A stretch of DNA of 64,000 bases, from positions 62,001-126,000 of the IMG/VR virus record IMGVR_UViG_3300025121_000776; one strand, 5' to 3'. Below, piece after piece: positions 1 through 64,000 of the stretch (position 1 is its first letter; the number at the start of each line of letters is the position of its first letter). A program made the translations under genes and the position numbers. Below the pieces are notes generated by a model. The model did not search any database. It was not told the origin of the DNA and saw nothing but the letters and a program-made list of their open reading frames with translations. Source of the stretch: a virus.

Positions 1-842
1 CAGATGACAATATTTATAAATGCTGGAAATGCAAAGACAGCGGTATTATTCATAAATTAGTGTATAAATATGGGTCAGAAGCGGATAATAAAAAACTTAA
101 GCTTATAATGCCAACATATACAGGTAGCTTTATAAATATTTTTAGAAAACCGTCAATAAATCACAATTTAATATCTTGTCCTCTTCCCGAAGGGTATACT
201 CCTTTAACAAATACAATAAGCTCTTTAATGCATAAATTAGCGCTTGACTACGCAATTAATACAAGAAAACTTTCAGTACAGCAAATTGTAGAGCATAAAA
301 TCGGGTATACAGAAATAGGGAACTATAGGAACAGAATAATAATTCCATCTTTTAATGAATATGGAAACATTAATTATTTCGAAGCCAGAGCGTTTCTAAA
401 AGGCGCCAAACTTCCATATTATAAACCAGATAAAAAAGCATTTCTAGATAAAAACATTCCAGAAAAATATGATATAATATTTAACGAAAAAAATATAAAC
501 TGGGATTTGCCAGTGTATTTGGTAGAGGGAGTGTTTGATATGTTCAGAATTCCGAATTCAATTCCTATGTTAGGAAAAACTCCATCATGGTTATTGCTTT
601 CAAAACTTATTGAACATAATGCTACAATTATAATCTGCCTTGATGAAGATGCTTTTAGGGATAGTTTAGAAATTTATGAGAAACTTTCTTCTTTAGATTT
701 GGATGTTTATTTTGTAGATTTAAAGGGGTTTTCTGATATTTCTTTCTGTTATGAAAACTTCGGGCAAAAAGCAGTTATAAATCTTTTAAAAACCAGAACA
801 AAAATAGACTTTATGTATAAAATATCAAAAATATTAAATTAA
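1..842 (+). CDS. DnaG-type DNA primase, 5' truncated by window edge
   Basis: This gene would make RNA primers at the phage fork. The open frame runs in from before the window: reading from base 3 gives a CHC2-like zinc motif (YKCWKCKDSG) just upstream of the first in-frame ATG at 60, so that ATG is internal. Further on, 'VYLVEGVFD' followed by 'IIICLDEDAF' is the TOPRIM pattern (Glu, then DxD) of bacterial and phage primases. The N-terminal end of the zinc domain lies outside the window. The stop overlaps the end of a convergent endonuclease pseudogene by 4 bases. The family assignment is firm; whether the protein also has a helicase or helicase-binding part cannot be seen. Confidence 0.8.
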   Translation, partial: DDNIYKCWKCKDSGIIHKLVYKYGSEADNKKLKLIMPTYTGSFINIFRKPSINHNLISCPLPEGYTPLTNTISSLMHKLALDYAINTRKLSVQQIVEHKIGYTEIGNYRNRIIIPSFNEYGNINYFEARAFLKGAKLPYYKPDKKAFLDKNIPEKYDIIFNEKNINWDLPVYLVEGVFDMFRIPNSIPMLGKTPSWLLLSKLIEHNATIIICLDEDAFRDSLEIYEKLSSLDLDVYFVDLKGFSDISFCYENFGQKAVINLLKTRTKIDFMYKISKILN

Positions 843-1723
843 GCTTTTGTTTTTATAAACAATTTGCTTCTGGAATTTAGTTCGGCAAGCCTAAAATGCT
901 CTTTGATTTCTAAAAACTTTTTATATTTTCTTTGCAATCCAATGTTATCCAATTCTATTGTTTTATAAATATACTCACCAAAGCTTAGTAATGATTTTTT
1001 GTTCGTAAATCTTAAACAAGATGATTTGTTGCCGTTTTTATTTATTGTCTTTTTTATTGTATAATTACAACCCTTCATCCCCATCAAATTTTCAAAATCT
1101 ACCCAACTCTGCTCATAAGAACCAGATATGGCATATTGCTTACAAAATCCATTTGGATTTGTATAAAAGCAACCATCTCCATCTGAAAATCCAAGAAAAA
1201 AATAACTTTTTAATTCATCTGGAACTTTACTTAAAATTTTTGTTGGAGAAACCAATGACTTTTTATCATAATCATTTTCTAATAAAAAATCATATATAAA
1301 TGGGTTTGTAGTTGATATTATTGTTGTTTCTTTCCATGATTCTTTTCGTTTACATTTATAATATTTCCATGTTCCAATAGAATTAAACAAATCTTTTATT
1401 TACTCCATATCTTCGCTTACTATTTTTAAAACTGTAATACAAGAATTGTATCTTTTATCATGACCAATGTGCCCATCTGCCCACAAAAATCCCAATATGT
1501 AAGCAACTTCTGGACATTCTACTTTTATAATTTTATTATGATTTATATTAAATTTATCATTTTTTATATAAGATAAATTTAATTTTTGTACCATCCACTT
1601 AATATTACACTTAGTTCTTTTTAAAAAATCCATGCAATATTTAGTTTTCTTTTCCTTATAATTCTCTTTTAAAAAATTTATATCACTTTCTGTCCATTTC
1701 TCAGATTTAATGTGCTCTTTCAT
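839..1723 (-). pseudogene. LAGLIDADG homing endonuclease interrupted by in-frame TAA
   Basis: Two minus-strand pieces (1723-1400 and 1390-839) lie in the same frame, separated only by one TAA at 1402-1400. The first carries an N-terminal helix-turn-helix-like region and LAGLIDADG motif one (ILGFLWADGHIG); the second carries motif two (FFLGFSDGDGCFY). Both motifs are needed for a monomeric homing endonuclease, and the reading continues smoothly across the stop (SEDME*IKDLFNSIG), so one codon, probably TAT or CAA, mutated to TAA. The downstream piece could restart only at a TTG (1390). Free-standing endonucleases of this type spread by cutting unoccupied sites; this one sits beside the primase gene and appears inactive, unless the stop is a sequencing error. 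Confidence 0.8.
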
Positions 1724-1731
1724 AATTATCC

Positions 1732-1911
1732 TTATTGATTATTTAGCATTTGTTCCATAGATTCTCTTACAAATTCAGATATTTTAATAATTTTTCCTCG
1801 TTGAACGCTTTGTTCAATTGTTTTTTTAACACATCTTTGATATAAATCATCGCTTAATCTAAATGTTAATGTTCTAAATTCTATCAATTTGCCTTCATTT
1901 TTGTTTTTCAT
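1732..1911 (-). CDS. Small ribbon-helix-helix-like protein (59 aa)
   Basis: A 59-residue ORF starts at 1911 and stops 8 bases before the endonuclease start. The pattern is that of Arc/CopG/MetJ-type DNA-binding proteins: a short strand (FRTLTFRLS), a first helix (DDLYQRCVKKTIEQS), a basic turn, and a second helix (SEFVRESMEQML). Such proteins bind DNA as dimers and often repress their own operon. It is followed on the same strand by the broken LAGLIDADG gene and may regulate it. A TATTTATA-type box lies about 29 bases upstream. The fold is inferred from pattern only. Confidence 0.6.
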   Translation of the reverse strand: MKNKNEGKLIEFRTLTFRLSDDLYQRCVKKTIEQSVQRGKIIKISEFVRESMEQMLNNQ

Positions 1912-1940
1912 AAAAATTGTTTTTAAATTATTTTGTCTTA

Positions 1941-1948
1941 TATAAATA
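1941..1948 (-). promoter_or_regulatory. TATTTATA box (class 2) for the RHH gene
   Basis: TATTTATA on the minus strand, 29 nt before the ATG at 1911; the spacing is longer than at most sites of this class. Confidence 0.4.
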
Positions 1949-2011
1949 TATTAAAAAAATTATAGAATATAAATATTTAAAGCAATTCTTTTAAAAATAA
2001 AATAAATGTTA

Positions 2012-2020
2012 TATATTTGC
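2012..2020 (+). promoter_or_regulatory. Bacteroidota-type -7 element (TATATTTGC)
   Basis: TAnnTTTG is the established -7 consensus of Bacteroidota housekeeping promoters. This copy lies 22 bases before the start of the SbcDC-like gene. Confidence 0.6.
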
Positions 2021-2042
2021 AGAAATACTAAATTAAAACCAT

Positions 2043-5000
2043 ATGAAGATAGCCCAGGTTTCTGATATACATGTTCGTTTTGCGTCTAGACATCAGGAAT
2101 ACCGAGAAGTTTTTGAAAGATTATATAATGACTTAAGAAAACAGAAACCAGACAGAATAGTTATTACAGGAGATTTGAATCACTTAAAAGTAAATATGTC
2201 TCCAGGGTCTATTGGATTATTAACTGAGTTTTTGGTTAACTTGGTAAAAATTGCCCCCGTAGATATAATAATTGGGAATCATGACTTAAATTTACAACAG
2301 AAAGAGCAGGGAGATACAATAACTCCAATATTTGACGTTGCCAATAAGTTCTCAGAATTATTTACAGAATCTGTAAAGAAAAACTCTAAAAAATCTTTTG
2401 TAATTACAAGTGAAAATGCCAACTCTGTGGATTTTTCCAAAAAGGCAATTTATCTTTTTCCAGATAGCGATTTTTATAAAATATCAGACACATTGGTTTA
2501 TGGAGTATATTCTTGTAAAGACAATAAAATATTAACCCTTACCAAAAAAGAACCTGGAATAAAATATATTGCTTTATATCATGGGCAATTACAAGGCGCA
2601 AGGGGAGATAATGGTTATACATTAGCTGGAGATAATCTATATAACATAAACACCTTCAATAATTTTGATATAGTTATGTTGGGAGATATCCACGAACATC
2701 AAGCGTTTAGAGATGATGAGAGTGTGGCTTATGCAGGGTCTCTCATTCAGCAGGATTATGGAGAATCAATAGATAAGGGTTATTTAATGTGGGATTTAGA
2801 AACGAACTCTTTTCAAAAAAAACATGTTCTTAATGATTATGGATTTGCTAAAATAACAATTGCAAGAGGAGAGCTTATAGAGGAAAGGGTTGAAAATATT
2901 AAATTTTCAAATGACAAAAAAAAGACAAAAGTTTATATTGTTTGGACAGATTATGAGCAAAACTATTCTATTGAAAAAGAAACTCAAATAGCTAAACTGG
3001 TCAAAGAAAAACACGGATGTGATGTTGTAAGAGTAGAATTTTCAGAAATTAAAAAAACTAAACTTGATAACGAAGATGTCGCCGACTCATTAAATCAAGA
3101 AACATTTGCTCAACAAATTGTAAATTATCTTAAAGAAACAAATCCAGAAGAAGATGATGTAATTATTCAAGAGGTTTTAAAGCTTGCTGAATTTATTGAT
3201 AGAGAGCTAGAAATAGTAGACAAAACTCAAGATATCAAACTTTGGGATGTTGATAGTATAGAAATTTCAAATATTTTTTCATTTCCAGAAAACCCAATCA
3301 TAATTAATCTTGGGCAATTAAGAGGGGTCACTGGTATTTTTGGAAAAAACTATACTGGTAAATCCAACATTGTGAAAGCCATCGTCTGGGGGTTATATCA
3401 ACATATTCTTGGAGGCAACTCAACAAGCTCAAAAAAACTTGTAAACATTTATACTTCATCAAACAAAGGATATGTAAAAATACATCTAACAATAGATGGA
3501 GAAAAATATTATATCAAAAGAGAGGTTATTACTAAAGTTGATAAATACGGAGAATCTTCTAATTCTTATCCCATAGAATTTAGAAAATTGATTATTGATG
3601 ATGATGGAAAAGAAAAATGGGTTCCCGAAATTTCTGATAAAAAGGCTAACACAAAAATAGAAGTTAAAACTATTGTTTTGGAAGCTATTAGTACCGTAGA
3701 AAATTTCACAAAAATTTGTTTACAGACACAAGGTGGCAAAGAAGATTATGTTAACCAAGACCAGCAACCTAAAAACGATTTAGTCAACAGCTTTATCGGT
3801 TTAGAGCAATTTAGAAATAGATATGATTATGGAAATAAGGAATTTAATGAAGTAAAGAAAAAACAAAAGGAGTTAGGGGATATAGTAACACTCCAGGCAA
3901 CTGTTTTAGAAATAGAAGAAAGAACTGGAAAGCTACAAACTGAATACAACGCTTTAGTTTTTGAAAAAGCTAATTCTGAAAAACTTAAAGATGAAAAAGA
4001 TAACAAAATTTTAGAATTATCAAAAAAATTAAAAAACTATGCTCCACTAATAGGAAATGAAATTGATAATGAGACAGATATATTACAAAGTATAAAATTA
4101 CTTGAAGTTCAGATAAAAGAAAACGAAGTATTATACCAAGAGTTACTTAACTGGATTTCGATAAACTTTAAAAAAGAACTTTCATTTGATGAAAATGACA
4201 CCGTTGAAAAACTTGATGGAGACTTTGCAAGAGAAGATTTTGAGTATAAAAAAGAAACCAAACAATATTATGAATTACGTGATTGGCTAAAACTCAACCC
4301 ATTAAGACAACTATCTAATATTGACGGATATGAATTAATTATTCAAAATTTAAATATTCAAATTGCTGCATTAAATGCAAAATTACTAACATATAATGGA
4401 GAGCAATGTCCTACATGTGGGCATATTACATTACAGCCAGATGTTCAAATGTATAATGAATGTTTAGATAACATAAATATACAGACTGGAATTCTAAATG
4501 GCCACATTACTACTGTTGGAAAATATCGTGAAGATTTAGCTCACAACAATAGTTTTGAGATAAAAAACTCAAATTTTCAAAGATTATATGCAACATTAAC
4601 AGCTCGAAAAGAAAAAAAAGAAGCTATACTGAAAAAAAGAGAAATAGTTATACAATCACAAGGAATTTTAGTACATAATCAAACTGTTGAAGAAAAAAAT
4701 AAGTTGGCACAAAACACAAAAAACACAATTGACATTAAAAACAAATTGATAGAAAATCTTAAAACAAATCTAGAAAAAGTAAAAGAGATAGAAAATTGTA
4801 AAAAGCATAATTTATCTACAGAACAGCAAATTGAAAAACTACAAGAAGAAAGTAAAGCATATAAATTTTCCATTTATGGTCTTTCACAGCAAATAACAAA
4901 TAAAAATGGAGATATCAGAGTAGAAAAAAACAACTTAGAAAATTTCCAAAGCAAACTCGAAGAAGTAAAAACTGCTGAAAAAACATATAAAAAATATTCT

Positions 5001-5519
5001 TTATATTTACAATCCGTTCACAGAGATGGAATTCCAGCTAAAATTATTAGAAGAAAGCTTCCCATTATAAACAATAAAATTAACAGTATTTTAAGTACAA
5101 TTGTTAACTTTAAAATAGAAATGAGCGTAACCCCCAAAGGAGATGTTGTAGAGGGGTTCTACTATAGCAGTGATAAATCTGATATGCTACCATTATGTTC
5201 TGCTTCTGGAGCTCAGAAATTCATCTCTAGTGTGGTTATAAAAGACGCATTACACTACATGAGTAATTTAATCAAACCATCTTTAAATATCATTGACGAA
5301 GGTTTCGGAACTCTTGATGATGATTTAATTTCTGGAATCGTTACAGTTATTCAATATTTGAAAAATAAATACAAAAACGTTCTTGTAATCACCCACAGAA
5401 ATGAAATAAAAGATAGTGTGAATAATATAATAGAAGTGTATAAAACAACTGAAAATATTCCACAGGAAGTTTTAGATGTAAATGAACATGCAGGTATAAC
5501 GCAAATAAACATTTCTTAG
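2043..5519 (+). CDS. Fused SbcD-SbcC / Mre11-Rad50 (gp47-gp46-like) recombination nuclease
   Basis: One 1158-residue protein joins the nuclease and the ATPase that are normally two polypeptides. Residues 1-~330 are a calcineurin-like phosphoesterase with SDIH, GDLNH, GNHD, a YHG motif and GDIHEH metal-binding motifs. From ~400 a Rad50-type ATPase follows: Walker A GKNYTGKS (~433-440), long coiled coils, a zinc-hook CPTCG (~788-792), a signature-like region (CSASGAQKF, ~1050), Walker B/D-loop IIDEGFGTLDD (~1083) and the H-loop VITHR (~1115). The pair processes double-strand ends for recombination; in T4 gp46/gp47 drives recombination-dependent replication. Start chosen at the first ATG after the TATATTTGC promoter. 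All key motifs are present, so it should be active. Confidence 0.93.
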   Translation: MKIAQVSDIHVRFASRHQEYREVFERLYNDLRKQKPDRIVITGDLNHLKVNMSPGSIGLLTEFLVNLVKIAPVDIIIGNHDLNLQQKEQGDTITPIFDVANKFSELFTESVKKNSKKSFVITSENANSVDFSKKAIYLFPDSDFYKISDTLVYGVYSCKDNKILTLTKKEPGIKYIALYHGQLQGARGDNGYTLAGDNLYNINTFNNFDIVMLGDIHEHQAFRDDESVAYAGSLIQQDYGESIDKGYLMWDLETNSFQKKHVLNDYGFAKITIARGELIEERVENIKFSNDKKKTKVYIVWTDYEQNYSIEKETQIAKLVKEKHGCDVVRVEFSEIKKTKLDNEDVADSLNQETFAQQIVNYLKETNPEEDDVIIQEVLKLAEFIDRELEIVDKTQDIKLWDVDSIEISNIFSFPENPIIINLGQLRGVTGIFGKNYTGKSNIVKAIVWGLYQHILGGNSTSSKKLVNIYTSSNKGYVKIHLTIDGEKYYIKREVITKVDKYGESSNSYPIEFRKLIIDDDGKEKWVPEISDKKANTKIEVKTIVLEAISTVENFTKICLQTQGGKEDYVNQDQQPKNDLVNSFIGLEQFRNRYDYGNKEFNEVKKKQKELGDIVTLQATVLEIEERTGKLQTEYNALVFEKANSEKLKDEKDNKILELSKKLKNYAPLIGNEIDNETDILQSIKLLEVQIKENEVLYQELLNWISINFKKELSFDENDTVEKLDGDFAREDFEYKKETKQYYELRDWLKLNPLRQLSNIDGYELIIQNLNIQIAALNAKLLTYNGEQCPTCGHITLQPDVQMYNECLDNINIQTGILNGHITTVGKYREDLAHNNSFEIKNSNFQRLYATLTARKEKKEAILKKREIVIQSQGILVHNQTVEEKNKLAQNTKNTIDIKNKLIENLKTNLEKVKEIENCKKHNLSTEQQIEKLQEESKAYKFSIYGLSQQITNKNGDIRVEKNNLENFQSKLEEVKTAEKTYKKYSLYLQSVHRDGIPAKIIRRKLPIINNKINSILSTIVNFKIEMSVTPKGDVVEGFYYSSDKSDMLPLCSASGAQKFISSVVIKDALHYMSNLIKPSLNIIDEGFGTLDDDLISGIVTVIQYLKNKYKNVLVITHRNEIKDSVNNIIEVYKTTENIPQEVLDVNEHAGITQINIS

Positions 5520-5531
5520 TTATTTATAATT

Positions 5532-5912
5532 ATGGACAGCAAAGAAAGACAAAAATTAGATGAAGCTACTTCTCTTGAATATCAAAAAAGAAGACAAAAA
5601 ACTAAGTTAGAAAAAAGTAAAGCGGTTGCAGCTCATCAAAAAATCTTATTACAACCCAATATTAAGAAAAATTTAATTACTTGGATAGATAAATTTAAAA
5701 ACGGAACCGTTTATGAAGGTACATTTGGAAAAGAAAAATGCTTTGAAATCAAAAGAGGTATTTTGACTTTTTCTTTAAAAACTATTCATAAAGAATTAAA
5801 AGTTAATATAAAAAGCAATTCCTCTACTGAGCTTATTAAATTACAAGAAAAGGCAAATAAGGTGCTTTGGAATAATCCAGAATTTTTATTAAAATTTAAA
5901 CCCGTCTCTTAA
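5532..5912 (+). CDS. Hypothetical basic protein (126 aa)
   Basis: Not recognised. The first 40 residues are highly charged and probably helical (Lys/Arg/Glu/Gln rich); the rest resembles a small mixed fold with a 'GTVYEGTFGKEKCFEI' strand-turn-strand region. It begins 12 bases after the SbcDC-like gene, with TATTTATAA between, and its end overlaps the convergent 378-aa gene by 24 bases. The overlap and complete frame suggest a real gene; function unknown. Confidence 0.6.
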   Translation: MDSKERQKLDEATSLEYQKRRQKTKLEKSKAVAAHQKILLQPNIKKNLITWIDKFKNGTVYEGTFGKEKCFEIKRGILTFSLKTIHKELKVNIKSNSSTELIKLQEKANKVLWNNPEFLLKFKPVS

Positions 5913-7025
5913 AAATTTGTTCCAAGGTTTTTTCAAATACAAGGCGTGTCTTTCTCTTTCAGTTATTGGTTGCTCCACATTTGCTTCTGGCGTTTGAGTT
6001 TCTGGTGCTTTGGTTTCTGGAGTTTGGGTTTCTGCATTTTCTGGTGCTTCAGATGGAACTTGTCCTGTTGGTTTTATTCCAGTTAAATCTATTGGTTCGC
6101 CTTGCTTTTCCCCTCTACCTTCTCTTGTGTCTCTTTCAATTTCTGCAGTATTTATATCATATTGTGAAAAAATATTCGCAAATCTTTTATCACCCTTTTT
6201 ATATCCAGGAGGATACTCATAAAAGAACTTATCTGATAACCACATGCTTTTAAAACTTTTTGGGTCTAAATCGAATAATCTCCAAACACTTTGTGGTTCT
6301 GCACTTCGTTTCCCAGTCTGTTGAGCAGCTCTTTCAGATTGTCCTGCTAAATGAAAAGCGCTTAGTTTTAACGGAACTCCACTTTTTGTTTTGTAATTTC
6401 CCACAGTTACTGGTAAAATAACCCTAAATTTAGTTACTGGCATATCTGTACTTTTATAAGAAATTCCAATCGCTCTCCCTTCTCTGATAGCCTGTTTAAT
6501 CAACCCCAAATCAAATCCTTGTGTTCTCTGCCAGCTTTTGTCATATGCTTTAGTTAGGTCATTTCGGTTGAATTCAATTGTTTCGTTGATAGCGGGAGTG
6601 TTTAAGACCATTAAAACCCCATCATCGCCATCATCAGATTCTGGAATTATAATTCCTTCACTTTCAGTAAAAGCAAAAGGCTCAATATTTGCATCCATTC
6701 CTAAATCTTGTCTTAATATATTTTCCACTTCTTTATCAGATTTAGCATTCATTAATTCATCATAACTATTTGCAAAAGTCATATATGATTGAGCTTTCAC
6801 TTTATTTGGAGTAACCCAAATTACTTCAGAGTCATCTTTAATTTTATATTTTTTCTTCCACTTATTAACGTCTCTTAAATTATAATTTTCTCTTTCTTCT
6901 ACTTCTGTTTCAATAAATTGATAAAATGGTATAGAATTTCCATGAGAATTGTAATATACTTTCTTGGGTATAATTCCAGCTAATTCCAATATTCTATTTT
7001 TGTATGACTCTGATAAAAATCCCAT
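5889..7025 (-). CDS. Hypothetical, possibly virion-internal protein (378 aa)
   Basis: No family recognised. The N-terminus 'FLSESYKNRILELAGI' resembles the short amphipathic leader seen on several late-looking proteins here; it contains an L-x-E site of the kind cut by T4-type prohead proteases. The middle is a globular region of mixed composition; the last ~80 residues are rich in Pro, Glu and Thr (repeats of 'PETKAPETQTPEAN' type) and end in a basic segment. A TATTTATT box lies just upstream on the same strand. Packaging in the head is inference only. Confidence 0.65.
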   Translation of the reverse strand: MGFLSESYKNRILELAGIIPKKVYYNSHGNSIPFYQFIETEVEERENYNLRDVNKWKKKYKIKDDSEVIWVTPNKVKAQSYMTFANSYDELMNAKSDKEVENILRQDLGMDANIEPFAFTESEGIIIPESDDGDDGVLMVLNTPAINETIEFNRNDLTKAYDKSWQRTQGFDLGLIKQAIREGRAIGISYKSTDMPVTKFRVILPVTVGNYKTKSGVPLKLSAFHLAGQSERAAQQTGKRSAEPQSVWRLFDLDPKSFKSMWLSDKFFYEYPPGYKKGDKRFANIFSQYDINTAEIERDTREGRGEKQGEPIDLTGIKPTGQVPSEAPENAETQTPETKAPETQTPEANVEQPITERERHALYLKKPWNKFLRDGFKF

Positions 7026-7050
7026 ATCTAATAAATATAGAAATAAACTT

Positions 7051-7080
7051 AATTTTCAAATTTTTTTTTCGTATATTTGC
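7051..7080 (+). promoter_or_regulatory. CGTATA promoter merged with TATATTTGC
   Basis: AATTTTC at 7051, a T-run and CGTATA at 7070 match the phage promoter class except for T in place of C in the upstream AAC; TATATTTGC (7072-7080) also matches the host -7 consensus. Precedes the Cas4-like gene at 7094. Confidence 0.6.
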
Positions 7081-7093
7081 AAAAAGGCGATTT

Positions 7094-8032
7094 ATGGTTA
7101 TAAATGACAAATTAAACAAAAATGAACAACACACAACGTTAGTAAATGAAAATAACGTTCATATTAGTTTTAGTGAATTTTCTCTCTATAATGAATGTGG
7201 GCAAAAACATTTAGTTTTTAAATATTTGACATTAGACGTACAAGAGCAATCTATACATTTATTTTTTGGAAACGCAATACATGAAGCTATAGAAATGGGG
7301 GTAAAACATAAATTAACCCCAGATGAAAGAGCTAAGCATTTTGCCGACAAATTCAAGAAGGATATGATGGATAATATGCTTCATGATAAGCAATTTAAAG
7401 ATGTTGATGATTTCATAGACCAAGGGAAAAATATTTTAAAAATTCTTGACACAGAAGTTCTTTTAAAAGGATATCAAATACACAGCGTAGAAGAACCTTT
7501 GTACGAGCAAATATATAAGAAATTTTACTTTAAAGGATTTATAGACTTGGTTGCATATAATCCGATAACTGGAATGTTTTTAATTATAGATTGGAAAACT
7601 TCGGGAGAAGAATGGAATGTTGATAAAAAGAAAAAAGATGAAATTTTCTTGTGTCAAATGAGATTTTATAAATATTTCTGGGGAAGAAAAAATAAAATTC
7701 CTTTAGATAAAATTGATTGTAAGTATGTAGTTTTAAATAGACTTAAAGATAAAAAAAATACATCTAAAGGGTTTGGACAAATACAATCAGTTGATATTAA
7801 TTCTAATGAAAATGAAATTTTAGAATCATTAACTAAACTTGGAGCAACATTATGTAACATTCATGTTTTAAAAGTTTTCCCCAAAGTTAAATTTACTGGC
7901 AACGAAAAATATCATTGTATGTTTTGTAAATACAAAGGAGGAATTCATCCCCTATGTAATTCCAAGTACAATCAATATGTAGAATTATTAAAGGAAAATG
8001 AGCAAAAAAGTTTATTGAAAATACTTAAATAA
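7094..8032 (+). CDS. Cas4/RecB-like PD-(D/E)XK exonuclease
   Basis: Predicted single-strand or end-processing exonuclease of the PDDEXK_1 group. Visible motifs in order: 'SFSEFSLYNECGQKHLF'-type N-terminal region with a Cys, 'FFGNAIHEAIE' (motif with conserved His/Glu), 'FKGFIDLVAY' (catalytic Asp), 'LIIDWKTSG' (DxK), a Gln/Tyr motif (QMRFYKYF), and C-terminal cysteines (CMFCKYKGGIHPLC) that with the first Cys could hold an Fe-S cluster. The ATG at 7094 is preferred over one at 7004 because the promoter lies between them; this gives 312 residues. It heads a run of co-directional genes ending with the SNF2 helicase, which fits a role in recombination. Confidence 0.8.
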   Translation: MVINDKLNKNEQHTTLVNENNVHISFSEFSLYNECGQKHLVFKYLTLDVQEQSIHLFFGNAIHEAIEMGVKHKLTPDERAKHFADKFKKDMMDNMLHDKQFKDVDDFIDQGKNILKILDTEVLLKGYQIHSVEEPLYEQIYKKFYFKGFIDLVAYNPITGMFLIIDWKTSGEEWNVDKKKKDEIFLCQMRFYKYFWGRKNKIPLDKIDCKYVVLNRLKDKKNTSKGFGQIQSVDINSNENEILESLTKLGATLCNIHVLKVFPKVKFTGNEKYHCMFCKYKGGIHPLCNSKYNQYVELLKENEQKSLLKILK

Positions 8033-8042
8033 AAACAAAATT

Positions 8043-8447
8043 ATGGCATATTACAGCAAAGAAGATGTAAAGACATACATCAATGAAAGCAATCAAAAGA
8101 TTGAAAACAAAGGACATAAATCAGTAACTCCTATTGAAGAGCCGTTTTCTCAATTAGACAAAGAAGAAGATGTTGTAGGTTTTTTTTGGGTTGATATTAA
8201 TGAAGAAAGTGGAACTGGAGCAAAGATAAAAATGGAAGGTAAAACTTTTATTAGAATTGATTTTAATCTTTATACAGATGATAGATTCGCAGCCGACCTA
8301 TATCAATCACAAATAGAGTCAATAACCGTTTCTCAAGTCATAAAAAATCGAATGATAGACCAAGAAAGAGCAAAAAAATCTGTTCAAAACAATAAGGAAG
8401 ATTTGGAAAATAGTATTATAGAAAAAATGACAAAAAAAGAAGAATAA
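8043..8447 (+). CDS. Hypothetical acidic protein (134 aa)
   Basis: Not recognised. A charged N-terminus is followed by a likely beta-rich core (VVGFFWVDINEESGTGAKI) and a C-terminal helix rich in Lys/Glu. It sits 10 bases after the Cas4-like gene and its stop overlaps the next start (TAATG), so the genes are probably translationally coupled. Context suggests a replication or recombination accessory factor. Confidence 0.6.
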   Translation: MAYYSKEDVKTYINESNQKIENKGHKSVTPIEEPFSQLDKEEDVVGFFWVDINEESGTGAKIKMEGKTFIRIDFNLYTDDRFAADLYQSQIESITVSQVIKNRMIDQERAKKSVQNNKEDLENSIIEKMTKKEE

Positions 8448-8782
8448 TGGAATTGAGTGAACTTCGCAAATTTGTTGATTTTAACGAACTTGATTTGCTT
8501 TATGAATTGATAAAAATTTCTGAATCTAACAAAAAAGATGTAGAAAAAATTCTTAAAGGGAAAAAGGAGCCAGGGATACGTGTGAGAGAATCTCTGCAAA
8601 ATGTTAAATTGTTATGTGAAATAATAAGAGACAAAATACAGATAAGAAAAAAAGCATCCTGGGGCGATAAAAGAGTTTCTGCTTTAGACAAGGCAATAGC
8701 TGAAGCTCAAAAAAAAGCAATCAAAGAAATGCAAATGACAGAAAGAAAAAGACAAGAAAGGATTGCGAGATTAAGAAGGTAA
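8447..8782 (+). CDS. Hypothetical basic helical protein (111 aa)
   Basis: Strongly basic, almost entirely helical by composition (runs of Lys, Arg, Glu, Gln), with the last 25 residues 'KKAIKEMQMTERKRQERI'-like. It could bind nucleic acid or another protein, but no motif is diagnostic. Start overlaps the previous stop by one base, and the helicase begins 2 bases after its stop, placing it in a replication/recombination operon. Confidence 0.6.
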   Translation: MELSELRKFVDFNELDLLYELIKISESNKKDVEKILKGKKEPGIRVRESLQNVKLLCEIIRDKIQIRKKASWGDKRVSALDKAIAEAQKKAIKEMQMTERKRQERIARLRR

Positions 8783-8784
8783 AC

Positions 8785-10737
8785 ATGGCAAAAAGGGAAA
8801 AAATAAAAAAAGAAGCAGAAGCTCAAGCAACTGATTATGTTAAAATAAGAAAACTAAGAGTAAATTTCGAATTAAGATACAATTACTCGAAAATACTTAC
8901 GGAATATATTAAGCGATTGCCCAAAGAACATAGAGCCGTTAGAAAAGATAGCGTCATTGGAATGGATGGATTACCTAAAGATGACTGGGTAAGAACTATT
9001 AGTGAAGTTAAAATGGGCGAAATTTTATCTTTTCTGATTGATAATAAAATAAGATTCGTTTTCGAAAATATTACTCCAGACGTATTAGAAAGACTCAGAA
9101 ATGAATATATAGAAAGGCAAAGAAAAATTGCGGAAATCTTAAGGTTAAAAGCTGAACAACTCGATGTCTCTGGAGAAGACTATTCCTTCATGAAAATAGA
9201 ACCTTATGAATATCAAAAAAAGGCTATAAAATTTTTCGAAATTAACGATGGAATTTCTATATTAGGGGACCAGCCTGGTGTTGGAAAAAGTTGTCCTGCA
9301 ATGAGTTACGCAGTAAAATACAAATTTAAAACCTTGATTGTTTGTCCTGCCACTTTAAAGCATATGTGGAGAAATGAAATTATAAAATTCACAAATGAAA
9401 AAGCATTCATTTATAAATTTAAACCAAAAAAGAAAAGTAAAACTATCGCATTTACAAAAGAAGAATCGCTTTTTCACATCACAAACTATGATTCGATAGA
9501 AACTTACATTAAACTTGAATATCGCCATAAATGTAGTGGAAACATACTTCAAGCCAAAGGGGGAATGGGAAAGTGCGCTTGGGAACAAACAGACTTGATA
9601 AAAAATTATAAAAAATGTCCTATTTGTGAAAATACAGGCTCAGTTAAATCAAGAATTACAGGGGTTGTATATTTTGATGACAAATTTGACCACGAAATAA
9701 ATCCAGAAGATTATGATTTAATCATCATTGATGAATGTCATAGAATGAAGGAAATGAAAACAACGTGGACAAAGATAATTCATAAAGCATTTGCGAAAAT
9801 TCCAAAAAAAATATTGTTATCTGGAACTGTAATTAAAAGTAGACCCTTTGAATTTTTTTCAACTTTAAGTTTTATAGACCCAGAAGAATGGAAAAACTCT
9901 CACGAATTCGGAGTCCGCTACTGCGCAGGATTTCAAGATAATTTCGGCTGGGATTACGGCGGAGCATCAAATCTTGAAGAATTGTTTACCAGAGTTTCTC
10001 GTTATTTTTTAAGAAGACTGAAAAAAGATGTTTTAACAGAACTTCCTCCTAAAACATATCTTGATATTCCAATTGAACTTGACGACAAAGAATATTCCGA
10101 ATATCTGAAATTAGAAAATGATATAAAAAAAGAGATTGTTGATGGAAAGGAAATTGAGAAAAAGGATTCTTATTTAGCTAAAATACACAAACTTAAAATG
10201 TTTACTGGAAGGATTAAAGTTCAACGAGTAAAAGAAATGATTCAAGATATTGTTGATAGCGGAGAAAAAGTCGTTGTTGTTTCTGATTATATTGAAATGG
10301 CCGAAGAAATTGCCAAAGAATTTGGGGATGCAGCAGTTTTACACACTGGAAATATGAATGACGTAGAAAAGCAAGAGTCGGTTGATAAATTTCAAGAGAT
10401 TGCTGGCATAAAAGTATTTGCTGGGATGATTATAGCTTCGGGGGTTGGTATTACTTTGACCGCAGCTAGTAAATTAATAGTAATAGGATTTCCTTGGACA
10501 CCAGGGGAATTAGAACAAATACACGATAGGATTCACAGAGCTGGTGCTACATCAGATAATATAGAAATATTAACGCTAATATGTCGAGACACCATTGATG
10601 AAGATATTGTAGATTTATTAAATGATAAATCATTCATAATTTCAAAAACATTAGATAATGTAGAGTTCAAAAGAGAAAGTAAAATAGTAGAGGAAAGCAT
10701 TTTTAAAGAATTGCTTAAAAGAATAAAAGGAAAATAG
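8785..10737 (+). CDS. SNF2-family superfamily 2 helicase/translocase
   Basis: A 650-residue DNA translocase. Motif I GDQPGVGKS (~160-168), Ia 'TLIVCPATLKHMW', II DECH (~314), III 'LLSGTVIKSRP', then C-terminal motifs V 'ASGVGITLTAAS' and VI 'QIHDRIHRAGA'. Between motifs Ia and II is an insert with paired cysteines (Cys..Cys, then CPICENTG) that may bind zinc. The layout resembles small SNF2 enzymes such as the annealing helicases, and some phages use one for fork reversal or branch migration. Last gene of the 7.1-10.7 kb unit. ATP-dependent DNA binding is secure; the exact reaction is not. Confidence 0.88.
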   Translation: MAKREKIKKEAEAQATDYVKIRKLRVNFELRYNYSKILTEYIKRLPKEHRAVRKDSVIGMDGLPKDDWVRTISEVKMGEILSFLIDNKIRFVFENITPDVLERLRNEYIERQRKIAEILRLKAEQLDVSGEDYSFMKIEPYEYQKKAIKFFEINDGISILGDQPGVGKSCPAMSYAVKYKFKTLIVCPATLKHMWRNEIIKFTNEKAFIYKFKPKKKSKTIAFTKEESLFHITNYDSIETYIKLEYRHKCSGNILQAKGGMGKCAWEQTDLIKNYKKCPICENTGSVKSRITGVVYFDDKFDHEINPEDYDLIIIDECHRMKEMKTTWTKIIHKAFAKIPKKILLSGTVIKSRPFEFFSTLSFIDPEEWKNSHEFGVRYCAGFQDNFGWDYGGASNLEELFTRVSRYFLRRLKKDVLTELPPKTYLDIPIELDDKEYSEYLKLENDIKKEIVDGKEIEKKDSYLAKIHKLKMFTGRIKVQRVKEMIQDIVDSGEKVVVVSDYIEMAEEIAKEFGDAAVLHTGNMNDVEKQESVDKFQEIAGIKVFAGMIIASGVGITLTAASKLIVIGFPWTPGELEQIHDRIHRAGATSDNIEILTLICRDTIDEDIVDLLNDKSFIISKTLDNVEFKRESKIVEESIFKELLKRIKGK

Positions 10738-10841
10738 TATGACATAACTTCATTAGATTAATGGTAAAATATTTGTTTATAATAGAAATACGACTATTTT
10801 TATGAGATGAAACGGCTTTAATATTTTTAAATTTATTAAAT

Positions 10842-10868
10842 TATACGAAAAATATATAAAAAAGTTGC
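10842..10868 (-). promoter_or_regulatory. CGTATA promoter facing antisense to the helicase gene
   Basis: On the minus strand AACTTTTT (first A at 10866) is followed 19 nt later by CGTATA (10847-10842), an exact match to the phage promoter class. No convincing ORF follows; a transcript would run into the 3' end of the helicase gene as antisense. Confidence 0.55.
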
Positions 10869-10896
10869 AGTTATTCATAATATCGTTTTTTTTTAA

Positions 10897-10904
10897 TATT
10901 TATA
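10897..10904 (+). promoter_or_regulatory. TATTTATA box (class 2)
   Basis: Lies 20 nt before the ATG at 10925, a spacing shared with other late-looking genes. Confidence 0.5.
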
Positions 10905-10924
10905 GAAAATAAAAATCTATTGCT

Positions 10925-11482
10925 ATGAAAATTAAAAAATCTTTAGTAGAACAAATAATTAAAGAAGAGGCTATAAAAATTAAAAAGCTTATTGTCCTTA
11001 AAGAAGAAAAAGAAAATATTCTTAAACAACTTAATGAGTTGTATGAAGAAAATCTTAGTGAAGAGACGCTTGACGAGTGGAATCCATTTGCAAAAGCAGA
11101 CCCAGCAGCAGTTGCGGTACAAGCTCAACCTTTAATAGATGCCTTAAAAAGTCAAACTGCAAAATCTTTTTTTACTCAACTACTTAAAGTGGACCCAAGT
11201 TCAGTTGTAAATCTTATAAAAATTTTTAAAGAAAGAGTTGCATCTAGTCAAGCAAAATTAGCAAAACTTCAAGAAGCTATGCAAGTTAGTTTTGAAAGAG
11301 CTCTTGCTTATATGAAAGCAGTGGCAGCAGCTCCAATAACTACAAATCTTCAATGGGATGAAACAAAACAAAAATATACCGATTTAGCACCCGCTCTTGG
11401 AAATGCAGCTGGAGCTGTAGGTGGTTATTCACAAACTAAGATAACTCCACCACAAGCTAATCCAACCCCACCACAAGCTTAA
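10925..11482 (+). CDS. Putative virion-associated protein with amphipathic leader (185 aa)
   Basis: The first ~50 residues form a basic amphipathic helix and coiled coil (start MKIKKSLVEQIIKEEAIKI); the middle is helical and Ala/Gln rich; the tail is Pro/Gln/Ala with two PPQA repeats. No enzyme motif is seen. The leader resembles those of several other late-looking proteins here and could be a capsid-targeting sequence. A TATTTATA box precedes it and a strong terminator follows, so it is a single-gene unit. Confidence 0.65.
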   Translation: MKIKKSLVEQIIKEEAIKIKKLIVLKEEKENILKQLNELYEENLSEETLDEWNPFAKADPAAVAVQAQPLIDALKSQTAKSFFTQLLKVDPSSVVNLIKIFKERVASSQAKLAKLQEAMQVSFERALAYMKAVAAAPITTNLQWDETKQKYTDLAPALGNAAGAVGGYSQTKITPPQANPTPPQA

Positions 11483-11490
11483 TTAAAACA

Positions 11491-11519
11491 AAAAAAGAAG
11501 GAAATGTCCTTCTTTTTTT
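11491..11519 (+). terminator. Rho-independent terminator
   Basis: 12-bp stem (AAAAAAGAAGGA / TCCTTCTTTTTT), AATG loop and a T-run; A-rich on the other side, so it can also serve the convergent membrane-protein gene. Confidence 0.85.
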
Positions 11520-11534
11520 GTTTTATATTGTCAG

Positions 11535-11951
11535 TTATTCTTCAGAACAAATTTTTAGACATTTGTCAATATTTTCTAAAAATTCTTTTTCACTTCCTTT
11601 TTCTGAAAATATTGTGATATACCCAGCATACATAATATTGTAAACATGTTTTTGTAAAGAAAAGGTTGCGTAAAATTTCATTATTAATACGGCACTTACA
11701 GTTGTTATTAAAGCTATTGTGGCAACTAATGTTATTCCAATAAAATTATCAATTCCAAACTTTGAAAAAGAAAAAATTGCTAGCGTTACAAATAGAGATG
11801 TTACACATATTGAGTGGCGTAAATTACTTGTAGCCTTTTTTAGTTTTTTTGAAGCTTCGCATAATGCATTAAAAACATTTCTTTTGTCACTTGCGAATTC
11901 TACTGCATTAACATCTTTTCCAAAAGTCAAATTGCCTGTAATCTGTTCCAT
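11535..11951 (-). CDS. Small membrane protein, two transmembrane helices (138 aa)
   Basis: Two hydrophobic spans (~47-64 and ~70-92) are separated by a very short turn, with charged ends; the N- and C-termini would be on the same side of the membrane. The gene stands alone, with its own CGTATA promoter upstream and the bidirectional terminator downstream. It is next to the endolysin but on the other strand, and its promoter class is that of metabolic genes, so a holin role is possible but not favoured. Function unknown. Confidence 0.7.
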   Translation of the reverse strand: MEQITGNLTFGKDVNAVEFASDKRNVFNALCEASKKLKKATSNLRHSICVTSLFVTLAIFSFSKFGIDNFIGITLVATIALITTVSAVLIMKFYATFSLQKHVYNIMYAGYITIFSEKGSEKEFLENIDKCLKICSEE

Positions 11952-11982
11952 AACTTTTTTGTTTAATTTGTTTCTATATAAG

Positions 11983-12009
11983 TATACGAGAAAATTCTAT
12001 AAAAGTTAC
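11983..12009 (-). promoter_or_regulatory. CGTATA promoter
   Basis: AACTTTTA (first A at 12007) and CGTATA (starting 11988) with 19-nt spacing on the minus strand, 32 nt before the ATG at 11951. Confidence 0.75.
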
Positions 12010-12080
12010 AGAATTATTAAATTTTATTTTGTAATGTCATTTTTTTTTATGTAGGAATAAAATATTAATAAAAAATACAT

Positions 12081-12088
12081 ATTTATAA
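12081..12088 (+). promoter_or_regulatory. TATTTATA box (class 2) for endolysin
   Basis: 14 nt before the endolysin ATG. Confidence 0.5.
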
Positions 12089-12102
12089 AGAAAATAATTT
12101 AT

Positions 12103-13002
12103 ATGGTAAAATTTGGAGATAGGGGAGCGGAAGTTTCGGAAGTACAAAAGCTGTTATCATTATTAGGTTATGATTTAATAGTTGATAATACTTTTGGAAA
12201 TAAAACTCTTAGGTCGATTAAAGCCTTTCAAAAAAAATACGGACTACTTCAAGATGGAGTTGTTGGAGATAAAACTTTAACAGCATTAAAAGCTGCACAA
12301 AAAAGAACCGCAAAAGAAGATGTTGTTTCAGTGACTCCTGTAGATTATGGCGACTTAGAAATAAGCACTGAATATATAATGCCCGATAATCAATATATAA
12401 AACAAGTTACACCTAAAAGTCAAATTTTCATCCACTTTACAGCAGGTGGTCCAAGTGCAAAAAACACAATTAACTATTGGGAAGGAGATGAAACAAGAGT
12501 CGCAACATCATTTGTAGTAGACGGTAATTCTGGAATAGCATATGAAGCTTATAATCCAGATTATTGGGGGTTTCATTTGGGAATTAAAGGAACAAATGGA
12601 AAACTTGATAAAGCCTCTGTTGGCATAGAGATATGTGCTTATGGCCCTTTGATTAAAAAAGGAGATGAATATTTTGCTTGGCCAAACAACTACACGACAA
12701 AAGTTTCCTCAGAGAATGTTTATACATTAGATGTGCCATTTAGGGGATATAAATATTATTATAAATATACCGACAAACAACTTGAAAATTTGGAACATCT
12801 TTTATTGTTTTTAGTTAAAAAATACAACATAAAAGTTCAAGACAATTTTAACGCATCATGGTTGGACTACAATCAAGAGCTTATTGATAAATGTTTGCCT
12901 GGAATATGGTCTCACACAAATGTAAGAAAAGATAAATTTGATTCATATCCAGACGAGAGATTGTTTGAAATACTTAATAAAATTTCTAAAGAAGTAAATT
13001 AA
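12103..13002 (+). CDS. Endolysin: peptidoglycan-binding domain plus N-acetylmuramoyl-L-alanine amidase
   Basis: Residues 1-~65 are a PG_binding_1 domain (GDRGAEVSEVQKLLSLLGY, then IKAFQKKYGLLQDGVVGDKT). From ~105 an Amidase_2 domain follows, with zinc-ligand motifs IHFTAGG, YWGFHLG and, near the end, a histidine in the WSHTNVR motif, plus the conserved 'SVGIEICAYG'. It cleaves the bond between muramic acid and the first peptide residue to release progeny. The N-terminal binding, C-terminal catalytic order is typical of phages of Gram-negative hosts. No signal peptide is visible, so export would need a holin, not identified here. Late expression is expected and a TATTTATA box precedes it. Confidence 0.92.
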   Translation: MVKFGDRGAEVSEVQKLLSLLGYDLIVDNTFGNKTLRSIKAFQKKYGLLQDGVVGDKTLTALKAAQKRTAKEDVVSVTPVDYGDLEISTEYIMPDNQYIKQVTPKSQIFIHFTAGGPSAKNTINYWEGDETRVATSFVVDGNSGIAYEAYNPDYWGFHLGIKGTNGKLDKASVGIEICAYGPLIKKGDEYFAWPNNYTTKVSSENVYTLDVPFRGYKYYYKYTDKQLENLEHLLLFLVKKYNIKVQDNFNASWLDYNQELIDKCLPGIWSHTNVRKDKFDSYPDERLFEILNKISKEVN

Positions 13003-13003
13003 A

Positions 13004-13297
13004 ATGACAAGAGAAGATGAAATAAAAGTTCGAGAAATGATAAAAAGCGCCCTCGACAAAGAAATAAAAAAAGAACGTGAAGACGCTGAAAGAAATCTAT
13101 CTAAACTTTTTAAAGATAGTGAAAAAGCTCAGAAGGATGAATTTTTATCATCTCTCAAAAAAGAACTCAATTCAATAGATAAAAAATTCTTAACCAAACA
13201 GGAAATAAAAGACTTATTATCTAAAGCATTTATGAAACAGCATAAGTTTATGTGGGAAAAATCAAAATTTATAACGACATATTTTAACGATTTATAA
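13004..13297 (+). CDS. Hypothetical charged helical protein (97 aa)
   Basis: Lys/Glu-rich helix throughout, with no known motif. Begins 1 base after the endolysin stop and is followed 2 bases later by the next gene, so it is cotranscribed with lysis and late genes. The N-terminal 'EIKVREMIKSALDKEIKKE' is again amphipathic. Confidence 0.6.
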   Translation: MTREDEIKVREMIKSALDKEIKKEREDAERNLSKLFKDSEKAQKDEFLSSLKKELNSIDKKFLTKQEIKDLLSKAFMKQHKFMWEKSKFITTYFNDL

Positions 13298-13299
13298 TT

Positions 13300-13983
13300 A
13301 TGGATGAAAATACAAGAAAAAAAGTAATAGAAATAATCAGAGAAACTATAGATGAAGTAGTTTATGATGAAATGAGACAAATGCCAAAGAAATTGCAGGC
13401 AAAACAAGAAGAAATGAGTAAAACTAAAGCTCAAAGGGCTCAAGATGCTCATGATGCATTATTTGGAAAAAAAGAGGAAGAACATAATTATAAATTGCAA
13501 CTTCATGAAAACGAAGAAAAACCTAAAGTCTTAGCAAATGAACTTAGTCAATTTGAAAAAGAGTTTAAAAGCCATTTTCCAGGAATTTCATTTGATAAAC
13601 AAAGTGGTAATGGGCAAATAGTTGATTTTCCAATAAAAGATGGAAAAACAGATGCTATAACATCTGGAACAATAACAGTTGGACAAGATAAAATCGGATT
13701 TTCAATGTCTTTAACAAATGGGCTTAAAATTGAAAGCGTTGCCGATAATGGAATGCCAAAAGAATTTGAAATAAATAAAGATACAAAAGATGTATTTGGT
13801 AAATTATTAAATTTGTACGAAGAGGTATTCAAGAAAAAATTTAATGAAATTATAAATCCGCAAGAAGAAGGTGGAACTGGAGAAGAAGCAGGTGAAACAA
13901 TGACAGCAGCATCTGTTGCACATCCAGCTATGCCAGGAACACCTCCAGCAGGAACGCCTCCAGCAGGAACGCCTCCAGTATAA
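13300..13983 (+). CDS. Putative structural protein with PAGTP repeats (227 aa)
   Basis: The N-terminal ~50 residues are a basic/acidic amphipathic helix (KKVIEIIRETIDEVVYDE), the centre is probably beta-rich, and the tail carries three GTPPA(V)-type units in direct DNA repeats of 15 bp. Composition suggests a virion or scaffold-associated protein, but no family is recognised. It follows the endolysin and a 97-aa gene without gaps. Confidence 0.6.
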   Translation: MDENTRKKVIEIIRETIDEVVYDEMRQMPKKLQAKQEEMSKTKAQRAQDAHDALFGKKEEEHNYKLQLHENEEKPKVLANELSQFEKEFKSHFPGISFDKQSGNGQIVDFPIKDGKTDAITSGTITVGQDKIGFSMSLTNGLKIESVADNGMPKEFEINKDTKDVFGKLLNLYEEVFKKKFNEIINPQEEGGTGEEAGETMTAASVAHPAMPGTPPAGTPPAGTPPV

Positions 13984-14040
13984 TACAAATTTAAAAATAA
14001 CTATTTAATTTTTCTTTTTTAAGGTTTATATTTTTGTTAT

Positions 14041-14331
14041 ATGCACTCAATTCAACAAATAATAGAAAATCAAACTAAGTTTAAAGAAGATATACTTTCT
14101 TTTTTTTCGAAAGAAAATGCCGAAGCAAAAAAAATGCTTAATGACATAAAATCGGAAGATGAATTTATTATTAAAGAAAAAAACAAATTAAAAAACAGAT
14201 TCAAAAAAATCAAAGAAGAGAATCATTTTAATCGTTTGTTTTTTTTACATTCTAATAGAAATACAAGTATATATGTTTGGTGGGATGAAAACGAAAAAGA
14301 AGCTAAAATTTTAAAATATGACAAAAGATAG
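14041..14331 (+). CDS. Hypothetical protein (96 aa)
   Basis: Helical charged N-terminal half; the C-terminal half has 'TSIYVWWDENEKEAKILKYD', a possible strand pair. Its end overlaps the next gene by 14 bases, indicating coupled translation. Unknown function. Confidence 0.55.
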   Translation: MHSIQQIIENQTKFKEDILSFFSKENAEAKKMLNDIKSEDEFIIKEKNKLKNRFKKIKEENHFNRLFFLHSNRNTSIYVWWDENEKEAKILKYDKR

Positions 14332-14647
14332 AAAAAACACTCAAGTTTATTTAATTGATATTAAATATAAGTTTCCAATGAATTGTTTTGAGGAATATTA
14401 TGGGGATAGCGTTAGTTATTCTTATATAGAACAAGAAAGCTATATAGATTTAAAAAAAATGATTTCAGAACTTATTTGCGATAAAATTAAATTTAGAAAG
14501 CATGAAAGAAATAAAATGGTTTTAACACTCAAAGTTGAAATGTTAGAAGATGAATTAGAAAAATTAAGATATTTATTAAAAGAAAATAAACTTAAGTTTC
14601 TTCACGATTATGAAATAAGTGATATAAAAAATTTTAAAAAAGAATAG
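14318..14647 (+). CDS. Hypothetical protein (109 aa)
   Basis: Begins inside the previous gene and ends 2 bases before the next. N-terminal strand-like region, then charged helices. No motif recognised; part of a three-gene late-looking run. Confidence 0.55.
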   Translation: MTKDRKNTQVYLIDIKYKFPMNCFEEYYGDSVSYSYIEQESYIDLKKMISELICDKIKFRKHERNKMVLTLKVEMLEDELEKLRYLLKENKLKFLHDYEISDIKNFKKE

Positions 14648-14649
14648 TT

Positions 14650-15729
14650 ATGGAACAGTCACAATTAACGCCAGCTCAAATAGAAGTGATAAGACAACAA
14701 AGAACACAGCGTTTTAAAAGCATGGGTTTACCAGCCACAGCTGGTCAGCTTGCAGATATGCCAATTGAAAACATGCCAACTCAAAGAGTTGCTGTAGCAC
14801 CAACACCTGTTGTCGAAGAACAAGTTCGCCCACAGCAATATGTTCAATCAAAATATGCTCAACAACAAGTTCAACAACCACAATATGCTCAGCAGGAACA
14901 AAAAGTTGCAGGCATAGAAATGGAAAATGGGGCTAATATTGCCCAACAAATACAAATTCAATTAGCAGAAGAAAAACAACAAAGTCAAGCCGCTATGTAC
15001 ACTGCTCCAAGAGATAGATATAGTGCATTGGAAGCAATTAAGAGGGGGGCAAAAAAACAAGAGATTGGCGTTTTTATTAAAGCAGAAACAAAAGGAGTAA
15101 AAGGAGAACAGTTGCCAGAACCTAAAGTTGGAAAAAGAAAGCCAGTAAGACCTGGGCAACCACAAGAAAAGCCAAAGGTGTCAATAGCATTAGAGGGGAC
15201 AAGGGCCTCAAGAAATGCAGAGGCAGACGCACTTGAAAATATGTTTACAGACAAAGCTTCTGGAATCAGCATGCGCTCAACTTCTGGAGTGCCACAAGGC
15301 AATTTAATTACTGAAGATTATTCAAGTATAGGACCCACTTTTGACCCAGTAGCTCACTTAAAAAAGAAAGCCGCAGATAAAGGCGTAATGTTAGATTTGC
15401 CGTCACAAAGACAACAGCCACAGCAAAATCAAGTATTTCAACAAGCAAGTAATAATGATTTTATGTTAAATCAAATGATGCTGATGATGGAGACAATGAT
15501 GAAAAACAACCAAAAAAGTGGTAGTTATGATTTAGAGTCTTTGAAACCGATGATAGAAGCTACAGCAAAAAAAGTTGCTGAAGATACAATAAGAAGAGTT
15601 TTAAAAGAGTATGCTGACAATCAAAAGAAAAAAAATGTTTATGAAGTCGTAAATCAAGAAAAAAAAGTCGTAAGAATAGGGGATAAACTTTACAAACTAA
15701 CTCCAGTGACAATTAAATCTCAACTGTGA
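14650..15729 (+). CDS. Gln/Pro-rich putative structural protein (359 aa)
   Basis: Low-complexity N-terminal third (YAQQQVQQPQYAQQEQ), a basic Lys/Pro stretch around 140-180, a Gln-rich linker near 250-265, a Met-rich helix (LNQMMLMMETMMKNN) and a C-terminal segment 'VVRIGDKLYKLTPV'. Such long disordered, Gln-rich proteins are often virion or scaffold components in large phages. No enzymatic motif. Ends its transcription unit before a small RNA-like element. Confidence 0.6.
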   Translation: MEQSQLTPAQIEVIRQQRTQRFKSMGLPATAGQLADMPIENMPTQRVAVAPTPVVEEQVRPQQYVQSKYAQQQVQQPQYAQQEQKVAGIEMENGANIAQQIQIQLAEEKQQSQAAMYTAPRDRYSALEAIKRGAKKQEIGVFIKAETKGVKGEQLPEPKVGKRKPVRPGQPQEKPKVSIALEGTRASRNAEADALENMFTDKASGISMRSTSGVPQGNLITEDYSSIGPTFDPVAHLKKKAADKGVMLDLPSQRQQPQQNQVFQQASNNDFMLNQMMLMMETMMKNNQKSGSYDLESLKPMIEATAKKVAEDTIRRVLKEYADNQKKKNVYEVVNQEKKVVRIGDKLYKLTPVTIKSQL

Positions 15730-15835
15730 ACAAATAATTAGCAAAGCCAATTAAATTTCCACGTTGCAAGCACAACCTATTGGTTCACTTTTAATTATAA
15801 ATATGCAAAAAATTTATAAAATCGAATTTATTTGT

Positions 15836-15865
15836 AACTATTTTAAAAAAATTTTGTATAATTGT
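15836..15865 (+). promoter_or_regulatory. CGTATA-class promoter (TGTATA variant) for small RNA 1
   Basis: AACTATTTT at 15836 followed 19 nt later by TGTATA at 15855; same spacing as the other members of the class, with C to T in the second box. Confidence 0.6.
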
Positions 15866-15920
15866 AAAAACAACAGCAATTCATCCAAGTCACACTTCGT
15901 TATGACTTGGTTTTTTGCTG
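15866..15920 (+). ncRNA. Small RNA-like element, copy 1 (hairpin plus U-tract)
   Basis: Downstream of the promoter, CCAAGTCA (15885-15892) pairs perfectly with TGACTTGG (15903-15910), followed by T6 and GCTG, which can pair with the CAGC at 15874. A diverged copy with its own promoter occurs at 62450-62505. The hairpin could also be a bidirectional terminator between the convergent genes ending at 15729 and 15927, but the conserved promoter and leader in both copies argue for an independent short transcript. Function unknown. Confidence 0.5.
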
Positions 15921-15926
15921 AAAATC

Positions 15927-16439
15927 TTACAAATCATCAATAGAAAAGTTATTTGTAAAAATAACTTTTAATGTAGGTGTAAATTTAACCTCTCCAGCAT
16001 ACCATTCTTTAAGAAATTGTTGGGGAGTTTTCTTTAATTCTACCACTCCTCTTTGGGCGACAACTCCATATATTTGACCATTCCTGCATAATCTAATCAA
16101 ATTACTTTGACTATATATTGAATTAACAAATACAACCCATTTGTTTTTTATTGCACTTTCTATATGTTGTGTAGTGTGACAAGATTTACACAAAGTTACT
16201 CCCTTTGTTAATTCTGGTTGAGTTTTATTAACCTCATATATGTGAAAAAATAAACAATCTTTTTTTCTGTGGTCTGGAGGAGTGTGTCCGCACCCAGAGC
16301 AACGACCTTTATCTATTGCAAAAGCCTCGCCGCTTAATTTATCAAACAATTCTTGCCCATAATCTTTAATAAATGCCTTTTCTGGATAATTGTTTGACAC
16401 AGATAAGGCAAACTGTCTTACTAATTCTTCTTCTCTCAT
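15927..16439 (-). CDS. HNH-like zinc-binding protein (170 aa)
   Basis: Two zinc knuckles bracket a His-containing strand: 'CSGCGHTPPDH', then 'LFFHIYEVN' and 'GVTLCKSCHTTQH'. The spacing resembles HNH/treble-clef nucleases, in which the central His and the last His are catalytic. The C-terminal half is unassigned. It could be a free-standing homing nuclease or a virus-specific structural zinc protein. A TATATTTGC promoter lies 4 bases upstream of its start on the same strand. Confidence 0.6.
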   Translation of the reverse strand: MREEELVRQFALSVSNNYPEKAFIKDYGQELFDKLSGEAFAIDKGRCSGCGHTPPDHRKKDCLFFHIYEVNKTQPELTKGVTLCKSCHTTQHIESAIKNKWVVFVNSIYSQSNLIRLCRNGQIYGVVAQRGVVELKKTPQQFLKEWYAGEVKFTPTLKVIFTNNFSIDDL

Positions 16440-16442
16440 AAG

Positions 16443-16451
16443 GCAAATATA
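16443..16451 (-). promoter_or_regulatory. Bacteroidota-type -7 element (TATATTTGC)
   Basis: Reverse-strand TAnnTTTG match ending 4 nt before the ATG at 16439, implying a very short or absent leader. Confidence 0.55.
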
Positions 16452-16524
16452 TAACTTTTTTTTTACATTTTGAATAATTTTTAAAAAAAGTTTATTGGTT
16501 TTTTGATTTTTATCTTTTATTGTA

Positions 16525-16532
16525 TATTTATA
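16525..16532 (+). promoter_or_regulatory. TATTTATA box (class 2)
   Basis: 17 nt before the ATG at 16550. Confidence 0.5.
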
Positions 16533-16549
16533 TAAAAAATTAATTAATT

Positions 16550-17275
16550 ATGAGTACTATTAAATTCAAAACCAAAGAAGAGTTTGCAAATTATATTAAA
16601 ACACAAGCAAACGAAATTCTTCAAGAAGAAAAAAAAATTGAAAATCTTGGTAACCCTATTGATTTGAAAATGAACAAGAACGATGGCTCAAAAGATTCAA
16701 CTGGAGCACAAGTTGACACAAAAGGGAAAATGAAAACTGCGGCTCCAACTAATATTCCAAAAGAATTTAAAACTACAGAAGACCCAACTGAAGTAAAAAT
16801 GGAAGAAAGAGCTGAGGGTTGGGATGAAAAAATTGCTACGGCAGCAAAAATAGAAGGAACAAAGTCAGAAAAATCTGGAACTGAAACAAATCCATTTGTT
16901 CAAGGACAACCAAAAGCAAAAGTTGACAGTAAAACTACTCAGCCAAATGTTTCCATAGAAGCTGACCCAACAAAAGAAGGTGGAATTCCTGGAAAAAAAG
17001 ACAATTCTGCAGAAATGAACAAAGAAGACAAAGAAGATAAATCCGAAAATCCAATGACGCAAGTGTTGGGAAAAGGTGAGATATCTAAAGATGGTTTCTC
17101 AAAAGGGCAAACAGGAAAAGAAGTTAACAAAGAAGCAAAAAACGAAAAAGATGAATATGAACAAAAACTTAGAGATTCTATTAAAACCATTCAACTACCA
17201 GAAGGATTTAAAAACAAAAAAGAAATGTTAGAATTTATAAGAAAAGAAGCAATTAAATTAACAAAAATTATCTAA
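16550..17275 (+). CDS. Highly hydrophilic, Lys/Glu-rich putative head-internal protein (241 aa)
   Basis: Nearly devoid of hydrophobic residues from ~40 to ~200 (repeated Lys, Glu, Asp, Thr, Gly, Pro), bracketed by two similar amphipathic segments: 'FANYIKTQANEILQEE' at the start and 'MLEFIRKEAIKLTKII' at the end. This composition fits scaffold or internal head proteins but is not diagnostic. It is a monocistronic unit with a TATTTATA box before and a strong terminator after. Confidence 0.6.
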   Translation: MSTIKFKTKEEFANYIKTQANEILQEEKKIENLGNPIDLKMNKNDGSKDSTGAQVDTKGKMKTAAPTNIPKEFKTTEDPTEVKMEERAEGWDEKIATAAKIEGTKSEKSGTETNPFVQGQPKAKVDSKTTQPNVSIEADPTKEGGIPGKKDNSAEMNKEDKEDKSENPMTQVLGKGEISKDGFSKGQTGKEVNKEAKNEKDEYEQKLRDSIKTIQLPEGFKNKKEMLEFIRKEAIKLTKII

Positions 17276-17296
17276 TACAATATAAATTTTATTTTA

Positions 17297-17329
17297 AAAG
17301 TCAAGGCAAAAAGTCTTGACTTTTTTTTT
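17297..17329 (+). terminator. Rho-independent terminator
   Basis: AAAGTCAAG / CTTGACTTT stem with a 9-nt loop and a T9 tract. Confidence 0.85.
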
Positions 17330-17359
17330 GTTTTTGTTATATTTAGACAAAAACATCAT

Positions 17360-19378
17360 ATGCAAGTTTTAAACTTAGAGGAAATTAAAAGCGAATATTC
17401 TTTTTTATTTGAAGATAGTGAAGAAAACAAAGAAATTTATTTCTGCAATTGTGGCGAAATAACAGAAAGAAATAAAAAAATTGAAAAACATGTAAATTAT
17501 CTTTTTCCAGAAACACAAACGACTGTTTCAGAAACGCCTATAACAAATTTAATGTCGACAAAAGATGAGGATGATGATTATTTTGATTTATACAAAAGCA
17601 TTCAATTATCTCAAGATGATGATGGTTTTAAGTGCAGTGGATGTGATAAAAACTTTGCAACACTGGAAAATCAAAATAGATTAATTGTTAATAATTCTTT
17701 TTTTGTTTCTGGATATAATATTTTAGATAATGAAAGCGAATTATTTTTGTATTATGGCAAATTAAGGGCAAATATAATAAAAAACACAGACGGGAAATAT
17801 GTTCTTGCTTTTGATGAAAAAATAAAATACATAAAATACGATAAATTAACAAAAAAAACATTCTTTCAAGATTTTGACTCAAACGAAATAGAATTTGATT
17901 TAGATGGAATTATAAAAATTACAGACAATATCTTTTCTGAAGAAATAAAAAATATTTATAATTTATATCATATTCAAGTTTATATTGGAAAATTAGCCAA
18001 ATATGTTATTGACATTAACAACACAAATATTATAGAAGAGCTTTTAAGTGAAACAAAAAATAGATTTAATTATGCGGGTCTTGATGTAATTAAAAAAGCT
18101 ATATCTATTTTCTTCGGAATTATAAAATACTCCAACCTATCGACAATCGCTTTAACAAAGGGGTGTAAGTTTCTATATGACTTAATGAAAGAGTGTGACA
18201 TTCCTAGTGTAAAAAAACTCACAGAAAGCGGTCTAACATCCCCAATACCAATATTTAATCATTTAGTAAGTAATTATATTAAAAAAGTCAACGAAGAGGT
18301 TAATGAAGACAACAAGGAGATTCATGAGTTTCTATTTAAATCAAGTCAAATGATTAAAATGGACATTGATGAGTCTGATAAAAAACAAGAAGCCAAAAAT
18401 TTTGAAATAATAGACGGTGAGGAGAAAGAAATGAAAATTGTTTACAAAGAGAATAAAGATTATAAAACAAAAGTTACACATAATGCTGATGTAAACAAAT
18501 TCCACGTAATGGAAATATCAAATGATGCCAACGCTTCAAAGTTTATATATAAAAACATTAAAAACTTCTCAGACTATAAACAATTGCTAAAATATTTTAA
18601 ATTCTATGATAAACACCAAATAATTACATTGTTACAAAAATATGAAATAGATTTATTAACAAGAGTTATAGACTTAGTTTACTTTAGAGATTCAGTTGAT
18701 ATCAAAGAATTTGAGAGAATTATAACAATAATCAAAGATTTTATAACTCAAGAAACCTTAGCAATAAAACCAACTCTCAATATGGAAAACTTTAAACCAG
18801 ATTATTCTTTTGTAAGCAAGTTTGAGTTTATATATTACGATGATAGTATAATGATGATGGAAGTTCTTGGGTTTGACCCCAGAAGAGAGTTCAATAAAAT
18901 AAAAACGCACAAAGAGTTAATGGATTATCATAATAATTTAGTTAAATATTTTAATGTCGTATCAGATAAAGAAAAAAATGCTAAATTTAAAAGTTTCGTG
19001 GCAAGATTTAAGTTTTTAGAAGATAGAGGAGATTATGTTGGACCGCTTGAACTTAAATTAATAGAAACTCCAGCAATGCTTATAGCAGAAGGGGTTCAAA
19101 TGAAACATAGTGCTGGTTCATATTCCAAAAAAGTAATAACAGAATCTTATATTATAGGACAAATATTTGATAGAACGCCAGGACTTCCAGCAGAAGATTT
19201 GAATAGATTCACAATTGGATTTACGTTTGACAGTGTGAATGGATTAGAATTTCATCAAGTAAAGGGAATTATGAATAAACCAGGAACCGATAGGTTTAAA
19301 AAATTATTAATGGAATATCTTACAGAGAAAGATATTTCTTTCAGACCAATAATGGATTTAAAACTACGAAACGAATAA
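17360..19378 (+). CDS. Large protein with N-terminal zinc knuckles and PcfJ-like C-terminus (672 aa)
   Basis: N-terminal Cys pairs (CNCGEIT at ~29 and CSGCDKNF at ~93) could form a zinc-binding module. The long helical middle is not recognised. The last ~120 residues (AEGVQMKHSAGSYSKKV, then a strand pair and a QVKGIMNKP segment) resemble the PcfJ domain found in phages and conjugative elements, whose function is unknown. A second PcfJ-like protein lies at 25723-26499. Preceded by a TATATTTA box 18 nt upstream. The assignment is pattern-based and moderate. Confidence 0.55.
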   Translation: MQVLNLEEIKSEYSFLFEDSEENKEIYFCNCGEITERNKKIEKHVNYLFPETQTTVSETPITNLMSTKDEDDDYFDLYKSIQLSQDDDGFKCSGCDKNFATLENQNRLIVNNSFFVSGYNILDNESELFLYYGKLRANIIKNTDGKYVLAFDEKIKYIKYDKLTKKTFFQDFDSNEIEFDLDGIIKITDNIFSEEIKNIYNLYHIQVYIGKLAKYVIDINNTNIIEELLSETKNRFNYAGLDVIKKAISIFFGIIKYSNLSTIALTKGCKFLYDLMKECDIPSVKKLTESGLTSPIPIFNHLVSNYIKKVNEEVNEDNKEIHEFLFKSSQMIKMDIDESDKKQEAKNFEIIDGEEKEMKIVYKENKDYKTKVTHNADVNKFHVMEISNDANASKFIYKNIKNFSDYKQLLKYFKFYDKHQIITLLQKYEIDLLTRVIDLVYFRDSVDIKEFERIITIIKDFITQETLAIKPTLNMENFKPDYSFVSKFEFIYYDDSIMMMEVLGFDPRREFNKIKTHKELMDYHNNLVKYFNVVSDKEKNAKFKSFVARFKFLEDRGDYVGPLELKLIETPAMLIAEGVQMKHSAGSYSKKVITESYIIGQIFDRTPGLPAEDLNRFTIGFTFDSVNGLEFHQVKGIMNKPGTDRFKKLLMEYLTEKDISFRPIMDLKLRNE

Positions 19379-19451
19379 TAATATTTTAAATAGTTGCAAA
19401 CAAATTCAATTTTATAAAATTTCATGATTGATTGTTTTTTAAAAATTTATA

Positions 19452-19459
19452 TATTTATT
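19452..19459 (+). promoter_or_regulatory. TATTTATT box (class 2)
   Basis: 12 nt before the ATG at 19472; it falls inside the longer ORF that would start at 19424, which is why the later ATG was chosen. Confidence 0.5.
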
Positions 19460-19471
19460 AAAAACACTTCT

Positions 19472-19944
19472 ATGAAAAATAGCATAAAAAATTTCTTATT
19501 AGAATCCGTAAGTGAAAAAGATGACAATTTCATCCATATCAAAGGTGATACTATTGCAAAAGTACTTGATGTGGATTTTGATAACAAAGATGATTATGTA
19601 AAAATAGACTTTTTAACCACTTAAAATATTCTTTTGTAGCTAAGTTCACAGATTTCAAAAAATGGTTAACTATCAATATTAAAAAAGGAGAAAATTCTTC
19701 TTTATTTAAAAAGTATCTTTCTGATTATTTCGATAGTGCAAAAGAGGTTGACATAAAACAAATAAATGAAATAATTGATGATACAAATGAAATTATGCCA
19801 GACCAGGATATTTCCTCTAATGCAACAGGAAGAATGGTTGGGGCGGGACATACAATGGATTTGGAAAAAATATTTAAAAGGTCAATGACTCCATCAGTAA
19901 GAAATTATTCTGGAAACTTAGGCTTGGGAACTGTAGTTTGGTAA
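19472..19944 (+). CDS. Gene read in two frames with a -1 shift near 19612 (about 157 aa combined)
   Basis: From 19472 (MKNSIKNFLLESVSEKD) the zero frame stops at 19624. Moving to the -1 frame near the T-run of 'GACTTTTTAACC' continues a clean coding frame to 19944 (KYSFVAKFTDFKKWLTIN ... GNLGLGTVVW). The downstream frame lacks its own plausible start and has gene-like composition, so both parts belong together. Either a programmed -1 frameshift (C TTT TTA slippery-like site), a real disruption or a homopolymer sequencing error explains it. Product unknown; the N-terminus contains an LLES site similar to other putative capsid-targeting leaders. Confidence 0.6.
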
Positions 19945-19963
19945 TATACAAAAATTAGATAAA

Positions 19964-20419
19964 ATGAAAAAAGATAAAAGAATGATTGAAATTATGACTT
20001 CTCTTGAAGAGTCTCATGAAGTTTACAAAGACAATTCAAAAGAGCCAGATGCTGAAAAAATCTTAGCAGAAAATAAAAGATTAAGAACTCTTATTTCTAG
20101 AAGCACAAATTCCGACTTCAAAAGTGAGAATTACTATATAGCTGGTAAGTTTGGTACTGGCGGTAGAGGAAAAACAGTTAATTCTTTTTTAGATGATTAT
20201 AAAGAAAATCCAGCTGTAAAAACCCCTAAAGTAGCACCATCAAATCTTAAACCAGATGAAGCACTAGAAATTTGTATTAAAAGAGTTTTGAAATCTGGAA
20301 CTCCAATTAATAACATTTCATTTTATGATGAAGTAAATTGGAATTTAATGAACTTAGGATTTCCTGCAGTTAATGAAATTGATATAAAAACTACAATTCT
20401 TTCAATGATTGGAGAATAA
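19964..20419 (+). CDS. Hypothetical protein (151 aa)
   Basis: Charged helical N-terminal 50 residues, a Gly-rich turn (AGKFGTGGRGKT), and a small helical C-terminal domain. No family recognised. Located 19 bases after the frameshifted gene and 2 bases before the next, so part of the same late unit. Confidence 0.6.
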   Translation: MKKDKRMIEIMTSLEESHEVYKDNSKEPDAEKILAENKRLRTLISRSTNSDFKSENYYIAGKFGTGGRGKTVNSFLDDYKENPAVKTPKVAPSNLKPDEALEICIKRVLKSGTPINNISFYDEVNWNLMNLGFPAVNEIDIKTTILSMIGE

Positions 20420-20421
20420 TT

Positions 20422-20991
20422 ATGAAAAATGTTCTCAGAAAAATAATCAGAGAGCAAATTGATTTATTATTCGAATCTTATGAAATGAATAATGACAATA
20501 AAAGCTATGTTCCACCACAAAAAGTAGCTGAAACAGCACAAGCGGCATTGAGTGCCATAGGCAAAGCACAACAAAATGGAATTCAACCAACGAGTATAGA
20601 TGCCAACCAAAATCAAGGAAGTGGGAGAATGAAGGCAAAAAAACTTGCTCAAAAAGTCCCACAAAGCTTCACTGAAATGAAAAGACTTAAAGCTTTTTTT
20701 GAGGCTAATACTGCAAAAGTAACAGAAGAAAGAAAAAAATTAGGCATTATTCAACAAAGAATAGGTACAGTAGACGAAATGGGCAAATCTAATCTTTTAT
20801 TGGTTTGGAATTTACATGGAGGAGATGCTTGTAAAAAATGGGTAACAGAGAAATTATCAAACTCGCATGATGATGAGTTAAAAACAAAAGAAAGATTTAG
20901 ATTTGCTGGCGGACACGATAAAAACGACAATAAAGGGTTTGGGGCTTTGGGATTCTTGCACGACCCCTCACAACAAAGAATTCGTAGATAA
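20422..20991 (+). CDS. Putative virion-internal protein with amphipathic leader (189 aa)
   Basis: The leader 'MKNVLRKIIREQIDLLFES' is the clearest example in this window of a basic amphipathic helix ending in an L-x-E site, as in T4 capsid-targeting sequences. The rest is Gln/Lys-rich and helical, with a C-terminal 'RFAGGHDKNDNKGFGALGF' region. No enzyme motif. Packaging with the head is inferred, not shown. Confidence 0.6.
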   Translation: MKNVLRKIIREQIDLLFESYEMNNDNKSYVPPQKVAETAQAALSAIGKAQQNGIQPTSIDANQNQGSGRMKAKKLAQKVPQSFTEMKRLKAFFEANTAKVTEERKKLGIIQQRIGTVDEMGKSNLLLVWNLHGGDACKKWVTEKLSNSHDDELKTKERFRFAGGHDKNDNKGFGALGFLHDPSQQRIRR

Positions 20992-21013
20992 TTTTGTTTT
21001 CTATATTTTTTTA

Positions 21014-21024
21014 CGTACATTTGT
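21014..21024 (+). promoter_or_regulatory. Promoter-like CGTACATTTG
   Basis: T-run, CGTACA and TACATTTG combine features of the phage CGTATA class and the host -7 element, 30 nt before the ATG at 21054; the upstream AAC box is absent. Confidence 0.45.
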
Positions 21025-21053
21025 GATTATTAATTTAAATAAAATATAATCAC

Positions 21054-21629
21054 ATGAAACAATTGAATTATTTATCGCTTAAAGATGTTGTTACACCAGA
21101 AATTTTGGTTGAAACTTTAGAAAAAACTGTTGTTTTCGCTGGCGGTGGACAGCACATGGATGCAGATGATGAGTTACTTGCTTTATCAAAATTCATTCAA
21201 GAAAACACTGACCATAATTCAGACATCAACCCAGCAAGAATTAAATATCTTTACACAACACTTGTAAAGAAAGATGGGGGAAAATATGTTTTAGGGGGAC
21301 TAAAACCACGTGCAGAAGAAGAAAGAATGATTAATGATGATTATGATTACATCCTTTTTATTCACTATAAATCATGGAAAGAATTGGATATTGAGAATAA
21401 AATCATTTTGCTTGATAAAATTCTTTGCGGTGTTGAAATTGATGTTAACGACAAGGTTAAAAAACAACCTGTGGACATTAAAGAATACGATAGTAATCTT
21501 AAGTGTTTTGGAGTAGAAAAGGCATTAAATAGCTCTGAAATTATCTCTATGGCTATTGATAGAATTGTTACCCAAGAAAAAGAAGAAAGAAAAGAAAAAA
21601 AGAGAAAAGAAAAAGACGGTAACGAATAG
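21054..21629 (+). CDS. Hypothetical protein with degenerate metallopeptidase-like pattern (191 aa)
   Basis: Residues ~95-125 (DYDYILFIHYKSWKELD...KIILLDKIL) recall a phage putative metallopeptidase family in which 'W..L....ALL.HEL.H' follows, but the HExxH is absent, so any relationship is to a non-catalytic form. The C-terminal 20 residues are almost all Lys/Glu. First gene of a run to 23025. Function unknown; the comparison is weak. Confidence 0.5.
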   Translation: MKQLNYLSLKDVVTPEILVETLEKTVVFAGGGQHMDADDELLALSKFIQENTDHNSDINPARIKYLYTTLVKKDGGKYVLGGLKPRAEEERMINDDYDYILFIHYKSWKELDIENKIILLDKILCGVEIDVNDKVKKQPVDIKEYDSNLKCFGVEKALNSSEIISMAIDRIVTQEKEERKEKKRKEKDGNE

Positions 21630-21636
21630 TAATATT

Positions 21637-21903
21637 ATGGAAAATACAAGAAAAAAAATGATATTGGCAGTTTTATCTCAATGCGTAGCAGAAAGAGATA
21701 AGTCCACCTTTGCCATTAATGGCCTTTTAGACAAAGGGTTTTCTCATGATGACGATAATATTTCAGCTCTTAAAAAAGAATTTGAAAAGATTTCTCAATC
21801 AGAACTTAGTATAGAATCCATTCAAATATTTTATGCCAAAAATTTTACCACAGAACCAATAGTTGAACCAAAAAAAGAAGAATCAAATGATAATAATCCT
21901 TAA
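21637..21903 (+). CDS. Hypothetical protein (88 aa)
   Basis: Starts at the ATG 7 bases after the previous stop (an earlier in-frame ATG lies inside the preceding gene). Short helical domain followed by an acidic tail. It overlaps the next start by 17 bases, consistent with coupling. Confidence 0.55.
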   Translation: MENTRKKMILAVLSQCVAERDKSTFAINGLLDKGFSHDDDNISALKKEFEKISQSELSIESIQIFYAKNFTTEPIVEPKKEESNDNNP

Positions 21904-22120
21904 AATCATATTAACACTATTTATTGCTTTTGGTTGGTTTATAGGAAAAACCTTATACCAAGACCTTAAGCAAACAGAAAAAACCCCAGAGTACGAAGAA
22001 AGCACTGTGGCAGACAAAATTAAAATAAAGTCAATGCTTTATTTCTCTCTCATTACAATCATTGCATTTTGCTTGCTTCTTTTATATTTTGTGGTTTCAC
22101 CAATGCAAATAACATGGTAA
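21887..22120 (+). CDS. Small membrane protein, two transmembrane helices (77 aa)
   Basis: Starting at the ATG at 21887 gives an N-terminal span (IIILKIILTLFIAFGWFIG) and a second span (LYFSLITIIAFCLLLLYFVV), with a charged ~30-residue loop between. No lipobox or lysis-specific motif is visible. Overlaps the 3' end of the preceding gene. Could be holin-like or a general membrane protein. Confidence 0.6.
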   Translation: MIIILKIILTLFIAFGWFIGKTLYQDLKQTEKTPEYEESTVADKIKIKSMLYFSLITIIAFCLLLLYFVVSPMQITW

Positions 22121-22121
22121 T

Positions 22122-22712
22122 ATGGAAGCAACGGAATTATTAAAATTAATAAGAGAATTTATTGATTCTCACGCAGAAATAGGGGAAACATCTCATATAA
22201 TGTATGACCCAGATAAACTTGAAAAAGAAGTTTCTTTTGCAATTCTTGAAAAAAATGAAGAGGGAAACTCTTTTAAAAGATTCTCTGTAACAATTAAAGA
22301 TTGCTTGACAGAAGTGTGGGTGCCCATAGCTGGAATAGAATCTCGCTATGCAAACAAAATAGTTAACAACAAATTCTATGGAACCGTTACAATTGATGGA
22401 TTAAATGAAAATAAAATATTATCTACGGAAGACTTTGTGAGTGGAGAACCTGGGTATATTTACGCACCATTCATTTGCAAAGAACACACAGAAGAATCTT
22501 TAAAAGATTACCATGAGTTCATGACCAAATACAAAAAAGAGCATGCAATATGCCCTAAATGCGGTGCTACAGAACATTCAACCACATTAATGGGATATGT
22601 TCTATATTCTGATAAACGAGATGAATATAAAGATTTGAATACTTGTGTTTGTTCTGAATGTGGTGATATACACACAACTCACAAAAGAGTTCCAAACCCA
22701 TTCAAAAAATAA
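22122..22712 (+). CDS. Hypothetical protein with C-terminal zinc ribbon (196 aa)
   Basis: N-terminal domain unassigned (mixed strands and helices). The last 60 residues contain CPKCGATE and, after ~30 residues, CVCSECGD, a four-cysteine zinc-ribbon layout. Begins 1 base after the membrane protein. Possibly a DNA- or protein-binding factor; nothing more specific is visible. Confidence 0.6.
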   Translation: MEATELLKLIREFIDSHAEIGETSHIMYDPDKLEKEVSFAILEKNEEGNSFKRFSVTIKDCLTEVWVPIAGIESRYANKIVNNKFYGTVTIDGLNENKILSTEDFVSGEPGYIYAPFICKEHTEESLKDYHEFMTKYKKEHAICPKCGATEHSTTLMGYVLYSDKRDEYKDLNTCVCSECGDIHTTHKRVPNPFKK

Positions 22713-22722
22713 TTCTCTATTT

Positions 22723-23025
22723 ATGAAGTTGTTTAAAAACATATGGAAGCATTCAAGGCTAAGGTTTTACATTTTAAACGCCAGATGGAATTATAGATTT
22801 TGGCTGTTTGCAAAGAAAATGTATAAAAACATTTCTTATCAAGTAGAAGATGGTGAATACGACATGAATTATGATTATACAATAAAAAGAAAAAAGAAAA
22901 CTGTTTATAAAAAAAGATTTATCGGATATTTTTTTGAAAACAATATTTATTTAGATAATCCAGGCTTTAAAATTGATGATAGAGAAACGTGGGAAGCATG
23001 GAAAAAGAACGGTTTAGTTAAATAA
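22723..23025 (+). CDS. Hypothetical basic protein (100 aa)
   Basis: ATG at 22723 is preferred to an upstream one that overlaps the zinc-ribbon gene. Rich in Tyr, Trp, Phe and Lys; N-terminus 'LFKNIWKHSRLRFYILNAR' is basic and aromatic. Not recognised. Ends in a terminator. Confidence 0.55.
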   Translation: MKLFKNIWKHSRLRFYILNARWNYRFWLFAKKMYKNISYQVEDGEYDMNYDYTIKRKKKTVYKKRFIGYFFENNIYLDNPGFKIDDRETWEAWKKNGLVK

Positions 23026-23050
23026 AAGCTGTAGAGATACAGCTTTTTTT
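23024..23050 (+). terminator. Rho-independent terminator
   Basis: AAAGCTGTA / TACAGCTTT, GAGA loop, T-run; overlaps the stop codon of the preceding gene. Confidence 0.85.
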
Positions 23051-23083
23051 ATTTTAAATAAGTGCAAATTGCTTTTTTTTTAA

Positions 23084-23091
23084 TATTTATA
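23084..23091 (+). promoter_or_regulatory. TATTTATA box (class 2)
   Basis: 17 nt before the ATG at 23109. Confidence 0.5.
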
Positions 23092-23108
23092 AAAAAATCT
23101 ATTTAAAA

Positions 23109-24812
23109 ATGGAAAACGAAGAAATTTATCCAAAAGGCACAAAGCAAGAAACAGATGATTTTGCACTCCGTCAAAAAATTAAAAAAATTGTTGGGGACGA
23201 AACTGAAGCTATTTTAAAGGAAGAAACCTTTAAAGCTTTTAAAAAATTGGGCTATGAAGAAAAAGAAGGTTATATGTTTATGGCTGCTGCTGGAGAAGAT
23301 GGAAAAGAAAAAGAAGTTGGCAAAGGAGTTCAAGAAGGAAAATTAAATGTTACTATATCTAAACCCAAAATGCTTAATATGGGAGCTGTAAGACCAGTTT
23401 CTTATATGCAAAAAGTAACTACATTTGGGGGGAAAAGAATTATTAGTGAACTTTATTTAGAAATTATTGACGATACTGTAAATATATCTTATAAAAACAC
23501 AGAGGCCTCTGGTTTTCACCAATCATCAAATAAAGATACATATGCTCCAAGAAAATTAGATAAAAATGCAACTATTCCAGGAGTTACAGATACTAAATCT
23601 TTTAAAAGTAAATTAAAAGAATTTTTTACTGAAATAGCAGAAGCTGAAGCAGAATATTTAACTGGAACTAAAATAGGAAACAGTGATAAAAATCCAAAAG
23701 ATATGAATGATTCAATTGTAAAAGAAAATAAATATAATATGAAATTAACAGACCTTTTTTCTAGCTCTTTTGAAGATGCTGGAAATAAAATAGATAATCT
23801 TGTAAAAGAATCTCTTAAAATAACTGAAGAGAAAAAAAAAGAATGTAGTACTGGTACGCCAAAAACTCCATCTGGAAAACCAACTGACAAAAAACTTGTT
23901 ATTGGTGACGAAGAAGAAAAAATAGAAGAAAATACTTTAGATGAAATTTCAGCAGCGCCTGCAGCTCCAGCTGGAGCAGGAATTGATGGTGCAACAGAGA
24001 CAAAACCAAATTCGGTTGGAGGCGCATATGCGACCCCATATGGTTTTTCAAAAGATGGAAAAACTCCAAATTTAAAAGCGAACAAAGATTTTGAACAAGT
24101 GAATGAGGCTATAAAAAATACAACTTACGGAATTATGAGAACAACTAGACCTCACTTGACTAGACAAGATAATGGTTCATATGCATTAATAACTGAAACT
24201 CAAAAACCAAAAACTCCTTATCAAGACGTAGTTAAAATGGGAGAAAATGGATTGTGGCCACCTGCAGGAATGGAAAAAAATCACACTGTTGGAGATATGC
24301 TTGGAGCTGATGTTAACAGCAAAGAAGAATTGAAAAAAACTGGGCACGGAGGTCTAAGTGAATTAGAAAAAGTTGAAGAAACATACAAGAAAAAGCTTGA
24401 GTTAACAAAAAGAAAATTCTCTTCTTTAGCAGAAAACGAAGAAAAAGGAATTAACAAAAGATATATTATAACAGAAAAACTTACCAAAGAAGAACAATCA
24501 AAAAGGTGGAAACAACTTTTTGAAAATGATTGTTTTTGTGATGTAAAAGACCAAAAAGATACTATATCTGGTCATGATTATGATAAAATAGTAAGTAAAG
24601 AATTTGCAGCAAACAACCCATCTTTAGAGTCAAATTTATGTAACACCCCATTTTCTGGAAAAGAACAGGGTTTTATAGATATTCCAAAATCAACAGGAAG
24701 CATGATTCTTTTTAGATTATCGGAATCTGATATAAGACAAAATAAAACATATATTATTGACCACTTCACAAAAAAACTTGTCCTAAATCCTTTATTTAAA
24801 TCAAAAGAATAA
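23109..24812 (+). CDS. Large putative virion structural protein (567 aa)
   Basis: N-terminal ~200 residues look globular; a linker rich in Lys/Glu then Ala/Pro/Gly (EISAAPAAPAGAGIDG) precedes 'GGAYATPYGFSKDG', a Gly/Pro-rich segment of the kind seen in phage structural proteins; the C-terminal ~150 residues include four cysteines (NDCFCDVKD; LCNTP). No enzyme motif. Monocistronic with a TATTTATA box and a terminator, which fits an abundant late protein. Structural role is inference. Confidence 0.6.
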   Translation: MENEEIYPKGTKQETDDFALRQKIKKIVGDETEAILKEETFKAFKKLGYEEKEGYMFMAAAGEDGKEKEVGKGVQEGKLNVTISKPKMLNMGAVRPVSYMQKVTTFGGKRIISELYLEIIDDTVNISYKNTEASGFHQSSNKDTYAPRKLDKNATIPGVTDTKSFKSKLKEFFTEIAEAEAEYLTGTKIGNSDKNPKDMNDSIVKENKYNMKLTDLFSSSFEDAGNKIDNLVKESLKITEEKKKECSTGTPKTPSGKPTDKKLVIGDEEEKIEENTLDEISAAPAAPAGAGIDGATETKPNSVGGAYATPYGFSKDGKTPNLKANKDFEQVNEAIKNTTYGIMRTTRPHLTRQDNGSYALITETQKPKTPYQDVVKMGENGLWPPAGMEKNHTVGDMLGADVNSKEELKKTGHGGLSELEKVEETYKKKLELTKRKFSSLAENEEKGINKRYIITEKLTKEEQSKRWKQLFENDCFCDVKDQKDTISGHDYDKIVSKEFAANNPSLESNLCNTPFSGKEQGFIDIPKSTGSMILFRLSESDIRQNKTYIIDHFTKKLVLNPLFKSKE

Positions 24813-24835
24813 TAAAAAAATATATTTAAATTATA

Positions 24836-24862
24836 AAAATCCATCAACTCGATGGATTTTTT
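24836..24862 (+). terminator. Rho-independent terminator
   Basis: AAAATCCATC / GATGGATTTT stem with short loop and T-run. Confidence 0.85.
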
Positions 24863-24907
24863 ATTGATTTTATTTTTTATTATTATTATATTTAAATTAA
24901 AAAATAT

Positions 24908-25459
24908 ATGAATTCAAACAAAGACATTAAAGTTACTTTTTTAAGTACCATTAAACATGGTGGTTCAGAGAAGATTAGAGTTTTCTTCAAGGATATTTTT
25001 AACAATGATGTACAAATTGATTTGAGGCCTGGAGAAACAGTTTATTCTCAAACAAATCACCTTTCTAATTCACTAAAGATATATTCAAAAAAAGGCATTA
25101 TAGGAATTGAAGAAGTTACAAAGCCAGAATATTTACAATATTATACTGGATACAAAGAAGAAGAATTGGATAATAAACATTTTTTGCACAGCCTACAAAG
25201 GTCTTTAAAAGATAAAGAAAATCCAAAGCCAGTGATTAATGATATTAACGATATTGTAAACTCTGTTAGTAAAACACTTAAAGTAGCCCCTAAAGTAAAT
25301 TTAGTTGAAGATGTTACAACAATTGTTGATAAGGCCATAAAAGAGGTAAAAGAATATTCAGAAGTTAAAAAGAAAAGACCAAGGAGAAAAAAAGGTCCAG
25401 GAAGACCGAAAAAAAGAGGTCCAAAAAAAGGGTCTAAAAGAAAAAAAGCGGAGAAATAG
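24908..25459 (+). CDS. Protein with AT-hook-like basic tail (183 aa)
   Basis: The N-terminal ~90 residues form a likely beta-rich domain (VTFLSTIKHGGSEKIRVFF...). The last 35 residues are extremely basic and contain 'GRPKKRGPKKG', close to the AT-hook core GRP flanked by basic residues, suggesting minor-groove binding of AT-rich DNA. It may help compact the phage genome or be packaged with it. Followed by two closely spaced genes. DNA binding is inferred from composition. Confidence 0.6.
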   Translation: MNSNKDIKVTFLSTIKHGGSEKIRVFFKDIFNNDVQIDLRPGETVYSQTNHLSNSLKIYSKKGIIGIEEVTKPEYLQYYTGYKEEELDNKHFLHSLQRSLKDKENPKPVINDINDIVNSVSKTLKVAPKVNLVEDVTTIVDKAIKEVKEYSEVKKKRPRRKKGPGRPKKRGPKKGSKRKKAEK

Positions 25460-25462
25460 TAT

Positions 25463-25723
25463 ATGGTTACTAGAAACTTTCAAATTAAAAAGAGAGATTT
25501 TGATAGAAAACCCATTACTATATTTCAGCACAAATTGAGAGCTTTAATGAAATGTTATACAATAAGAGACATTTTGCTTGATGAAATAAATTATACCATC
25601 ACTTTCAAAAAAAGCCACAAAATAAACGGCATAAAAATGAAAGACCCCAAAGAGTATGTCGTAAGATATGAAGTTTTGGAAGCAGAAAATGAAAAAGAAA
25701 TCATACTTAAATTAATAATATAA
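25463..25723 (+). CDS. Hypothetical protein (86 aa)
   Basis: Basic N-terminus and a likely beta-sheet C-terminal half (YTITFKKSH ... YVVRYEVLEAENEKEI). Lies 3 bases after the AT-hook gene and its last base is the first of the next gene. Unknown. Confidence 0.55.
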   Translation: MVTRNFQIKKRDFDRKPITIFQHKLRALMKCYTIRDILLDEINYTITFKKSHKINGIKMKDPKEYVVRYEVLEAENEKEIILKLII

Positions 25724-26499
25724 TGAGTTCCCTTGATTTAACAAAAAGAGAACTATACATTAAATCAATCTTTCTTCCCGAAAATAAAAGCCAAAAAAAA
25801 GATTACTTACCAGAGAAAGAAGTTGATGAAATTGTTAAAGCTATATCTGGTATAGGAGAAAGATATGGTTTTGTTGGAGATAAAGAAAGCGAAGATATAG
25901 AAAAATCATCAAAAAGAAAGCATAAATATGATGTGTGGATTGCAAAAGAAATTAAAAAAAATGCCAACCTTTTAGATGAATTCAATAAGATTAGATTTGT
26001 TTTAGATTGGACTATAGAAACAAAAGCCAATATCTTTTCTTATTCGTTTGATGATGCTTTTATCGCACAAAGTCAATGGCACAAAGAAATGTTTGAAAAA
26101 TATGACATTGAGGATTTAAAAATTAAAGAAGTTGACAATGAAAGAGTTTTGTTCAGATGCTCAAATAAAAATTTTTTTATATATTTACTGGAGCCAAAAG
26201 ATTTGCCCTATGAGGGGAAAATGATGGGTATGTGTGTGGGAGGAGACTCATATAAAAGCAGTGTGAAAAATGGAAGGTCAATTATTATTTCTTTAAGAGA
26301 TGAAAAAAACGAGCCTCACGTTACGACAGAAATCAATGTAAAGAGTGGAAATATTGTGCAACAATATGGAAAGGGAAATACCCCCCCGTTGCCAGAATAC
26401 AAAAAAATGATGTTAGAATTTGTTCTTTTTGCAACTAATTACAATAAATTAGAAAATGCTGAAACGTTAAGATTATTAAATTTAAATCAAACTCTATAA
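25723..26499 (+). CDS. PcfJ-like protein (258 aa)
   Basis: The C-terminal ~120 residues (LPYEGKMMGMCVGGDSYKS ... SIIISLRDEKNEPHVTTEI ... IVQQYGKGNTP) resemble the PcfJ domain: a Met/Cys-Val-Gly motif, two strands and an Gln-x-x-Gly-Lys-Gly-Asn motif. It may share ancestry with the end of the 672-aa protein at 17360-19378. PcfJ proteins are common in mobile elements but have no known activity. Start overlaps the preceding stop (TAATG). Confidence 0.55.
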   Translation: MSSLDLTKRELYIKSIFLPENKSQKKDYLPEKEVDEIVKAISGIGERYGFVGDKESEDIEKSSKRKHKYDVWIAKEIKKNANLLDEFNKIRFVLDWTIETKANIFSYSFDDAFIAQSQWHKEMFEKYDIEDLKIKEVDNERVLFRCSNKNFFIYLLEPKDLPYEGKMMGMCVGGDSYKSSVKNGRSIIISLRDEKNEPHVTTEINVKSGNIVQQYGKGNTPPLPEYKKMMLEFVLFATNYNKLENAETLRLLNLNQTL

Positions 26500-26508
26500 T
26501 TTATTAGA

Positions 26509-26516
26509 TATTTATA
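26509..26516 (+). promoter_or_regulatory. TATTTATA box (class 2)
   Basis: 17 nt before the ATG at 26534. Confidence 0.5.
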
Positions 26517-26533
26517 ATTAAAAAACAACTATT

Positions 26534-27325
26534 ATGTTAAAAAAGATTTTAGACAACATCCAAACAATTTTAGTTATTGCCGCTGTTTTAGTATTACTTC
26601 TTTTCTTAAATCAATGTAATACAACGAGAAAACTAAAAAAAGAAATGCAACGCCAAGAACAAATTTCCAAGCAAAATATAGCGACTTTAAGTGATTCACT
26701 TAAAGTTTACAAAAACAATGCTGGGGAAATATCTTATAGCAAACCAATTGCTCAAATGTCCCCAGAAGAAATTAAAAAACATTTCCCAGATTTATATAAA
26801 AGCATGGATGCTGCTTTGGGAGAAGTTAAAATTTTATGGAAAACTCATGTTGAGTATACAGACACTGGTTCAGTAAAAAACGGCATAGTTCAGCTTGATA
26901 GTAATAAATTTGTTTTAGGATATGAATATTATTCCACAGACAGCTCACTACACATTAAATCAACTAATACATTTTTTGCTGACCCAATATTGGTTGACAA
27001 GGAAAAAAATAAATATAAAGTAGTTACAGCCCCTGGTATCTCTACAATAAACGATTTAAGTTTAAAAATGGGATTTACTACTGGAATCTCAAAAGAAGGC
27101 GATTTATACAAAATTTTCATTACCCCCGACAATAAAAAGGTCGTTGTAGGTGATATTATAGGAGCTGACGTGTCCAGTATGATTAACCCACCTCAACCTC
27201 CATCCAAAAATAAAAGATGGTCTATAGGGCTTTATATTGGCTTTGGAATGAATTTTAGTAAAGGAACCTATCAAATAGGACCAGGTGTGGGGGCAAGTTT
27301 ACAATATTCAATACTTAAGTTTTAA
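26534..27325 (+). CDS. Membrane-anchored protein with beta-rich C-terminus (263 aa)
   Basis: One N-terminal hydrophobic span (QTILVIAAVLVLLLFLNQC) ends in a Cys that might be lipidated, followed by a helix, a mostly beta region and a C-terminal segment 'WSIGLYIGFGMNFSKG...GASLQYSILKF' ending in an aromatic residue, as in outer-membrane strands. Proteins of this layout occur in phages of Bacteroidota, where a spanin-like role joining the two membranes is possible but unproven. Confidence 0.55.
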   Translation: MLKKILDNIQTILVIAAVLVLLLFLNQCNTTRKLKKEMQRQEQISKQNIATLSDSLKVYKNNAGEISYSKPIAQMSPEEIKKHFPDLYKSMDAALGEVKILWKTHVEYTDTGSVKNGIVQLDSNKFVLGYEYYSTDSSLHIKSTNTFFADPILVDKEKNKYKVVTAPGISTINDLSLKMGFTTGISKEGDLYKIFITPDNKKVVVGDIIGADVSSMINPPQPPSKNKRWSIGLYIGFGMNFSKGTYQIGPGVGASLQYSILKF

Positions 27326-27338
27326 AAAAATTTTACAA

Positions 27339-27346
27339 TATTTATT
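27339..27346 (+). promoter_or_regulatory. TATTTATT box (class 2)
   Basis: 15 nt before the ATG at 27362. Confidence 0.5.
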
Positions 27347-27361
27347 ATAAATTCAATTGTT

Positions 27362-27949
27362 ATGGAAGCAAGCAAAAAAGCAAAAGGCTATGCTGAGAAA
27401 TTAGTTATACTATTAGCCAAAAAAATAGACGTTGATATTTCAAAATACAGTATGGATGAATTGGTGCAAGGAATGTTTGTGGAATTAGAACACGGAAGCC
27501 AAGGTCAAGAGAAAAATACAAATATCACTAATGATGACCCAATAGCAACTCTTCAAATAGCATTGGCACATTTAAATGAAATTCCAGATTATTATACCAG
27601 ACTTAAAAAAATGGAAGATGAAGCTGATTCTGTTAAGACAGAAGATTTAGAAGAAAACTCAGAAGAAGAAGAAACCGAAGAAAACTCAAACAAAAAAGAA
27701 TTGACCATGGAAAATATTTCTAAAAGATTTAAAGAACTTTGCGGTATTGTAGAAAACGAAGACAAAAGACAGTTAAAAAACATTATATATCAAGATAAAT
27801 CAAAAAAAAGCCTTCTAAAAGAAGAAATAGACCCAGAAAAATTTAGTATAGCTAAATTTAGCAATGATGGAATTGGAAAAGAAAAATCAGAAGAGGAAAT
27901 TGATTTATATAAAATGTTAAAAAAAGATAACAAAGAAAAATTAAGTTAA
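27362..27949 (+). CDS. DUF5661-domain protein (195 aa)
   Basis: Residues ~25-85 contain 'GMFVELEHGSQGQ' and 'TLQIALAHLNEIPDYYTRL', the His-rich pattern of DUF5661, a family common in large phages, with unknown function. After an acidic linker a second segment 'ISKRFKELCGI' resembles the R-x-x-E-L-(A/C)-G-(I/V) tag seen in other late-looking proteins here. The convergent neighbour overlaps by 4 bases. Family call is fairly secure; role is not known. Confidence 0.65.
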   Translation: MEASKKAKGYAEKLVILLAKKIDVDISKYSMDELVQGMFVELEHGSQGQEKNTNITNDDPIATLQIALAHLNEIPDYYTRLKKMEDEADSVKTEDLEENSEEEETEENSNKKELTMENISKRFKELCGIVENEDKRQLKNIIYQDKSKKSLLKEEIDPEKFSIAKFSNDGIGKEKSEEEIDLYKMLKKDNKEKLS

Positions 27950-28218
27950 ATTTTGTTTTTGCTAAAAATCTTGCTTAGCACCCCTCTTTTTTCAAGCTTA
28001 GGCTCACCAGGAATTATTTTTTCTTTGGTTTTAACTCCATCTAATTGGCTAAAAGCACTAGATATTATATCAGAAACTATGTCATGAGATAAAACCTTCA
28101 ACATGATAGCTTTTTCATCTGTTGTGGAGTCTTGGTTATTCCATAGGGCAATTTTATTATGAACCCTTATTATTAATTTATCCATATCAATTGCAAGCTC
28201 TCTTTTGTTTGATTCCAT
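27946..28218 (-). CDS. Hypothetical protein (90 aa)
   Basis: Helical domain (MDKLIIRVHNKIALWNN ... VLSHDIVSDIISSAF) with a basic C-terminus. Convergent with the DUF5661 gene (4-base overlap) and divergent from the next. Not recognised. Confidence 0.55.
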   Translation of the reverse strand: MESNKRELAIDMDKLIIRVHNKIALWNNQDSTTDEKAIMLKVLSHDIVSDIISSAFSQLDGVKTKEKIIPGEPKLEKRGVLSKIFSKNKI

Positions 28219-28269
28219 ATTGATTTTATAATTTTAATTATATATTTTTAAGTACATAAAGTAAATATA

Positions 28270-29160
28270 ATGAAAAAAAATGAAAAAACAAATATTGTAA
28301 TACAATCTTTTTTAGTTAAGATAATTTCTGATGAATGGGAAAGTTTAAACAATAGTGAGACGTTTCATTTATGCCAATATGCTGATTTTGATAAAATTTC
28401 AGATAGAATTATAGCAGATAACGAAGAAATATATTCTATAATTCCCTGGGAAAGAGTAGATAGAATGAAAATTGTAAGAGTAATTGCTAGAAATATAAAA
28501 ATTGCAGACTTAGTTGATTTATCAAAGTTTAATTATACAATCAGAGAAACAAAAAACATGCTTAGAATTCACCCAAGTTTAATCCATAAAATAAAAACTG
28601 ACTTAAACACACTAAAACACGAAGATGCTTTTGCTTTGCTAACTATTGGAGTTGAAGAGCTATCTAAAAAAATAGATGTAAAAAACTATAATTTTTCTCC
28701 TAAAGAAGTATATGATATTATAGAATATAATAACTTTGAAAGGCGTATTATACTTGAAATTAACTTAAAAAACTTAAAAGACTATCACATCTGCGATATT
28801 ATCAAAAATACGGGAGATGAATTTTTTAACTTATTAGATTTAAATAAACTAACAGCAAGAAAATGGGTTGAAATACTATCGGTTCAATCACAATTACTTT
28901 GTTGTTGTAATTTAAATAAATTTAAAGAAAGCGACATATACAACAGCGTAGAGCTTATTTCTTTATTTCCACGTCAAGATTTAGATTTTTTAATTAAAGA
29001 CCGAAATTATAAAGAGGAACTTTCGGCATTAGGTTGGGAAAAATTGATTATAACTCGTCCAAATGAGTATATAGATGAGTGTTGTAGTAATAAATTAAAC
29101 GAAACCAATTGGAAAAACATTCTTAATTACCATCCACACTTAATATCATACAAACCATAA
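28270..29160 (+). CDS. Alpha-helical repeat protein (296 aa)
   Basis: Built from degenerate ~35-residue helical repeats, each with a 'W..il...P.li' type core (for example 'GWEKLIITRPNEYID' and 'NWKNILNYHPHLI'). Such solenoids mediate protein contacts; no catalytic motif is seen. Monocistronic between two minus-strand genes. Function unknown. Confidence 0.6.
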   Translation: MKKNEKTNIVIQSFLVKIISDEWESLNNSETFHLCQYADFDKISDRIIADNEEIYSIIPWERVDRMKIVRVIARNIKIADLVDLSKFNYTIRETKNMLRIHPSLIHKIKTDLNTLKHEDAFALLTIGVEELSKKIDVKNYNFSPKEVYDIIEYNNFERRIILEINLKNLKDYHICDIIKNTGDEFFNLLDLNKLTARKWVEILSVQSQLLCCCNLNKFKESDIYNSVELISLFPRQDLDFLIKDRNYKEELSALGWEKLIITRPNEYIDECCSNKLNETNWKNILNYHPHLISYKP

Positions 29161-29421
29161 TTACAATTGATTTCCAAGCGTGGTTTTTAACTTTTTAAGA
29201 GAGGTAATAAGACCATCAATTTGATTTATAGTGCCTTCCTTATCTGGATTTTCTTTTTTAGCCTCAAATTGATTTTTCAAATCAACGAGTTTATCATAAG
29301 CATCTTTTTTCAACTCATCAAACCCACTTCTTTTTGTCAATGTAGAATCGGTTATTCCATCTGCGTTTAAAAGTATTTCTCTTATTTGATTTCTTAATTT
29401 TTTTATTTCATCAATTTCCAT
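29161..29421 (-). CDS. Small coiled-coil protein with amphipathic leader (86 aa)
   Basis: The start (MEIDEIKKLRNQIREILLNAD) matches the leader type of other late-looking proteins; the remainder is helical. Ends immediately beside the stop of the helical-repeat gene. A TATTTATA box lies 18 nt upstream on the same strand. Unknown function. Confidence 0.55.
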   Translation of the reverse strand: MEIDEIKKLRNQIREILLNADGITDSTLTKRSGFDELKKDAYDKLVDLKNQFEAKKENPDKEGTINQIDGLITSLKKLKTTLGNQL

Positions 29422-29439
29422 ATAATTCCTTTTATTTTA

Positions 29440-29447
29440 TATAAATA
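29440..29447 (-). promoter_or_regulatory. TATTTATA box (class 2)
   Basis: Minus-strand copy, 18 nt before the ATG at 29421. Confidence 0.5.
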
Positions 29448-29514
29448 TTAACAAAAACTGTTTTTTTTAAAAATTGTTTTTATTATATTTTTTAAAAGAG
29501 TTAAAAATAAATAA

Positions 29515-29522
29515 TATTTATA
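29515..29522 (+). promoter_or_regulatory. TATTTATA box (class 2)
   Basis: 12 nt before the ATG at 29535. Confidence 0.5.
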
Positions 29523-29534
29523 TAAATAATACAA

Positions 29535-30629
29535 ATGGTGATGGACTATATAAATTTAGATTTTTGTATAATTGAAAATCCCCTGGATAAAAACAAAAGA
29601 CCAATTATTTTTGTTACTAGAAAGGGTAGACAATATTTAGATGAAACTATAATTGATGAAGATGATTACGAAAAAGCTATATATATTATCAAAAACATAG
29701 GATATATCGAATCTGATATATTAACATTTGAGTTTTCTCAAGACCCAGGATTTCCAAGTATTGAAATTAAGGATATTAAAAAAACTTTAGAAAACGAGGG
29801 AATGAAATATAGCGAAGAGTTGGAAAAAACTATAAAAACTGAATTTGAGTTGTTTAATTTAAGGGGCGCTAAACAACTTTTGCAAGACTTAAATAGTGCT
29901 CAACCAATTTTAACTCCAGAAATATTATTCACACAAAAAAAAGGCAACTCATACAAAATACCAGAAATTGGAGAAAAGTTAACATTATATTTTTATTTAT
30001 TTATTGAATGTAAATTTTTTGGAGATAAATGTTATTTAAATTTAAATGGAGATTTTATATCTAATAAAAGTGATGCTTTAAGAAATTATATTACTCCGTT
30101 TAAATGTGATTTTATTAGAATAAATAATATATATAATCCAAATAAAATAATTTTAAAAAGCTGTCAAAAGAATTCAGATATATTAAAAAAACTCCCCATG
30201 GACTTTAATGGAGCTTTTAATCTAAAAATAAAAGAAGGAAATAAAATTTTAGATAAATTGTTTGTTTATTATTTAATGGAAGTAAAAGGCAATTTTCCGC
30301 AAGAAAATAGAATTACTATAGAAATAGACAGTTCAATTAATTTTGACAAAATGATTTTAATGTCCAAAGGGATAAAAAAAGATTACGGAGCTTTATTTCA
30401 TTTAAAACATAGTATTAATACAATAGTTCCAATTTTTGAAGATATGATAATTAAGGCATTAACTCCTAGAATGCTCGCTCATGCAGAGAAAGATGAATTT
30501 GAGAAAGCATCAATGATTAAAAAAGATATCTCTTATATAGAAAAAAAACTGATTCTTCTTAAAGAAGAAATAATCAACAAAGGCGAATTAAATTATTATC
30601 AATACATTAGTAAATTTCATGTAAATTAA
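29535..30629 (+). CDS. Protein with C-terminal UVR-like motif (364 aa)
   Basis: Most of the protein is unassigned and rich in Ile, Lys and Asn. Residues ~315-345 (HAEKDEFEKASMIKKDISYIEKKL) fit the UVR motif pattern (E..D.E.A..I...I..LE) used by UvrB/UvrC and ClpC-associated proteins for protein contacts. Preceded by a class 2 box. The partner and process are unknown. Confidence 0.55.
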   Translation: MVMDYINLDFCIIENPLDKNKRPIIFVTRKGRQYLDETIIDEDDYEKAIYIIKNIGYIESDILTFEFSQDPGFPSIEIKDIKKTLENEGMKYSEELEKTIKTEFELFNLRGAKQLLQDLNSAQPILTPEILFTQKKGNSYKIPEIGEKLTLYFYLFIECKFFGDKCYLNLNGDFISNKSDALRNYITPFKCDFIRINNIYNPNKIILKSCQKNSDILKKLPMDFNGAFNLKIKEGNKILDKLFVYYLMEVKGNFPQENRITIEIDSSINFDKMILMSKGIKKDYGALFHLKHSINTIVPIFEDMIIKALTPRMLAHAEKDEFEKASMIKKDISYIEKKLILLKEEIINKGELNYYQYISKFHVN

Positions 30630-30653
30630 CTTGTTTAATAAAAATTTTTTTAT

Positions 30654-30661
30654 TACCTTTG
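30654..30661 (+). promoter_or_regulatory. Bacteroidota-type promoter (TTG-N20-TACCTTTG)
   Basis: TACCTTTG with a TTG at 30631, spacing of about 20, 23 nt before the dut start. Confidence 0.6.
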
Positions 30662-30684
30662 TTTTTTAATTTAAAAAATAAAAT

Positions 30685-31449
30685 ATGAAATTTGTAAGAA
30701 TTGTGAACAAATCAAAAAATTTACTTCCAGATTATGCAACAGCATTCTCTGCGGGAATAGATTTAAGGGCAAGTTTAGAAAATGAAACCCCAGTATCAAT
30801 TAGACCACTTGAAAGGAAATTAATTAAAACAGACTTGTTTATTGAACTTCCTATTGGTTACGAAGCAACTATTCGTCCTCGGAGTGGTTTAGCTTTAAAA
30901 AACGGGATTACTGTGTTAAATAGCCCAGGAACGATAAACTAAAAAAAATTCTATCGTACTTTGTCGGTTTAAAAATTTTTAAACTTGACATGTATAGAAC
31001 AATCTGTCGTTTTAAAACAGGGTGAATTGCTGGAAAATCTTGTATAAATTCACAAGACAATCAGCAGCCAAGCTTTGGAAGAAATTCCTTAGAAGGTTCA
31101 ACGACTAATTTCCAAGTCTTAGCAAGTAAAGTTGAAGACGGTAACGAAAACAAGAGCGCCCTGCAACATTATAAATGTTGATGATATAGTCTGACCTGCA
31201 TGTATAAATAAAGATGCAGAAATCAAAGATAAAGAGCTTTGGTGATAACAAAAGCGAGATGCTGATTATAGAGGTAATATTGGTGTAATTCTTATTAATT
31301 TATCAGAAGAAGAATTTGTCATAAATCAAGGTGATAGAATAGCTCAAATGGTTATTGCAAAACACGAAAGAGTTGAGTTGGAGTCTGTACTAATCTTAAA
31401 CGATACAAAACGTGGTTCTGAGGGATTCGGTCACACAGGTAAAATATAA
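30685..31449 (+). CDS. dut: dUTPase, split by a group I intron (exons 30685-30935 and 31257-31449)
   Basis: Joining the two exons gives 147 residues of trimeric dUTPase, which hydrolyses dUTP to dUMP and supplies thymidylate synthase downstream. Motif 1 'AGIDLRA', motif 2 'PRSGLALK', motif 3 '[17 protein letters not shown]' (spanning the splice junction: exon 1 ends ACGAT, exon 2 starts AGATGCTG), motif 4 'GDRIAQMV', and motif 5 '[11 protein letters not shown]' are all present. Without splicing, exon 1 runs into a stop 7 nt into the intron (product of 85 residues, no active site). The exact joint also satisfies group I rules (exon ends in U, intron ends in G). Confidence 0.93.
30936..31256 (+). 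ncRNA. ORF-less group I self-splicing intron (321 nt) in dut
   Basis: Conserved core elements are in order: P (AATTGCTGGAAA, 31025), Q (AATCAGCAGCCAAGC, 31059-31073), R (GTTCAACGACTA, 31096-31107), the P8 hairpin (CAACATT/AATGTTG, 31164-31180) and S (GATATAGTC, 31183-31191). The internal guide GTCG at 30963-30966 pairs with the exon end so that the terminal U faces G. No endonuclease ORF is present; mobility would need an enzyme in trans. It interrupts the codons of dUTPase motif 3, a functionally conserved site as is typical of phage introns. Confidence 0.93.
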
Positions 31450-31452
31450 ATA

Positions 31453-31689
31453 ATGGAAAACATAGAAACTGGCTACTCACAACCATTCGGAGCAAAAGCA
31501 AAAGATTATAAGTGTCCTACATGTGGTAAAATGCCATCTGATGAATACATCATAGATGGAGTAATGTTTCCTATATACCTTAATGAATCAATTGGGTCAG
31601 ATATGGATGGTTCTTATCACAACTGGGATGAAACTCATAAATGTACAGAATGCGGTACTAATTTTTGGTTTAGAAATGGAGCATATTAA
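31453..31689 (+). CDS. Small double zinc-ribbon-type protein (78 aa)
   Basis: Two Cys pairs (CPTCGKMP and CTECGTNF) about 43 residues apart make one zinc ribbon. Lies 3 bases after dut and 12 before thymidylate synthase, so it is part of the nucleotide-metabolism unit. Role unknown. Confidence 0.65.
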   Translation: MENIETGYSQPFGAKAKDYKCPTCGKMPSDEYIIDGVMFPIYLNESIGSDMDGSYHNWDETHKCTECGTNFWFRNGAY

Positions 31690-31701
31690 AAATAAAATAA
31701 A

Positions 31702-32967
31702 ATGAAACAATTTATTGAATTAATTACAACCATCCTCAAAGATGGTAGAGTAAATACAGACCGCACTGGAGTGGGCACAGTATCTACATTTGGACATCAA
31801 TCTGTATTCTATATGAAAGATGGGTTTCCTTTGCTAACATTAAAAAAAACGTTTTACAAAGGAATTATTCATGAGCTTCTTTGGTTTCTTAATGCGGTGC
31901 CAGAAGAATATAAAAAGTTTGGCAACACAAACATTAAATATTTGGTTGATAATAACGTTCATATTTGGGATGAGTGGGCGTATGTAAAATACAAAAAACA
32001 CACAAGTACCATAGAAGAGCCAGATATGTCAGTTCTTATAGATGACCCTCAACGAAATAATAGCGTTAGAGAAATGACTCAAAAAGAATTTGCAGATGCA
32101 ATTAAAAACGATGATGAATTTGCTATGAAATGGGGAGACCTTGGTCCAGTTTACGGAAAACAATGGACTGATTGGGGTGGCTACACTAAAAAATATCAAG
32201 AACAAAGAAGTTATGGTGGAAGCTTTGGTGGCGAAACAAGCATTGTTTATGGCGATTGGAAAGAAGAAAAAATCCCAGGCATTAATCAAATTGATGTTCT
32301 TATTAATACTCTAAAAAATAGGCCAGACGATAGGGGAATTATGGTTTCAGCATGGGATGTAGCAGAATTGGGAAAAATGGCACTTAGGCCTTGCCATACC
32401 ATATTCCAATTTAAAGCAGAGCCACTTACCATTGATGAAAGAATAGATTTATTTATAAAAGATGGTGGTGACGTATTGGATTTGGGAATTGGGGGGAATG
32501 ACGAACAAGTAAGTTCCATTTTAACAACATTGGAAATCCCCAAATTTAGGCTTTCTTTACAGCTTTATCAACGCAGCGCAGATACTTTTTTAGGCGTAAG
32601 TTATAATATTGCAGGGTATTCTTTACTTTTGCATATGGTTGCTCAAATTGTCAATATGGTGCCATATAAGTTTGTTCATACCTTTGGAGACTTACACTTA
32701 TATCTTAATCATAAAGACCAGGTAAATGAGTTATTAAACAGAACTTATAACGAAGGGGAAGGAATAGACCCCAAAGATGAAATAGATTACTGGGATAACA
32801 TTAGAGAAACTTTATCAGATAATTGTGTGGGACATTATCGTGGACCAGAACTTCCAACATTAAAATTAAATCCAGCTATAAAAAATATTTCTGATTTTAG
32901 AATTGAAGATATAGAAGTTTTAAATTATAATCCACTACCAGCAATAAGTGCACCAGTAGCAGTATAG
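31702..32967 (+). CDS. thyA: Thymidylate synthase, enlarged by insertions (421 aa)
   Basis: Converts dUMP to dTMP using methylene-tetrahydrofolate. All blocks of ThyA are present: 'NDRTGVGT'-type start (TDRTGVGTVSTFG), 'IIHELLWFL', 'HIWDEWA', 'GDLGPVYGKQW', catalytic Cys231 in 'RPCHTIFQF', 'LYQRSADTFLGVSYNIAGY', 'GDLHLYLNH' and the C-terminal 'APVAV'. It is ~155 residues longer than E. coli ThyA because of insertions at about 95-145, 160-190, 245-280 and 350-385. The second Arg of the phosphate-binding 'DSRR' block reads as Gly (PDDRGIMVSAW). Works with the dUTPase upstream and the DHFR at 47 kb. Confidence 0.93.
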   Translation: MKQFIELITTILKDGRVNTDRTGVGTVSTFGHQSVFYMKDGFPLLTLKKTFYKGIIHELLWFLNAVPEEYKKFGNTNIKYLVDNNVHIWDEWAYVKYKKHTSTIEEPDMSVLIDDPQRNNSVREMTQKEFADAIKNDDEFAMKWGDLGPVYGKQWTDWGGYTKKYQEQRSYGGSFGGETSIVYGDWKEEKIPGINQIDVLINTLKNRPDDRGIMVSAWDVAELGKMALRPCHTIFQFKAEPLTIDERIDLFIKDGGDVLDLGIGGNDEQVSSILTTLEIPKFRLSLQLYQRSADTFLGVSYNIAGYSLLLHMVAQIVNMVPYKFVHTFGDLHLYLNHKDQVNELLNRTYNEGEGIDPKDEIDYWDNIRETLSDNCVGHYRGPELPTLKLNPAIKNISDFRIEDIEVLNYNPLPAISAPVAV

Positions 32968-32980
32968 CAAAAGAATAAAA

Positions 32981-33010
32981 AAAAGCCAGGCAATCCTGGC
33001 TTTTGTTTTT
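32981..33010. terminator. Bidirectional rho-independent terminator
   Basis: AAAAGCCAGG / CCTGGCTTTT with a CAAT loop; A-run before and T-run after, between convergent genes. Confidence 0.88.
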
Positions 33011-33386
33011 ATTGTGGGGGTTTATTCTTATCTGAATTTGTTATTGTTGAGTTTGGTCTTATCCCCGAAGTTCTATCAAGAATCACTTTAACGTCTCCCT
33101 TTATTTCTTCTATTTGTTTTATGAATTGTTCATCTTTTATCTGGAAAGAGCCAAGTTTTTCATCCAATTTTTCTTCTACTGTTTGAATAAATTCACTTTT
33201 ATCTTTTTCCATTTGCGATTTATAATCACTAACATCCGCCTTAACATCAAAATATGCAAGTGTAAAAGCAGAAGAAAATAATGTTATTAAGCCACCAACA
33301 ACCCATATAGCAACTTTTACTGATAATGTGATTTTAGTGTTTTCACCAATTGTTTGTACTCCAACCTTTGCTTCAATATCTCCCAT
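33009..33386 (-). CDS. Membrane protein with one transmembrane helix and coiled coil (125 aa)
   Basis: A single hydrophobic span (VAIWVVGGLITLFSSAFTLAY, ~25-46) is followed by a charged coiled coil and a Pro-rich C-terminal tail. The layout fits a type II or III holin-like or lysis-inhibition protein but also any tail-anchored factor. A TATTTATT box lies 13 nt upstream. Downstream neighbour of a secreted-protein gene on the same strand. Confidence 0.6.
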   Translation of the reverse strand: MGDIEAKVGVQTIGENTKITLSVKVAIWVVGGLITLFSSAFTLAYFDVKADVSDYKSQMEKDKSEFIQTVEEKLDEKLGSFQIKDEQFIKQIEEIKGDVKVILDRTSGIRPNSTITNSDKNKPPQ

Positions 33387-33399
33387 GTCTTTTTTTTTT

Positions 33400-33407
33400 A
33401 ATAAATA
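33400..33407 (-). promoter_or_regulatory. TATTTATT box (class 2)
   Basis: Minus strand, 13 nt before the ATG at 33386. Confidence 0.5.
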
Positions 33408-33418
33408 TTACAAATTTT

Positions 33419-33913
33419 CTAATAAACCACGGAATTTTGCCAAGTTATCAAAATAATGTCATCTGAATTTAAAGATTGAAACATTATTACGAGGTTAACT
33501 CCATCAAAGCTACCGCTTTTAGGGTTAATTAAAAAATATTCTAAATATTTAACATTTTGTAAAACTCCTAAAATATTTGACTTAGAAATGCTAACTCCTT
33601 TCAAATATGTTCCTGCTAAATATCCATAAGAATTATAACTATTACTATAAAAATATACATAATAAGTATATAATCCATTAATTGCATAAGTTGTTCTCAT
33701 TACTTTCGTGTAAAAACATGGGCAGCCAGCGCAAACAGTGCCAAACATTCCCCAATCATAAACTCTTCCGTTTTTATCAACCAATATTTGATACATATTT
33801 GCTTCCGTATTATATCCAGCATCTGATTTATAAGAATAATACTGATTGTGATTTTGAGCTACTCCAAGCAGCCATGTTATTGATAATACAAGTAATAATA
33901 CAAATGTTTTCAT
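33419..33913 (-). CDS. Secreted protein with signal peptide (164 aa)
   Basis: A classical signal peptide (KTFVLLLVLSITWLLGVAQ) is followed by a Tyr/Asn/Ser-rich mature part with three Cys close together (VCAGCPCFY) and 'DKNGRVYDWG'. It is probably exported to the periplasm or cell surface. Located 2 bases downstream of the large fusion gene on the same strand. A surface-exclusion or lysis accessory role is possible; no family is recognised. Confidence 0.65.
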   Translation of the reverse strand: MKTFVLLLVLSITWLLGVAQNHNQYYSYKSDAGYNTEANMYQILVDKNGRVYDWGMFGTVCAGCPCFYTKVMRTTYAINGLYTYYVYFYSNSYNSYGYLAGTYLKGVSISKSNILGVLQNVKYLEYFLINPKSGSFDGVNLVIMFQSLNSDDIILITWQNSVVY

Positions 33914-33915
33914 AA

Positions 33916-35670
33916 TTATAGGTCATAAATTATTTCAAATCCAAAATTCATTGCAAAGTCTTTAATCATAATTCCAGCCTTAGCATTGGCTTCATCTTCT
34001 ATCCATCCTCCTATAGTTTGAATTGTTTCACCCATATCAAAACTTTTTACTTCTCTCTGCCTGTTATGAGTTAATTCGTGGCCAATACTTCTTAAAATGT
34101 CAACTAAAGCCCTGCCTGTGCATCTTATGTGATTAGAGTTTTCGCCTGGAACATATGAAGCTGTTGTCATTATGTATTCGTCTCTGCCCTTATGAAGATA
34201 AATTGACACTGGCTCTTCTATTCCCAATCTATTGCAAACAAAATTTATAAAACTTTTTATTATTTCAACCTTTTCTGGGGTCATTCCTTCAATACCATCT
34301 TCAACACCTAAAATATTTTCTTGCTTATCTCCATTTAATTTAAATTTAAGTTTTTTGTTTGGAGGGTAAGAATAAGAAAAAGTATCACTCTCAAAAACAG
34401 CACGTTTTTTTAAATCTTTTATGTATTTTTTCCCAGTTCCTGGTTTCACATATGCAATTGTCATATGTGGATGATATTCTGGATGGTCATTTTTATAGGG
34501 AAAATTTTCTCTTAAAACACTATTTAACTCATTTAAATCTGGGGAATCAACATCAAATTTTAAAACATCATAATCTTTATTTTCAAATAAAGATATGTTA
34601 TTTAATTTAACTTTTAATTTTTCTTTGTTCTGTAATAATTTTTTTGTTGTTTCCTCAACTTCTTCTGGAGAAACTTTATTGGGAATAAATCCAAATAATG
34701 CTGTAATATGTGGTTTATCTTCTAATCCATATCCAATAGCATCATAAATATCCTTTTGTTCAATTATACCAGTAATTTTATCCCATCCTTTTATATTTAA
34801 ATCTAGCATTAAGCAGCCAAACTCTTTTTTAAATTCTTCTTTTCCTTCTATAATTACTTTTCTTTTATTTTCAACCGATTCAGCCACTTGTTCTTTTTCT
34901 GCTAAAGATAAAGAAGAATCAAAAGCGGCTTTTTTAATATTGGAAAGTTTTTCAAGATAATCAGCTTTTCTAATAACTTTAAAAGCAAGATTTTCTACAG
35001 AGTATTCTCCTCCTTGTTCTAAACCAGAATTTCTAAGTTTTTTTAGCTTATCTTTTATTTTTTCAGCTTTAGCTAAAAGTTCCTTTTCATCATTAATTTG
35101 TTCCAAACTATCAATATCATTCATTATTGTAGCTGCCTTTTCTTTAATTGCAACTTCATCAATATCTTTTGTGTATTTTTCTGGCTTTTGAACCCATTCG
35201 TTTTTTAAAACACTATAAACGCCTTTTGAAGAAAACAAAGTTTCTTCATCTTTTGCAAATAATTCTACTTCAAAGCCTTTTATTTTGATATCATGTTCAT
35301 CATTCCACAAGGATTTCTTTGCGACAATATATTCTTGAAGGAATTCCATTGGCTCATTCATTGATTCTAAATCAAGAATTAAGTGAATATCAATATCACT
35401 CATCAAAGTCCAGTTGTAATTAGCTAAGCTTCCAGTAAAAATTACATCTTTTAATTTACAGTTTAATTTTAAATATTCTTTAAAAGCCTTAGCAATTTTT
35501 AATATCGTAAGTCTTGCATCTTTTTTTAATTTCTCTCCATCCCAAATTTCAGCGTTTAAAGTGTCTTTTGGCTCATTTACTTGCACATCAATATCGCTGG
35601 GGGAAATAATCTCTTCAAGAAAACTAAAACTTCTAGTTAAAATATATGGATTTTTTTTCTTTGACTTCAT
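33916..35670 (-). CDS. Three-domain fusion: nucleotidyltransferase, 2H phosphoesterase, zincin metallopeptidase (584 aa)
   Basis: Residues ~40-140 are a minimal nucleotidyltransferase (VIFTGSLANYNWTLMSDIDIHLI; G-S then D-x-D). Residues ~285-440 match 2H/LigT phosphoesterases with two H-x-T motifs, 'PHITALFGF' and 'HPHMTIAYV'. The C-terminal ~120 residues carry 'GHELTHNRQ' and a later 'EDEANAKAG', a zinc metallopeptidase pattern. The N-terminus (PYILTRSFSFLEEIISPS) resembles a capsid-targeting leader. Together these suggest an injected effector that makes or breaks a nucleotide bond and cleaves protein, perhaps itself. The domain calls are good; the role and substrates are inference. Confidence 0.7.
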   Translation of the reverse strand: MKSKKKNPYILTRSFSFLEEIISPSDIDVQVNEPKDTLNAEIWDGEKLKKDARLTILKIAKAFKEYLKLNCKLKDVIFTGSLANYNWTLMSDIDIHLILDLESMNEPMEFLQEYIVAKKSLWNDEHDIKIKGFEVELFAKDEETLFSSKGVYSVLKNEWVQKPEKYTKDIDEVAIKEKAATIMNDIDSLEQINDEKELLAKAEKIKDKLKKLRNSGLEQGGEYSVENLAFKVIRKADYLEKLSNIKKAAFDSSLSLAEKEQVAESVENKRKVIIEGKEEFKKEFGCLMLDLNIKGWDKITGIIEQKDIYDAIGYGLEDKPHITALFGFIPNKVSPEEVEETTKKLLQNKEKLKVKLNNISLFENKDYDVLKFDVDSPDLNELNSVLRENFPYKNDHPEYHPHMTIAYVKPGTGKKYIKDLKKRAVFESDTFSYSYPPNKKLKFKLNGDKQENILGVEDGIEGMTPEKVEIIKSFINFVCNRLGIEEPVSIYLHKGRDEYIMTTASYVPGENSNHIRCTGRALVDILRSIGHELTHNRQREVKSFDMGETIQTIGGWIEDEANAKAGIMIKDFAMNFGFEIIYDL

Positions 35671-35685
35671 TAAATAACTATTTTC

Positions 35686-35693
35686 AATAAATA
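35686..35693 (-). promoter_or_regulatory. TATTTATT box (class 2)
   Basis: Minus strand, 15 nt before the ATG at 35670. Confidence 0.5.
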
Positions 35694-35694
35694 G

Positions 35695-36150
35695 TTATAA
35701 ATTATGAATTTTAAAAAACTCTGCAACTTCTGTTTTTTTAAAACTATAAAGCTTAGTCATACTGCCTTTGTCGCCAGCCAAATTAAATATTTTTGGTTTT
35801 AAATAATCAATCATACATTTTAACTTATGTGTTTCTATATTCCATATTTCGTTAAAATGTAAAAAATAAGTTGTAAAATAATCTGCTTCTGTAACTGCAA
35901 TTCCAGATGACTTTCCTCTACACTCAAATTCTACAACTATATTACCAGTGTTGATTGGATAAATATCAGTTTTAATTTCATATGTTTTTATACAACTCTT
36001 AAATGACATTTTTAAATCATATCTATAATCGTAATTTTTTTCAATGAAAGCATATCCTTTTTGTATCATGAAGTTTTTAACAATATCTTCGCCCCTTTCT
36101 CCTGTTATAACATCTTTTTTAAAATCATATTTTCCTTTTATTATTTTCAT
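35695..36150 (-). CDS. PD-(D/E)XK nuclease-like protein (151 aa)
   Basis: 'NYDYRYDLKMSF' supplies the catalytic Asp and 'KTYEIKTD' the E-x-K, followed by 'NIVVEFECRGKSSGIAVTEADYF', a layout common to small phage nucleases of the restriction-endonuclease fold. It may cut branched or foreign DNA. TAAATTTGC promoter lies 4 bases upstream on the same strand, implying early expression by host polymerase. Confidence 0.65.
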   Translation of the reverse strand: MKIIKGKYDFKKDVITGERGEDIVKNFMIQKGYAFIEKNYDYRYDLKMSFKSCIKTYEIKTDIYPINTGNIVVEFECRGKSSGIAVTEADYFTTYFLHFNEIWNIETHKLKCMIDYLKPKIFNLAGDKGSMTKLYSFKKTEVAEFFKIHNL

Positions 36151-36153
36151 GAA

Positions 36154-36162
36154 GCAAATTTA
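36154..36162 (-). promoter_or_regulatory. Bacteroidota-type -7 element (TAAATTTGC)
   Basis: Minus-strand TAnnTTTG ending 4 nt before the ATG at 36150. Confidence 0.5.
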
Positions 36163-36235
36163 TATAAAAAAAACCAATTATCAAAAATTATGTTTCATAT
36201 TACTGTAGTCAGGTTAAAGCTGACTAAATGCATAT

Positions 36236-36277
36236 AAAACATAAAAGCCCCGCAGAAATGTGGAGCTTTTATGTTTT
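36236..36277. terminator. Strong bidirectional terminator hairpin
   Basis: 13-bp arm AAAACATAAAAGC / GCTTTTATGTTTT enclosing a second CCGCA-GAAA-TGTGG stem; serves the minus-strand gene ending at 36291. Confidence 0.8.
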
Positions 36278-36290
36278 ATTAGTATTTTTT

Positions 36291-36722
36291 TTACCTATTA
36301 TCGTCTTTTGGTATATTATATGAATATAAATTTTGCCATCTACCTTTTTGGTCTTCTTTTACAATATTTTTTTCTTCTGAAATAATATCAAATAGTTCTG
36401 GATTAATTAAAGGATTTCTTAAATCCATTTTCTTATTAACCTTTTTCATTTCTTCTGCAAGGATTTTAATTTTCTCTGGAGAAAAAGATTCACCTATAGA
36501 TAATGTCTCTGGAACTTTAGGTTCTTTTTCAAGTTTTGGAGCTTCTGGAAGTTTATTTACATTGCCTTTTGTTGAATTGGGTTTAGTAAATTTAGGTAGT
36601 TCTGGAACCTTTAAGGTTTTTTTCTTTTCATCCAACACCTCTGCTCTAGATAAATCTTCGTTTTCAGAAAGATATTTCTTGGCACTTTTAATTACAAATT
36701 CTTTAAATTCTTTCTTATCCAT
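36291..36722 (-). CDS. Hydrophilic late-looking protein with amphipathic leader (143 aa)
   Basis: Leader 'KEFKEFVIKSAKKYLSENE', then a Lys/Pro-rich central stretch and an acidic helical C-terminus. No motif. A TATTTATA box lies 23 nt upstream and a strong hairpin follows, so this is a single-gene late-type unit; possibly an internal head protein. Confidence 0.58.
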   Translation of the reverse strand: MDKKEFKEFVIKSAKKYLSENEDLSRAEVLDEKKKTLKVPELPKFTKPNSTKGNVNKLPEAPKLEKEPKVPETLSIGESFSPEKIKILAEEMKKVNKKMDLRNPLINPELFDIISEEKNIVKEDQKGRWQNLYSYNIPKDDNR

Positions 36723-36745
36723 AAGAAAATTTTGTTAAGTTTTTA

Positions 36746-36753
36746 TATAAATA
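36746..36753 (-). promoter_or_regulatory. TATTTATA box (class 2)
   Basis: Minus strand, 23 nt before the ATG at 36722. Confidence 0.45.
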
Positions 36754-36816
36754 TAATAAAAAAATGAAATCCTATTCTCTAGCACTTGGAATTCAATAAT
36801 TATTGCATAATAGTAA

Positions 36817-36846
36817 AACTTTTTTTATTTTTTTTCGTATAATAGT
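36817..36846 (+). promoter_or_regulatory. CGTATA promoter
   Basis: AACTTTTT at 36817 and CGTATA at 36836, 19-nt spacing, in front of a 25-codon ORF. Confidence 0.75.
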
Positions 36847-36869
36847 ATAGAAACAAAAATAGAAAGACA

Positions 36870-36947
36870 ATGACAACTAATAGAAAAAACTATTTTGAAG
36901 AACTCATAGATGCTATTGCTATTTTAATACAAGAAAAAAAAGAATAA
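36870..36947 (+). CDS. Miniprotein gene (25 aa)
   Basis: A 25-codon ORF (MTTNRKNYFEELIDAIAILI followed by QEKKE) lies between its own CGTATA promoter and a terminator whose stem begins at the stop codon. Amphipathic helix with acidic face. The promoter-ORF-terminator arrangement is the only evidence that it is expressed as a protein; it could be a short regulatory RNA instead. Confidence 0.5.
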   Translation: MTTNRKNYFEELIDAIAILIQEKKE

Positions 36948-36970
36948 AACCCTTATTTCATAGGGTTTTT
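36946..36970. terminator. Bidirectional terminator
   Basis: AAAACCCT / AGGGTTTT, 8-nt loop, T-run; shared by the miniprotein unit and the minus-strand gene ending at 36953. Confidence 0.75.
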
Positions 36971-37315
36971 ATCACTTATATCAGCAAAAATTAATGCAAT
37001 TAATTGCTGTAAAAAGCTTTGCCTTTTCAGTAATTTTTTATATTCTATTATGATTGCATCTACCAAAGATTCTATGTTGGGATTATGTACTCTTTGGGGG
37101 GCTGATTTTATATCATTAATTATGCTTATAAATTCAGCCACGTCTGTGTTTCTTCCCCATTTTATCCAAAAGTGAATTCCGCCAGATAAAACAATATGGA
37201 CATAGGTTATTTGTTTATTTTCATCTCGGTCAATACTAATGTTTTTTAAAGAAACTTTTTTTTCTTTAAACACCTGTTTATAAGCATTTAATATGTTACT
37301 ATTTAACTCTTTCAT
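36953..37315 (-). CDS. Hypothetical protein (120 aa)
   Basis: Helical N-terminus, a central strand pair (YVHIVLSGGIHFWIKWG), and a helical C-terminus. It begins 1 base downstream of the CCA-adding-type gene on the same strand, so the two are cotranscribed. Not recognised. Confidence 0.58.
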   Translation of the reverse strand: MKELNSNILNAYKQVFKEKKVSLKNISIDRDENKQITYVHIVLSGGIHFWIKWGRNTDVAEFISIINDIKSAPQRVHNPNIESLVDAIIIEYKKLLKRQSFLQQLIALIFADISDKNPMK

Positions 37316-37316
37316 A

Positions 37317-38708
37317 TTATTTGCTAATAAATATCATTTTTTTTATTTCTTCCGCATCACCAGAATCAATTATAGGCTTAACTCTATCTGGATTTTTAAA
37401 GAATTCCTTTTCAATTCTAGCGATAGCTATGCCTAATTCTCTATCTTTATATCCCAAAGTTTTTAATAGTTCTGATGGTTGAATAAATTCATCTGCAAGT
37501 CTTAATAAGTTTTTTATTTTAACCTTATCAATGTGATTTAAGTTTGCAAATTTATCCATTACTTCTTCAGTCATTGGATATGGTTTTTCAGATATTACAG
37601 GTTTTGCGTTTTTTACCTTTTGCGAGTAAAATTTTTTAATCTCAGAAGCATTATCTTCATTTAAACTTATTAAGCTAACAAGAAAAGCAAAGCAGTTAAC
37701 TTCATCAGAACTATATTTTTTCAAATTAAGTTCAGTACCTATGTTTTTAATATTGTTACGTCTTAATAAATTAGCGGTCATAGCAATTGGATGTCTTTCT
37801 TCTGCAAAAGCACTTAAATCAACACTTAAATTAGTTCCAAATATGTGTTTAAAGAAATCAAAATCCTGTAATAAAGAAAGGAAATGAACTACACTTTTTG
37901 CATTTTTTATACCTTTGTAGTATTCATCTCTTATTCTTTCATCTGAAACTTTTTTACCAATTGGGTCAACCAATGATGTGCCACCAGCTCTAATTGCAGC
38001 AGCAACATTATTTGGAATTTCCGAACCCATTACTGCGGCAAATCTCACGGCACGAATCTTTCGAAGGGGGTCTTCTGCAAATCTGTCTTCTGGGTTTCCA
38101 ACAGTGTTAATTGAGTTCGTTTTTAAATCATTAACCCCTCCCACTAGGTCATGAACTATTCCAATGAATCCCTTATCATTAACTCCAGTTATTTCATAGT
38201 ATAATGCATTGATAGTCAAATCTCTCCTTTGAGAATCTTTTTCAATTGTTTTTTCATACTGAACAGAATCTGGTTTTCTTCCTCCGCCAGAATCACTACG
38301 TAGTGTAGCCAACTCATATTGATTATGAGATTTTGTAACAAGAAATTGGATAGCAAAAGATTCTCCAATATTTAAAATGTTTGAAATAAAATCTGCACCA
38401 GAAAACATTTTTTTAATTTCATCTGGAGTCGCATCTGTAACTAAATCAAAGTCTTTTGGAACAACCAAAGTTTCATTCATGGGATTTTTTGATAATTTTA
38501 TTGAGTTTCTAACAGTATCTCGGACTGCACCTCCAATAATCCACATTTTAAACCCATTTTTGTTGAGCGTGTATTTTATTTTTGAAATATCATTTTTATC
38601 AGATTCTTTTACAGGCATTTCGAGAGCAAAAGTTTTTGCTCCATCAGCTTCTTGTAAGAATTTTTCTAACAATATTTTTTTCACCTTTTTTCTTATTTCT
38701 TTTTCCAT
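37317..38708 (-). CDS. Class II tRNA CCA-adding enzyme / poly(A) polymerase-like protein (463 aa)
   Basis: The head domain is clear: 'MWIIGGAVRDTVRN', 'PKDFDLVTDATPDEI' (D-x-D metal site), 'YELATLRSD', 'RRDLTINALYYEI' and 'AEDPLRKIRAVRFAA'. It adds nucleotides to RNA 3' ends; in phages this could repair tRNAs damaged by host defences or tail RNAs. The first ~25 residues (VKKILLEKFLQEADG) precede the enzyme fold and look like a capsid-targeting leader. Both a CGTATA and a TATTTATA box lie upstream, suggesting expression at two times. Enzyme class is sure; CCA versus poly(A) activity is not. Confidence 0.8.
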   Translation of the reverse strand: MEKEIRKKVKKILLEKFLQEADGAKTFALEMPVKESDKNDISKIKYTLNKNGFKMWIIGGAVRDTVRNSIKLSKNPMNETLVVPKDFDLVTDATPDEIKKMFSGADFISNILNIGESFAIQFLVTKSHNQYELATLRSDSGGGRKPDSVQYEKTIEKDSQRRDLTINALYYEITGVNDKGFIGIVHDLVGGVNDLKTNSINTVGNPEDRFAEDPLRKIRAVRFAAVMGSEIPNNVAAAIRAGGTSLVDPIGKKVSDERIRDEYYKGIKNAKSVVHFLSLLQDFDFFKHIFGTNLSVDLSAFAEERHPIAMTANLLRRNNIKNIGTELNLKKYSSDEVNCFAFLVSLISLNEDNASEIKKFYSQKVKNAKPVISEKPYPMTEEVMDKFANLNHIDKVKIKNLLRLADEFIQPSELLKTLGYKDRELGIAIARIEKEFFKNPDRVKPIIDSGDAEEIKKMIFISK

Positions 38709-38723
38709 CGGATAATATTTTTT

Positions 38724-38731
38724 TATAAATA
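38724..38731 (-). promoter_or_regulatory. TATTTATA box (class 2)
   Basis: Minus strand, 15 nt before the ATG at 38708. Confidence 0.5.
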
Positions 38732-38745
38732 TGTCTCCTTTTTCA

Positions 38746-38772
38746 TTATACGAAAAACATTGGAAAAAGTTT
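38746..38772 (-). promoter_or_regulatory. CGTATA promoter
   Basis: Minus-strand AACTTTTT (first A at 38771) and CGTATA (starting 38752), 19-nt spacing; drives the CCA-adding-type gene. Confidence 0.75.
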
Positions 38773-38798
38773 TGCTTTGTAAAATGATTTTTTATTCT

Positions 38799-38807
38799 TA
38801 TATTTGC
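38799..38807 (+). promoter_or_regulatory. Bacteroidota-type -7 element (TATATTTGC)
   Basis: 27 nt before the SpeD-like start at 38835. Confidence 0.6.
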
Positions 38808-38834
38808 TTATAACTTTAAAAAAATAAATAATTT

Positions 38835-39206
38835 ATGACTAATTACGGAAAAGAATTGATTTTAGACTTACACAACTGCGATGTAAGAATGTTTAATCGA
38901 AAATATTTGAAGCAGTATTTCAAAGCACTATGCAATGAAATAGATATGCAAAGATGCAAACTTTGTTGGTGGGATGATTTACATACACCTGAAGCAGAAA
39001 AACAGACTTTGTCACACACAAAAGGAACATCGGCAGTTCAATTTATCCTTACAAGTAATATCACTATTCATACACTTGAATTGACAAAAACTGTTTATGT
39101 GAATATATTTAGCTGCAAAGATTTTGATTCTCATAAAGCTGAATTACTAACAAAAGAACATTTCAAAGGCGAAGTGAAACAATCATTAACAATAGATAGA
39201 ATTTAA
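38835..39206 (+). CDS. S-adenosylmethionine decarboxylase-like protein (SpeD family, 123 aa)
   Basis: Matches the short prokaryotic SpeD proenzyme: 'ELILDLHNCD', 'SAVQFILTSNITIHTLE' and 'VYVNIFSCKDFD'. In the family an internal Ser becomes the pyruvoyl cofactor at L-x-E-S-H; here the site reads T-S-N, keeping Ser but not Glu and His, while the later His-Thr and Cys are kept. It may make polyamine precursor (decarboxylated SAM), act on another amino acid as reported for some SpeD relatives, or be non-catalytic. Followed by a GIY-YIG gene inserted before the DUF3326 gene. Confidence 0.7.
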   Translation: MTNYGKELILDLHNCDVRMFNRKYLKQYFKALCNEIDMQRCKLCWWDDLHTPEAEKQTLSHTKGTSAVQFILTSNITIHTLELTKTVYVNIFSCKDFDSHKAELLTKEHFKGEVKQSLTIDRI

Positions 39207-39210
39207 TGAT

Positions 39211-39219
39211 TATCTTTGC
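39211..39219 (+). promoter_or_regulatory. Bacteroidota-type -7 element (TATCTTTGC)
   Basis: Ends 3 nt before the homing endonuclease start at 39223, which would make its mRNA nearly leaderless. Confidence 0.5.
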
Positions 39220-39222
39220 AGA

Positions 39223-39810
39223 ATGAAAAAGTCTGGTATTTATAAAATAGAATCAAAAATCAAATCTAACAAATGCTACGTAGGTAGTGCTGTTTGTATT
39301 AGCAATAGATGGTATATCCATTTAAGACTTCTAAGGTTAAATAAACATCCTAATCGAAAACTTCAAAGTCATTTTAATAAATACAGTGAATCTGATTTGC
39401 AATTTTCAATCCTTTTAAGCTGTGAAAGAGAAGATTTAATAAAAAATGAGCAATATTATATTGATTTATACAAACCGTTTTTTAATAATTGTAAAAAAGC
39501 GGGGAGTCAGTTGGGAATAAAAAGAACATCTGAATTTAAAAATAAATTAAGAGGTAGGCATATTTCAGAAGAAACACGAAGAAAATTAAGCGAATTAGGT
39601 AAAGGGAGAATTTTTTCAGAAGAAACACGAGATAAAATGAGTAAGGCAAAAATTGGCAATAAAAATGTTGCAGGTAGTAAGCGTTCAAATGAAACAAATG
39701 ATAAGCATAGAAAAGTTATGACAGGGAAAACTCATTCAGAAGAAACAAAAGCAAAGATGCGTAAAAGCAAACTTGGAAATAAAAACGCAACAAAAAACAA
39801 AGAAAAATAA
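39223..39810 (+). CDS. GIY-YIG homing endonuclease with NUMOD3 repeats (195 aa)
   Basis: N-terminal nuclease: 'SGIYKIESK', 'KCYVGSAV', the catalytic Arg in 'ISNRWYIHLR', and 'NEQYYIDLYKP..NNCKKAG'. C-terminal part has three or four NUMOD3 DNA-binding motifs ('SEETRRKLSELGKG', 'SEETRDKMSKAKIG', 'SEETKAKMRKSKLG'). Free-standing enzymes of this type (as T4 Seg proteins) cut related genomes lacking the gene and so spread. It sits between SpeD-like and DUF3326 genes with its own promoter. All key residues are present, so it is likely active. Confidence 0.88.
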   Translation: MKKSGIYKIESKIKSNKCYVGSAVCISNRWYIHLRLLRLNKHPNRKLQSHFNKYSESDLQFSILLSCEREDLIKNEQYYIDLYKPFFNNCKKAGSQLGIKRTSEFKNKLRGRHISEETRRKLSELGKGRIFSEETRDKMSKAKIGNKNVAGSKRSNETNDKHRKVMTGKTHSEETKAKMRKSKLGNKNATKNKEK

Positions 39811-39812
39811 TT

Positions 39813-40817
39813 ATGAACGTAGTTTTAATAGTGCCTACTGGAATAGGTGCAGAAATAGGCGGACACGCAGGAGATGCAAACCCTGCTGCTAAATTACTTG
39901 CTTCCTGTTGTGATAAACTAATTACACATCCAAATGTAGTAAACGCATCAGATATAAACGAGCAAACTTATAATACTTTGTATGTTGAAGGAAGTATCCT
40001 TGACAGATTTTTGAGAGGTGAAATATATTTGAAAGAAGTATTTTACAACAAAATTCTATTGGTTGTAAATAGTCCTATAAACAATGATACGATAAACGCA
40101 GTTAATGCTGCAAGGACCACAATTGGAGCGGACATTAAAATAGTTGAACTTGAAACTCCATTGGAAATGATGGGATTTTATAAAAATGGAAAAGCTGATG
40201 GCAAAGTAACAGGATGTTTGGAATTAGTTGAACAAATCAAAGATTACGACTTTGCCGCCTTGGCAATTCAAACCAACATACAAGTTGAACGAGAAACAAA
40301 ATTACATTATTTAAAAAATGGTGGGGTAAATCCGTGGGGCGGAATCGAAGCAATTACATCAAAATTAATTGCCGACAAACTTGATAAACCCGTTGCTCAT
40401 TCTCCTTTTGTTGATTGGCAAAACGGACAGGATGACTTAGCAGATTTTAATGAAGTTGTTGACCCCAGAATGAGTGCTGAAATGGTATCACTTTGTTATT
40501 TGCATTGCATTTTAAAAGGATTACATAAAGCGCCAAAAATTGATTACGAAAAAGGACTATCAGTTGATGACGTTGATTTTCTAATAACTCCAATAAATTG
40601 TGTTGGCGAGCCTCATTACGCCTGCATGAATGCTGGAATACCAATTATAGCTGTAAAAGAAAATAAAACTATTTTAAATGATAAAATGCCCGATAATTTT
40701 ATTATAGTAGATAATTATATTGAGGCAGCTGGATTACTTATGGCCTACAAGGCAGGAATAAGCTCACATTCGGTAAGGCGACCAATTCTTAACAATTTTA
40801 ATAAAAACTTAATATAA
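39813..40817 (+). CDS. DUF3326-domain protein (334 aa)
   Basis: Resembles the DUF3326 family throughout: 'VLIVPTGIGAEIGGHAGDA', 'LITHPNVVNASDI', 'YVEGSILDRF', and the C-terminal 'INCVGEPHYACMNAGIPIIAV'. The family is found mainly in cyanobacteria and other bacteria, with no established reaction; the G-rich N-terminal motif suggests nucleotide or cofactor binding. It precedes the PncB/Nudix/CorA unit, so an auxiliary metabolic role is likely. Separated from SpeD only by the mobile endonuclease gene, implying that the two were once adjacent. Confidence 0.7.
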   Translation: MNVVLIVPTGIGAEIGGHAGDANPAAKLLASCCDKLITHPNVVNASDINEQTYNTLYVEGSILDRFLRGEIYLKEVFYNKILLVVNSPINNDTINAVNAARTTIGADIKIVELETPLEMMGFYKNGKADGKVTGCLELVEQIKDYDFAALAIQTNIQVERETKLHYLKNGGVNPWGGIEAITSKLIADKLDKPVAHSPFVDWQNGQDDLADFNEVVDPRMSAEMVSLCYLHCILKGLHKAPKIDYEKGLSVDDVDFLITPINCVGEPHYACMNAGIPIIAVKENKTILNDKMPDNFIIVDNYIEAAGLLMAYKAGISSHSVRRPILNNFNKNLI

Positions 40818-40821
40818 AATC

Positions 40822-41067
40822 ATGGAAAAAATACACAATATAAATTTACAACCACTTAAGTCGGTTAGAGCCTGGGACACAAAAAGAGTGAAGGCTTATA
40901 AGAATAGAATTCAAAAACACATTTCTTATTTAGAAACCAATTCGTTTGCCATTTGTTGTGACCATGTCCCAGTTAATGTGAAGCAAGCCGAAGTAGAATT
41001 AGAAAGATTCAGAAACTACAAAGCAGAATTAAAAAAAATTCTTGCAGAAAGAGAACATGTTGACTAA
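40822..41067 (+). CDS. Hypothetical protein (81 aa)
   Basis: Basic helical protein with 'WDTKRVKAYKNRIQKHISYL' and a CCDH segment. Lies 4 bases after the DUF3326 gene and before a promoter. Not recognised. Confidence 0.55.
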   Translation: MEKIHNINLQPLKSVRAWDTKRVKAYKNRIQKHISYLETNSFAICCDHVPVNVKQAEVELERFRNYKAELKKILAEREHVD

Positions 41068-41073
41068 TTCTAC

Positions 41074-41103
41074 AACTTTTCTAATTTTTTTTCGTATAAA
41101 TTA
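41074..41103 (+). promoter_or_regulatory. CGTATA promoter of the PncB unit
   Basis: AACTTTTC at 41074 and CGTATA at 41093, 19-nt spacing, 34 nt before the pncB start. Confidence 0.8.
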
Positions 41104-41132
41104 GTGTAAATAAATTTATAAAATTTAAAAAA

Positions 41133-42332
41133 ATGAGAACAAAATCTTTGGAACCAGTAAATAAAAATTCAATTCTTTGGGCGGATTTATATAAGTTTAC
41201 AATGTGTTGGGCAATTATTAAATTTTTCCCCGAAGCAAAAGTGAGATATGAATTTATTGACCGAAACGATACGGTTTATCCAGATGAATTTGCAGTTGAG
41301 TTAAGAAAAATAGTAAATAACTATAGTCAAAAAAGATTATCTAAACAGCGTAAGGTTGAGTTTGCGAAAGCATGTCCATTCTTGCCAGCTGCTTTTTTTG
41401 ATTTTCTCGAAGGCTACATATATGACCCAAGTGAGGTCGGAATTATTCAAACAGGTGGAAAATTATCAATTCAAATTGCTGGATACTGGTACAGAACTGT
41501 TATGTGGGAAACTACACTAATGGAAGATATTTCTGAGTTATATTTTAATATGACAGGCCAAAGCGATGATAAAGTAGATATTGAGGGCGCCCTACGAAAA
41601 ACTGCAGATAAAACATCTTTATTTCACTTAAATAGCGCACAAGTTGCTGACTTCGGAACAAGAAGAGCAAAGTCAAAAGATATGCATATAGCAATGATTG
41701 ATGTGATGACAAACTCATTAATGTATAAGAATTTTATTGGCTCAAGCAATGTTGAACTTGCACTATATAATGATATTAAAGTAATTGGAACTTATGCACA
41801 TGAATGGGTTTCTGGAATAGGTGCAATGTTTGGATATGCTCATGCAAATAGAATTGCAATGGAAAAATGGTCAGAAACATATAATGGGAATTTAGGTATT
41901 GCTTTAACTGACACATTTACCACAGATGCTTTCTTGGCAGATTTTGATTCTAAATATGCAAATCTTTTCACTGGAGTAAGACACGACAGTAGTGACCCCT
42001 TCGTTTTTACAGATAAAATTATTGACCACTATAAAAAACTTGGTATTGACCCGACTACAAAAACAATCGTTTATTCTGATGGTTTGAATCCAGAAATGGT
42101 TGTTAAATTACAGGATTACCGTAGGGGTGAAATCAGAAAATCATATGGTATTGGAACTAATTTAACAAATGATATTGATGGAGTTAAACCTTTAAACATT
42201 GTTGTTAAACTTCTTGAAATAAATGGAATGGCATCTGTTAAATTATCTGACTCTCCAACGAAACACGTAGGTGACCCAGAAACAATTAAATTTATTAAAT
42301 GGCAGAATTCTCAAAGATTAATGCAAAAATAA
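41133..42332 (+). CDS. pncB: Nicotinate phosphoribosyltransferase
   Basis: Joins nicotinic acid and PRPP to give nicotinate mononucleotide, the committed step of the Preiss-Handler NAD salvage route. Recognisable blocks: 'LWADLYKFTMCWAI' at the start, 'WETTLMEDISELYFN', 'DFGTRRAKS', 'GSSNVELALYNDIKVIGTYAHEW' with the catalytic His, 'ALTDTFTTDAFLADF', 'GVRHDSSDP', 'IVYSDGLNP' and 'YGIGTNLTND'. Length (399 aa) is that of bacterial PncB. It heads an operon with the Nudix and CorA-like genes. With the nicotinamidase and NadE elsewhere in the window it forms most of the salvage pathway. Confidence 0.93.
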   Translation: MRTKSLEPVNKNSILWADLYKFTMCWAIIKFFPEAKVRYEFIDRNDTVYPDEFAVELRKIVNNYSQKRLSKQRKVEFAKACPFLPAAFFDFLEGYIYDPSEVGIIQTGGKLSIQIAGYWYRTVMWETTLMEDISELYFNMTGQSDDKVDIEGALRKTADKTSLFHLNSAQVADFGTRRAKSKDMHIAMIDVMTNSLMYKNFIGSSNVELALYNDIKVIGTYAHEWVSGIGAMFGYAHANRIAMEKWSETYNGNLGIALTDTFTTDAFLADFDSKYANLFTGVRHDSSDPFVFTDKIIDHYKKLGIDPTTKTIVYSDGLNPEMVVKLQDYRRGEIRKSYGIGTNLTNDIDGVKPLNIVVKLLEINGMASVKLSDSPTKHVGDPETIKFIKWQNSQRLMQK

Positions 42333-42334
42333 TT

Positions 42335-42928
42335 ATGGCAAGGACAATTGAAATAGCAGAGGAAACAAGGGTATTTAACGGCTACACCAAGGTGGACAAA
42401 GCATCAATAGAAGACACTTTAGAAAATGGTAAAGTAGATAAGTACACCAGAGAAAAGGTTGTAAGACCAAATGCCGTAACAGGCCTCATTTACAATACAG
42501 ATACTGAAACTATTGTTCTTGTAAAGCAATTCAGATATCCAACTAAATTAGGGAAAAGAAGCGGATTCATTTACGAAGCCATAGCTGGAAAAATAGATGG
42601 AGACGAAGACCCTCTAATAGCATTTAAAAGAGAGTGTTTAGAAGAAGTTGGATATAAACTTAAAAACAAAAACATTCAATATTGTAATTGGAGTTTTGCA
42701 ACTCCAGGATATTCAACTGAAAAACTTTACTTTTATTTAGCCAAAGCTACAAACAGAGATAAAATAAATAGAGGCGGAGGAGTAAAAGGTGAGCACGAAC
42801 ACATCGAGGTTTGCGAATTTCACTATCTTCAGTTTAAAAGTATGATGAGTGATTTAGAAGATTTAAAAACTAGATTCTTAGCATACGAAGCACATCACAG
42901 AAAATTATTTGATAAAAAGCAATATTGA
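42335..42928 (+). CDS. Nudix hydrolase, ADP-ribose-pyrophosphatase-like (197 aa)
   Basis: A perfect Nudix box GKIDGDEDPLIAFKRECLEE followed by VG-hydrophobic (G-x5-E-x7-REUxEExGU) lies at ~82-104, preceded by 'VVLVKQFRYPTK', typical of ADP-ribose and NADH pyrophosphatases. Start at the ATG 2 bases after pncB. In context it probably hydrolyses ADP-ribose left by NAD-consuming enzymes or trims NAD intermediates, feeding ribose-5-phosphate back to PRPP. Substrate is inferred from context; the family is certain. Confidence 0.88.
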   Translation: MARTIEIAEETRVFNGYTKVDKASIEDTLENGKVDKYTREKVVRPNAVTGLIYNTDTETIVLVKQFRYPTKLGKRSGFIYEAIAGKIDGDEDPLIAFKRECLEEVGYKLKNKNIQYCNWSFATPGYSTEKLYFYLAKATNRDKINRGGGVKGEHEHIEVCEFHYLQFKSMMSDLEDLKTRFLAYEAHHRKLFDKKQY

Positions 42929-43806
42929 TAACAAAATATAACATAGAGGAATTTAAGTGGATTGATGTGCTAACACCAACAGATATAGATTTAGAAATCA
43001 TATCTAAGGATTATGCTATACAACATACATTGTTGATAGACAGTATTGAATCTGGTCACCTACCTAAATACGAAATGATAGATAATTTAATATTTTTATT
43101 ATTTCGTATCTTTGACAAAAACTCAAAAGAAGGAGCTGATACCATTTCAGAATTAACTGAAAAACTTTCCATATTTTATCGTGATAATATTATTGTTACT
43201 ATACATCGTGAAGAAATTGATTTTATTACGAAAATTACCAAAAAAAATACATGCAAAAATGTTCTTGAGTTATTACTATATCTTATAAACAATTCAATAC
43301 TGTCATTTGAAAAGAGAATAAACAATGTAATCAATTCTATTGAAACAATAGAAAATCACTTGTTTAGCAAAAGAAATTCAAAATATGTTTTACAGAATTT
43401 ATATAAAATTAAAAAACAAATATATGTAATTGATAAAATATTGGATTTAAACATGGACCTAGTACAAAATGTTTTAGAGGATACTAAGATAAATAAAAAT
43501 CTAATTCAAGATGTAAAAGAGACTAATGAAAAATTCCAATTTCGCTCAACGAATATAATTGATAATATAAATAATATTATTAACATTCATTTAGCAATCG
43601 AATCCAACAAGGCCAATGACATAATGAAAATATTGACAGTTATCACATTGTTCTTTTTGCCCGCATCATTTCTGGTTGGAATTTATGGAATGAATTTTAA
43701 CATGCCAGAATTGACGTGGAAATTTGGCTATGGATGTTTTTGGATATTTTTAGTCTTAATGGAAGTTGTAATTTTTTTCATTGCAAAAAGAAAAAGGTGG
43801 CTATAA
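42925..43806 (+). CDS. CorA-family divalent-cation channel (293 aa)
   Basis: The family signature YGMNFNMPE lies at the end of the first of two C-terminal membrane helices (ILTVITLFFLPASFLVGIYGMN and FWIFLVLMEVVIFFIA). The N-terminal ~230 residues are the acidic and helical cytosolic funnel. Begins with TTG that overlaps the Nudix stop (TTGA), so it is translationally coupled. CorA proteins carry Mg2+, Co2+ or Zn2+. A phage-encoded copy beside PncB may supply Mg2+ for PRPP- and ATP-dependent enzymes. Confidence 0.85.
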   Translation: MITKYNIEEFKWIDVLTPTDIDLEIISKDYAIQHTLLIDSIESGHLPKYEMIDNLIFLLFRIFDKNSKEGADTISELTEKLSIFYRDNIIVTIHREEIDFITKITKKNTCKNVLELLLYLINNSILSFEKRINNVINSIETIENHLFSKRNSKYVLQNLYKIKKQIYVIDKILDLNMDLVQNVLEDTKINKNLIQDVKETNEKFQFRSTNIIDNINNIINIHLAIESNKANDIMKILTVITLFFLPASFLVGIYGMNFNMPELTWKFGYGCFWIFLVLMEVVIFFIAKRKRWL

Positions 43807-43875
43807 TGGTCATAGATAAAATTAATTTATTATGAAAGAAAGAATAGAACAGATAAACAAAAAAAACAATTAATT

Positions 43876-44253
43876 ATGAAAAAATTTAAAGAAAAAATTA
43901 AGGAAATAAAAAAAATGTTTCCAAATACAGATGCAATATGGTTTAAAAAACCTTTGGACGTTTCCAAATATGTTGGATACGATTGTGCAGATATGACAGT
44001 TGGATTGGACTTAAAAAACAATAAAATAATTTGCACAGATGGTGATTGGATGTCCTGTCAAACATCATATAGTTTTGATAACATCACCAAATATGGACTA
44101 AAAGATTATTATAAAAAACTGTTATTCATGAGTAAAGATGATTTTGTCATAAAAAACATTTGGACAAGAGAATATTCTGAGAATTATTATGAAAAAATAA
44201 TTAAGAGTGGTAAAAATTATGATGAAGTATTTTTTCAATGTGCATTTATTTAA
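43876..44253 (+). CDS. Hypothetical protein (125 aa)
   Basis: Basic N-terminal helix followed by a domain with 'YVGYDCADMTVGLDLKNNKIICTDGDWM', probably beta-rich. Near the CorA gene but without a visible promoter. Not recognised. Confidence 0.55.
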   Translation: MKKFKEKIKEIKKMFPNTDAIWFKKPLDVSKYVGYDCADMTVGLDLKNNKIICTDGDWMSCQTSYSFDNITKYGLKDYYKKLLFMSKDDFVIKNIWTREYSENYYEKIIKSGKNYDEVFFQCAFI

Positions 44254-44256
44254 TTA

Positions 44257-44294
44257 CGCCTAACGGTACGCAGCTAAACGCTGCTGGCACGGAT
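44257..44294. repeat. GC-rich hairpin element unlike its surroundings
   Basis: A 38-bp island with about 60% GC inside ~25% GC flanks. GCAGC-TAAAC-GCTGC forms a hairpin. It looks like interspersed repeat material from a Bacteroidota genome rather than phage sequence; only one copy was seen in this window. Confidence 0.4.
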
Positions 44295-44399
44295 TATTAA
44301 ATATAAATAATTAATTTAAAAATATTAAAACTGATTCACCTCCAAGCTAAAGAAAAAGTGGAGCTTTCTCAAACAAAAAAAATCGTAAATAATTAAGAC

Positions 44400-44729
44400 A
44401 TGAGCTGGATACAAAAACTTTTTAGTAGTAAGAATCAACAAAAAAAAGAAATAATAATAAGTGTTAAATATGAATATATTAAACCTGTTACTACTAAAAC
44501 AACAAGTAGTTATATATCACAAAGTAAAAACGAAGACGATTGCGAAAATTCATTGCTAAATATATGCAATCCGATTAATCAAATGAACATAGATAATAGC
44601 ATTATTGATAACACATTATTATCAACTGATAATGATTCACATGATAGTCAAAGTGATTATTCAAGCGATAATGATAGTGGTAGTGGAAGTTCGGATAGTG
44701 GTAGTGGAAGTTCGGATAGTGGTAGCTGA
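44400..44729 (+). CDS. Ser/Asp/Gly-rich acidic protein (109 aa)
   Basis: N-terminal basic segment (MSWIQKLFSSKNQQKKEI) followed by an increasingly acidic tail with 'SDSGSGS' units encoded by two direct 21-bp DNA repeats. Possible surface-charge mimic or disordered linker. No family recognised, and expression signals are not obvious. Confidence 0.5.
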   Translation: MSWIQKLFSSKNQQKKEIIISVKYEYIKPVTTKTTSSYISQSKNEDDCENSLLNICNPINQMNIDNSIIDNTLLSTDNDSHDSQSDYSSDNDSGSGSSDSGSGSSDSGS

Positions 44730-44850
44730 TAAAGTGTAATAACGTTATAATTATGAAGAAAGGGTTATTGGATTTCTAAAAAATTTTATACTCTCAATAA
44801 AACAAGGGAAAATTGTCGAATTATTAGCAAAGATATAATCCCATTTTAGT

Positions 44851-44880
44851 AACTTTTTAAAAAAAAGTTCGTATAAAATA
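44851..44880 (+). promoter_or_regulatory. CGTATA promoter of nadE
   Basis: AACTTTTT at 44851 and CGTATA at 44870, 19-nt spacing. Confidence 0.8.
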
Positions 44881-44917
44881 GTAAGAATAAATAATTTTTT
44901 AAAACAAAAATAACATC

Positions 44918-45739
44918 ATGAAAGCATTAGATTATTCAAAAGTTGAAGCTCATATTACTGAATGGTTAAATGAGCAAGCAAAAAAAGCAAAAGTAGAAGG
45001 GTTCATTATTGGAATATCTGGCGGAGTTGATTCTGCAGTTGTTTCCACTTTGGCTGCGAAAACTGGATTGCCATTATATACCATACAAATGCCTATTCGC
45101 CAAAGGTCAGATGAAGTTAATAGAGCTACTTCACACATTATTTGGTTAATGGAAAATTTTCCAAATGTTTCTACGCTTGAAACAAATTTAACATCTACAT
45201 TCGAGTCATTTCTTGGAAATGTTGAAAAAGTTGAAGATGAAGAAATGCAACATTTAGCTGAAGCAAATACCAGGTCAAGACTTAGAATGGTTAATTTATA
45301 TTATTATTCATGCATTAAACACTGTTTAGTACTTGGAACTGGAAACAAAGTAGAAGATTTTGGAGTTGGATTTTGTACAAAGGGAGGTGACTCTCAAGTA
45401 GATATATCACCTATTGGAGATTTGATGAAATCAGAAGTTCGTGCACTTGGAAAACACATGGGAATTAACTTGGAAATTGTAAATGCAATTCCATCTGATG
45501 GTTTATGGGATGACAATAGAGGTGATGAGTATCAATTAAAAGCAACTTATGATGAATTGGAGTGGGCAATGGAATATATTGAAAATAATTCAAGACATTT
45601 TGCATATTCCCCAGAAGATTTAAACTTATTATCTGAAAGACAACAAGCAGTCTTGTTAATTTATAAGACAAGACATTTTGCAAATGCACATAAAATGGAA
45701 ATGCCCCCTATATGTAATTTAAGCGAGTTTAGGAAATAA
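44918..45739 (+). CDS. nadE: NAD synthetase, ammonia-dependent
   Basis: Amidates nicotinate adenine dinucleotide to NAD, the final step of the deamidated route that PncB begins. The PP-loop 'SGGVDSA' (34-40) binds ATP; 'NTRSRLRMVNLYYYS', 'LVLGTGNKVED', 'FTK'-like 'FCTKGGDSQVDISPIGDL' and 'IPSDGLW' follow as in bacterial NadE. At 273 residues it lacks the glutaminase domain, so it uses ammonia. It has its own CGTATA promoter. The C-terminus overlaps a convergent homing-endonuclease gene by 21 bases. Confidence 0.94.
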   Translation: MKALDYSKVEAHITEWLNEQAKKAKVEGFIIGISGGVDSAVVSTLAAKTGLPLYTIQMPIRQRSDEVNRATSHIIWLMENFPNVSTLETNLTSTFESFLGNVEKVEDEEMQHLAEANTRSRLRMVNLYYYSCIKHCLVLGTGNKVEDFGVGFCTKGGDSQVDISPIGDLMKSEVRALGKHMGINLEIVNAIPSDGLWDDNRGDEYQLKATYDELEWAMEYIENNSRHFAYSPEDLNLLSERQQAVLLIYKTRHFANAHKMEMPPICNLSEFRK

Positions 45740-46648
45740 TTCTTTAATTTTTATTTCTATTTTATCACTGTACTTAATTCTTATTAACCGAATATTGTTT
45801 TTTATACAATACTCGGTTTTTATTTTATCGTTTTTTATTCTCTCATTAAACCTTTTTACACCGCCAAAAAATTCTACAGATTTAAAATGCTGTATACCAT
45901 CATATTCTATACATACATTAAACTCTTTTAAATAAAAGTCAAAAGGTAACAGATTGACTGATTTGCAACAATCAAAAGTTTTTTGTTCGTAGAATTTAAT
46001 ATCAAGTTCATTTAATAACTTTCTTATTATTATTTCACCTTTTGAACTGCTGCATTTCTTACATCCCTTGCCATGTAAATGATTATCTGGAGTTTGCTCG
46101 AACATCCCATGTTTTGGACATGTTATTTTTACTTTTTTATTATTGTGTTCATACATACACAAGTCGTAGTTAAAATAATTGTCATGTATCAAGCTTGCTC
46201 TTTGTATAAAATTTTCATTTGTTAAAGTAAGATTTTTTTTTGTATTTTCTATTTGGCATTTTTTACACCCCTTTCCATGTAAATGATTATCTGGGGACTG
46301 TTCAAATTCTCCGTGTTTTGGACATACAATTTTCAATTTATTATGTGCTCTAATATATTTAGATGGTAAGTAATTATATTTATTATTATGAATTATATTT
46401 GCCTGTATTATAAAGTCTTCTGTGTTTTTTCTTAGCGAAAACCCCTTTTTCTCATCTGAGCATTTTTTACATCCAACTCCACTATAATGAGAATATGCAA
46501 GTTGCTCAAAAATTCCATGCTTTGGGCAGATTATAATTACTTTATTATCCGCTGTTTTATAATCTACTAAAGAATAATTATATTTTTCTCCATGTTTTTC
46601 TTTTGATTTTTGAATAAATATTTCTGTGTTAAATTTTGTAGTTTTCAT
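45719..46648 (-). CDS. Homing endonuclease with three zinc repeats and a Vsr-like nuclease domain (309 aa)
   Basis: Three ~60-residue repeats each hold 'CPKHG(I/E/M)FEQ' and a closing 'GCKKC', presumed zinc modules that read DNA. The C-terminal domain has 'FDFYL...VCIEYDGIQHF' and 'NDKIKTEYCIKNNIRLIRI', the very-short-patch-repair-like fold (DUF723 type) of phage homing endonucleases such as the I-Bth0305I group. It is inserted after nadE and overlaps the last 21 bases of that gene. A TATTTATA box lies upstream. Confidence 0.8.
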   Translation of the reverse strand: MKTTKFNTEIFIQKSKEKHGEKYNYSLVDYKTADNKVIIICPKHGIFEQLAYSHYSGVGCKKCSDEKKGFSLRKNTEDFIIQANIIHNNKYNYLPSKYIRAHNKLKIVCPKHGEFEQSPDNHLHGKGCKKCQIENTKKNLTLTNENFIQRASLIHDNYFNYDLCMYEHNNKKVKITCPKHGMFEQTPDNHLHGKGCKKCSSSKGEIIIRKLLNELDIKFYEQKTFDCCKSVNLLPFDFYLKEFNVCIEYDGIQHFKSVEFFGGVKRFNERIKNDKIKTEYCIKNNIRLIRIKYSDKIEIKIKELFPKLA

Positions 46649-46669
46649 TTTTAATTATATATTTGTAAT

Positions 46670-46677
46670 TATAAATA
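46670..46677 (-). promoter_or_regulatory. TATTTATA box (class 2)
   Basis: Minus strand, 21 nt before the ATG at 46648. Confidence 0.45.
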
Positions 46678-46730
46678 TGCAGAAATAAAAGATGAAGACC
46701 AAATTGGTGCATTTTTAAAAATAAAAAACA

Positions 46731-47117
46731 ATGATTGTAGCAATAATAGGAAGTCGTAGTTTTGAAAATTACGAACTCCTTAAATTTAAACTTCTTCCAT
46801 ATAAAGCCAGCATTACCAAAATAGTGTCGGGAGGTGCACTTGGTGCCGACAAACTTGGAGAAATATTTGCAAAAGAATTTAATATTCCAACTGAAATTTT
46901 CGAAGCTGAGTGGGAAAATTTTGCAGAGCCATGTAAAATAAAAAAGAACTCTTACGGTAAAGAATACAATGCATTGGCAGGATTCAATCGCAACACAAAA
47001 ATAATAGAGAAAGCAAATCTTGTAGCCGTATTCTGGGACGGGAAATCTCCAGGAACAAGAGATTCAATGAAGAAGGCTCACCAAATGAAAAAGGATATTT
47101 TAATTATCTATTTTTAA
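46731..47117 (+). CDS. SLOG/DUF2493-like Rossmann protein (128 aa)
   Basis: 'IVAIIGSRSFENY', 'IVSGGALGADKLGE', 'AGFNRNTKIIEKANLVAVFWDGKSPGTRDSM' are the hallmarks of the DprA/YspA-like SLOG superfamily, which binds nucleotides or nucleotide-like ligands. In phages such proteins are common and mostly uncharacterised; near NAD genes it could sense or sequester a nucleotide signal. Its stop overlaps the convergent DHFR gene by 18 bases. Fold call is good; ligand unknown. Confidence 0.8.
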   Translation: MIVAIIGSRSFENYELLKFKLLPYKASITKIVSGGALGADKLGEIFAKEFNIPTEIFEAEWENFAEPCKIKKNSYGKEYNALAGFNRNTKIIEKANLVAVFWDGKSPGTRDSMKKAHQMKKDILIIYF

Positions 47118-47579
47118 CCAGGTCAGATAAGATAATTCGTTTTCTTTGATTTCTTCAGTTAATTTCCATTTACTTTCATCAAAAGCAAAGACCACATCTC
47201 CATCATAATCTCTGTGAATAATAGTTTGATATATTTTATCTATCAAGTTGTTCTTTAAAAAATAATCATAAATACTAGCGCCCCCAATTACAAAAATATT
47301 GTATTGCGGCAATCTTCTTTTTGCAAAAGCAAGAGCATCTTCTATACTTTTAAAAGGAAATATTCCTTTAGCAAAAAAACCATGTTTCGAAATTACAAAG
47401 TTATAGCGGTTAATTAATGGTTTTCCAATAGAGTCGAATGTCTTTCTGCCCATTATAACGATTGAGCCTTCTGTGATTTTTCTAAATCGTTTTAGGTCTT
47501 CGGGGAAATGCCAAGGGATGGAACCTAGTTTTCCAATTGTTTCGTTTTCGGCATTTGCAACAATTAAGTTAATAGACAT
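47100..47579 (-). CDS. folA: Dihydrofolate reductase
   Basis: Restores tetrahydrofolate consumed by the phage thymidylate synthase. Diagnostic: 'NLIVANAENETIGKLGSIPWHFPEDLKRF' with the active-site Trp-x-x-Pro-Glu-Asp, 'VIMGRKTFDSIG', 'RYNFVISK', and 'FVIGGASIYDYFL'. Length 159 is normal. Overlaps the upstream kinase gene by 16 bases, so it is coupled to nucleotide-kinase expression on the minus strand. Confidence 0.93.
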   Translation of the reverse strand: MSINLIVANAENETIGKLGSIPWHFPEDLKRFRKITEGSIVIMGRKTFDSIGKPLINRYNFVISKHGFFAKGIFPFKSIEDALAFAKRRLPQYNIFVIGGASIYDYFLKNNLIDKIYQTIIHRDYDGDVVFAFDESKWKLTEEIKENELSYLTWLKIDN

Positions 47580-48121
47580 TTTTCTTTTAAAGCTTTTGAA
47601 ATTTCTTCACTTACAACTTCTATAGATTTACTAGATGTGTTAAAAGATAACCCAATTGCTTTGTAATAATCTGTTACTTTTTTTAATTCAGAATTATATA
47701 TATTGGTTAAAAGTTTAAATTTTTCTTTATCTCCGCCATTTTTCTTCACTCTATCTACTATCGTGGTTAGTTCTGTTTCTAACAAAATTGCAATAGGTCT
47801 ATTAGTCTTTCTGGAAAATAAAAATGTTTCCAGTGCTTTGGCTTGAGTAAGAGTTTTTGGAAATTGATTAAAAACAATTCCCTCTTCTTTTAAGTTGATT
47901 ATAACATCTTTGATAAGCATAATCAAATATTCGTCTGGCATTTTTTCTGTAGATTTAGAATATTTTTCCGCAATCAAACCAATTTTTGTTTTATTTTTAA
48001 TTTCTTCTGCAATCAAATCATCGGCAGAAAGATATTCATAACTCAATTTTTTTGCTAACAATTTAGCGTGTGTATCCTTGCCAGAGCAAGGAGTTCCTAA
48101 AACTACTATAATTTTTTTCAT
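47564..48121 (-). CDS. Adenylate-kinase-like nucleoside monophosphate kinase (185 aa)
   Basis: P-loop 'GTPCSGKDTHAKLLAKKL' at the N-terminus, 'YLSADDLIAEEI' (NMP-binding start), 'FNQFPKTLTQAKALE' (equivalent to GFPR-x-x-xQA) and 'RVKKNGGD' LID residues. It phosphorylates an NMP, probably AMP or a dNMP, for phage DNA synthesis. The Arg of the usual FPR motif is Lys. Overlaps DHFR and abuts the 81-aa gene. Confidence 0.82.
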   Translation of the reverse strand: MKKIIVVLGTPCSGKDTHAKLLAKKLSYEYLSADDLIAEEIKNKTKIGLIAEKYSKSTEKMPDEYLIMLIKDVIINLKEEGIVFNQFPKTLTQAKALETFLFSRKTNRPIAILLETELTTIVDRVKKNGGDKEKFKLLTNIYNSELKKVTDYYKAIGLSFNTSSKSIEVVSEEISKALKEKCLLT

Positions 48122-48363
48122 ATAACTCTTTTAAATTTTTCAAGTTCTTTATCACCGTTTTTTTCTATTGTAAGTAAGAAATTTTTCTTCTTACGACAGC
48201 AATCACAGTTTACATAAATATCTTCTTTTTTAAATCCTATGGCTAACAAGTGTTTTTTTACGACTTCTTCTATCTCAATTGCGTTTGCAATACTTACTTT
48301 TCCATCTCCAAAATTAGAAAGCATGTAGCACACTTGGTCTACAACTTTTTCTGTTAAATCCAT
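48118..48363 (-). CDS. Hypothetical protein with clustered cysteines (81 aa)
   Basis: 'NCDCCRKKK' near the C-terminus may bind metal; the N-terminal half is helical. First gene of the minus-strand folA unit, overlapping the kinase start by 4 bases. TACCTTTG lies upstream. Not recognised. Confidence 0.6.
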   Translation of the reverse strand: MDLTEKVVDQVCYMLSNFGDGKVSIANAIEIEEVVKKHLLAIGFKKEDIYVNCDCCRKKKNFLLTIEKNGDKELEKFKRVI

Positions 48364-48378
48364 TTTTCATATTTATTA

Positions 48379-48386
48379 CAAAGGTA
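48379..48386 (-). promoter_or_regulatory. Bacteroidota-type -7 element (TACCTTTG)
   Basis: Minus-strand TAnnTTTG, 16 nt before the ATG at 48363; drives the minus-strand kinase-DHFR unit. Confidence 0.55.
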
Positions 48387-48454
48387 ATGAAAAATTTTTA
48401 CATTGTAAAACTATTTTGTTAACTTTTTTTAAAAAATTTGGATATATTTTAAAC

Positions 48455-48462
48455 TATTTATT
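48455..48462 (+). promoter_or_regulatory. TATTTATT box (class 2)
   Basis: 14 nt before the ATG at 48477. Confidence 0.5.
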
Positions 48463-48476
48463 GCAAAATATATGCA

Positions 48477-48917
48477 ATGAAAAACAATAATGAAAAAACG
48501 TTCTTAGGTGGAACATGTAATAATTCCACTTGGAGAGAAAGGTTAATTAAAGACCTTAAAGTACCTTATTTCAATCCCGTAGTCGAAGATTGGACAGAGG
48601 AAGACCAAAAAAGAGAAGATGAACAAAGAAAAAGTGCTAAATTTGTACTTTTCGTTATTACTCCATTAATGAAAGGTGTTTTTTCAATAGCTGAGGTTGT
48701 AGATTGCTCGAACAAAAGGCCAGAATCTACAATATTTTGTGTTCTTAAAAAAGATGATAAAAAAGAATTTGATAAATCCGAAATGAAGTCTTTAGACCAA
48801 GTTAAAGAAATGGTTAAAAAAAATGGAGGAAAAGTATTTGACAATCTATCTGAAATAGCAGATTTTTTAAACAAACAGGAAGAAGGGAGCCGAATGAAAA
48901 CTCTTGCTGGAGTTTAA
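48477..48917 (+). CDS. Nucleoside 2-deoxyribosyltransferase-like protein (146 aa)
   Basis: 'FLGGTCNNSTWRERLI', 'PYFNPVVEDWTEE', 'SAKFVLFVITPLMKGVFSIAEVVD' and 'SNKRPESTIFCVL' match the NDT-like family 2 found in phages and bacteria. Classical members exchange the base on deoxynucleosides; many phage members are unproven. The C-terminus ends 'GSRMKTLAGV', similar to a tag elsewhere in the window. A class 2 box precedes it, so late expression is likely, which is unusual for a pure salvage enzyme. Confidence 0.75.
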   Translation: MKNNNEKTFLGGTCNNSTWRERLIKDLKVPYFNPVVEDWTEEDQKREDEQRKSAKFVLFVITPLMKGVFSIAEVVDCSNKRPESTIFCVLKKDDKKEFDKSEMKSLDQVKEMVKKNGGKVFDNLSEIADFLNKQEEGSRMKTLAGV

Positions 48918-48933
48918 TAACAATTTTTAAGAC

Positions 48934-48941
48934 TATTTATT
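48934..48941 (+). promoter_or_regulatory. TATTTATT box (class 2)
   Basis: 13 nt before the ATG at 48955. Confidence 0.5.
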
Positions 48942-48954
48942 ACAAATAAATTTT

Positions 48955-49602
48955 ATGAAAAATCAACTTAGAAAATTAATTCGAGAAAAAATTGAACTTG
49001 ATATTAATATCGGAGACGAAATTCTTGTTGGGAGATTTAAAAATAAAAAAGTTATAGTAAAAAGTATCAGCAAAGACGATAAAAACCAACCTACTATTAA
49101 TGGTAAAACAATTCTTAAATTTAGAATTAAAAAGCTAATAAAAGAAGAGCTTAACAAATTTTTTGAAGCATTAGACTTTCAAGCTGATGCAGCAGAACAA
49201 ATTGCCATGAACATGTCACTATTTAAATTGCCAAGAAAAGGAATGGACGACTCAATAAATAATTTTAATATAATTCAAACTCAAAAAGAAAAACTCGAAA
49301 CCCCAGAAGAAAAGGAAGAAGATTTAGATAATGGGTTTGAAGCACCTGCTTTTAATACGCCTAATGCTGCTACAAAAACAAATATATATGAAGCCGAAGG
49401 AGTTGTTGGAATGTACGGAGGGACCACAGCAATGCAAGTGGGTCTTGATAAAATTAATGTTCCTATGCCATCAACCTTTGGAAAAGAGGCTGAAGATGAA
49501 TTTGCACTTCATAATGATAACATAGAAAGAACGCTAAAAGAAAAGCCCGCTGGAAATGCAAGAGTAGGCACTTCAATAAATAATAAATCGAAAAACTTTT
49601 AA
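48955..49602 (+). CDS. Putative virion-internal protein with two amphipathic leader-like segments (215 aa)
   Basis: Starts 'MKNQLRKLIREKIEL', almost the same as the 20422 gene (MKNVLRKIIREQIDL), then a small beta region (NIGDEILVGRFKNKKVIVK, KOW-like in appearance) and a second 'KFRIKKLIKEELNKFFEA' segment. The remainder is Glu/Asn-rich with 'GMYGGTTAMQVG'. The doubled leader is notable. No family recognised; late structural role inferred from the class 2 box and leader. Confidence 0.6.
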   Translation: MKNQLRKLIREKIELDINIGDEILVGRFKNKKVIVKSISKDDKNQPTINGKTILKFRIKKLIKEELNKFFEALDFQADAAEQIAMNMSLFKLPRKGMDDSINNFNIIQTQKEKLETPEEKEEDLDNGFEAPAFNTPNAATKTNIYEAEGVVGMYGGTTAMQVGLDKINVPMPSTFGKEAEDEFALHNDNIERTLKEKPAGNARVGTSINNKSKNF

Positions 49603-49629
49603 TTGCTTTATAATTTTAAAAAAATAAAC

Positions 49630-49637
49630 TATTTATA
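49630..49637 (+). promoter_or_regulatory. TATTTATA box (class 2)
   Basis: 14 nt before the ATG at 49652. Confidence 0.5.
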
Positions 49638-49651
49638 AAAAAAATGTAATT

Positions 49652-50110
49652 ATGAAAATAAGTAATAAAGGTGGCAAAGGAAAGTGGATTCACGTTAAAT
49701 TTAACGGAGTGTCTTATAAAAAATGGCTAGCAGGATATGATTCAATTGTTCTTGATGAAGTTACAGATGTAAGTCAATTAAACTTGAATGCCCATGAAGA
49801 ATCAATGATTCACGCAGAAGAATATACTGGAATAAACATTGACTCATCAGACCCTTTTTCATTCTTGATTTCAGCCGCTAATGGAGCAACTGGAGGTACA
49901 ACATCTTTAAGTGCAGCAACCGTTACAGTGACAGATGAAATGAATTTGTCATTCTCTGTTTACCCAGAATCAAATTACTATCTTTCTGCTTATACAGTTA
50001 ATGGAGTATCTAGAACTATTAGCACAGCATCGGCATCAACAGTATATACTATATCTAAAATTAAACAAGATAAAAACATATATGTGGCATTTGCGACATT
50101 CGGTTCTTAA
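49652..50110 (+). CDS. Putative virion protein with beta-sandwich-like C-terminus (152 aa)
   Basis: N-terminal ~60 residues bind no known motif; residues ~75-150 are Ser/Thr/Ala-rich strands with 'YYLSAYTVNGVSRTIST' and 'DKNIYVAFATF', resembling InlB B-repeat or Ig-like modules common on phage surfaces. Preceded by a class 2 box and followed by a terminator: a single late gene, perhaps a decoration protein. Confidence 0.6.
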   Translation: MKISNKGGKGKWIHVKFNGVSYKKWLAGYDSIVLDEVTDVSQLNLNAHEESMIHAEEYTGINIDSSDPFSFLISAANGATGGTTSLSAATVTVTDEMNLSFSVYPESNYYLSAYTVNGVSRTISTASASTVYTISKIKQDKNIYVAFATFGS

Positions 50111-50125
50111 AAATATTTATTAAAC

Positions 50126-50156
50126 AAAAATCCTCCAAGAAATTGGGGGATTTTTT
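50126..50156 (+). terminator. Rho-independent terminator
   Basis: AAAATCCTCCAA / TTGGGGGATTTT with GAAA loop and T-run. Confidence 0.88.
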
Positions 50157-50176
50157 GTTTTAATCAAAAAAAGCAT

Positions 50177-50185
50177 TACATTTGC
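50177..50185 (+). promoter_or_regulatory. Bacteroidota-type -7 element (TACATTTGC)
   Basis: 15 nt before the ATG at 50200; excludes the earlier TTG start at 50182, which lies inside it. Confidence 0.6.
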
Positions 50186-50199
50186 ATAAATTATGTACC

Positions 50200-50742
50200 A
50201 TGACAAAGAAAGAAATTAAAGAAAAAATAGATGCAAGTGGCCTTATTTGGTTTTCTAAGGATAAGTTGTATGAAGTATTTAGAATTAATAAAGAAAACTC
50301 TTTATTGCCTTCAGCAAATGGAATTGCATTTCCAGACTTTTTTCCTCCAGTAGAACCCGATAAAAAACTTATTGCAAAGTATGGCAAATATTCTTGTGTT
50401 ATAAATTCTCATTTACTTGATAGACAAAATGCTTGGAAAAAACTCAACACAATAAAAAAGTTGCATGTTGAGAAAATGAAAGTGTTTGAAAAAATGGAAA
50501 TTTGTAAAGAGTTAGAATTACCTGGTTATGCAAAAAACATTGAAGACATTGAATTTAAATTACAAAAAGTTTGGGGATTTCCACAAGATATAAATTTCCA
50601 TCGTTGGTTTGACGTGCCAAAATGTATTTGCCCTAAAATGGATAACGAAGATTTCTCTGGCACCAAATTCAGAAGCTATAATTTAAAGTGCCCAGTCCAC
50701 AAACCTTTGAATTTAGAAGAAGAACTTAATAAACTTAGTTAA
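50200..50742 (+). CDS. Hypothetical protein with C-terminal Cys cluster (180 aa)
   Basis: N-terminal 'TKKEIKEKIDASGLIWFSKD' and a helical middle; near the end 'VPKCICPKMD' and 'LKCPVHKP' supply Cys and His for a zinc site. Own host-type promoter, so probably early. Not recognised. Confidence 0.62.
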   Translation: MTKKEIKEKIDASGLIWFSKDKLYEVFRINKENSLLPSANGIAFPDFFPPVEPDKKLIAKYGKYSCVINSHLLDRQNAWKKLNTIKKLHVEKMKVFEKMEICKELELPGYAKNIEDIEFKLQKVWGFPQDINFHRWFDVPKCICPKMDNEDFSGTKFRSYNLKCPVHKPLNLEEELNKLS

Positions 50743-50780
50743 GCAGTAATTATTTTGTCAAAACCCTTTTTATAAATAAA

Positions 50781-50882
50781 ATGATAAAAATTTTAGAAGA
50801 AGTAGCAAAGCAAAGGCTGGCGATTAATAATAAAAATTCCCCACATTCAATTATCATCAACTTTAATGAAGAAAGCTATTGA
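50781..50882 (+). CDS. Small ORF (33 aa), possible leader of the next gene
   Basis: ATG at 50781 after 'TTTTTATAAATAAA'. Encodes 33 residues rich in Ile, Asn and Glu and overlaps the next ORF by 17 bases. Weak evidence for expression beyond this coupling. Confidence 0.35.
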   Translation: MIKILEEVAKQRLAINNKNSPHSIIINFNEESY

Positions 50883-51060
50883 TGATATAAATGAAATCAT
50901 TGGCGAGGACAAATTACAGCAAAATGAAATGAGTAATGAATTTACACATATAATGTTTGGAAAAAAATTTATAGTCAGCAACAGAGCGTATAGAGATGAT
51001 ACAAATAGCGAGGACGTAGAGGAAGCTCTCTATAAATTTGCTTGTAGAAACTTTAATTAG
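50866..51060 (+). CDS. Hypothetical protein (64 aa)
   Basis: Acidic helical N-terminus, then 'HIMFGKKFIVSNRAYRDD'. Coupled by overlap to the 33-aa ORF. Not recognised. Confidence 0.5.
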   Translation: MKKAIDDINEIIGEDKLQQNEMSNEFTHIMFGKKFIVSNRAYRDDTNSEDVEEALYKFACRNFN

Positions 51061-51208
51061 TAACAACAACACTCCAACCAATATATTTTTCATTATTATT
51101 CTTTTTTGCATCGAAAATTTACATCTTGTTGAATAAATTTTTGCTCCTCCATTTTTTTATGTGACCTTAATAGGTTAATAAAGGAGAATTAAAGTTTCTT
51201 TATTTTAA

Positions 51209-51238
51209 AACTTTTCTAAAAAAAAAACGTATAATAAA
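51209..51238 (+). promoter_or_regulatory. CGTATA promoter
   Basis: AACTTTTC at 51209 and CGTATA at 51228, 19-nt spacing, before the 155-aa gene. Confidence 0.78.
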
Positions 51239-51249
51239 AAAACAAAAAA

Positions 51250-51717
51250 ATGGGAAAGTATAAAATAAAAATCAATTACAAGACTGGAAATAGTTTTGAA
51301 AGTCACAACGAATCAGATGTGCTAGAAATTGATTGGGATAATTTTGATGTTGCTAAAGAAAATTTAAAAGCAATAAAAGACCATTATATTAATGTTTATA
51401 AAGAAATAGAAGGTTCGTATTCTGCACAAAAAGACAATCAAAGTGTTTGCAAACAATATCAAAATGAATGGTGGTTTGTAAAAGTTTTAAAACCTTACTG
51501 TATTAGCAAAGATGATGCAATTTCAGAAAATCAAAAAGAAAAATATAAAAACGATTGGGAAAATAGATTTGATACGAGCATTGCCTCACGTTGCATGAAG
51601 CTAAAAACCGATGATGGTTCATTAATGCAAATGCAATGCTTTTGGTGTGGCTATTTTGAGACCTTGCATGGTGCAAAAATTGAAGTGGATGAATCTGATA
51701 CAGAATTTGAGTTGTAA
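51250..51717 (+). CDS. Hypothetical protein (155 aa)
   Basis: Acidic; contains several Trp and 'QCFWCGYFETLHG', a possible half zinc site. First gene after a CGTATA promoter and immediately upstream of the CoaC fusion, so likely in the same programme. Not recognised. Confidence 0.6.
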   Translation: MGKYKIKINYKTGNSFESHNESDVLEIDWDNFDVAKENLKAIKDHYINVYKEIEGSYSAQKDNQSVCKQYQNEWWFVKVLKPYCISKDDAISENQKEKYKNDWENRFDTSIASRCMKLKTDDGSLMQMQCFWCGYFETLHGAKIEVDESDTEFEL

Positions 51718-51744
51718 CAAGAGACTTTTATATGAAAAACGCAA

Positions 51745-51760
51745 TAATTCGTATAATAAC
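51745..51760 (+). promoter_or_regulatory. Weak CGTATA promoter before CoaC
   Basis: CGTATA at 51750, 20 nt before the CoaC start, but no AAC box at the usual 19-nt distance; an additional internal promoter at best. Confidence 0.4.
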
Positions 51761-51769
51761 AAAATCTTT

Positions 51770-52867
51770 ATGAAAACTATTCTAATGGCTATCTCTGGCG
51801 GTATTTCCGCCTATAAAGCTGCTGATGTAATTAGTGGGCTTAAAAAAAATGGATTTGAGGTTCATGTTATTACAACAAAAAACGCTTTGAATTTTATTGC
51901 CCCCACAGTTATAGGTGCCGTCTCTGGCGGTCATTATGTAACTGATGAAGATGTAAATAAAATCAATCATATTAACGAAGCTCAAAATTGTGATGCATTC
52001 ATCTGCGTTCCAGCGACAGCAAATATCATTGCGAAATTTGCACATGGAATAGCAGATGATTTTGTTTCATCTACTTTCATAGCAATTCCAAGAGGGGTTC
52101 CGAAAATTATATGCCCAGCAATGAACACAGTAATGTTTGAAAGCGAAGCTTGTCTCATGAATTTAAAAACATTGCAAGAGAGGGGGTGTCATATTATTGA
52201 ACCTGTTAGCGGAGAACTTGCTTGCGGTGTTGTTGGAATTGGAAAGCTTCCAAAACCAAGAGATATCGTAAAAGAGGTTATTGAACTTTTTGACACAAGC
52301 AAGCCGTGGTTGTGGCCGCTTCACAAAATGACCCCAACAAAAACTACAGAAGATTCAAATTCATTTTTAAGAATAAGCTTGGAAAGAGAAGTTGAGATTC
52401 CTATAAAATATCACTTTGGTGCTTTTGGAGCCATGAGAAGATTTGACAGACATAGGGGAGTAGATTTATATGCTCCAGTTGGTACTCCTGTGTTTGCTGT
52501 ACAAAAGGGCATAGTTAGAGATATTCGTCCATGGACTGGAACAAATGCTGATTGTGATTGGTGGAATGACACCGATGCAATTTCTGTTGAAGGAGAAGAC
52601 GGACTCGTTGTTTATGGTGAATTGGAAGTAAATTCTGAACTAAAGATTGGAGATGAAGTTAAAGCTGGAGACTTATTGGGACTTGTTTTACGAGTTCTAA
52701 AAAAAGATAAAGGAAGACCAACTAGTATGCTTCATTTGGAACTAAGAAAACCAGGGTTTTACAGAAATATAGATAAAGAATGGAGTCAAGATTTACCAGA
52801 AGGTTTACTTGACCCAACTCCATTCCTTATAAGGGCAATGAAACAACATCATCAATTTAAAAAATAA
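51770..52867 (+). CDS. Phosphopantothenoylcysteine decarboxylase (CoaC) fused to an M23 peptidase-like domain (365 aa)
   Basis: Residues 1-~180 are a flavoprotein of the CoaC family: 'MAISGGISAYKAADVI', 'INHINEAQNCDAFICVPATANIIAKFAHGIADD' with the active-site His, 'CPAMNTVMF' and the substrate-clamp 'ELACGVVGIGKLP'. It decarboxylates 4'-phosphopantothenoylcysteine, step three of CoA synthesis. Residues ~220-355 match M23/LytM domains: 'RHRGVDLYAPVGTPVFAV' (H-x3-D), 'VKAGDLLGLVL' and 'MLHLEL' in place of H-x-H, so zinc binding may be lost. CoaB, the previous step, is encoded 1.5 kb downstream. The fusion is unusual and its purpose unknown. Confidence 0.82.
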   Translation: MKTILMAISGGISAYKAADVISGLKKNGFEVHVITTKNALNFIAPTVIGAVSGGHYVTDEDVNKINHINEAQNCDAFICVPATANIIAKFAHGIADDFVSSTFIAIPRGVPKIICPAMNTVMFESEACLMNLKTLQERGCHIIEPVSGELACGVVGIGKLPKPRDIVKEVIELFDTSKPWLWPLHKMTPTKTTEDSNSFLRISLEREVEIPIKYHFGAFGAMRRFDRHRGVDLYAPVGTPVFAVQKGIVRDIRPWTGTNADCDWWNDTDAISVEGEDGLVVYGELEVNSELKIGDEVKAGDLLGLVLRVLKKDKGRPTSMLHLELRKPGFYRNIDKEWSQDLPEGLLDPTPFLIRAMKQHHQFKK

Positions 52868-52871
52868 GTAT

Positions 52872-53333
52872 ATGAATAATTTTTTTAAAGCGTTATTCGA
52901 GTTATTTAAAACTCTATACTCAGAGTCGATGGGATTTAGAGAACACCACCTATATCTTAAAAAAGAAATCAAAAACATAATTCAAACCATTAACAAAGAA
53001 AATGGATTTGATGAAGATGAAAATTCTTTGGCCAACAAAAAAAAGTTTTATGTTTTAATGGTTATTTCTTATGTTTTCACTATAATAAGAAATTGTTTAC
53101 TTGTTGTTATTATAGGATTAATTATGGTTTTAGTGCAGTATATAAGTGGAGGAAGCACAATGACAGAAAGAGGAATAGAAATAATTGGAGTTGATAAGTT
53201 TTTTATTCTTTGGTTGATTTTTAGTATTTTAACTATGGTTTTATACTATATTTTAAAAATATCAATTAACATAATTGTAGAATTAATCCGATTTGTAATT
53301 AAATACATATATTCAAATGGAAAACATCTATAA
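52872..53333 (+). CDS. Membrane protein with two transmembrane helices (153 aa)
   Basis: Spans at about 59-88 (VLMVISYVFTIIRNCLLVVI plus IGLIMVLV) and 108-137 (FFILWLIFSILTMVLYYILKI), with a charged N-terminal domain. In the CoA unit, 4 bases after CoaC and overlapping the next gene by 17. Not recognised. Confidence 0.62.
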   Translation: MNNFFKALFELFKTLYSESMGFREHHLYLKKEIKNIIQTINKENGFDEDENSLANKKKFYVLMVISYVFTIIRNCLLVVIIGLIMVLVQYISGGSTMTERGIEIIGVDKFFILWLIFSILTMVLYYILKISINIIVELIRFVIKYIYSNGKHL

Positions 53334-53592
53334 TGGCTCTATAATAACACAAGAGCAAAAAGAAAAGCGGGGATTTTTATATATCGAACAGCTTGTTTTT
53401 AATGAAGGAGGGAAAAACATTCCCCGAACTATATACGAAAGAATAGATAAAGATATTGTAGAAAGAATAGAAACCGATATAAAATGCTTTCACGGAATTC
53501 CAACAGACTCAAAACTAGTATTTAAAGATTATAAACATTTTAGCAAAGCATTAAAAGAATTAGGAACTAAATTAAAAAATTATACAAAATAA
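53317..53592 (+). CDS. Hypothetical protein (91 aa)
   Basis: Charged protein with strand-like 'RGFLYIEQLVFNEGG' and a helical C-terminus. Overlaps both neighbours, so it is translationally coupled within the CoaC-CoaB unit. Unknown. Confidence 0.58.
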   Translation: MENIYNGSIITQEQKEKRGFLYIEQLVFNEGGKNIPRTIYERIDKDIVERIETDIKCFHGIPTDSKLVFKDYKHFSKALKELGTKLKNYTK

Positions 53593-54326
53593 TGGGCGGT
53601 ACAATTGGTGTTATAATCAGAGAAGAAGATGGTAAGATTCATAAAATGGCAAGATGGACAAATTCATTGCCAGGATTTACAGAAAGTATTCATTTTATTA
53701 ATAAAGAGCCAAATCATTTAAAAAATTATCTCAAAGTTTTTTATGAAATGGAATTGGATTATAAAAAAAACAAAAAAACCAAGAAGTTTAAGCATAATAT
53801 GACTGATGTGTATATTCCTTACAGCGGTCACATTGCTCCTCTTGATTATGGATTAGTGGTTATAGATTATCAAACAAATAATGTACTTCACTGTCAAGGA
53901 TATTCTTCTTTAAATGTTGTTTTATCAAGCGAAATTGAATATTTATATCGCCAAGACAAACATACACAGGAATCAGTTCAAGAATTAGTTGATGCGAGAA
54001 AAATAAAATGTTTATTGGTATTTGATAAAGATGAAAATGTTAAAGAGCTACAAGAAATTCCAGTAGAATATAAAACAATAAAAGATAAAACTGATGTTGA
54101 AAGATTAACTATTGTTTTAAATGAAAAAATTAACGAAGAAGACTACCACTTCAACAATGGTTATAAAATTGATATGTCGCCATGGACATTTACAAGATTT
54201 AAAGAAAGTAAAGAAGGTTTTATTGAGCTTAAAGAAGAAATAAAAAAACTTGGTCTCAAAATCACAAAAGAAGATGAAAAAATTTGGAAAGAGTATATTA
54301 ACTGTCGTTTTATAGAGGAGAAATAA
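53592..54326 (+). CDS. Hypothetical protein (244 aa) in the CoA unit
   Basis: Starts 'MGGTIGVIIREEDGKIHKM', a strand with Gly-rich turn, followed by a mixed fold with 'PYSGHIAPLDYGLVVIDY'. One base overlaps the preceding stop; CoaB begins 2 bases after. Position suggests a link to CoA or acyl-group metabolism but no motif supports it. Confidence 0.6.
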   Translation: MGGTIGVIIREEDGKIHKMARWTNSLPGFTESIHFINKEPNHLKNYLKVFYEMELDYKKNKKTKKFKHNMTDVYIPYSGHIAPLDYGLVVIDYQTNNVLHCQGYSSLNVVLSSEIEYLYRQDKHTQESVQELVDARKIKCLLVFDKDENVKELQEIPVEYKTIKDKTDVERLTIVLNEKINEEDYHFNNGYKIDMSPWTFTRFKESKEGFIELKEEIKKLGLKITKEDEKIWKEYINCRFIEEK

Positions 54327-54328
54327 TT

Positions 54329-54988
54329 ATGAAAGTTTTAATTACCAGCGGGGGAACACGTGAATATATTGACGATGTTAGAGTTTTAACAAACATAAGT
54401 ACGGGAAAGTTGGGTGCAACAATTGCAAATACATTTTTTGCAAATGCTTATCATAACAAAATAGAAAAGGTTTATTATATTTGTAGTAAAGGTTCATTTC
54501 CTGCAATTAAAGATGGAGATAAATTTATTGAAACAATTTATGCTGACAGCGTTCAAGAAGTTTATGATGTAATGGAAAAAATGGTTCCCCAGGTTGATGT
54601 GGTTATTCATGCAATGGCCTTAAGTGACTTTGGGTTTAAACCATCACATACAAAGTTAAAAAGTAATGACCCTCAAGCCTTCATAGATTCGCTCAGAGAC
54701 CGAATTATTATTAATCCAAAGGTTATCTCATTTATTAAAAAATGGAACCCCACAGTTAAACTAATAAGCTTTAAATTTGAAGTTGGCAAAACCAAAGAAG
54801 AGTTGATTGATATTGCTTATGAATCTTTAATTAAAAACGATGGAGATTTTGTTATAGCCAATGATAAAATAGAAATGAAAGAAAAGGGCAGTCATATAGC
54901 TTATATAATTAACAAAGATAAGAAAATTGTTGACTGTGATGGTAAGGATGATATAGCTAAACAATTGCTAAAAATATTATCTACTTAA
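54329..54988 (+). CDS. coaB: Phosphopantothenate-cysteine ligase
   Basis: Couples 4'-phosphopantothenate with cysteine to give the CoaC substrate. The stand-alone CoaB domain is recognised by 'VLITSGGTREYIDDVRVLTNISTGKLGATIA' start motifs, 'DVVIHAMALSDFGF', the K-x-K 'HTKLKS', 'NPKVISFIKKW', 'LISFKFEV' and 'DFVIANDK'. In most bacteria it is fused to CoaC; here the two are separate genes and CoaC has another partner. Only CoaB and CoaC are seen in the window; CoaA, CoaD and CoaE would come from the host or outside it. Confidence 0.9.
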   Translation: MKVLITSGGTREYIDDVRVLTNISTGKLGATIANTFFANAYHNKIEKVYYICSKGSFPAIKDGDKFIETIYADSVQEVYDVMEKMVPQVDVVIHAMALSDFGFKPSHTKLKSNDPQAFIDSLRDRIIINPKVISFIKKWNPTVKLISFKFEVGKTKEELIDIAYESLIKNDGDFVIANDKIEMKEKGSHIAYIINKDKKIVDCDGKDDIAKQLLKILST

Positions 54989-55012
54989 TTTGATTTTATC
55001 ATAATTCTTTTT

Positions 55013-55021
55013 TATATTTGC
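55013..55021 (+). promoter_or_regulatory. Bacteroidota-type -7 element (TATATTTGC)
   Basis: 20 nt before the ATG at 55042. Confidence 0.6.
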
Positions 55022-55041
55022 TCATATAAATAAAAATTATT

Positions 55042-56145
55042 ATGAGCTTTTCTTTTAAAGGTTTACTTATCAGTTGGGGTATAGTTAAAAAAACAAAAAC
55101 TGAGGCACCAGCTTCTATAAACACAGAATCAACTTACGAAAGATTCTATGGTAATAAAAATGAAACATCTCCACAAGTTGCTCAATTTGATGAACTTGAC
55201 AATATGGAAACTTTAAGTACAAAAAGCATTGATGCTGTAACAGAATTAAACAAAATTCTTTATGAAGAAGTAGCTAAAATAAATCCCCCGATTTCACTTT
55301 CAGAATTACTGCTAAAATCTATCGAAGAAGAGAGTAAAAACACAGAAGAAATCCCAACTTCAGATTTTATATCAAACGATTCAGATAAATCATTTGTTTT
55401 ATATGACCCAGAAAAGTCAATAAAAGAAAATCTTCAAATTAGACCTAATTCACGCCCACATGCAGAGTCTCATTCGCCAAAACCGTCTATTTCTCTGCCA
55501 ACTTACGTACACAAGACGAAGTATGATTATAATAAACCAATGGTTATTAAAGTAACCAACATAAAAAACCCACAGGATACTCAAATTTTTATTAGTGCAA
55601 AACAGTTTTGTGAGCATTTCGGAACAAAACAAAAGAAGTTATATATTTGCTTAAATTCTAAAGACAAAATATTAAACGGAAATTGTAAATTAGAAATTAT
55701 TCCATTTATGGAATCATCTAAAAAAACTAATTTTAGTGTTTCTGACATTGAATCTGTTAAAGTAAAAAAAGTGTCAAGCAAAAATATTGCTTTTGACATA
55801 AAAATTAAACCAAAAACAGGAATTCAATTTATTGATTTGGATTTTACTGTATTGCCAACAGGAATGGAGTTTAATGATAAAAAAAATGGTTCATGCCCAA
55901 TAATAACAAAAAATCCTTTCACTGATAAAAAAAGAAAATTTGTTAGCATTGCAGAAAAAAACCCAGAACTTGTTGCAGAATGGGATGTACTTAGAAATGG
56001 AGTTGCTGCAAGCGAAGTTCCTTGTTCTATAAAAAAGGAAGCATACTGGCTATGTCAAAAATGTGGTACCAGTTATAAACGAAGAGTTGATAATAGGGTC
56101 AGACGACCAGAGCTTGGATGTACAAAGTGTTTTAATAAAACATAA
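55042..56145 (+). CDS. Protein with NUMOD1-like module and C-terminal zinc-ribbon repeat (367 aa)
   Basis: Long disordered N-terminal part rich in Glu/Ser/Asn; residues ~165-205 (VTNIKNPQDTQIFISAKQF then KKLYICLNSKD) resemble the NUMOD1/AP2-like DNA-binding module, and the C-terminal ~60 residues, 'AEKNPELVAEWD', 'YWLCQKCGTSYKRRV' and 'GCTKCFNK', match the DUF4379 zinc-ribbon. Both are accessory modules of homing endonucleases, but no nuclease core is present. It may be a DNA-binding remnant of one or an early regulatory protein; it has a host-type promoter. Confidence 0.65.
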   Translation: MSFSFKGLLISWGIVKKTKTEAPASINTESTYERFYGNKNETSPQVAQFDELDNMETLSTKSIDAVTELNKILYEEVAKINPPISLSELLLKSIEEESKNTEEIPTSDFISNDSDKSFVLYDPEKSIKENLQIRPNSRPHAESHSPKPSISLPTYVHKTKYDYNKPMVIKVTNIKNPQDTQIFISAKQFCEHFGTKQKKLYICLNSKDKILNGNCKLEIIPFMESSKKTNFSVSDIESVKVKKVSSKNIAFDIKIKPKTGIQFIDLDFTVLPTGMEFNDKKNGSCPIITKNPFTDKKRKFVSIAEKNPELVAEWDVLRNGVAASEVPCSIKKEAYWLCQKCGTSYKRRVDNRVRRPELGCTKCFNKT

Positions 56146-56170
56146 ACCCAATATTTTTTAAAAATAGTGT

Positions 56171-56200
56171 AACATTTTTATTTTTTTTTCGTATACACAA
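56171..56200 (+). promoter_or_regulatory. CGTATA promoter of the nicotinamidase-TerYP-rSAM operon
   Basis: AACATTTTT at 56171 and CGTATA at 56190, 19-nt spacing, 36 nt before the first start. Confidence 0.8.
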
Positions 56201-56231
56201 GTGAAAATACATTAAATTAAAATTTGTTTAT

Positions 56232-57041
56232 ATGAAAAAAAATGCATTATTAATTATTGACGGACAGAACGACTTTTGTAGCCCTTCGGGTGCTCTCTTC
56301 GTTCCTGGAGCAGACCATGATATGGAGCGTCTAGCTAATTTTATTAAAAGAAATCAAACAAAAATTGGTTATATTGGTTTGACCCAAGATAGCCATATGG
56401 TTCTTGATATTAGTCATCCCCCATTTTGGCAGGATAAAGACGGAAATTCTCCAAATCCATTTACTATTATTACAGCTCAAAACGTAAAAGATGGAACGTG
56501 GACTCCAAAATTTTATCCACTGGCCGCTCTTAAATATTTAGAAGACCTTGAAGCTCAAGGGGAATTTCCACATTGTATATGGCCAATTCATTGTGTTGAT
56601 GGCAGTGAAGGTGCAGCTATTTTTCCAGTTCTTATGAACTCTGTAAAAGAATGGTCAGCTTCTCAGTGTTTATTTCACAAAATTGTTAAAAAGGGAGTTC
56701 ATCCTTTAACCGAGCACTTCGGCGTGTTTCAAGCAAACATTCCAATTCCAGGCGAGGACGGAACACAATTCAACGACAGGTTAGCAAAAATTCTTAATGA
56801 ATATGATACTGTGTATTTCGCAGGAGAAGCTAAAACTCACTGTACCGCTACTTCTTTAAAACAAGCAATGAAGTTTGATAAAAACCTTGCTAAAAAATTC
56901 GTTATCCTTGAAGATTGTATGTCTCCTGTTCCAGGAGAAGCTGCACCAGGACTTACCTTTGAAAAATTGGCTCAGCCAATCTATGATGATGCTAAAGCTC
57001 TTGGCATTCAATTTGTAAAAAGCACAGATGTTACACTATAA
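56232..57041 (+). CDS. Nicotinamidase (PncA-like cysteine hydrolase, 269 aa)
   Basis: Deamidates nicotinamide to nicotinic acid, the PncB substrate. Asp10 (IIDGQNDFC), metal site 'LTQDSH' (D-x-H), 'WPIHCVDGSEGA', and catalytic Cys204 in 'FAGEAKTHCTATS' give the D-K-C triad and zinc-binding layout of nicotinamidases, with 'WTPKFYP' typical of the longer members. First gene of an operon with the vWA, PP2C, kinase and rSAM genes, all under the CGTATA promoter. Other isochorismatase-like substrates cannot be excluded, but the WPxHC motif and PncB/NadE context favour nicotinamide. Confidence 0.85.
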   Translation: MKKNALLIIDGQNDFCSPSGALFVPGADHDMERLANFIKRNQTKIGYIGLTQDSHMVLDISHPPFWQDKDGNSPNPFTIITAQNVKDGTWTPKFYPLAALKYLEDLEAQGEFPHCIWPIHCVDGSEGAAIFPVLMNSVKEWSASQCLFHKIVKKGVHPLTEHFGVFQANIPIPGEDGTQFNDRLAKILNEYDTVYFAGEAKTHCTATSLKQAMKFDKNLAKKFVILEDCMSPVPGEAAPGLTFEKLAQPIYDDAKALGIQFVKSTDVTL

Positions 57042-57052
57042 TTTTAAAAACA

Positions 57053-57766
57053 ATGGATAACAATAAAGTGAATTTCGATTTCGGTGGTGACGCCGACTTT
57101 AATCCCGAAAATATCGAGGTAGAAGAAACAATCAATGCAGTATTTGTAGTTGACCTGTCTGCCTCTATGGGCGAAGAAGTAACTCTTAAAGGCGGCACAA
57201 CCTCAACAAGATGCGATGAGCTTAATAAAGCTGTTAATGAATTTGTTGAGAATATGTCAAAAAGCCATGTTAAAGACCGTTTGTTAGTATCAACTATTGT
57301 TTTTGATGCAAAACCAGAAGTTCTTACAGGCTTCCAACCCGTAACAGAAATTGAAGAATTTAAACTTACTCCAAAACACGGTAATACCGCACTTTATGGA
57401 GCCGTAAGACTTGGTTTGGACAAAGCTATTGACTACAGAAACTCTCTGTTAAAAACAGGCGTAAAAGCAAAAACTATCCTTTTTGTTGTTACTGATGGTG
57501 AAAACAATGCTTCTCCACAAAGTGATGCAGAATATGTGAAAGTTAAGTTACAGGAACTAAACAAAGAAGAACAGAATATTATGACATTCTCTTCAGTTCT
57601 TTTGGGAATTGGCGAACAGGCTAATTTTAAACAAGCATTTGATGATTTAGGCTTACATGCCCTAGCTGAACTTGGTGATGATATCAGAAAAGCTGTATCT
57701 ATTATCAGTAGCTCAGTATCAAGTGTTTCAAACGGGCAAAACATTTCTCAGAAATTAAATTTCTAA
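57053..57766 (+). CDS. von Willebrand factor A (TerY-like) protein (237 aa)
   Basis: A cytosolic vWA domain with an intact MIDAS: 'VFVVDLSASMGEE' (D-x-S-x-S), 'GNTALYGAV' and 'FVVTDGENN'. Such proteins bind Mg2+ and partner proteins. Its order next to a PP2C and a kinase is the TerY-P triad described by comparative genomics in tellurite/stress-response loci. Start 11 bases after the nicotinamidase; PP2C starts 2 bases after its stop. Confidence 0.88.
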   Translation: MDNNKVNFDFGGDADFNPENIEVEETINAVFVVDLSASMGEEVTLKGGTTSTRCDELNKAVNEFVENMSKSHVKDRLLVSTIVFDAKPEVLTGFQPVTEIEEFKLTPKHGNTALYGAVRLGLDKAIDYRNSLLKTGVKAKTILFVVTDGENNASPQSDAEYVKVKLQELNKEEQNIMTFSSVLLGIGEQANFKQAFDDLGLHALAELGDDIRKAVSIISSSVSSVSNGQNISQKLNF

Positions 57767-57768
57767 AA

Positions 57769-58545
57769 ATGTTCGAAGTTAAAGCCAGAAAAGTAGTAAG
57801 GCGAGGGAGAGCTCATGACCAACGTTGTGAAGACGATTCCCTCGTCTTCTCTTATAATCAAATTTCAGTTATTGCAGTATTTGATGGATGCTCTGATGGA
57901 ACGGATTCTTATTTTGCATCTGGTTTATTTGCTAAAATATTAAAAAAAATAGCAATTGAGGAAGAAAATTTTTTTAAACAAATCAACGAAGAAACAAGTC
58001 TTGAAGATATAGTAAATGTAATAATGTGTTCCTTTTTTTATGAACTAAAGAAGGCAAAATATTATTTAAAGCTTGATGATTCAGAAATATTGTCAACAAT
58101 AGTTCTATCTGCCATTAATTTAAAAACAAAACAATCCTTTTCTATTATTATTGGAGATGGAAGTGTTTATGTTGACGGAGAAATTAATACAATACAACCA
58201 GAAAAAAACGCACCTCGATATATAGCTTATTTTCTTGGAAAAAAATATGAAGATTTTTGGAGTGATGATGTTAATAAATATAAAGCCAAAGTAAAAGATA
58301 CAATAGCTGTAATGAGTGATGGAATTGACTCATTTAGACATTATAGCGAAAACAGATATGTAAACGAAACTGAAAAGGCTGATATTATTCATCGTTTTTT
58401 TAAAAGCGGATATCTTCTTGACAATAAAGTTGGGCTTGCAAGAATTTGTAATATTCTTGACAGTGAACATTTTGCTCCAAGTGATGATTTATCTATTGCC
58501 CATATAACTTTCATAGAAATTCCAGAACAAGATGAAACTATATAA
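57769..58545 (+). CDS. PP2C-family protein phosphatase (258 aa)
   Basis: All metal-coordinating blocks are present: 'RGRAHDQRCEDD' (D at the start), 'VIAVFDGCSDGTDS' (DG), 'IIIGDGSVYVD' (GD), 'AVMSDGIDSF' (SDG) and 'SDDLSIAHI' (DD). It removes phosphate from Ser/Thr residues, probably of the vWA protein or of targets of the kinase that follows. Overlaps the kinase start by 14 bases, so the two are expressed together in fixed ratio. Confidence 0.88.
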   Translation: MFEVKARKVVRRGRAHDQRCEDDSLVFSYNQISVIAVFDGCSDGTDSYFASGLFAKILKKIAIEEENFFKQINEETSLEDIVNVIMCSFFYELKKAKYYLKLDDSEILSTIVLSAINLKTKQSFSIIIGDGSVYVDGEINTIQPEKNAPRYIAYFLGKKYEDFWSDDVNKYKAKVKDTIAVMSDGIDSFRHYSENRYVNETEKADIIHRFFKSGYLLDNKVGLARICNILDSEHFAPSDDLSIAHITFIEIPEQDETI

Positions 58546-60208
58546 TAAAATAGGCACTCTGGTCAACGTTGATGAAAGCAAAGAGATTGCTAGGGGTGGA
58601 GAAGGAATGATTATAGATATGGGGCATGGAAAAGCCGCCAAAATTTATCATGATACCAAAAACGCATCTTTCACCGAATCAAAACTTCAACATTTATATG
58701 GACTTGATAGCTCTGTTTTTATAAGACCAGAAGAAATTCTTTTTTATAAAAACAAAAAAATAGCTGGATTCATTATGAATATGTTGCCTAAAAATTTCTT
58801 TCCTCTATATTCAGCCTTTAGTTATAATTTCTGTGCCACAAATGGATTGACAGATAAAATAAAATTACAAATAATTAAAACCATTATAAAAAGCATTAAT
58901 TCAGCTCACTCAAAAGATATTATTATTGGAGATTTTAACCCCTTTAATATAATGCTGGACGATAAAGGTACCACTTTCTTTATTGATACAGATTCATATC
59001 AAACTCCAGGGTCAGTGCATTCTGGCAAATTATTAGATGATATCAGAGACCATTTAAAACATGGCGTAATAAATAAAGAGAGTGACTACTATGCTCTTGC
59101 GGTAATAGTGTTTAATTTTCTAACTAATATACACCCCTTTAAAGGCTCACATTCAATTTATAAAAGCCTTCCAGAACGTGCAATTCAAAAAATTACAGTA
59201 TTTGATAATGACCCACACCTAATTGTTCCAAAGTGTTATCACCCTATCCAAGACAAATATTTAATGGAACAATTTAAGAGAATATTTAAAGATGGGGAAA
59301 GATTTGCAATTAGCCTTGATGCTACAACAGATATTATTCATGTAATTAATATCGACAAAGTTATTGAAAAAGAAGGAGAATTAACAATTACGCCAATGTT
59401 AAGAAATGTTGAAATAAGATATGTCAATTGCAGTAACAACCTTGCTTGTGTAGCACTTAAAGACGAAATTATTGTTTATAGCGTGAGAGATAGGGGCTTC
59501 TACAAAGAACTTGGCAGAATACCAAGAACAAGTAAAGATTTAGCTCCGCTTCCAACTGATAAAAACTTATTTGTATTTGAAGATAAAAAGTTCTACAAAT
59601 ACGACCTTGACACCTTTCAAAGAACTGAAATGGATGATATGGGTATTGAAAACATGGTTGTTGCAAAGCAATATGGAAATATATTTGTTGTAATTGAAGA
59701 AAATAAAATGTTTACGTTATATTTGGATGATTCTGTTGGAACACACATTAGATTTAAAACAAAAGAAGTGTTCGGAAACAGTTTTAAAAAGTATAATGGT
59801 ATGATGCAAAATTTTGGCCAGAACACTTACTTAAGAGTAAATAATAATGATAATCTCGATACAATTATCTATGATGATGTATTAAGTGATGTTTACCAAG
59901 ATGGAGATATGGGAATTGCCCAGACTGTAAAAAAAGGAAAAATAAATTTCGACCTATTCAAAATTAATGGCCTTAAACTTGAAAAACATTCTTACCCCCT
60001 TAATTCTATCAGACACTTCGGTTATAATCCTGGCAACTTCATTATTATGCCAGAGGATAATCAATTAATATTCCTTAATCACAGCACATTGGAACCAATT
60101 GCTAAGTTTAAGTGTAGCATTGCCGATGAATCAACACAGGTGTTTTATACAAGGGGAGGAATCTTATTGAACGATTCGAAGAATTTATATATGGTAAACA
60201 AAAAGTAG
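58532..60208 (+). CDS. Protein kinase with C-terminal beta-propeller-like region (558 aa)
   Basis: Residues 1-~290 are a kinase fold: Gly-rich loop 'IARGGEGMIIDM', Lys in 'GKAAKIYHD', catalytic segment 'DIIIGDFNPFNIMLD' and, in the DFG position, 'FFIDTDSYQTPG', as in kinases of TerY-P loci that lack classical HRD/DFG wording. Residues ~300-558 are repeated strands ('LFVFEDKKFYKYDLD', 'GNIFVVIEENKMFTLYLDD') suggesting a propeller for substrate binding. It is the third member of the vWA-PP2C-kinase triad. Confidence 0.82.
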   Translation: MKLYNKIGTLVNVDESKEIARGGEGMIIDMGHGKAAKIYHDTKNASFTESKLQHLYGLDSSVFIRPEEILFYKNKKIAGFIMNMLPKNFFPLYSAFSYNFCATNGLTDKIKLQIIKTIIKSINSAHSKDIIIGDFNPFNIMLDDKGTTFFIDTDSYQTPGSVHSGKLLDDIRDHLKHGVINKESDYYALAVIVFNFLTNIHPFKGSHSIYKSLPERAIQKITVFDNDPHLIVPKCYHPIQDKYLMEQFKRIFKDGERFAISLDATTDIIHVINIDKVIEKEGELTITPMLRNVEIRYVNCSNNLACVALKDEIIVYSVRDRGFYKELGRIPRTSKDLAPLPTDKNLFVFEDKKFYKYDLDTFQRTEMDDMGIENMVVAKQYGNIFVVIEENKMFTLYLDDSVGTHIRFKTKEVFGNSFKKYNGMMQNFGQNTYLRVNNNDNLDTIIYDDVLSDVYQDGDMGIAQTVKKGKINFDLFKINGLKLEKHSYPLNSIRHFGYNPGNFIIMPEDNQLIFLNHSTLEPIAKFKCSIADESTQVFYTRGGILLNDSKNLYMVNKK

Positions 60209-60209
60209 T

Positions 60210-60698
60210 ATGAAAGAACCTCAAAGCCCCTTACCATTCAAGCAAAACACTTGGGATATTATTGTTTACAATGAAAGTAAAAATGAATATGAATCTATTT
60301 TTGACCCACATGATAAAATGCTTGACAATCTTAAAGATTGTGCATACATTGTAGAGGCAAGTAACAATTACCCCAAAGCAGTAGAACTACTCAGACAAGT
60401 TCTCGCTGGAAAAAACGATACAACGATAATTGAATTGTTTTTAAAAGAAATAGATGCTATTGATGAATTTGGAGACCAAACTTTTACCTCTAATTTTAAT
60501 ATTAAATTAAAAGGGTCTGAATCAGCAAAACACTTTAAAAGTATTTTTCCAAGATTTTGTAAATCTCTTGATGTTGAATGCACAATCACAACAAAAAGAA
60601 GATTTTTGCCATGGAAACCAATTAGTGCAACATTAAGTATTTCGGGTGCCAGATTAAATGTAAAAAAAGCATCACTAGCAATCGAATGGTTATTATAA
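60210..60698 (+). CDS. Hypothetical protein in the kinase-rSAM operon (162 aa)
   Basis: Not recognised. Two regions look foldable: a helical N-terminal half ('AVELLRQVLAGKNDTTII') and a strand-rich C-terminal half ('VECTITTKRRFLPWKPISAT'). Begins 1 base after the kinase stop and 20 bases before the rSAM gene. A role as recognition or scaffold subunit is plausible from position only. Confidence 0.65.
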   Translation: MKEPQSPLPFKQNTWDIIVYNESKNEYESIFDPHDKMLDNLKDCAYIVEASNNYPKAVELLRQVLAGKNDTTIIELFLKEIDAIDEFGDQTFTSNFNIKLKGSESAKHFKSIFPRFCKSLDVECTITTKRRFLPWKPISATLSISGARLNVKKASLAIEWLL

Positions 60699-60718
60699 AT
60701 TTAAAAAACTAAAAAACT

Positions 60719-61858
60719 ATGCAAAAACCACCAATTAAACTAAGAGAAATTATCTGGGAAATAACTGGACAATGTTTTAATAATTGTTCATATTGTGGCT
60801 CAAAAGATGTGTCTAAAAAAGCCCTTACACACGAACAAATCATTGACATTGCTCAAGCTATTGCTGATTTTCCCCCAAAAGAAATTAACATAAGTGGAGG
60901 AGACCCATTAACTCTTCCAGCTGACCTTCATATTGAAATTTTAAGGATTTTAAAACAGTCAGAAATAGTCTGCAAAATTATTGTTAATCCAAAATCCATT
61001 AAAAACCCATTATCTGCAGCTTTTGAAATTGTTAAAATGTATGATTGGGCTGGAATTTCTATTAATACCCAAAAAGAATTACAAATCTTTGAAGATATCG
61101 CAGAAACTAAAGAATATGAAAATTACACCGTCATAACAAATTTTAACATTCAAAATCTTTATCAATTTGAAGAAATTGAAGCGTTTGTTAAAAAATATGA
61201 TAAAATGTGGACAATTCAATTTACAGTTTATCAAGACAAAGATAATCCACTTGCTTTATACCATCCAGATAATCAAATTGCTTTTGAATTATTACAACAA
61301 AAGGTTAATACAAGTTCAGCAAAAATAGTTCTATCAGACAATATAAGAAATGATATGCCTTGCGGTGCTGGATTTAGCTCTGTAGGCATCACATATGATG
61401 GTTATGTTATTCCATGTTTAAGTATGAGAAGTTGGAGGGATATTCAAAATTTATGTGAAAAAGAAATATATCAAAATATTTTAAAAACTCCTTTTGAGGA
61501 AATTTGGCAAACATCTTTTATTAATGAAAGATTTTGTAAATTTGAATGTTGCAAAGACATATGTCTCAATAAAACTCTCGAAATAAAAAGTTTTGAAAGA
61601 AAAGTATTTGAGATAACTCCAAAGTCTGAAGAAGAAAAAAAAGATTGGGAAAAAAACATTAATGAATTTTTAAAAAAAGTTAAAAAGGAAAATCCTCCAT
61701 TTGATGCAGGGCAAGTTGTTATGTATGGGGTTATTTCTCCAAGAAATTTTCCAGGTGGTGGCGGAGTTGTTATGTATGGGGTCATTTCTCCAAGAAACTA
61801 CCCTCCCGATGACGACAATGGCGGCGGAATTGTTTTAATGTATGGTGTATTTAGGTAA
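60719..61858 (+). CDS. Radical SAM/SPASM enzyme with fused substrate-like repeats at the C-terminus (379 aa)
   Basis: Cys19/23/26 in 'CFNNCSYCG' bind the SAM [4Fe-4S] cluster; 'NISGGDPLT' is the SAM-binding motif. C-terminal cysteines ('DMPCGAGFSSVGITYDG', 'VIPCLSMR', 'FCKFECCKDIC') form a SPASM/Twitch-like auxiliary-cluster site, as in peptide-modifying enzymes. After a coiled linker the last 48 residues contain 'VVMYGVISPRNFP', a Gly-rich linker, 'VVMYGVISPRNYP', an Asp/Gly linker, and 'IVLMYGVFR': two near-identical copies and a partial one, resembling the core of a modified peptide fused to its enzyme. Last gene of the operon, followed by a terminator. Enzyme class is sure; self-modification is inference. 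Confidence 0.9.
   Translation: MQKPPIKLREIIWEITGQCFNNCSYCGSKDVSKKALTHEQIIDIAQAIADFPPKEINISGGDPLTLPADLHIEILRILKQSEIVCKIIVNPKSIKNPLSAAFEIVKMYDWAGISINTQKELQIFEDIAETKEYENYTVITNFNIQNLYQFEEIEAFVKKYDKMWTIQFTVYQDKDNPLALYHPDNQIAFELLQQKVNTSSAKIVLSDNIRNDMPCGAGFSSVGITYDGYVIPCLSMRSWRDIQNLCEKEIYQNILKTPFEEIWQTSFINERFCKFECCKDICLNKTLEIKSFERKVFEITPKSEEEKKDWEKNINEFLKKVKKENPPFDAGQVVMYGVISPRNFPGGGGVVMYGVISPRNYPPDDDNGGGIVLMYGVFR
61715..61855 (+). repeat. Three-fold VMYGV(ISPRN) repeat inside the rSAM gene
   Basis: Units at 61715-61753, 61766-61804 and a shortened one at 61829-61855. The first two are separated by 51 bp between starts (17 codons) and differ at few bases; all keep V-(V/L)-MYGV. Confidence 0.85.
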
Positions 61859-61888
61859 TCTCTTTTCTTAATTGTTATATTTGTTTCT

Positions 61889-61916
61889 AAAAAATCCTCC
61901 AGTTGGAGGATTTTTT
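61889..61916 (+). terminator. Rho-independent terminator closing the 56-62 kb operon
   Basis: AAAATCCTCC-AGTT-GGAGGATTTT plus T-run. Confidence 0.9.
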
Positions 61917-61919
61917 CTC

Positions 61920-61927
61920 TATTTATT
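61920..61927 (+). promoter_or_regulatory. TATTTATT box (class 2)
   Basis: 18 nt before the ATG at 61946. Confidence 0.45.
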
Positions 61928-61945
61928 GTATATGCATATACTGCT

Positions 61946-62110
61946 ATGGAAAATAAAATAGATAGAAAAACATGTGAAAGTTACTTGCAAAACATTAGAA
62001 ATGGAAATAATTTCTATAACAAAGAAACAATAGATGATATGATTAAGTGTTACATTGAAACCGAGGAATATGAGAAATGTAATGAACTAATAAAGATAAA
62101 AGAAAAATAG
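61946..62110 (+). CDS. Small hypothetical protein (54 aa)
   Basis: A 54-codon ORF with a class 2 box; charged, helical (KTCESYLQNIRNGNNFYNKE) and ending 'NELIKIKEK'. The next ORF begins 2 bases after its stop. Not recognised. Confidence 0.55.
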   Translation: MENKIDRKTCESYLQNIRNGNNFYNKETIDDMIKCYIETEEYEKCNELIKIKEK

Positions 62111-62112
62111 CT

Positions 62113-62202
62113 ATGGAATATAAAAAAACTATTCGAAAATATATAAAAGAAGCTATTGACGATTTACTGCCAGGTGAACTGACCCACTCACAACTTTATT
62201 GA
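62113..62202 (+). pseudogene. Truncated late-type gene cut by an IS605-like right end
   Basis: Begins 'MEYKKTIRKYIKEAIDDLLP', the same leader type as other late-looking proteins, but the phage-like frame ends after 20 codons where GTGAAC marks the end of the inserted element; the ORF then stops at 62202. The rest of the original gene is not seen in the window. Confidence 0.55.
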
Positions 62203-62335
62203 TGAATGGGCTTCTTTGACGTTTCTCAGACTCGTCTTATGACCGATGCCTCACCGCCTTTTTGTTTATCCTGCGAAGAATGTCCCTTATCCTCCACAGC
62301 AATGCTTTTTTGTTTTTTAGATTTTATAGCAAACA
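62173..62335 (-). mobile_element. IS200/IS605-type right end with omega-RNA-like sequence
   Basis: Read on the minus strand: the tail of a TnpB-like ORF, then 'GAAGCCC' (62214-62208), an 8-bp hairpin (TGAATGGG at 62203-62210 pairing with CCCACTCA at 62183-62190, one wobble) and a terminal GTTCAC (62178-62173), the layout of TnpB omega-RNA scaffolds ending at the element's right end. GC content is clearly above the flanks. Sequence past GTTCAC is the interrupted phage gene. No complete tnpB is present in the window. Confidence 0.55.
62226..62335 (-). pseudogene. TnpB C-terminal tail remnant
   Basis: The minus-strand frame closing at 62226 reads '...SIAVEDKGHSSQDKQKGG' then 'EASVIRRV', similar to the variable tails of IS605-family TnpB proteins (AVED..., EAS-). 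The zinc and RuvC portions are missing. The similarity is short, so the call depends on the hairpin and GTTCAC beside it. Confidence 0.45.
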
Positions 62336-62419
62336 ACAATTCGTTTGCCAACCACAATATCTCAAAGAACTTTAAATTAAATATATTAAAATTTTATAAA
62401 AATATAAACACTTTTGTGA

Positions 62420-62446
62420 AACTATTTTAAAATAATTTCGTGTATT
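62420..62446 (+). promoter_or_regulatory. CGTATA-class promoter (CGTGTA variant) for small RNA 2
   Basis: AACTATTTT at 62420 and CGTGTA at 62439, 19-nt spacing, followed by ATTTG. Confidence 0.6.
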
Positions 62447-62449
62447 TGT

Positions 62450-62505
62450 AAAAGTAATGGCAACTTATCCAAGCCACACTTTGTGATGACTTGGTTTTTT
62501 TTGCT
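62450..62505 (+). ncRNA. Small RNA-like element, copy 2
   Basis: Closely similar to 15866-15920: 'CAACTTATCCAAGCCACACT', then CTTGG, a T8 tract and GCTG. The arms differ from copy 1 at one position (CCAAGCCA versus CCAAGTCA), while CACA/TGTG can close the loop. Both copies share promoter, leader and the trailing GCTGAAAAT. Here no convergent gene needs a terminator immediately beside it. Confidence 0.5.
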
Positions 62506-62571
62506 GAAAATTTTATAAATGGAGAAATTCCACAGAAAATAAAAGATTTATTAAATTTGTCTTAGAGCTAT

Positions 62572-62601
62572 AACATTTTTTAGTTTTTTTCGTATATGTT
62601 A
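62572..62601 (+). promoter_or_regulatory. CGTATA promoter of the cation-efflux gene
   Basis: AACATTTTT at 62572 and CGTATA at 62591, 19-nt spacing. The ATG at 62596 overlaps it and was rejected as start. Confidence 0.78.
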
Positions 62602-62628
62602 AAAACATGTACAATTAAATCAAAAAAA

Positions 62629-63549
62629 ATGTCACAAGGAAATTCGCTAAAAGCTGTAGTTGTTGCATTATTTAGCAATGCATTTATCGCACTAATCAAA
62701 TTTATAGTTGCATTTATAACTACCAGTGCCGCTATGATGGCTGAAGCGATTCACTCTACTGCAGATTGTATGAACCAAATATTTTTATTAATTGGGTCTA
62801 AGAGAACCAAAAAAGTAGCCAATGAGCAACATTCTTTCGGATATGGAAAAGAAGAATATTTCTGGGGATTTATTGTTGCAACATTATTGTTCTTTGTTGG
62901 GGGTGGTTTTTCTATTTATGAAGGAATTCATAAGTTGTTTGTTCCAGAGCCAATTAAAAATGTTATGTTATCCTTTATCGTTTTAGGAATTGGAATAGTC
63001 TTAGAATTCAACTCGTTTAGAATTGCTTATAATCAATTTAAAATTAAAAATAATTCATCCTTTTACAAAGGACTCATTGAAGTGACCGATACAAATCTTT
63101 TGGTAATTTTACTTGAAGACTTTGCGGCATTACTTGGATTAATAGTTGTTTTAATTACCACTATTTTAGCTTTTACAATAGCTCCTATATTTGATGCAAT
63201 TGGTTCCATACTTGTGGGTGCAATTCTTATTTCAATCGCTTATATGCTCTCTAATGAGCTCAGAAAATTAATTGTTGGAGAAAGCATTCCTAGAGAAATA
63301 AGAACTGATATAAAACACATCTGCTCACAGCATAATAAAATTGTTAAACATGTAAATAAAATTCAAACAATGTTTATTGGCAGAGAAAAATTTGTTCTTC
63401 TTATATCTTTGGATGTTTATGATAATATTTTAGCATATGATGTAGAAAACATAATTGAACACATAAAACTCGATATTATCAAAAAATATCCCAATGCTTC
63501 GGTTATTTATATTGAAGTAAAGGATATGATAAGAAATAATAAAATTTAA
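62629..63549 (+). CDS. Cation diffusion facilitator (CDF) metal transporter (306 aa)
   Basis: Five to six hydrophobic spans precede a C-terminal cytosolic domain. TM2 carries 'MMAEAIHSTADCMNQ' (H-x3-D), and TM5 'VILLEDFAALLG' provides the second metal site; 'HSFGYGKEEYFWGF' is the conserved loop after TM2. CDF proteins export Zn2+, Mn2+ or Fe2+. Start at the ATG after the promoter (306 aa). A phage-encoded exporter beside a CorA importer elsewhere suggests metal management in infection. Confidence 0.88.
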   Translation: MSQGNSLKAVVVALFSNAFIALIKFIVAFITTSAAMMAEAIHSTADCMNQIFLLIGSKRTKKVANEQHSFGYGKEEYFWGFIVATLLFFVGGGFSIYEGIHKLFVPEPIKNVMLSFIVLGIGIVLEFNSFRIAYNQFKIKNNSSFYKGLIEVTDTNLLVILLEDFAALLGLIVVLITTILAFTIAPIFDAIGSILVGAILISIAYMLSNELRKLIVGESIPREIRTDIKHICSQHNKIVKHVNKIQTMFIGREKFVLLISLDVYDNILAYDVENIIEHIKLDIIKKYPNASVIYIEVKDMIRNNKI

Positions 63550-63553
63550 TTGT

Positions 63554-63715
63554 ATGGGCTGGTACGGAAAAAATGACGATGATAATTATACTCCTCCTTT
63601 AAAACCAAAGGAAGATGAAAAATCACGCACACAACGATATCTTAACAAAGATGCCGAAGAAGAAAAAATTGAAGGTAATGACGATGTTAGATTAAAACCC
63701 GATTTTGATAAATAA
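63554..63715 (+). CDS. Small acidic hypothetical protein (53 aa)
   Basis: Begins 4 bases after the CDF stop: 'MGWYGKNDDDNYTPPLKPKE' and an Asp/Glu/Lys-rich end. Probably disordered. Not recognised; cotranscribed with the transporter. Confidence 0.55.
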   Translation: MGWYGKNDDDNYTPPLKPKEDEKSRTQRYLNKDAEEEKIEGNDDVRLKPDFDK

Positions 63716-63722
63716 AAACATT

Positions 63723-64000
63723 ATGAAACCACAAGACGAAATTAACGAACTTCAAGAGAAAATTAATTCTCTTAAACACAAAGTTGAAAATTGTCAGCAT
63801 GACTTTCCTAAACCTGTTTATGACCCCGAAACTGTAAGTGAAGGTTATGGTTCAGTGCAAGATGGAAAAGGTTCAGACCCCCATTGGAGTTTTGCTGGAT
63901 ATCATGACGTACAAAAACCTAGATGGAGTAGAAAATGCAATTTGTGTGGAAAAGTTGAATACACGAACTCACAAAAAACTGTTGCCATAGAAACAAAAAC
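63723..64000 (+). CDS. Hypothetical zinc-ribbon-like protein, 3' truncated by window edge
   Basis: An open frame from 63723 to the window end. Coiled N-terminus (EINELQEKINSLKHKVENC) and, later, 'CNLCGKVEYT', a half zinc ribbon that may pair with the earlier Cys-His. Stop not in window. Confidence 0.55.
   Translation, partial: MKPQDEINELQEKINSLKHKVENCQHDFPKPVYDPETVSEGYGSVQDGKGSDPHWSFAGYHDVQKPRWSRKCNLCGKVEYTNSQKTVAIETK

What the first reader, a model, noticed from the sequence alone, without database searches (positions are those of the whole stretch)
51770..54988. CoA biosynthesis genes in a phage: CoaC fused to an M23-like domain, and stand-alone CoaB
Seen: a CoaC flavoprotein followed in the same polypeptide by a LytM/M23-type domain with H-x3-D but LHLEL instead of the usual HxH; CoaB is a separate gene three ORFs downstream. 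Known: bacteria usually have a CoaBC fusion. Inferred: boosts phosphopantetheine/CoA during infection; the M23 domain may have been recruited as a non-catalytic binding or oligomerisation module, or link decarboxylase to the cell wall.
Basis: partly seen in the sequence, partly recalled or inferred. Interest (0 to 1): 0.75.

Follow-up and report, generated by a model that had tools for sequence, protein, structure and literature searches.

The report
Phage CoaC fused to M23-like domain
A very large bacterial virus carries two enzymes for making coenzyme A, one of them joined to a protein fold normally used to cut bacterial cell walls; the same joining recurs in many giant phages, and its altered but strictly conserved metal site suggests the fold now does a different, still unknown, job in cofactor metabolism.

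Summary
Window 51770-52867 encodes a 365-aa protein: an FMN-type phosphopantothenoylcysteine decarboxylase (CoaC, residues 1-175), a flexible linker, and an M23/LytM-fold domain (209-365). A separate CoaB lies at 54329-54988. It is not an assembly chimera: the same fusion occurs in at least 10 other phage records, including the curated 735-kb megaphage LR756501 and an 81%-identical relative. In other phages the three functions are separate neighbouring genes in several orders. The same M23-like domain is fused to two CoaC types, bacterial and HAL3/human-like. It belongs to a distinct, largely phage-borne family. In 65 of 65 aligned members the three zinc ligands (H, D, H) are kept, while both catalytic histidines of M23 peptidases are replaced, by Glu (YGE) and Met (MLH). 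AlphaFold2 and Foldseek confirm the LytM fold. Phages with this domain carry CoaB-like genes far more often (21/50) than other large phages (0/41), and often CoaE (15/40 vs 0/41). Best reading: a phage CoA/phosphopantetheine module in which a cell-wall-hydrolase fold was recruited as a zinc-binding, probably catalytic, cofactor-pathway domain. Its chemistry is not shown. A link to the cell wall is not supported.

The parts
51770..52294 (+). CoaC domain (phosphopantothenoylcysteine decarboxylase, FMN flavoprotein), residues 1-175 of the fusion; H67, N119, M122, C152 correspond to AtHAL3a H90, N142, M145, C175
   Evidence: Pfam Flavoprotein E 3.6e-29; coaBC_dfp partial match E 5.3e-49; alignment to 6tgv and AtHAL3; Foldseek 6tgv/1mvn
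52295..52393 (+). Linker, residues 176-208, partly disordered in the model and the least constrained part
   Evidence: pLDDT below 50 at residues 177-179 and 196-202; dN 0.288, dS 0.675 against L012
52394..52867 (+). M23/LytM-fold domain of the 'YGE/MLH' phage family, residues 209-365 plus stop
   Evidence: Pfam Peptidase_M23 E 4.5e-9; model pLDDT 94.9; Foldseek top hits LytM/M23, probability 1.00
52451..52465 (+). HRGVD: zinc-ligand motif HxxxD (H228, D232)
   Evidence: invariant in 65/65 family members
52613..52621 (+). YGE (Y282-E284): E284 at the position of the catalytic His of LytM (H260)
   Evidence: 65/65; aligned to YAH/YGH of zoocin A and 8s3m; H260 role from PMC5519744
52727..52735 (+). 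MLH (M320-H322): M320 replaces the catalytic His of HxH (LytM H291), H322 is the third zinc ligand
   Evidence: 65/65; aligned to HLH of 8s3m
52872..53333 (+). 153-aa hydrophobic (apparently membrane) protein between fusion and CoaB, absent at this place in L012
53317..53592 (+). 91-aa ORF; a 93-aa homologue sits between the fusion and CoaB in the relative L012
53592..54326 (+). 244-aa ORF of unknown function, absent at this place in L012
54329..54988 (+). CoaB: stand-alone phosphopantothenate--cysteine ligase (DFP domain), streptococcal CoaB type
   Evidence: Pfam DFP E 2.9e-27; PRK06732 E 1.3e-50; PDB 2gk4 best

Best explanation
This is a phage-encoded coenzyme A / 4'-phosphopantetheine module. 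CoaB joins phosphopantothenate to cysteine. The CoaC half of the fusion oxidatively decarboxylates the product to 4'-phosphopantetheine, which host or phage CoaD and CoaE turn into CoA. The C-terminal M23-like domain is not a cell-wall hydrolase. It is a zinc-binding LytM fold whose two catalytic histidines were replaced family-wide by Glu and Met, most likely a small-molecule amide/peptide hydrolase (or a related metal-dependent step) using E284 near the zinc, acting on a substrate or product of the CoaB-type ligase. Shown: the fusion, its recurrence, the predicted fold, retained zinc ligands, replaced catalytic residues, purifying selection, genetic linkage to CoaB/CoaC. Inferred: enzyme activities, metal content, substrate.
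For: Fusion recurs in 11 phage records counting this one, with two different CoaC types: P0001 scores 98 bits to CoaBC vs 63 to HAL3, L054 scores 172 bits to human PPCDC vs 71 to CoaBC. Separate neighbouring genes in three orders: coaC-M23-coaB (L015), coaB-M23-coaC (L016), coaC-coaB-M23 (L042/L044). CoaB is the commonest neighbour family by far (19 loci, next 7). CoaB-like DFP over cut-off in 21/50 records with the domain vs 0/41 control large phages, Fisher p 4e-7. Reverse scan: the domain within 8 kb of 7 of about 12 distinct viral CoaB loci. CoaE 15/40 vs 0/41, often next to CoaD. Catalytic residues of PPC decarboxylase intact. dN/dS against L012: M23 domain about 0.085, CoaC about 0.16. 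Invariant R223, H228, D232, W265, T268, Y282, E284, M320, H322. LytM fold.
Against: No biochemical data. 28 of 50 records with the domain show no CoaB-like gene at all, so its role is not confined to CoA, or the phage relies on host CoaBC. The domain also sits next to DFP-aldolase-II proteins, a methyltransferase and a semialdehyde dehydrogenase, so the pathway may be broader than CoA. CoaE also occurs in megaphages where the domain was not found: LR756500 by profile search, LR756502 and LR745206 by tblastn only. No CoaX pantothenate kinase was found. E284 as a base is inferred from alignment; no coordinates were available to measure distances. The control phages are on average smaller and of other lineages.
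Confidence: 0.5

Rival explanations
1. The M23-like domain is a non-catalytic module (structural zinc, oligomerisation or ligand sensing) that stabilises or regulates CoaC, much as degenerate LytM domains such as EnvC act as regulators.
For: Both catalytic histidines essential in LytM are replaced in every member. The domain stands where CoaB sits in bacterial CoaBC fusions. The linker is flexible.
Against: All three zinc ligands and several other polar residues are invariant in 65 members at roughly 38-53% identity to the window's domain, L012 apart, and many members are stand-alone proteins or fused to other enzymes, which suggests an activity of its own.
Confidence: 0.3
2. The domain is a peptidoglycan hydrolase (lysin or virion lysin) that happens to be fused to CoaC or linked to the cell wall.
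For: Pfam and PHROGs match it to M23 endolysins. Foldseek finds LytM, lysostaphin and phage lysins.
Against: Catalytic His pair absent in all members. No wall-binding domain detected. The phage has its own Amidase_2 plus PG_binding_1 protein at 12103-13002. The partners are cytosolic CoaB/CoaC enzymes.
Confidence: 0.07
3. CoaB/CoaC here act on something other than phosphopantothenate, for example a cysteine-containing peptide or a nucleotide modification, and the M23 domain processes that product.
For: CoaC folds also include peptidyl-cysteine decarboxylases such as EpiD and MrsD. The same M23 family sits beside DFP-aldolase-II fusions and a methyltransferase. PanK of the CoaX type is absent.
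Against: Best matches are the CoA enzymes, with all PPCDC catalytic residues. CoaD and CoaE genes occur in related phages, for example all four steps in LR756501.
Confidence: 0.1
4. The fusion is an assembly or gene-calling artefact.
For: None beyond the unusual architecture.
Against: Same open frame in 10 other records, including independent IMG/VR contigs and LR756501; no internal stop.
Confidence: 0.01

Closest known systems
Bacterial CoaBC (Dfp; e.g. M. smegmatis CoaBC 6tgv, E. coli Dfp)
   Same: CoaC flavoprotein fold, catalytic motifs and a C-terminal fused partner; CoaB encoded nearby
   Different: Fused partner is an M23-like domain instead of CoaB; CoaB is a separate gene
Eukaryotic PPCDC / HAL3 (human PPCDC 1qzu, AtHAL3a)
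   Same: Monofunctional PPC decarboxylase; six related phage fusions carry a CoaC of this type
   Different: The window's CoaC is bacterial-type; HAL3 proteins are not known to me to carry an M23 domain
M23 peptidases (LytM, lysostaphin, zoocin A, phage M23 endolysins)
   Same: LytM fold and three zinc ligands (H, D, H)
   Different: Both catalytic histidines replaced by Glu and Met; no wall-binding or export parts; linked to cofactor genes
Degenerate LytM domains (EnvC) and LECT2
   Same: M23 fold without the full peptidase active site
   Different: Here the zinc ligands and a new Glu are strictly conserved (own knowledge for the function of EnvC and LECT2; both appear)
Viral CoaD/CoaE auxiliary metabolic genes (snow viromes, PMC11097641; PhiMa05 CoaD, PMC8093824)
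   Same: Phage-borne CoA biosynthesis genes
   Different: Those reports concern the last two steps; no paper found on phage CoaBC or on an M23 fusion

Membership tests
PPC decarboxylase (CoaC/PPCDC) | FMN-binding flavoprotein fold of the family | tested here: met
   Pfam 101.9 bits; Foldseek 6tgv E 9.7e-16, 1mvn TMt 0.89
PPC decarboxylase (CoaC/PPCDC) | Catalytic His90, PXMNXXM (N142, M145) and flap Cys175 of AtHAL3a | tested here: met
   H67, N119, M122, C152 by alignment to AtHAL3; residue roles from PMC9604783
PPC decarboxylase (CoaC/PPCDC) | Decarboxylates phosphopantothenoylcysteine | not testable with these tools
   needs enzyme assay
Phosphopantothenate--cysteine ligase (CoaB) | DFP domain over curated cut-off and conserved N-terminal NxS(S/T)GxxG and KxK region | tested here: met
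   DFP 96 bits against cut-off 22; N22, G26, K109, K111 invariant in the phage CoaB alignment
M23 metallopeptidase | LytM / duplicated-hybrid-motif fold | tested here: met
   Pfam 36.8 bits against 28.7; Foldseek probability 1.00
M23 metallopeptidase | Zinc ligands HxxxD and second His of HxH | tested here: met
   H228, D232, H322 in 65/65; metal binding itself not tested
M23 metallopeptidase | Two catalytic histidines (LytM H260, H291) | tested here: not met
   replaced by E284 and M320 in 65/65; alignments; roles in PMC5519744
Bifunctional CoaBC | CoaC and CoaB in one polypeptide | tested here: not met
   separate genes; TIGR00521 matched only in halves, below cut-off

The most novel reading that the evidence does not exclude
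The YGE/MLH domain is a new zinc enzyme derived from a cell-wall peptidase fold that performs a previously unrecognised step in CoA/phosphopantetheine or related CoaB-type ligase metabolism, spread by giant phages and fused independently to two kinds of CoaC.
Probability: 0.4. Interest if true: 0.8.

Novelty: new variant of a known kind. Interest (0 to 1): 0.6.

Why it matters
It suggests that giant phages carry most of the CoA pathway and have turned a wall-hydrolase fold into a conserved cofactor-pathway partner. It warns against annotating such genes as 'peptidase M23' or 'endolysin', as is done in PA5oct and XacN1. It also offers a compact, directly testable case of an enzyme fold changing function inside phage genomes.

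Tried and rejected
Assembly chimera: rejected, the fusion is in 10 other records. Endolysin: rejected on missing catalytic residues and a separate amidase lysin. First control by terminase gave mostly short contigs and was replaced by a thymidylate synthase set. A specific CoaE-M23 link was considered and toned down, since CoaE also occurs in megaphages where the domain was not found. Type III pantothenate kinase: none in 47 records; types I and II were not searched. Tree of the domain: most CoaC-linked members cluster but L048 does not; branch supports were not printed, so the number of fusion events is left at 'two or more, or CoaC replacement'.

Full report
What is there. The window is bases 62001-126000 of a 186,855-base IMG/VR virus record. 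The ORF at 51770-52867 encodes 365 residues: a Pfam Flavoprotein domain at 2-173 and a Peptidase_M23 domain at 227-329. CoaB is a separate gene at 54329-54988. Three ORFs lie between them; in the 81%-identical relative L012 only one of the three, a 91-93-aa ORF, is present, so fusion, small ORF and CoaB form a compact cluster.

Not a chimera. tblastn finds the full-length fusion (49% identity over 97%) in the 735-kb megaphage LR756501 and its duplicate record LR756503, with CoaB overlapping directly downstream. A profile scan of IMG/VR with the C-terminal domain gave 79 loci. CoaC-M23 fusions occur in L012, L014, L020, L033, L048, L054, L072, L078 and L082 besides LR756501 and the window. In L015, L016 and L042/L044 the three functions are separate neighbouring genes in three different orders.

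CoaC. Alignment to AtHAL3 places H67, N119, M122 and C152 at H90, N142, M145 and C175, the residues needed for both half-reactions (PMC9604783). The AlphaFold2 model (mean pLDDT 89) matches CoaBC 6tgv and AtHAL3. Two CoaC types are fused to the same domain: the window's is bacterial-type (98 bits CoaBC, 63 HAL3), while that of L054 is like human PPCDC (172 vs 71 bits), and five others share its motifs. Two or more fusion events, or replacement of the CoaC half, are implied.

The M23-like domain. Modelled alone it reaches pLDDT 94.9, and the Foldseek PDB hits listed are LytM/M23 structures. In an alignment of 65 members the zinc ligands H228, D232 and H322 are invariant, and so are R223, T256, G257, W265, T268, Y282, G283, E284, V309, M320 and L321. 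In LytM H260 generates the nucleophile and H291 stabilises the transition state (PMC5519744). Alignment to zoocin A and 8s3m puts E284 and M320 at these positions. So the metal site is kept and the peptidase catalytic pair is lost throughout the family. Against L012 the M23 half is the most constrained part (dN 0.099, dS 1.16), more than CoaC (0.138, 0.87) or the linker (0.288, 0.67); dS is near saturation.

Distribution. A pattern scan of 84,980 species genomes gave 9 hits, and a profile search of 399 Pseudomonadota genomes gave none besides the seed genome. The family is thus mainly phage-borne, found in XacN1, PA5oct, RAS14, Milchi and metagenomic giants, where some members are annotated as peptidase M23 or hypothetical protein.

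Linkage to CoA genes. Among neighbours of the domain CoaB is by far the commonest family (19 loci in the clustering, next 7). In 50 records with the domain, DFP/CoaB is over cut-off in 21 and Flavoprotein in 11. In 40 records CoaE is found in 15, often directly beside a CoaD-like gene; LR756501 has CoaB, CoaC, CoaD and CoaE. In a control of 41 large phages chosen mostly by thymidylate synthase, the domain is in 2, DFP in 0 and CoaE over cut-off in 0; Fisher p 4e-7 and 5e-6, with DFP still p 7e-5 against the 23 controls of at least 140 kb. The control is not matched for lineage, and CoaE occurs in megaphages where the domain was not found, so the CoaE association may reflect genome size. In reverse, 7 of about 12 distinct viral CoaB loci have the domain within 8 kb.

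Other contexts. The domain also sits beside DFP-aldolase-II proteins (L037, L052, L131), is fused to a methyltransferase in L052, and in Novimethylophilus contig L130 forms a tight gene run: DFP-like, semialdehyde dehydrogenase, M23-like. The recurring partner is a DFP-type ligase, not CoaC alone.

Interpretation. The simplest reading is a cofactor module: the window also encodes NAPRTase, NAD synthase and a nicotinamidase-like protein. The lysin role is unlikely because the phage has an Amidase_2 protein with a peptidoglycan-binding domain elsewhere. Between an altered zinc enzyme and a passive module, the strict conservation of ligands plus a new Glu, and the many stand-alone members, favour an enzyme, but nothing here measures activity. 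Release of cysteine (the CoaB co-substrate) from a peptide, or hydrolysis of a pantetheine amide, are possible reactions; both are guesses.

Literature. coaD and coaE are reported as viral auxiliary genes (PMC11097641) and coaD in PhiMa05 (PMC8093824). No paper in the held library joins coaBC with auxiliary metabolic genes, or M23 with phage and CoaBC. The huge-phage paper has no mention of CoA in its main text.

Noticed in passing
window 41133-42332, 44918-45739, 56232-57041: NAD salvage genes: NAPRTase, NAD synthase and a nicotinamidase/isochorismatase-like protein; with CoaB/CoaC the phage looks rich in cofactor genes. No CTP_transf (NadD) match in the record.
   Followed up: partly
window 57053-60208: Three adjacent genes: vWA protein, PP2C-type phosphatase and kinase-like protein (kinase below Pfam cut-off), resembling vWA-PP2C-kinase triads.
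   Followed up: no
L100, L107, L007, L111, L131: Fusions of a CoaB-like DFP domain with a class II aldolase/adducin-like domain in jumbo phages and one alphaproteobacterial contig; function unknown.
   Followed up: partly
L052 5944-7044: M23-like YGE/MLH domain fused to a class I methyltransferase, next to a DFP-aldolase-like gene.
   Followed up: partly
L130 4476-6507: Gene run DFP-like, semialdehyde dehydrogenase (ArgC-like), M23-like domain with touching ends in Novimethylophilus.
   Followed up: partly
L139, L142, L147, L148, L151: Adjacent CoaE and CoaD genes in giant phages, including the 735-kb LR756501.
   Followed up: partly
L033, L048, L054, L072, L078, L082: Phage CoaC proteins of the HAL3/human PPCDC type.
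   Followed up: partly
L156 6841-7308, L157: Close relative with CoaB and a truncated CoaC lacking the flap cysteine and the M23 domain.
   Followed up: partly
L008 4734-5549: Member of the M23-like family on an 800-kb Variovorax plasmid, without an annotated gene there (PLSDB's gene table is incomplete), near a SecA gene.
   Followed up: no
window 12103-13002: Amidase_2 with PG_binding_1, the likely endolysin of this phage.
   Followed up: yes

What the first reader, a model, noticed from the sequence alone, without database searches (positions are those of the whole stretch)
56232..61858. Phage operon joining nicotinamidase, a TerY-P-like triad and a radical SAM enzyme
Seen: six genes with gaps of 1-20 bp or overlaps, one CGTATA promoter (56171-56200) and one terminator (61889). 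Known: vWA + PP2C + kinase is the TerY-P triad of stress and defence loci; PncA makes nicotinic acid for NAD salvage. Inferred: a phosphorylation-controlled module, perhaps counter-defence or inter-phage exclusion, in which the rSAM product is the effector and NAD status the input. I know of no described phage system with this composition.
Basis: partly seen in the sequence, partly recalled or inferred. Interest (0 to 1): 0.9.

Follow-up and report, generated by a model that had tools for sequence, protein, structure and literature searches.

The report
Huge-phage NAD salvage kinase cassette
A four-gene unit that joins a nicotinamide-recycling enzyme to a protein kinase, a matching phosphatase and a metal-dependent binding protein is kept in the same order in about 90 distinct very large phages and in some bacteria, next to the other NAD-making genes, which suggests that these phages carry a phosphorylation-controlled NAD supply that I could not find described.

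Summary
The six ORFs are real, but they are not one system. The first four (PncA-like nicotinamidase, vWA, PP2C, kinase) form a conserved cassette. I found 93 non-redundant complete copies in phage contigs, 83 of them in exactly this order on one strand. All catalytic residues are essentially invariant across 114 cassettes (93 phage, 21 cellular). The 162-aa ORF and the radical SAM gene have no relative in any of 163 phage and viral loci, or in 295 Bacteroidales genomes for rSAM, so they are local additions.

The cassette belongs to NAD salvage. Its commonest neighbours are Nudix, nicotinate phosphoribosyltransferase (PncB) and NAD synthetase (NadE). The window itself carries PncB and NadE, each behind the same bipartite promoter as the cassette. 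Chromosomal versions in Bacteroidota read nrtR-pncB-pncA-vWA-PP2C-kinase-nadE. The nicotinamide-route enzyme (NAMPT/NadV type) is absent from 40 of 40 cassette phages. The kinase has a C-terminal beta-propeller, unlike TerY-P kinases.

Best reading: a Preiss-Handler NAD salvage unit with its own phospho-switch, shared by huge phages and bacteria. Genomic association is shown; catalysis, kinase targets and any counter-defence role are inferred. I found no published description in the open-access library.

The parts
56232..57041 (+). PncA-subfamily nicotinamidase, 269 aa, first gene of the cassette
   Evidence: PRK11609 nicotinamidase 45 bits. Profile hits in PDB led by nicotinamidases, yeast Pnc1 1e-23. 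AF2 pLDDT 97.6, Foldseek top 21 all nicotinamidases/pyrazinamidases. D10, D53, H55, H120, K154, C204 invariant in 113-114 of 114.
57053..57766 (+). vWA-domain protein, 237 aa, intact MIDAS
   Evidence: VWA_2 2.5e-8; MIDAS D34, S/T36, S38, T112, D148 in 114 of 114.
57769..58545 (+). PP2C-type Ser/Thr phosphatase, 258 aa
   Evidence: PP2C_2 7.2e-11; metal Asp residues D39, D130, D184, D240 in 114 of 114.
58532..60208 (+). Ser/Thr-type kinase with C-terminal beta-propeller, 558 aa
   Evidence: Pkinase 1e-5. AF2 pLDDT 92: kinase lobe about 1-255, all-beta 279-557. Foldseek: kinases plus Vps18 and Nup159 propellers. K37, D134, N139, D152 nearly invariant.
56171..56195 (+). bipartite promoter AACATTTT-N11-CGTATA of the cassette
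41133..42332 (+). PncB, nicotinate phosphoribosyltransferase
   Evidence: TIGR01514 382 bits, cut-off 269.6
41074..41098 (+). same promoter type (AACTTTTC-N11-CGTATA) 35 bp before pncB
42299..42928 (+). Nudix hydrolase of the YffH/AdpP family overlapping the end of pncB; candidate ADP-ribose pyrophosphatase
   Evidence: NUDIX 9.5e-12; TIGR00052 72 bits, just under its cut-off, NudK 86 bits
44918..45739 (+). NadE, NH3-dependent NAD synthetase
   Evidence: TIGR00552 158 bits, cut-off 63.65; found independently
44851..44875 (+). same promoter type before nadE
61889..61916 (+). terminator-like hairpin ending the transcription unit
60210..60698 (+). 162-aa orphan ORF; in the same unit here but not part of the conserved module
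   Evidence: no family, no relative
60719..61858 (+). radical SAM/SPASM protein with MYGV repeats in its tail; in the same unit here but not part of the conserved module
   Evidence: Radical_SAM 1.4e-9, SPASM 1e-5; no relative

Best explanation
The first four genes are a conserved, horizontally shared NAD salvage cassette. PncA deamidates nicotinamide to nicotinate, and PncB, a NadD-type enzyme (phage or host) and NadE rebuild NAD by the Preiss-Handler route. The attached kinase (with a beta-propeller scaffold or sensor), PP2C and MIDAS-type vWA form a reversible phosphorylation switch that tunes this pathway, most likely acting on PncA or a partner enzyme held by the vWA or propeller. In huge phages it would keep NAD high during infection, and could undo NAD depletion by host NADase defences by recycling the nicotinamide released. 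Shown here: gene content, order, conservation, catalytic residues, linkage to NAD genes, a shared promoter in the window. Inferred: enzyme activities, the phospho-targets, the direction of control, and the counter-defence benefit. The rSAM and 162-aa genes are local riders.
For: Order pncA-vWA-PP2C-kinase in 83 of 93 non-redundant phage modules, median span 5.0 kb. Of 80 kinase-anchored loci 73 have pncA; of 80 pncA-anchored loci 71 have the kinase. Catalytic residues of all four proteins nearly invariant in 114 cassettes. The four distance matrices correlate, r 0.67-0.82, permutation maximum 0.20. Unbiased neighbour clustering puts Nudix, PncB and NadE first of 1,755 neighbour proteins. Within about 9 kb, 38 of 93 have pncB, nadE or nadD, 53 of 93 counting Nudix, and pncB or nadE lies inside the cassette in 7 loci each. 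Whole records: NadE in 33 of 40, NAPRT in 30 of 40, NAMPT in 0 of 40. Bacterial nrtR-pncB-pncA-vWA-PP2C-kinase-nadE operons, with NrtR confirmed by its winged-helix domain. In the window, pncB, nadE and the cassette share one promoter type. Isolate Variovorax sp. SRS16 carries pncA-vWA and PP2C-kinase-pncB in one replicon.
Against: No biochemical data. NadD was not found in the window's record, which is probably incomplete. Orphan propeller kinases exist in some Bacteroidales, so the kinase can work without PncA, and standalone PncA of this subfamily exists. 40 of 93 phage loci show none of the NAD neighbours within 9 kb. The huge-phage comparison lacks a matched control set: other large phages also carry PncB or NadE. 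Several bacterial cassettes are on short MAG contigs that could be phage DNA.
Confidence: 0.62

Rival explanations
1. The triad is an independent signalling or stress module of TerY-P type, for example exclusion of other phages or host takeover by phosphorylation, and PncA serves it by removing nicotinamide or supplying NAD. NAD is the fuel, not the target.
For: The vWA + PP2C + kinase plan matches TerY-P triads, which occur in defence loci (PMC11090510). Kinase similarity to PD-T4-6 and MADS kinases. Orphan propeller kinases without PncA.
Against: PncA is the most tightly linked partner (median pncA-vWA gap 39 bp). Operons contain nrtR, pncB and nadE rather than defence genes. TerY profile only 18 bits and no zinc ribbon.
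Confidence: 0.25
2. An ordinary NAD salvage auxiliary metabolic gene set; the triad is carried along by old linkage and does something unrelated.
For: Phage PncB and NadE genes are already annotated singly in isolate phages.
Against: Fixed order and intact active sites over proteins down to 13-24% identity, and in several phyla, are hard to explain by passive linkage.
Confidence: 0.1
3. One reading: phospho-controlled production of an rSAM-modified product as effector.
For: Same transcription unit in this phage (gaps 1-20 bp, one terminator). The rSAM tail carries three MYGV repeats that look like core peptides.
Against: No homologue of the rSAM or the 162-aa ORF in 163 phage and viral loci, in the annotated phages, in the viral contigs (rSAM), or (rSAM) in 295 Bacteroidales genomes.
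Confidence: 0.03

Closest known systems
TerY-P triad (vWA + PP2C + Ser/Thr kinase; Anantharaman 2012 as cited in PMC11090510)
   Same: Same three protein classes adjacent on one strand, with intact MIDAS, PP2C and kinase active sites
   Different: Kinase C-terminus is a beta-propeller, not a zinc ribbon or OB fold; partner genes are NAD salvage genes; sequence similarity to TerY models is marginal
Phage NAD salvage by NadV/NadM/NadR (KVP40 type; PMC9503650, PMC7824862)
   Same: Phage-encoded NAD production from nicotinamide, in large phages
   Different: Here nicotinamide is first deamidated (PncA, PncB, NadE); NAMPT/NadV is absent from 40 of 40 records; a phospho-signalling triad is attached
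NARP1 (Adps + Namat; PMC12774641)
   Same: Rebuilds NAD from products of NADases
   Different: NARP1 joins ADP-ribose pyrophosphate to nicotinamide in two steps; none of its NAMPT-like enzyme was seen here, and this route has more steps
NrtR-controlled bacterial NAD operons
   Same: nrtR beside pncB, pncA and nadE in Bacteroidota and Betaproteobacteria
   Different: A vWA-PP2C-kinase triad is inserted in the operon; I found no report of this in the papers searched

Membership tests
Nicotinamidase (PncA) | Catalytic Asp-Lys-Cys triad and metal site Asp-His-His | tested here: met
   D10, D53, H55, H120, K154, C204 invariant
Nicotinamidase (PncA) | Fold and profile nearest to nicotinamidases rather than other isochorismatase-like hydrolases | tested here: met
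Nicotinamidase (PncA) | Hydrolysis of nicotinamide | not testable with these tools
   needs enzyme assay; the NCBIfam equivalog cut-off is not reached (45 of 174 bits)
TerY-P triad | vWA with MIDAS beside PP2C and kinase | tested here: met
TerY-P triad | vWA of the TerY family | tested here: inconclusive
   PADLOC TerY 18 bits for the window protein, none for L004 or L172
TerY-P triad | kinase fused to C-terminal zinc ribbon (or OB fold in TerY-P-like) | tested here: not met
   beta-propeller instead; definition from PMC11090510
Preiss-Handler salvage | PncA, PncB and NadE in the same genome | tested here: met
   window:
Preiss-Handler salvage | NadD in the same genome | tested here: inconclusive
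   none in the window record; 27 of 40 records at E<=1e-3, only 9 over the cut-off
NadV (NAMPT) phage salvage or NARP1 | NAMPT-like phosphoribosyltransferase | tested here: not met
   PF18127 in 0 of 40; Adps was not searched for
pVip (prokaryotic viperin), for the rSAM gene | viperin-type rSAM without SPASM domain | tested here: not met
   pVip 41 bits, but SPASM is above its cut-off; that viperins lack SPASM is from my own knowledge

The most novel reading that the evidence does not exclude
A previously undescribed NAD-homeostasis signalling system: a propeller kinase, PP2C and vWA sense NAD or ADP-ribose state and switch deamidated NAD salvage on and off by phosphorylation, and huge phages have taken it from bacteria repeatedly to resist NAD-depleting immunity.
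Probability: 0.4. Interest if true: 0.9.

Novelty: new variant of a known kind. Interest (0 to 1): 0.8.

Why it matters
NAD is a central battleground between phages and bacteria, and the known phage answers use nicotinamide directly (NadV) or ADP-ribose (NARP1). This would be another phage route, and one that carries its own reversible phosphorylation control, so it would link kinase signalling to NAD supply in phages and bacteria alike. It gives function-neutral annotations (cysteine hydrolase, vWA, PP2C, hypothetical kinase) in many huge phages a testable joint role, and offers an isolate (Variovorax sp. SRS16) for a test.

Tried and rejected
Single-protein scans of viral contigs with the window rSAM and kinase found nothing; only alignments of phage relatives reached the family. 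The 38-row alignment was too diverse for a contig scan. rSAM as a module member: rejected. Defence-system membership: PADLOC matches are weak and generic. Phage-only module: rejected by chromosomal copies. Single origin of the phage copies: not supported; phage labels need 11 changes on the PncA tree, at least 3 forced by starred branches. Kinase hits in 11 of 198 Bacteroidales genomes: five of these loci were opened and all five held the kinase alone, so this rate must not be read as cassette frequency. The control set of cassette-free huge phages reached only four records and was not taken further.

Full report
What is there. The six ORFs exist as described, with gaps of 11, 2, -14, 1 and 20 bp, a strong hairpin terminator at 61889-61916, and a promoter at 56171-56195. 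That promoter is real and recurrent: AACNTTTT-N-CGTATA occurs nine times in the 187-kb record, always with a spacer of exactly 11 although 5-16 was allowed, against two hits for the reversed control. The window belongs to a 186,855-bp virus record with endolysin, helicase, SbcC-like and thymidylate synthase genes of phage families.

What is conserved. Relatives first appeared in three huge phages of 462-595 kb: LR756500, LR745208 and LR756511. Alignment-based scans then gave 159 further loci. HMM mapping shows pncA, vWA, PP2C and kinase together and in this order on one strand in 83 of 93 complete modules that remain after removing kinases more than 90% identical; 80 remain at 60% and 35 at 40%. 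The association holds from both ends: 73 of 80 kinase-anchored loci carry pncA and 71 of 80 pncA-anchored loci carry the kinase, although some loci are cut by contig ends. The rSAM and the 162-aa ORF have no homologue in any of these loci, in annotated phages or, for the rSAM, in 295 Bacteroidales genomes.

Active sites. Across 114 cassettes (93 phage, 21 cellular) the nicotinamidase triad and metal ligands, the kinase K-D-N-D, the vWA MIDAS and the PP2C metal aspartates are practically invariant, while median pairwise identity is only 0.26-0.45. The PncA profile and its model (pLDDT 97.6) are closest to solved nicotinamidases. The kinase model (pLDDT 92) is a kinase domain followed by a beta-propeller. 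Its low pTM (0.53) means that the relative placement of the two parts is not reliable.

Link to NAD. Without any prior, the most frequent neighbour families around the phage cassettes are Nudix, PncB and NadE. With family HMMs, 32, 32 and 29 of 93 loci have Nudix, PncB and NadE, and 14 have NadD, within about 9 kb. In seven loci each, pncB or nadE sits inside the cassette. At genome level, 33 of 40 records have NadE and 30 of 40 NAPRT, while the nicotinamide-specific NAMPT is in none. The window phage itself has PncB, an AdpP-type Nudix and NadE, and pncB, nadE and the cassette each start behind the same promoter. Three of about ten such promoters in the window serve these three units; I treat this as supportive, not decisive.

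Bacteria have it too. A scan of prokaryote genomes found the PncA subfamily alone or in the same cassette. In Labilibaculum and a Bacteroidales MAG the order is nrtR-pncB-pncA-vWA-PP2C-kinase-nadE, the second with a NADAR gene inside. Other Bacteroidota copies lie beside genes that read as atpG and atpA; a Zambryskibacteria copy follows pncB, nadE and an adenylyltransferase; Betaproteobacteria copies have nrtR beside pncA. NrtR is the established NAD regulator, and its winged-helix domain scores 73-94 bits here. The housekeeping neighbours are my reading of the translated sequences. An isolate replicon of Variovorax sp. SRS16 has pncA-vWA with a Nudix gene, an NAD kinase and a macro-domain gene, and 17 kb away PP2C-kinase-pncB. 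On the PncA tree the phage rows need 11 label changes, at least 3 of them on well-supported branches; the window clusters with a group of phages beside Bacteroidota. This implies several transfers between cells and phages; the direction is not resolved.

How it most likely works. From established enzymology, PncA turns nicotinamide into nicotinate, and PncB, NadD and NadE complete NAD. The AdpP-type Nudix could return ADP-ribose to ribose-5-phosphate and AMP. The kinase and PP2C can add and remove phosphate, and the vWA and propeller can hold partners. That this switch acts on the NAD pathway is inferred from co-conservation, order and correlated divergence; no target is known. A counter-defence role is plausible because NADase defences release nicotinamide, and because NADAR and Nudix genes recur nearby and a macro-domain gene lies in the Variovorax locus, but nothing here tests it.

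Comparison with the literature. The 2022 survey of 21,191 viral proteomes describes only NadV, NadM and NadR as phage NAD synthesis and never mentions nicotinamidase, PP2C or TerY. The jumbo phage review is similar. NARP1 uses Adps and Namat. Ten searches of the open-access library found no paper joining nicotinamidase with a vWA-PP2C-kinase set in phages or bacteria. Subscription papers are not covered, so absence is not proof. The triad resembles TerY-P in plan, but the kinase lacks the zinc ribbon or OB fold that defines those sets, so I do not file it as TerY-P.

Limits. The genome-level NAD enrichment has no size-matched control. IMG/VR records are often fragments. Some MAG contigs may be phage. 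No activity has been shown for any of the proteins.

Noticed in passing
window 61700-61858: The rSAM/SPASM protein ends in three VMYGV/LMYGV repeats (33-nt DNA repeat, 97% identical, 51 bp apart), which looks like core-peptide repeats fused to their own maturase.
   Followed up: partly
window 7070, 36836, 41093, 44870, 51228, 56190, 62591 (+); 11988, 38752, 10847 (-): A phage-specific bipartite promoter AACWTTTT-N11-CGTATA marks about ten transcription units.
   Followed up: partly
window 51647-52867 and 54329-54988: Separate CoaC-like and CoaB-like genes of coenzyme A synthesis just before the cassette; CoaB-like genes also occur near other cassettes.
   Followed up: partly
window 42925-43806 and 62596-63549: CorA-type Mg transporter between Nudix and nadE, and a CDF metal transporter after the cassette.
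   Followed up: no
window 46731-47117: YspA-type SLOG domain protein, a family linked to NAD/ADP-ribose-derived nucleotides.
   Followed up: no
L020:16081-18690: A radical SAM gene that appears interrupted by an intein-like sequence.
   Followed up: no
L269-L273: Solitary propeller kinases in Bacteroidales without pncA, vWA or PP2C nearby.
   Followed up: partly
L275:6992-7831: PncA-subfamily gene beside an RNA ligase gene on an 882-kb Vibrio parahaemolyticus replicon.
   Followed up: no
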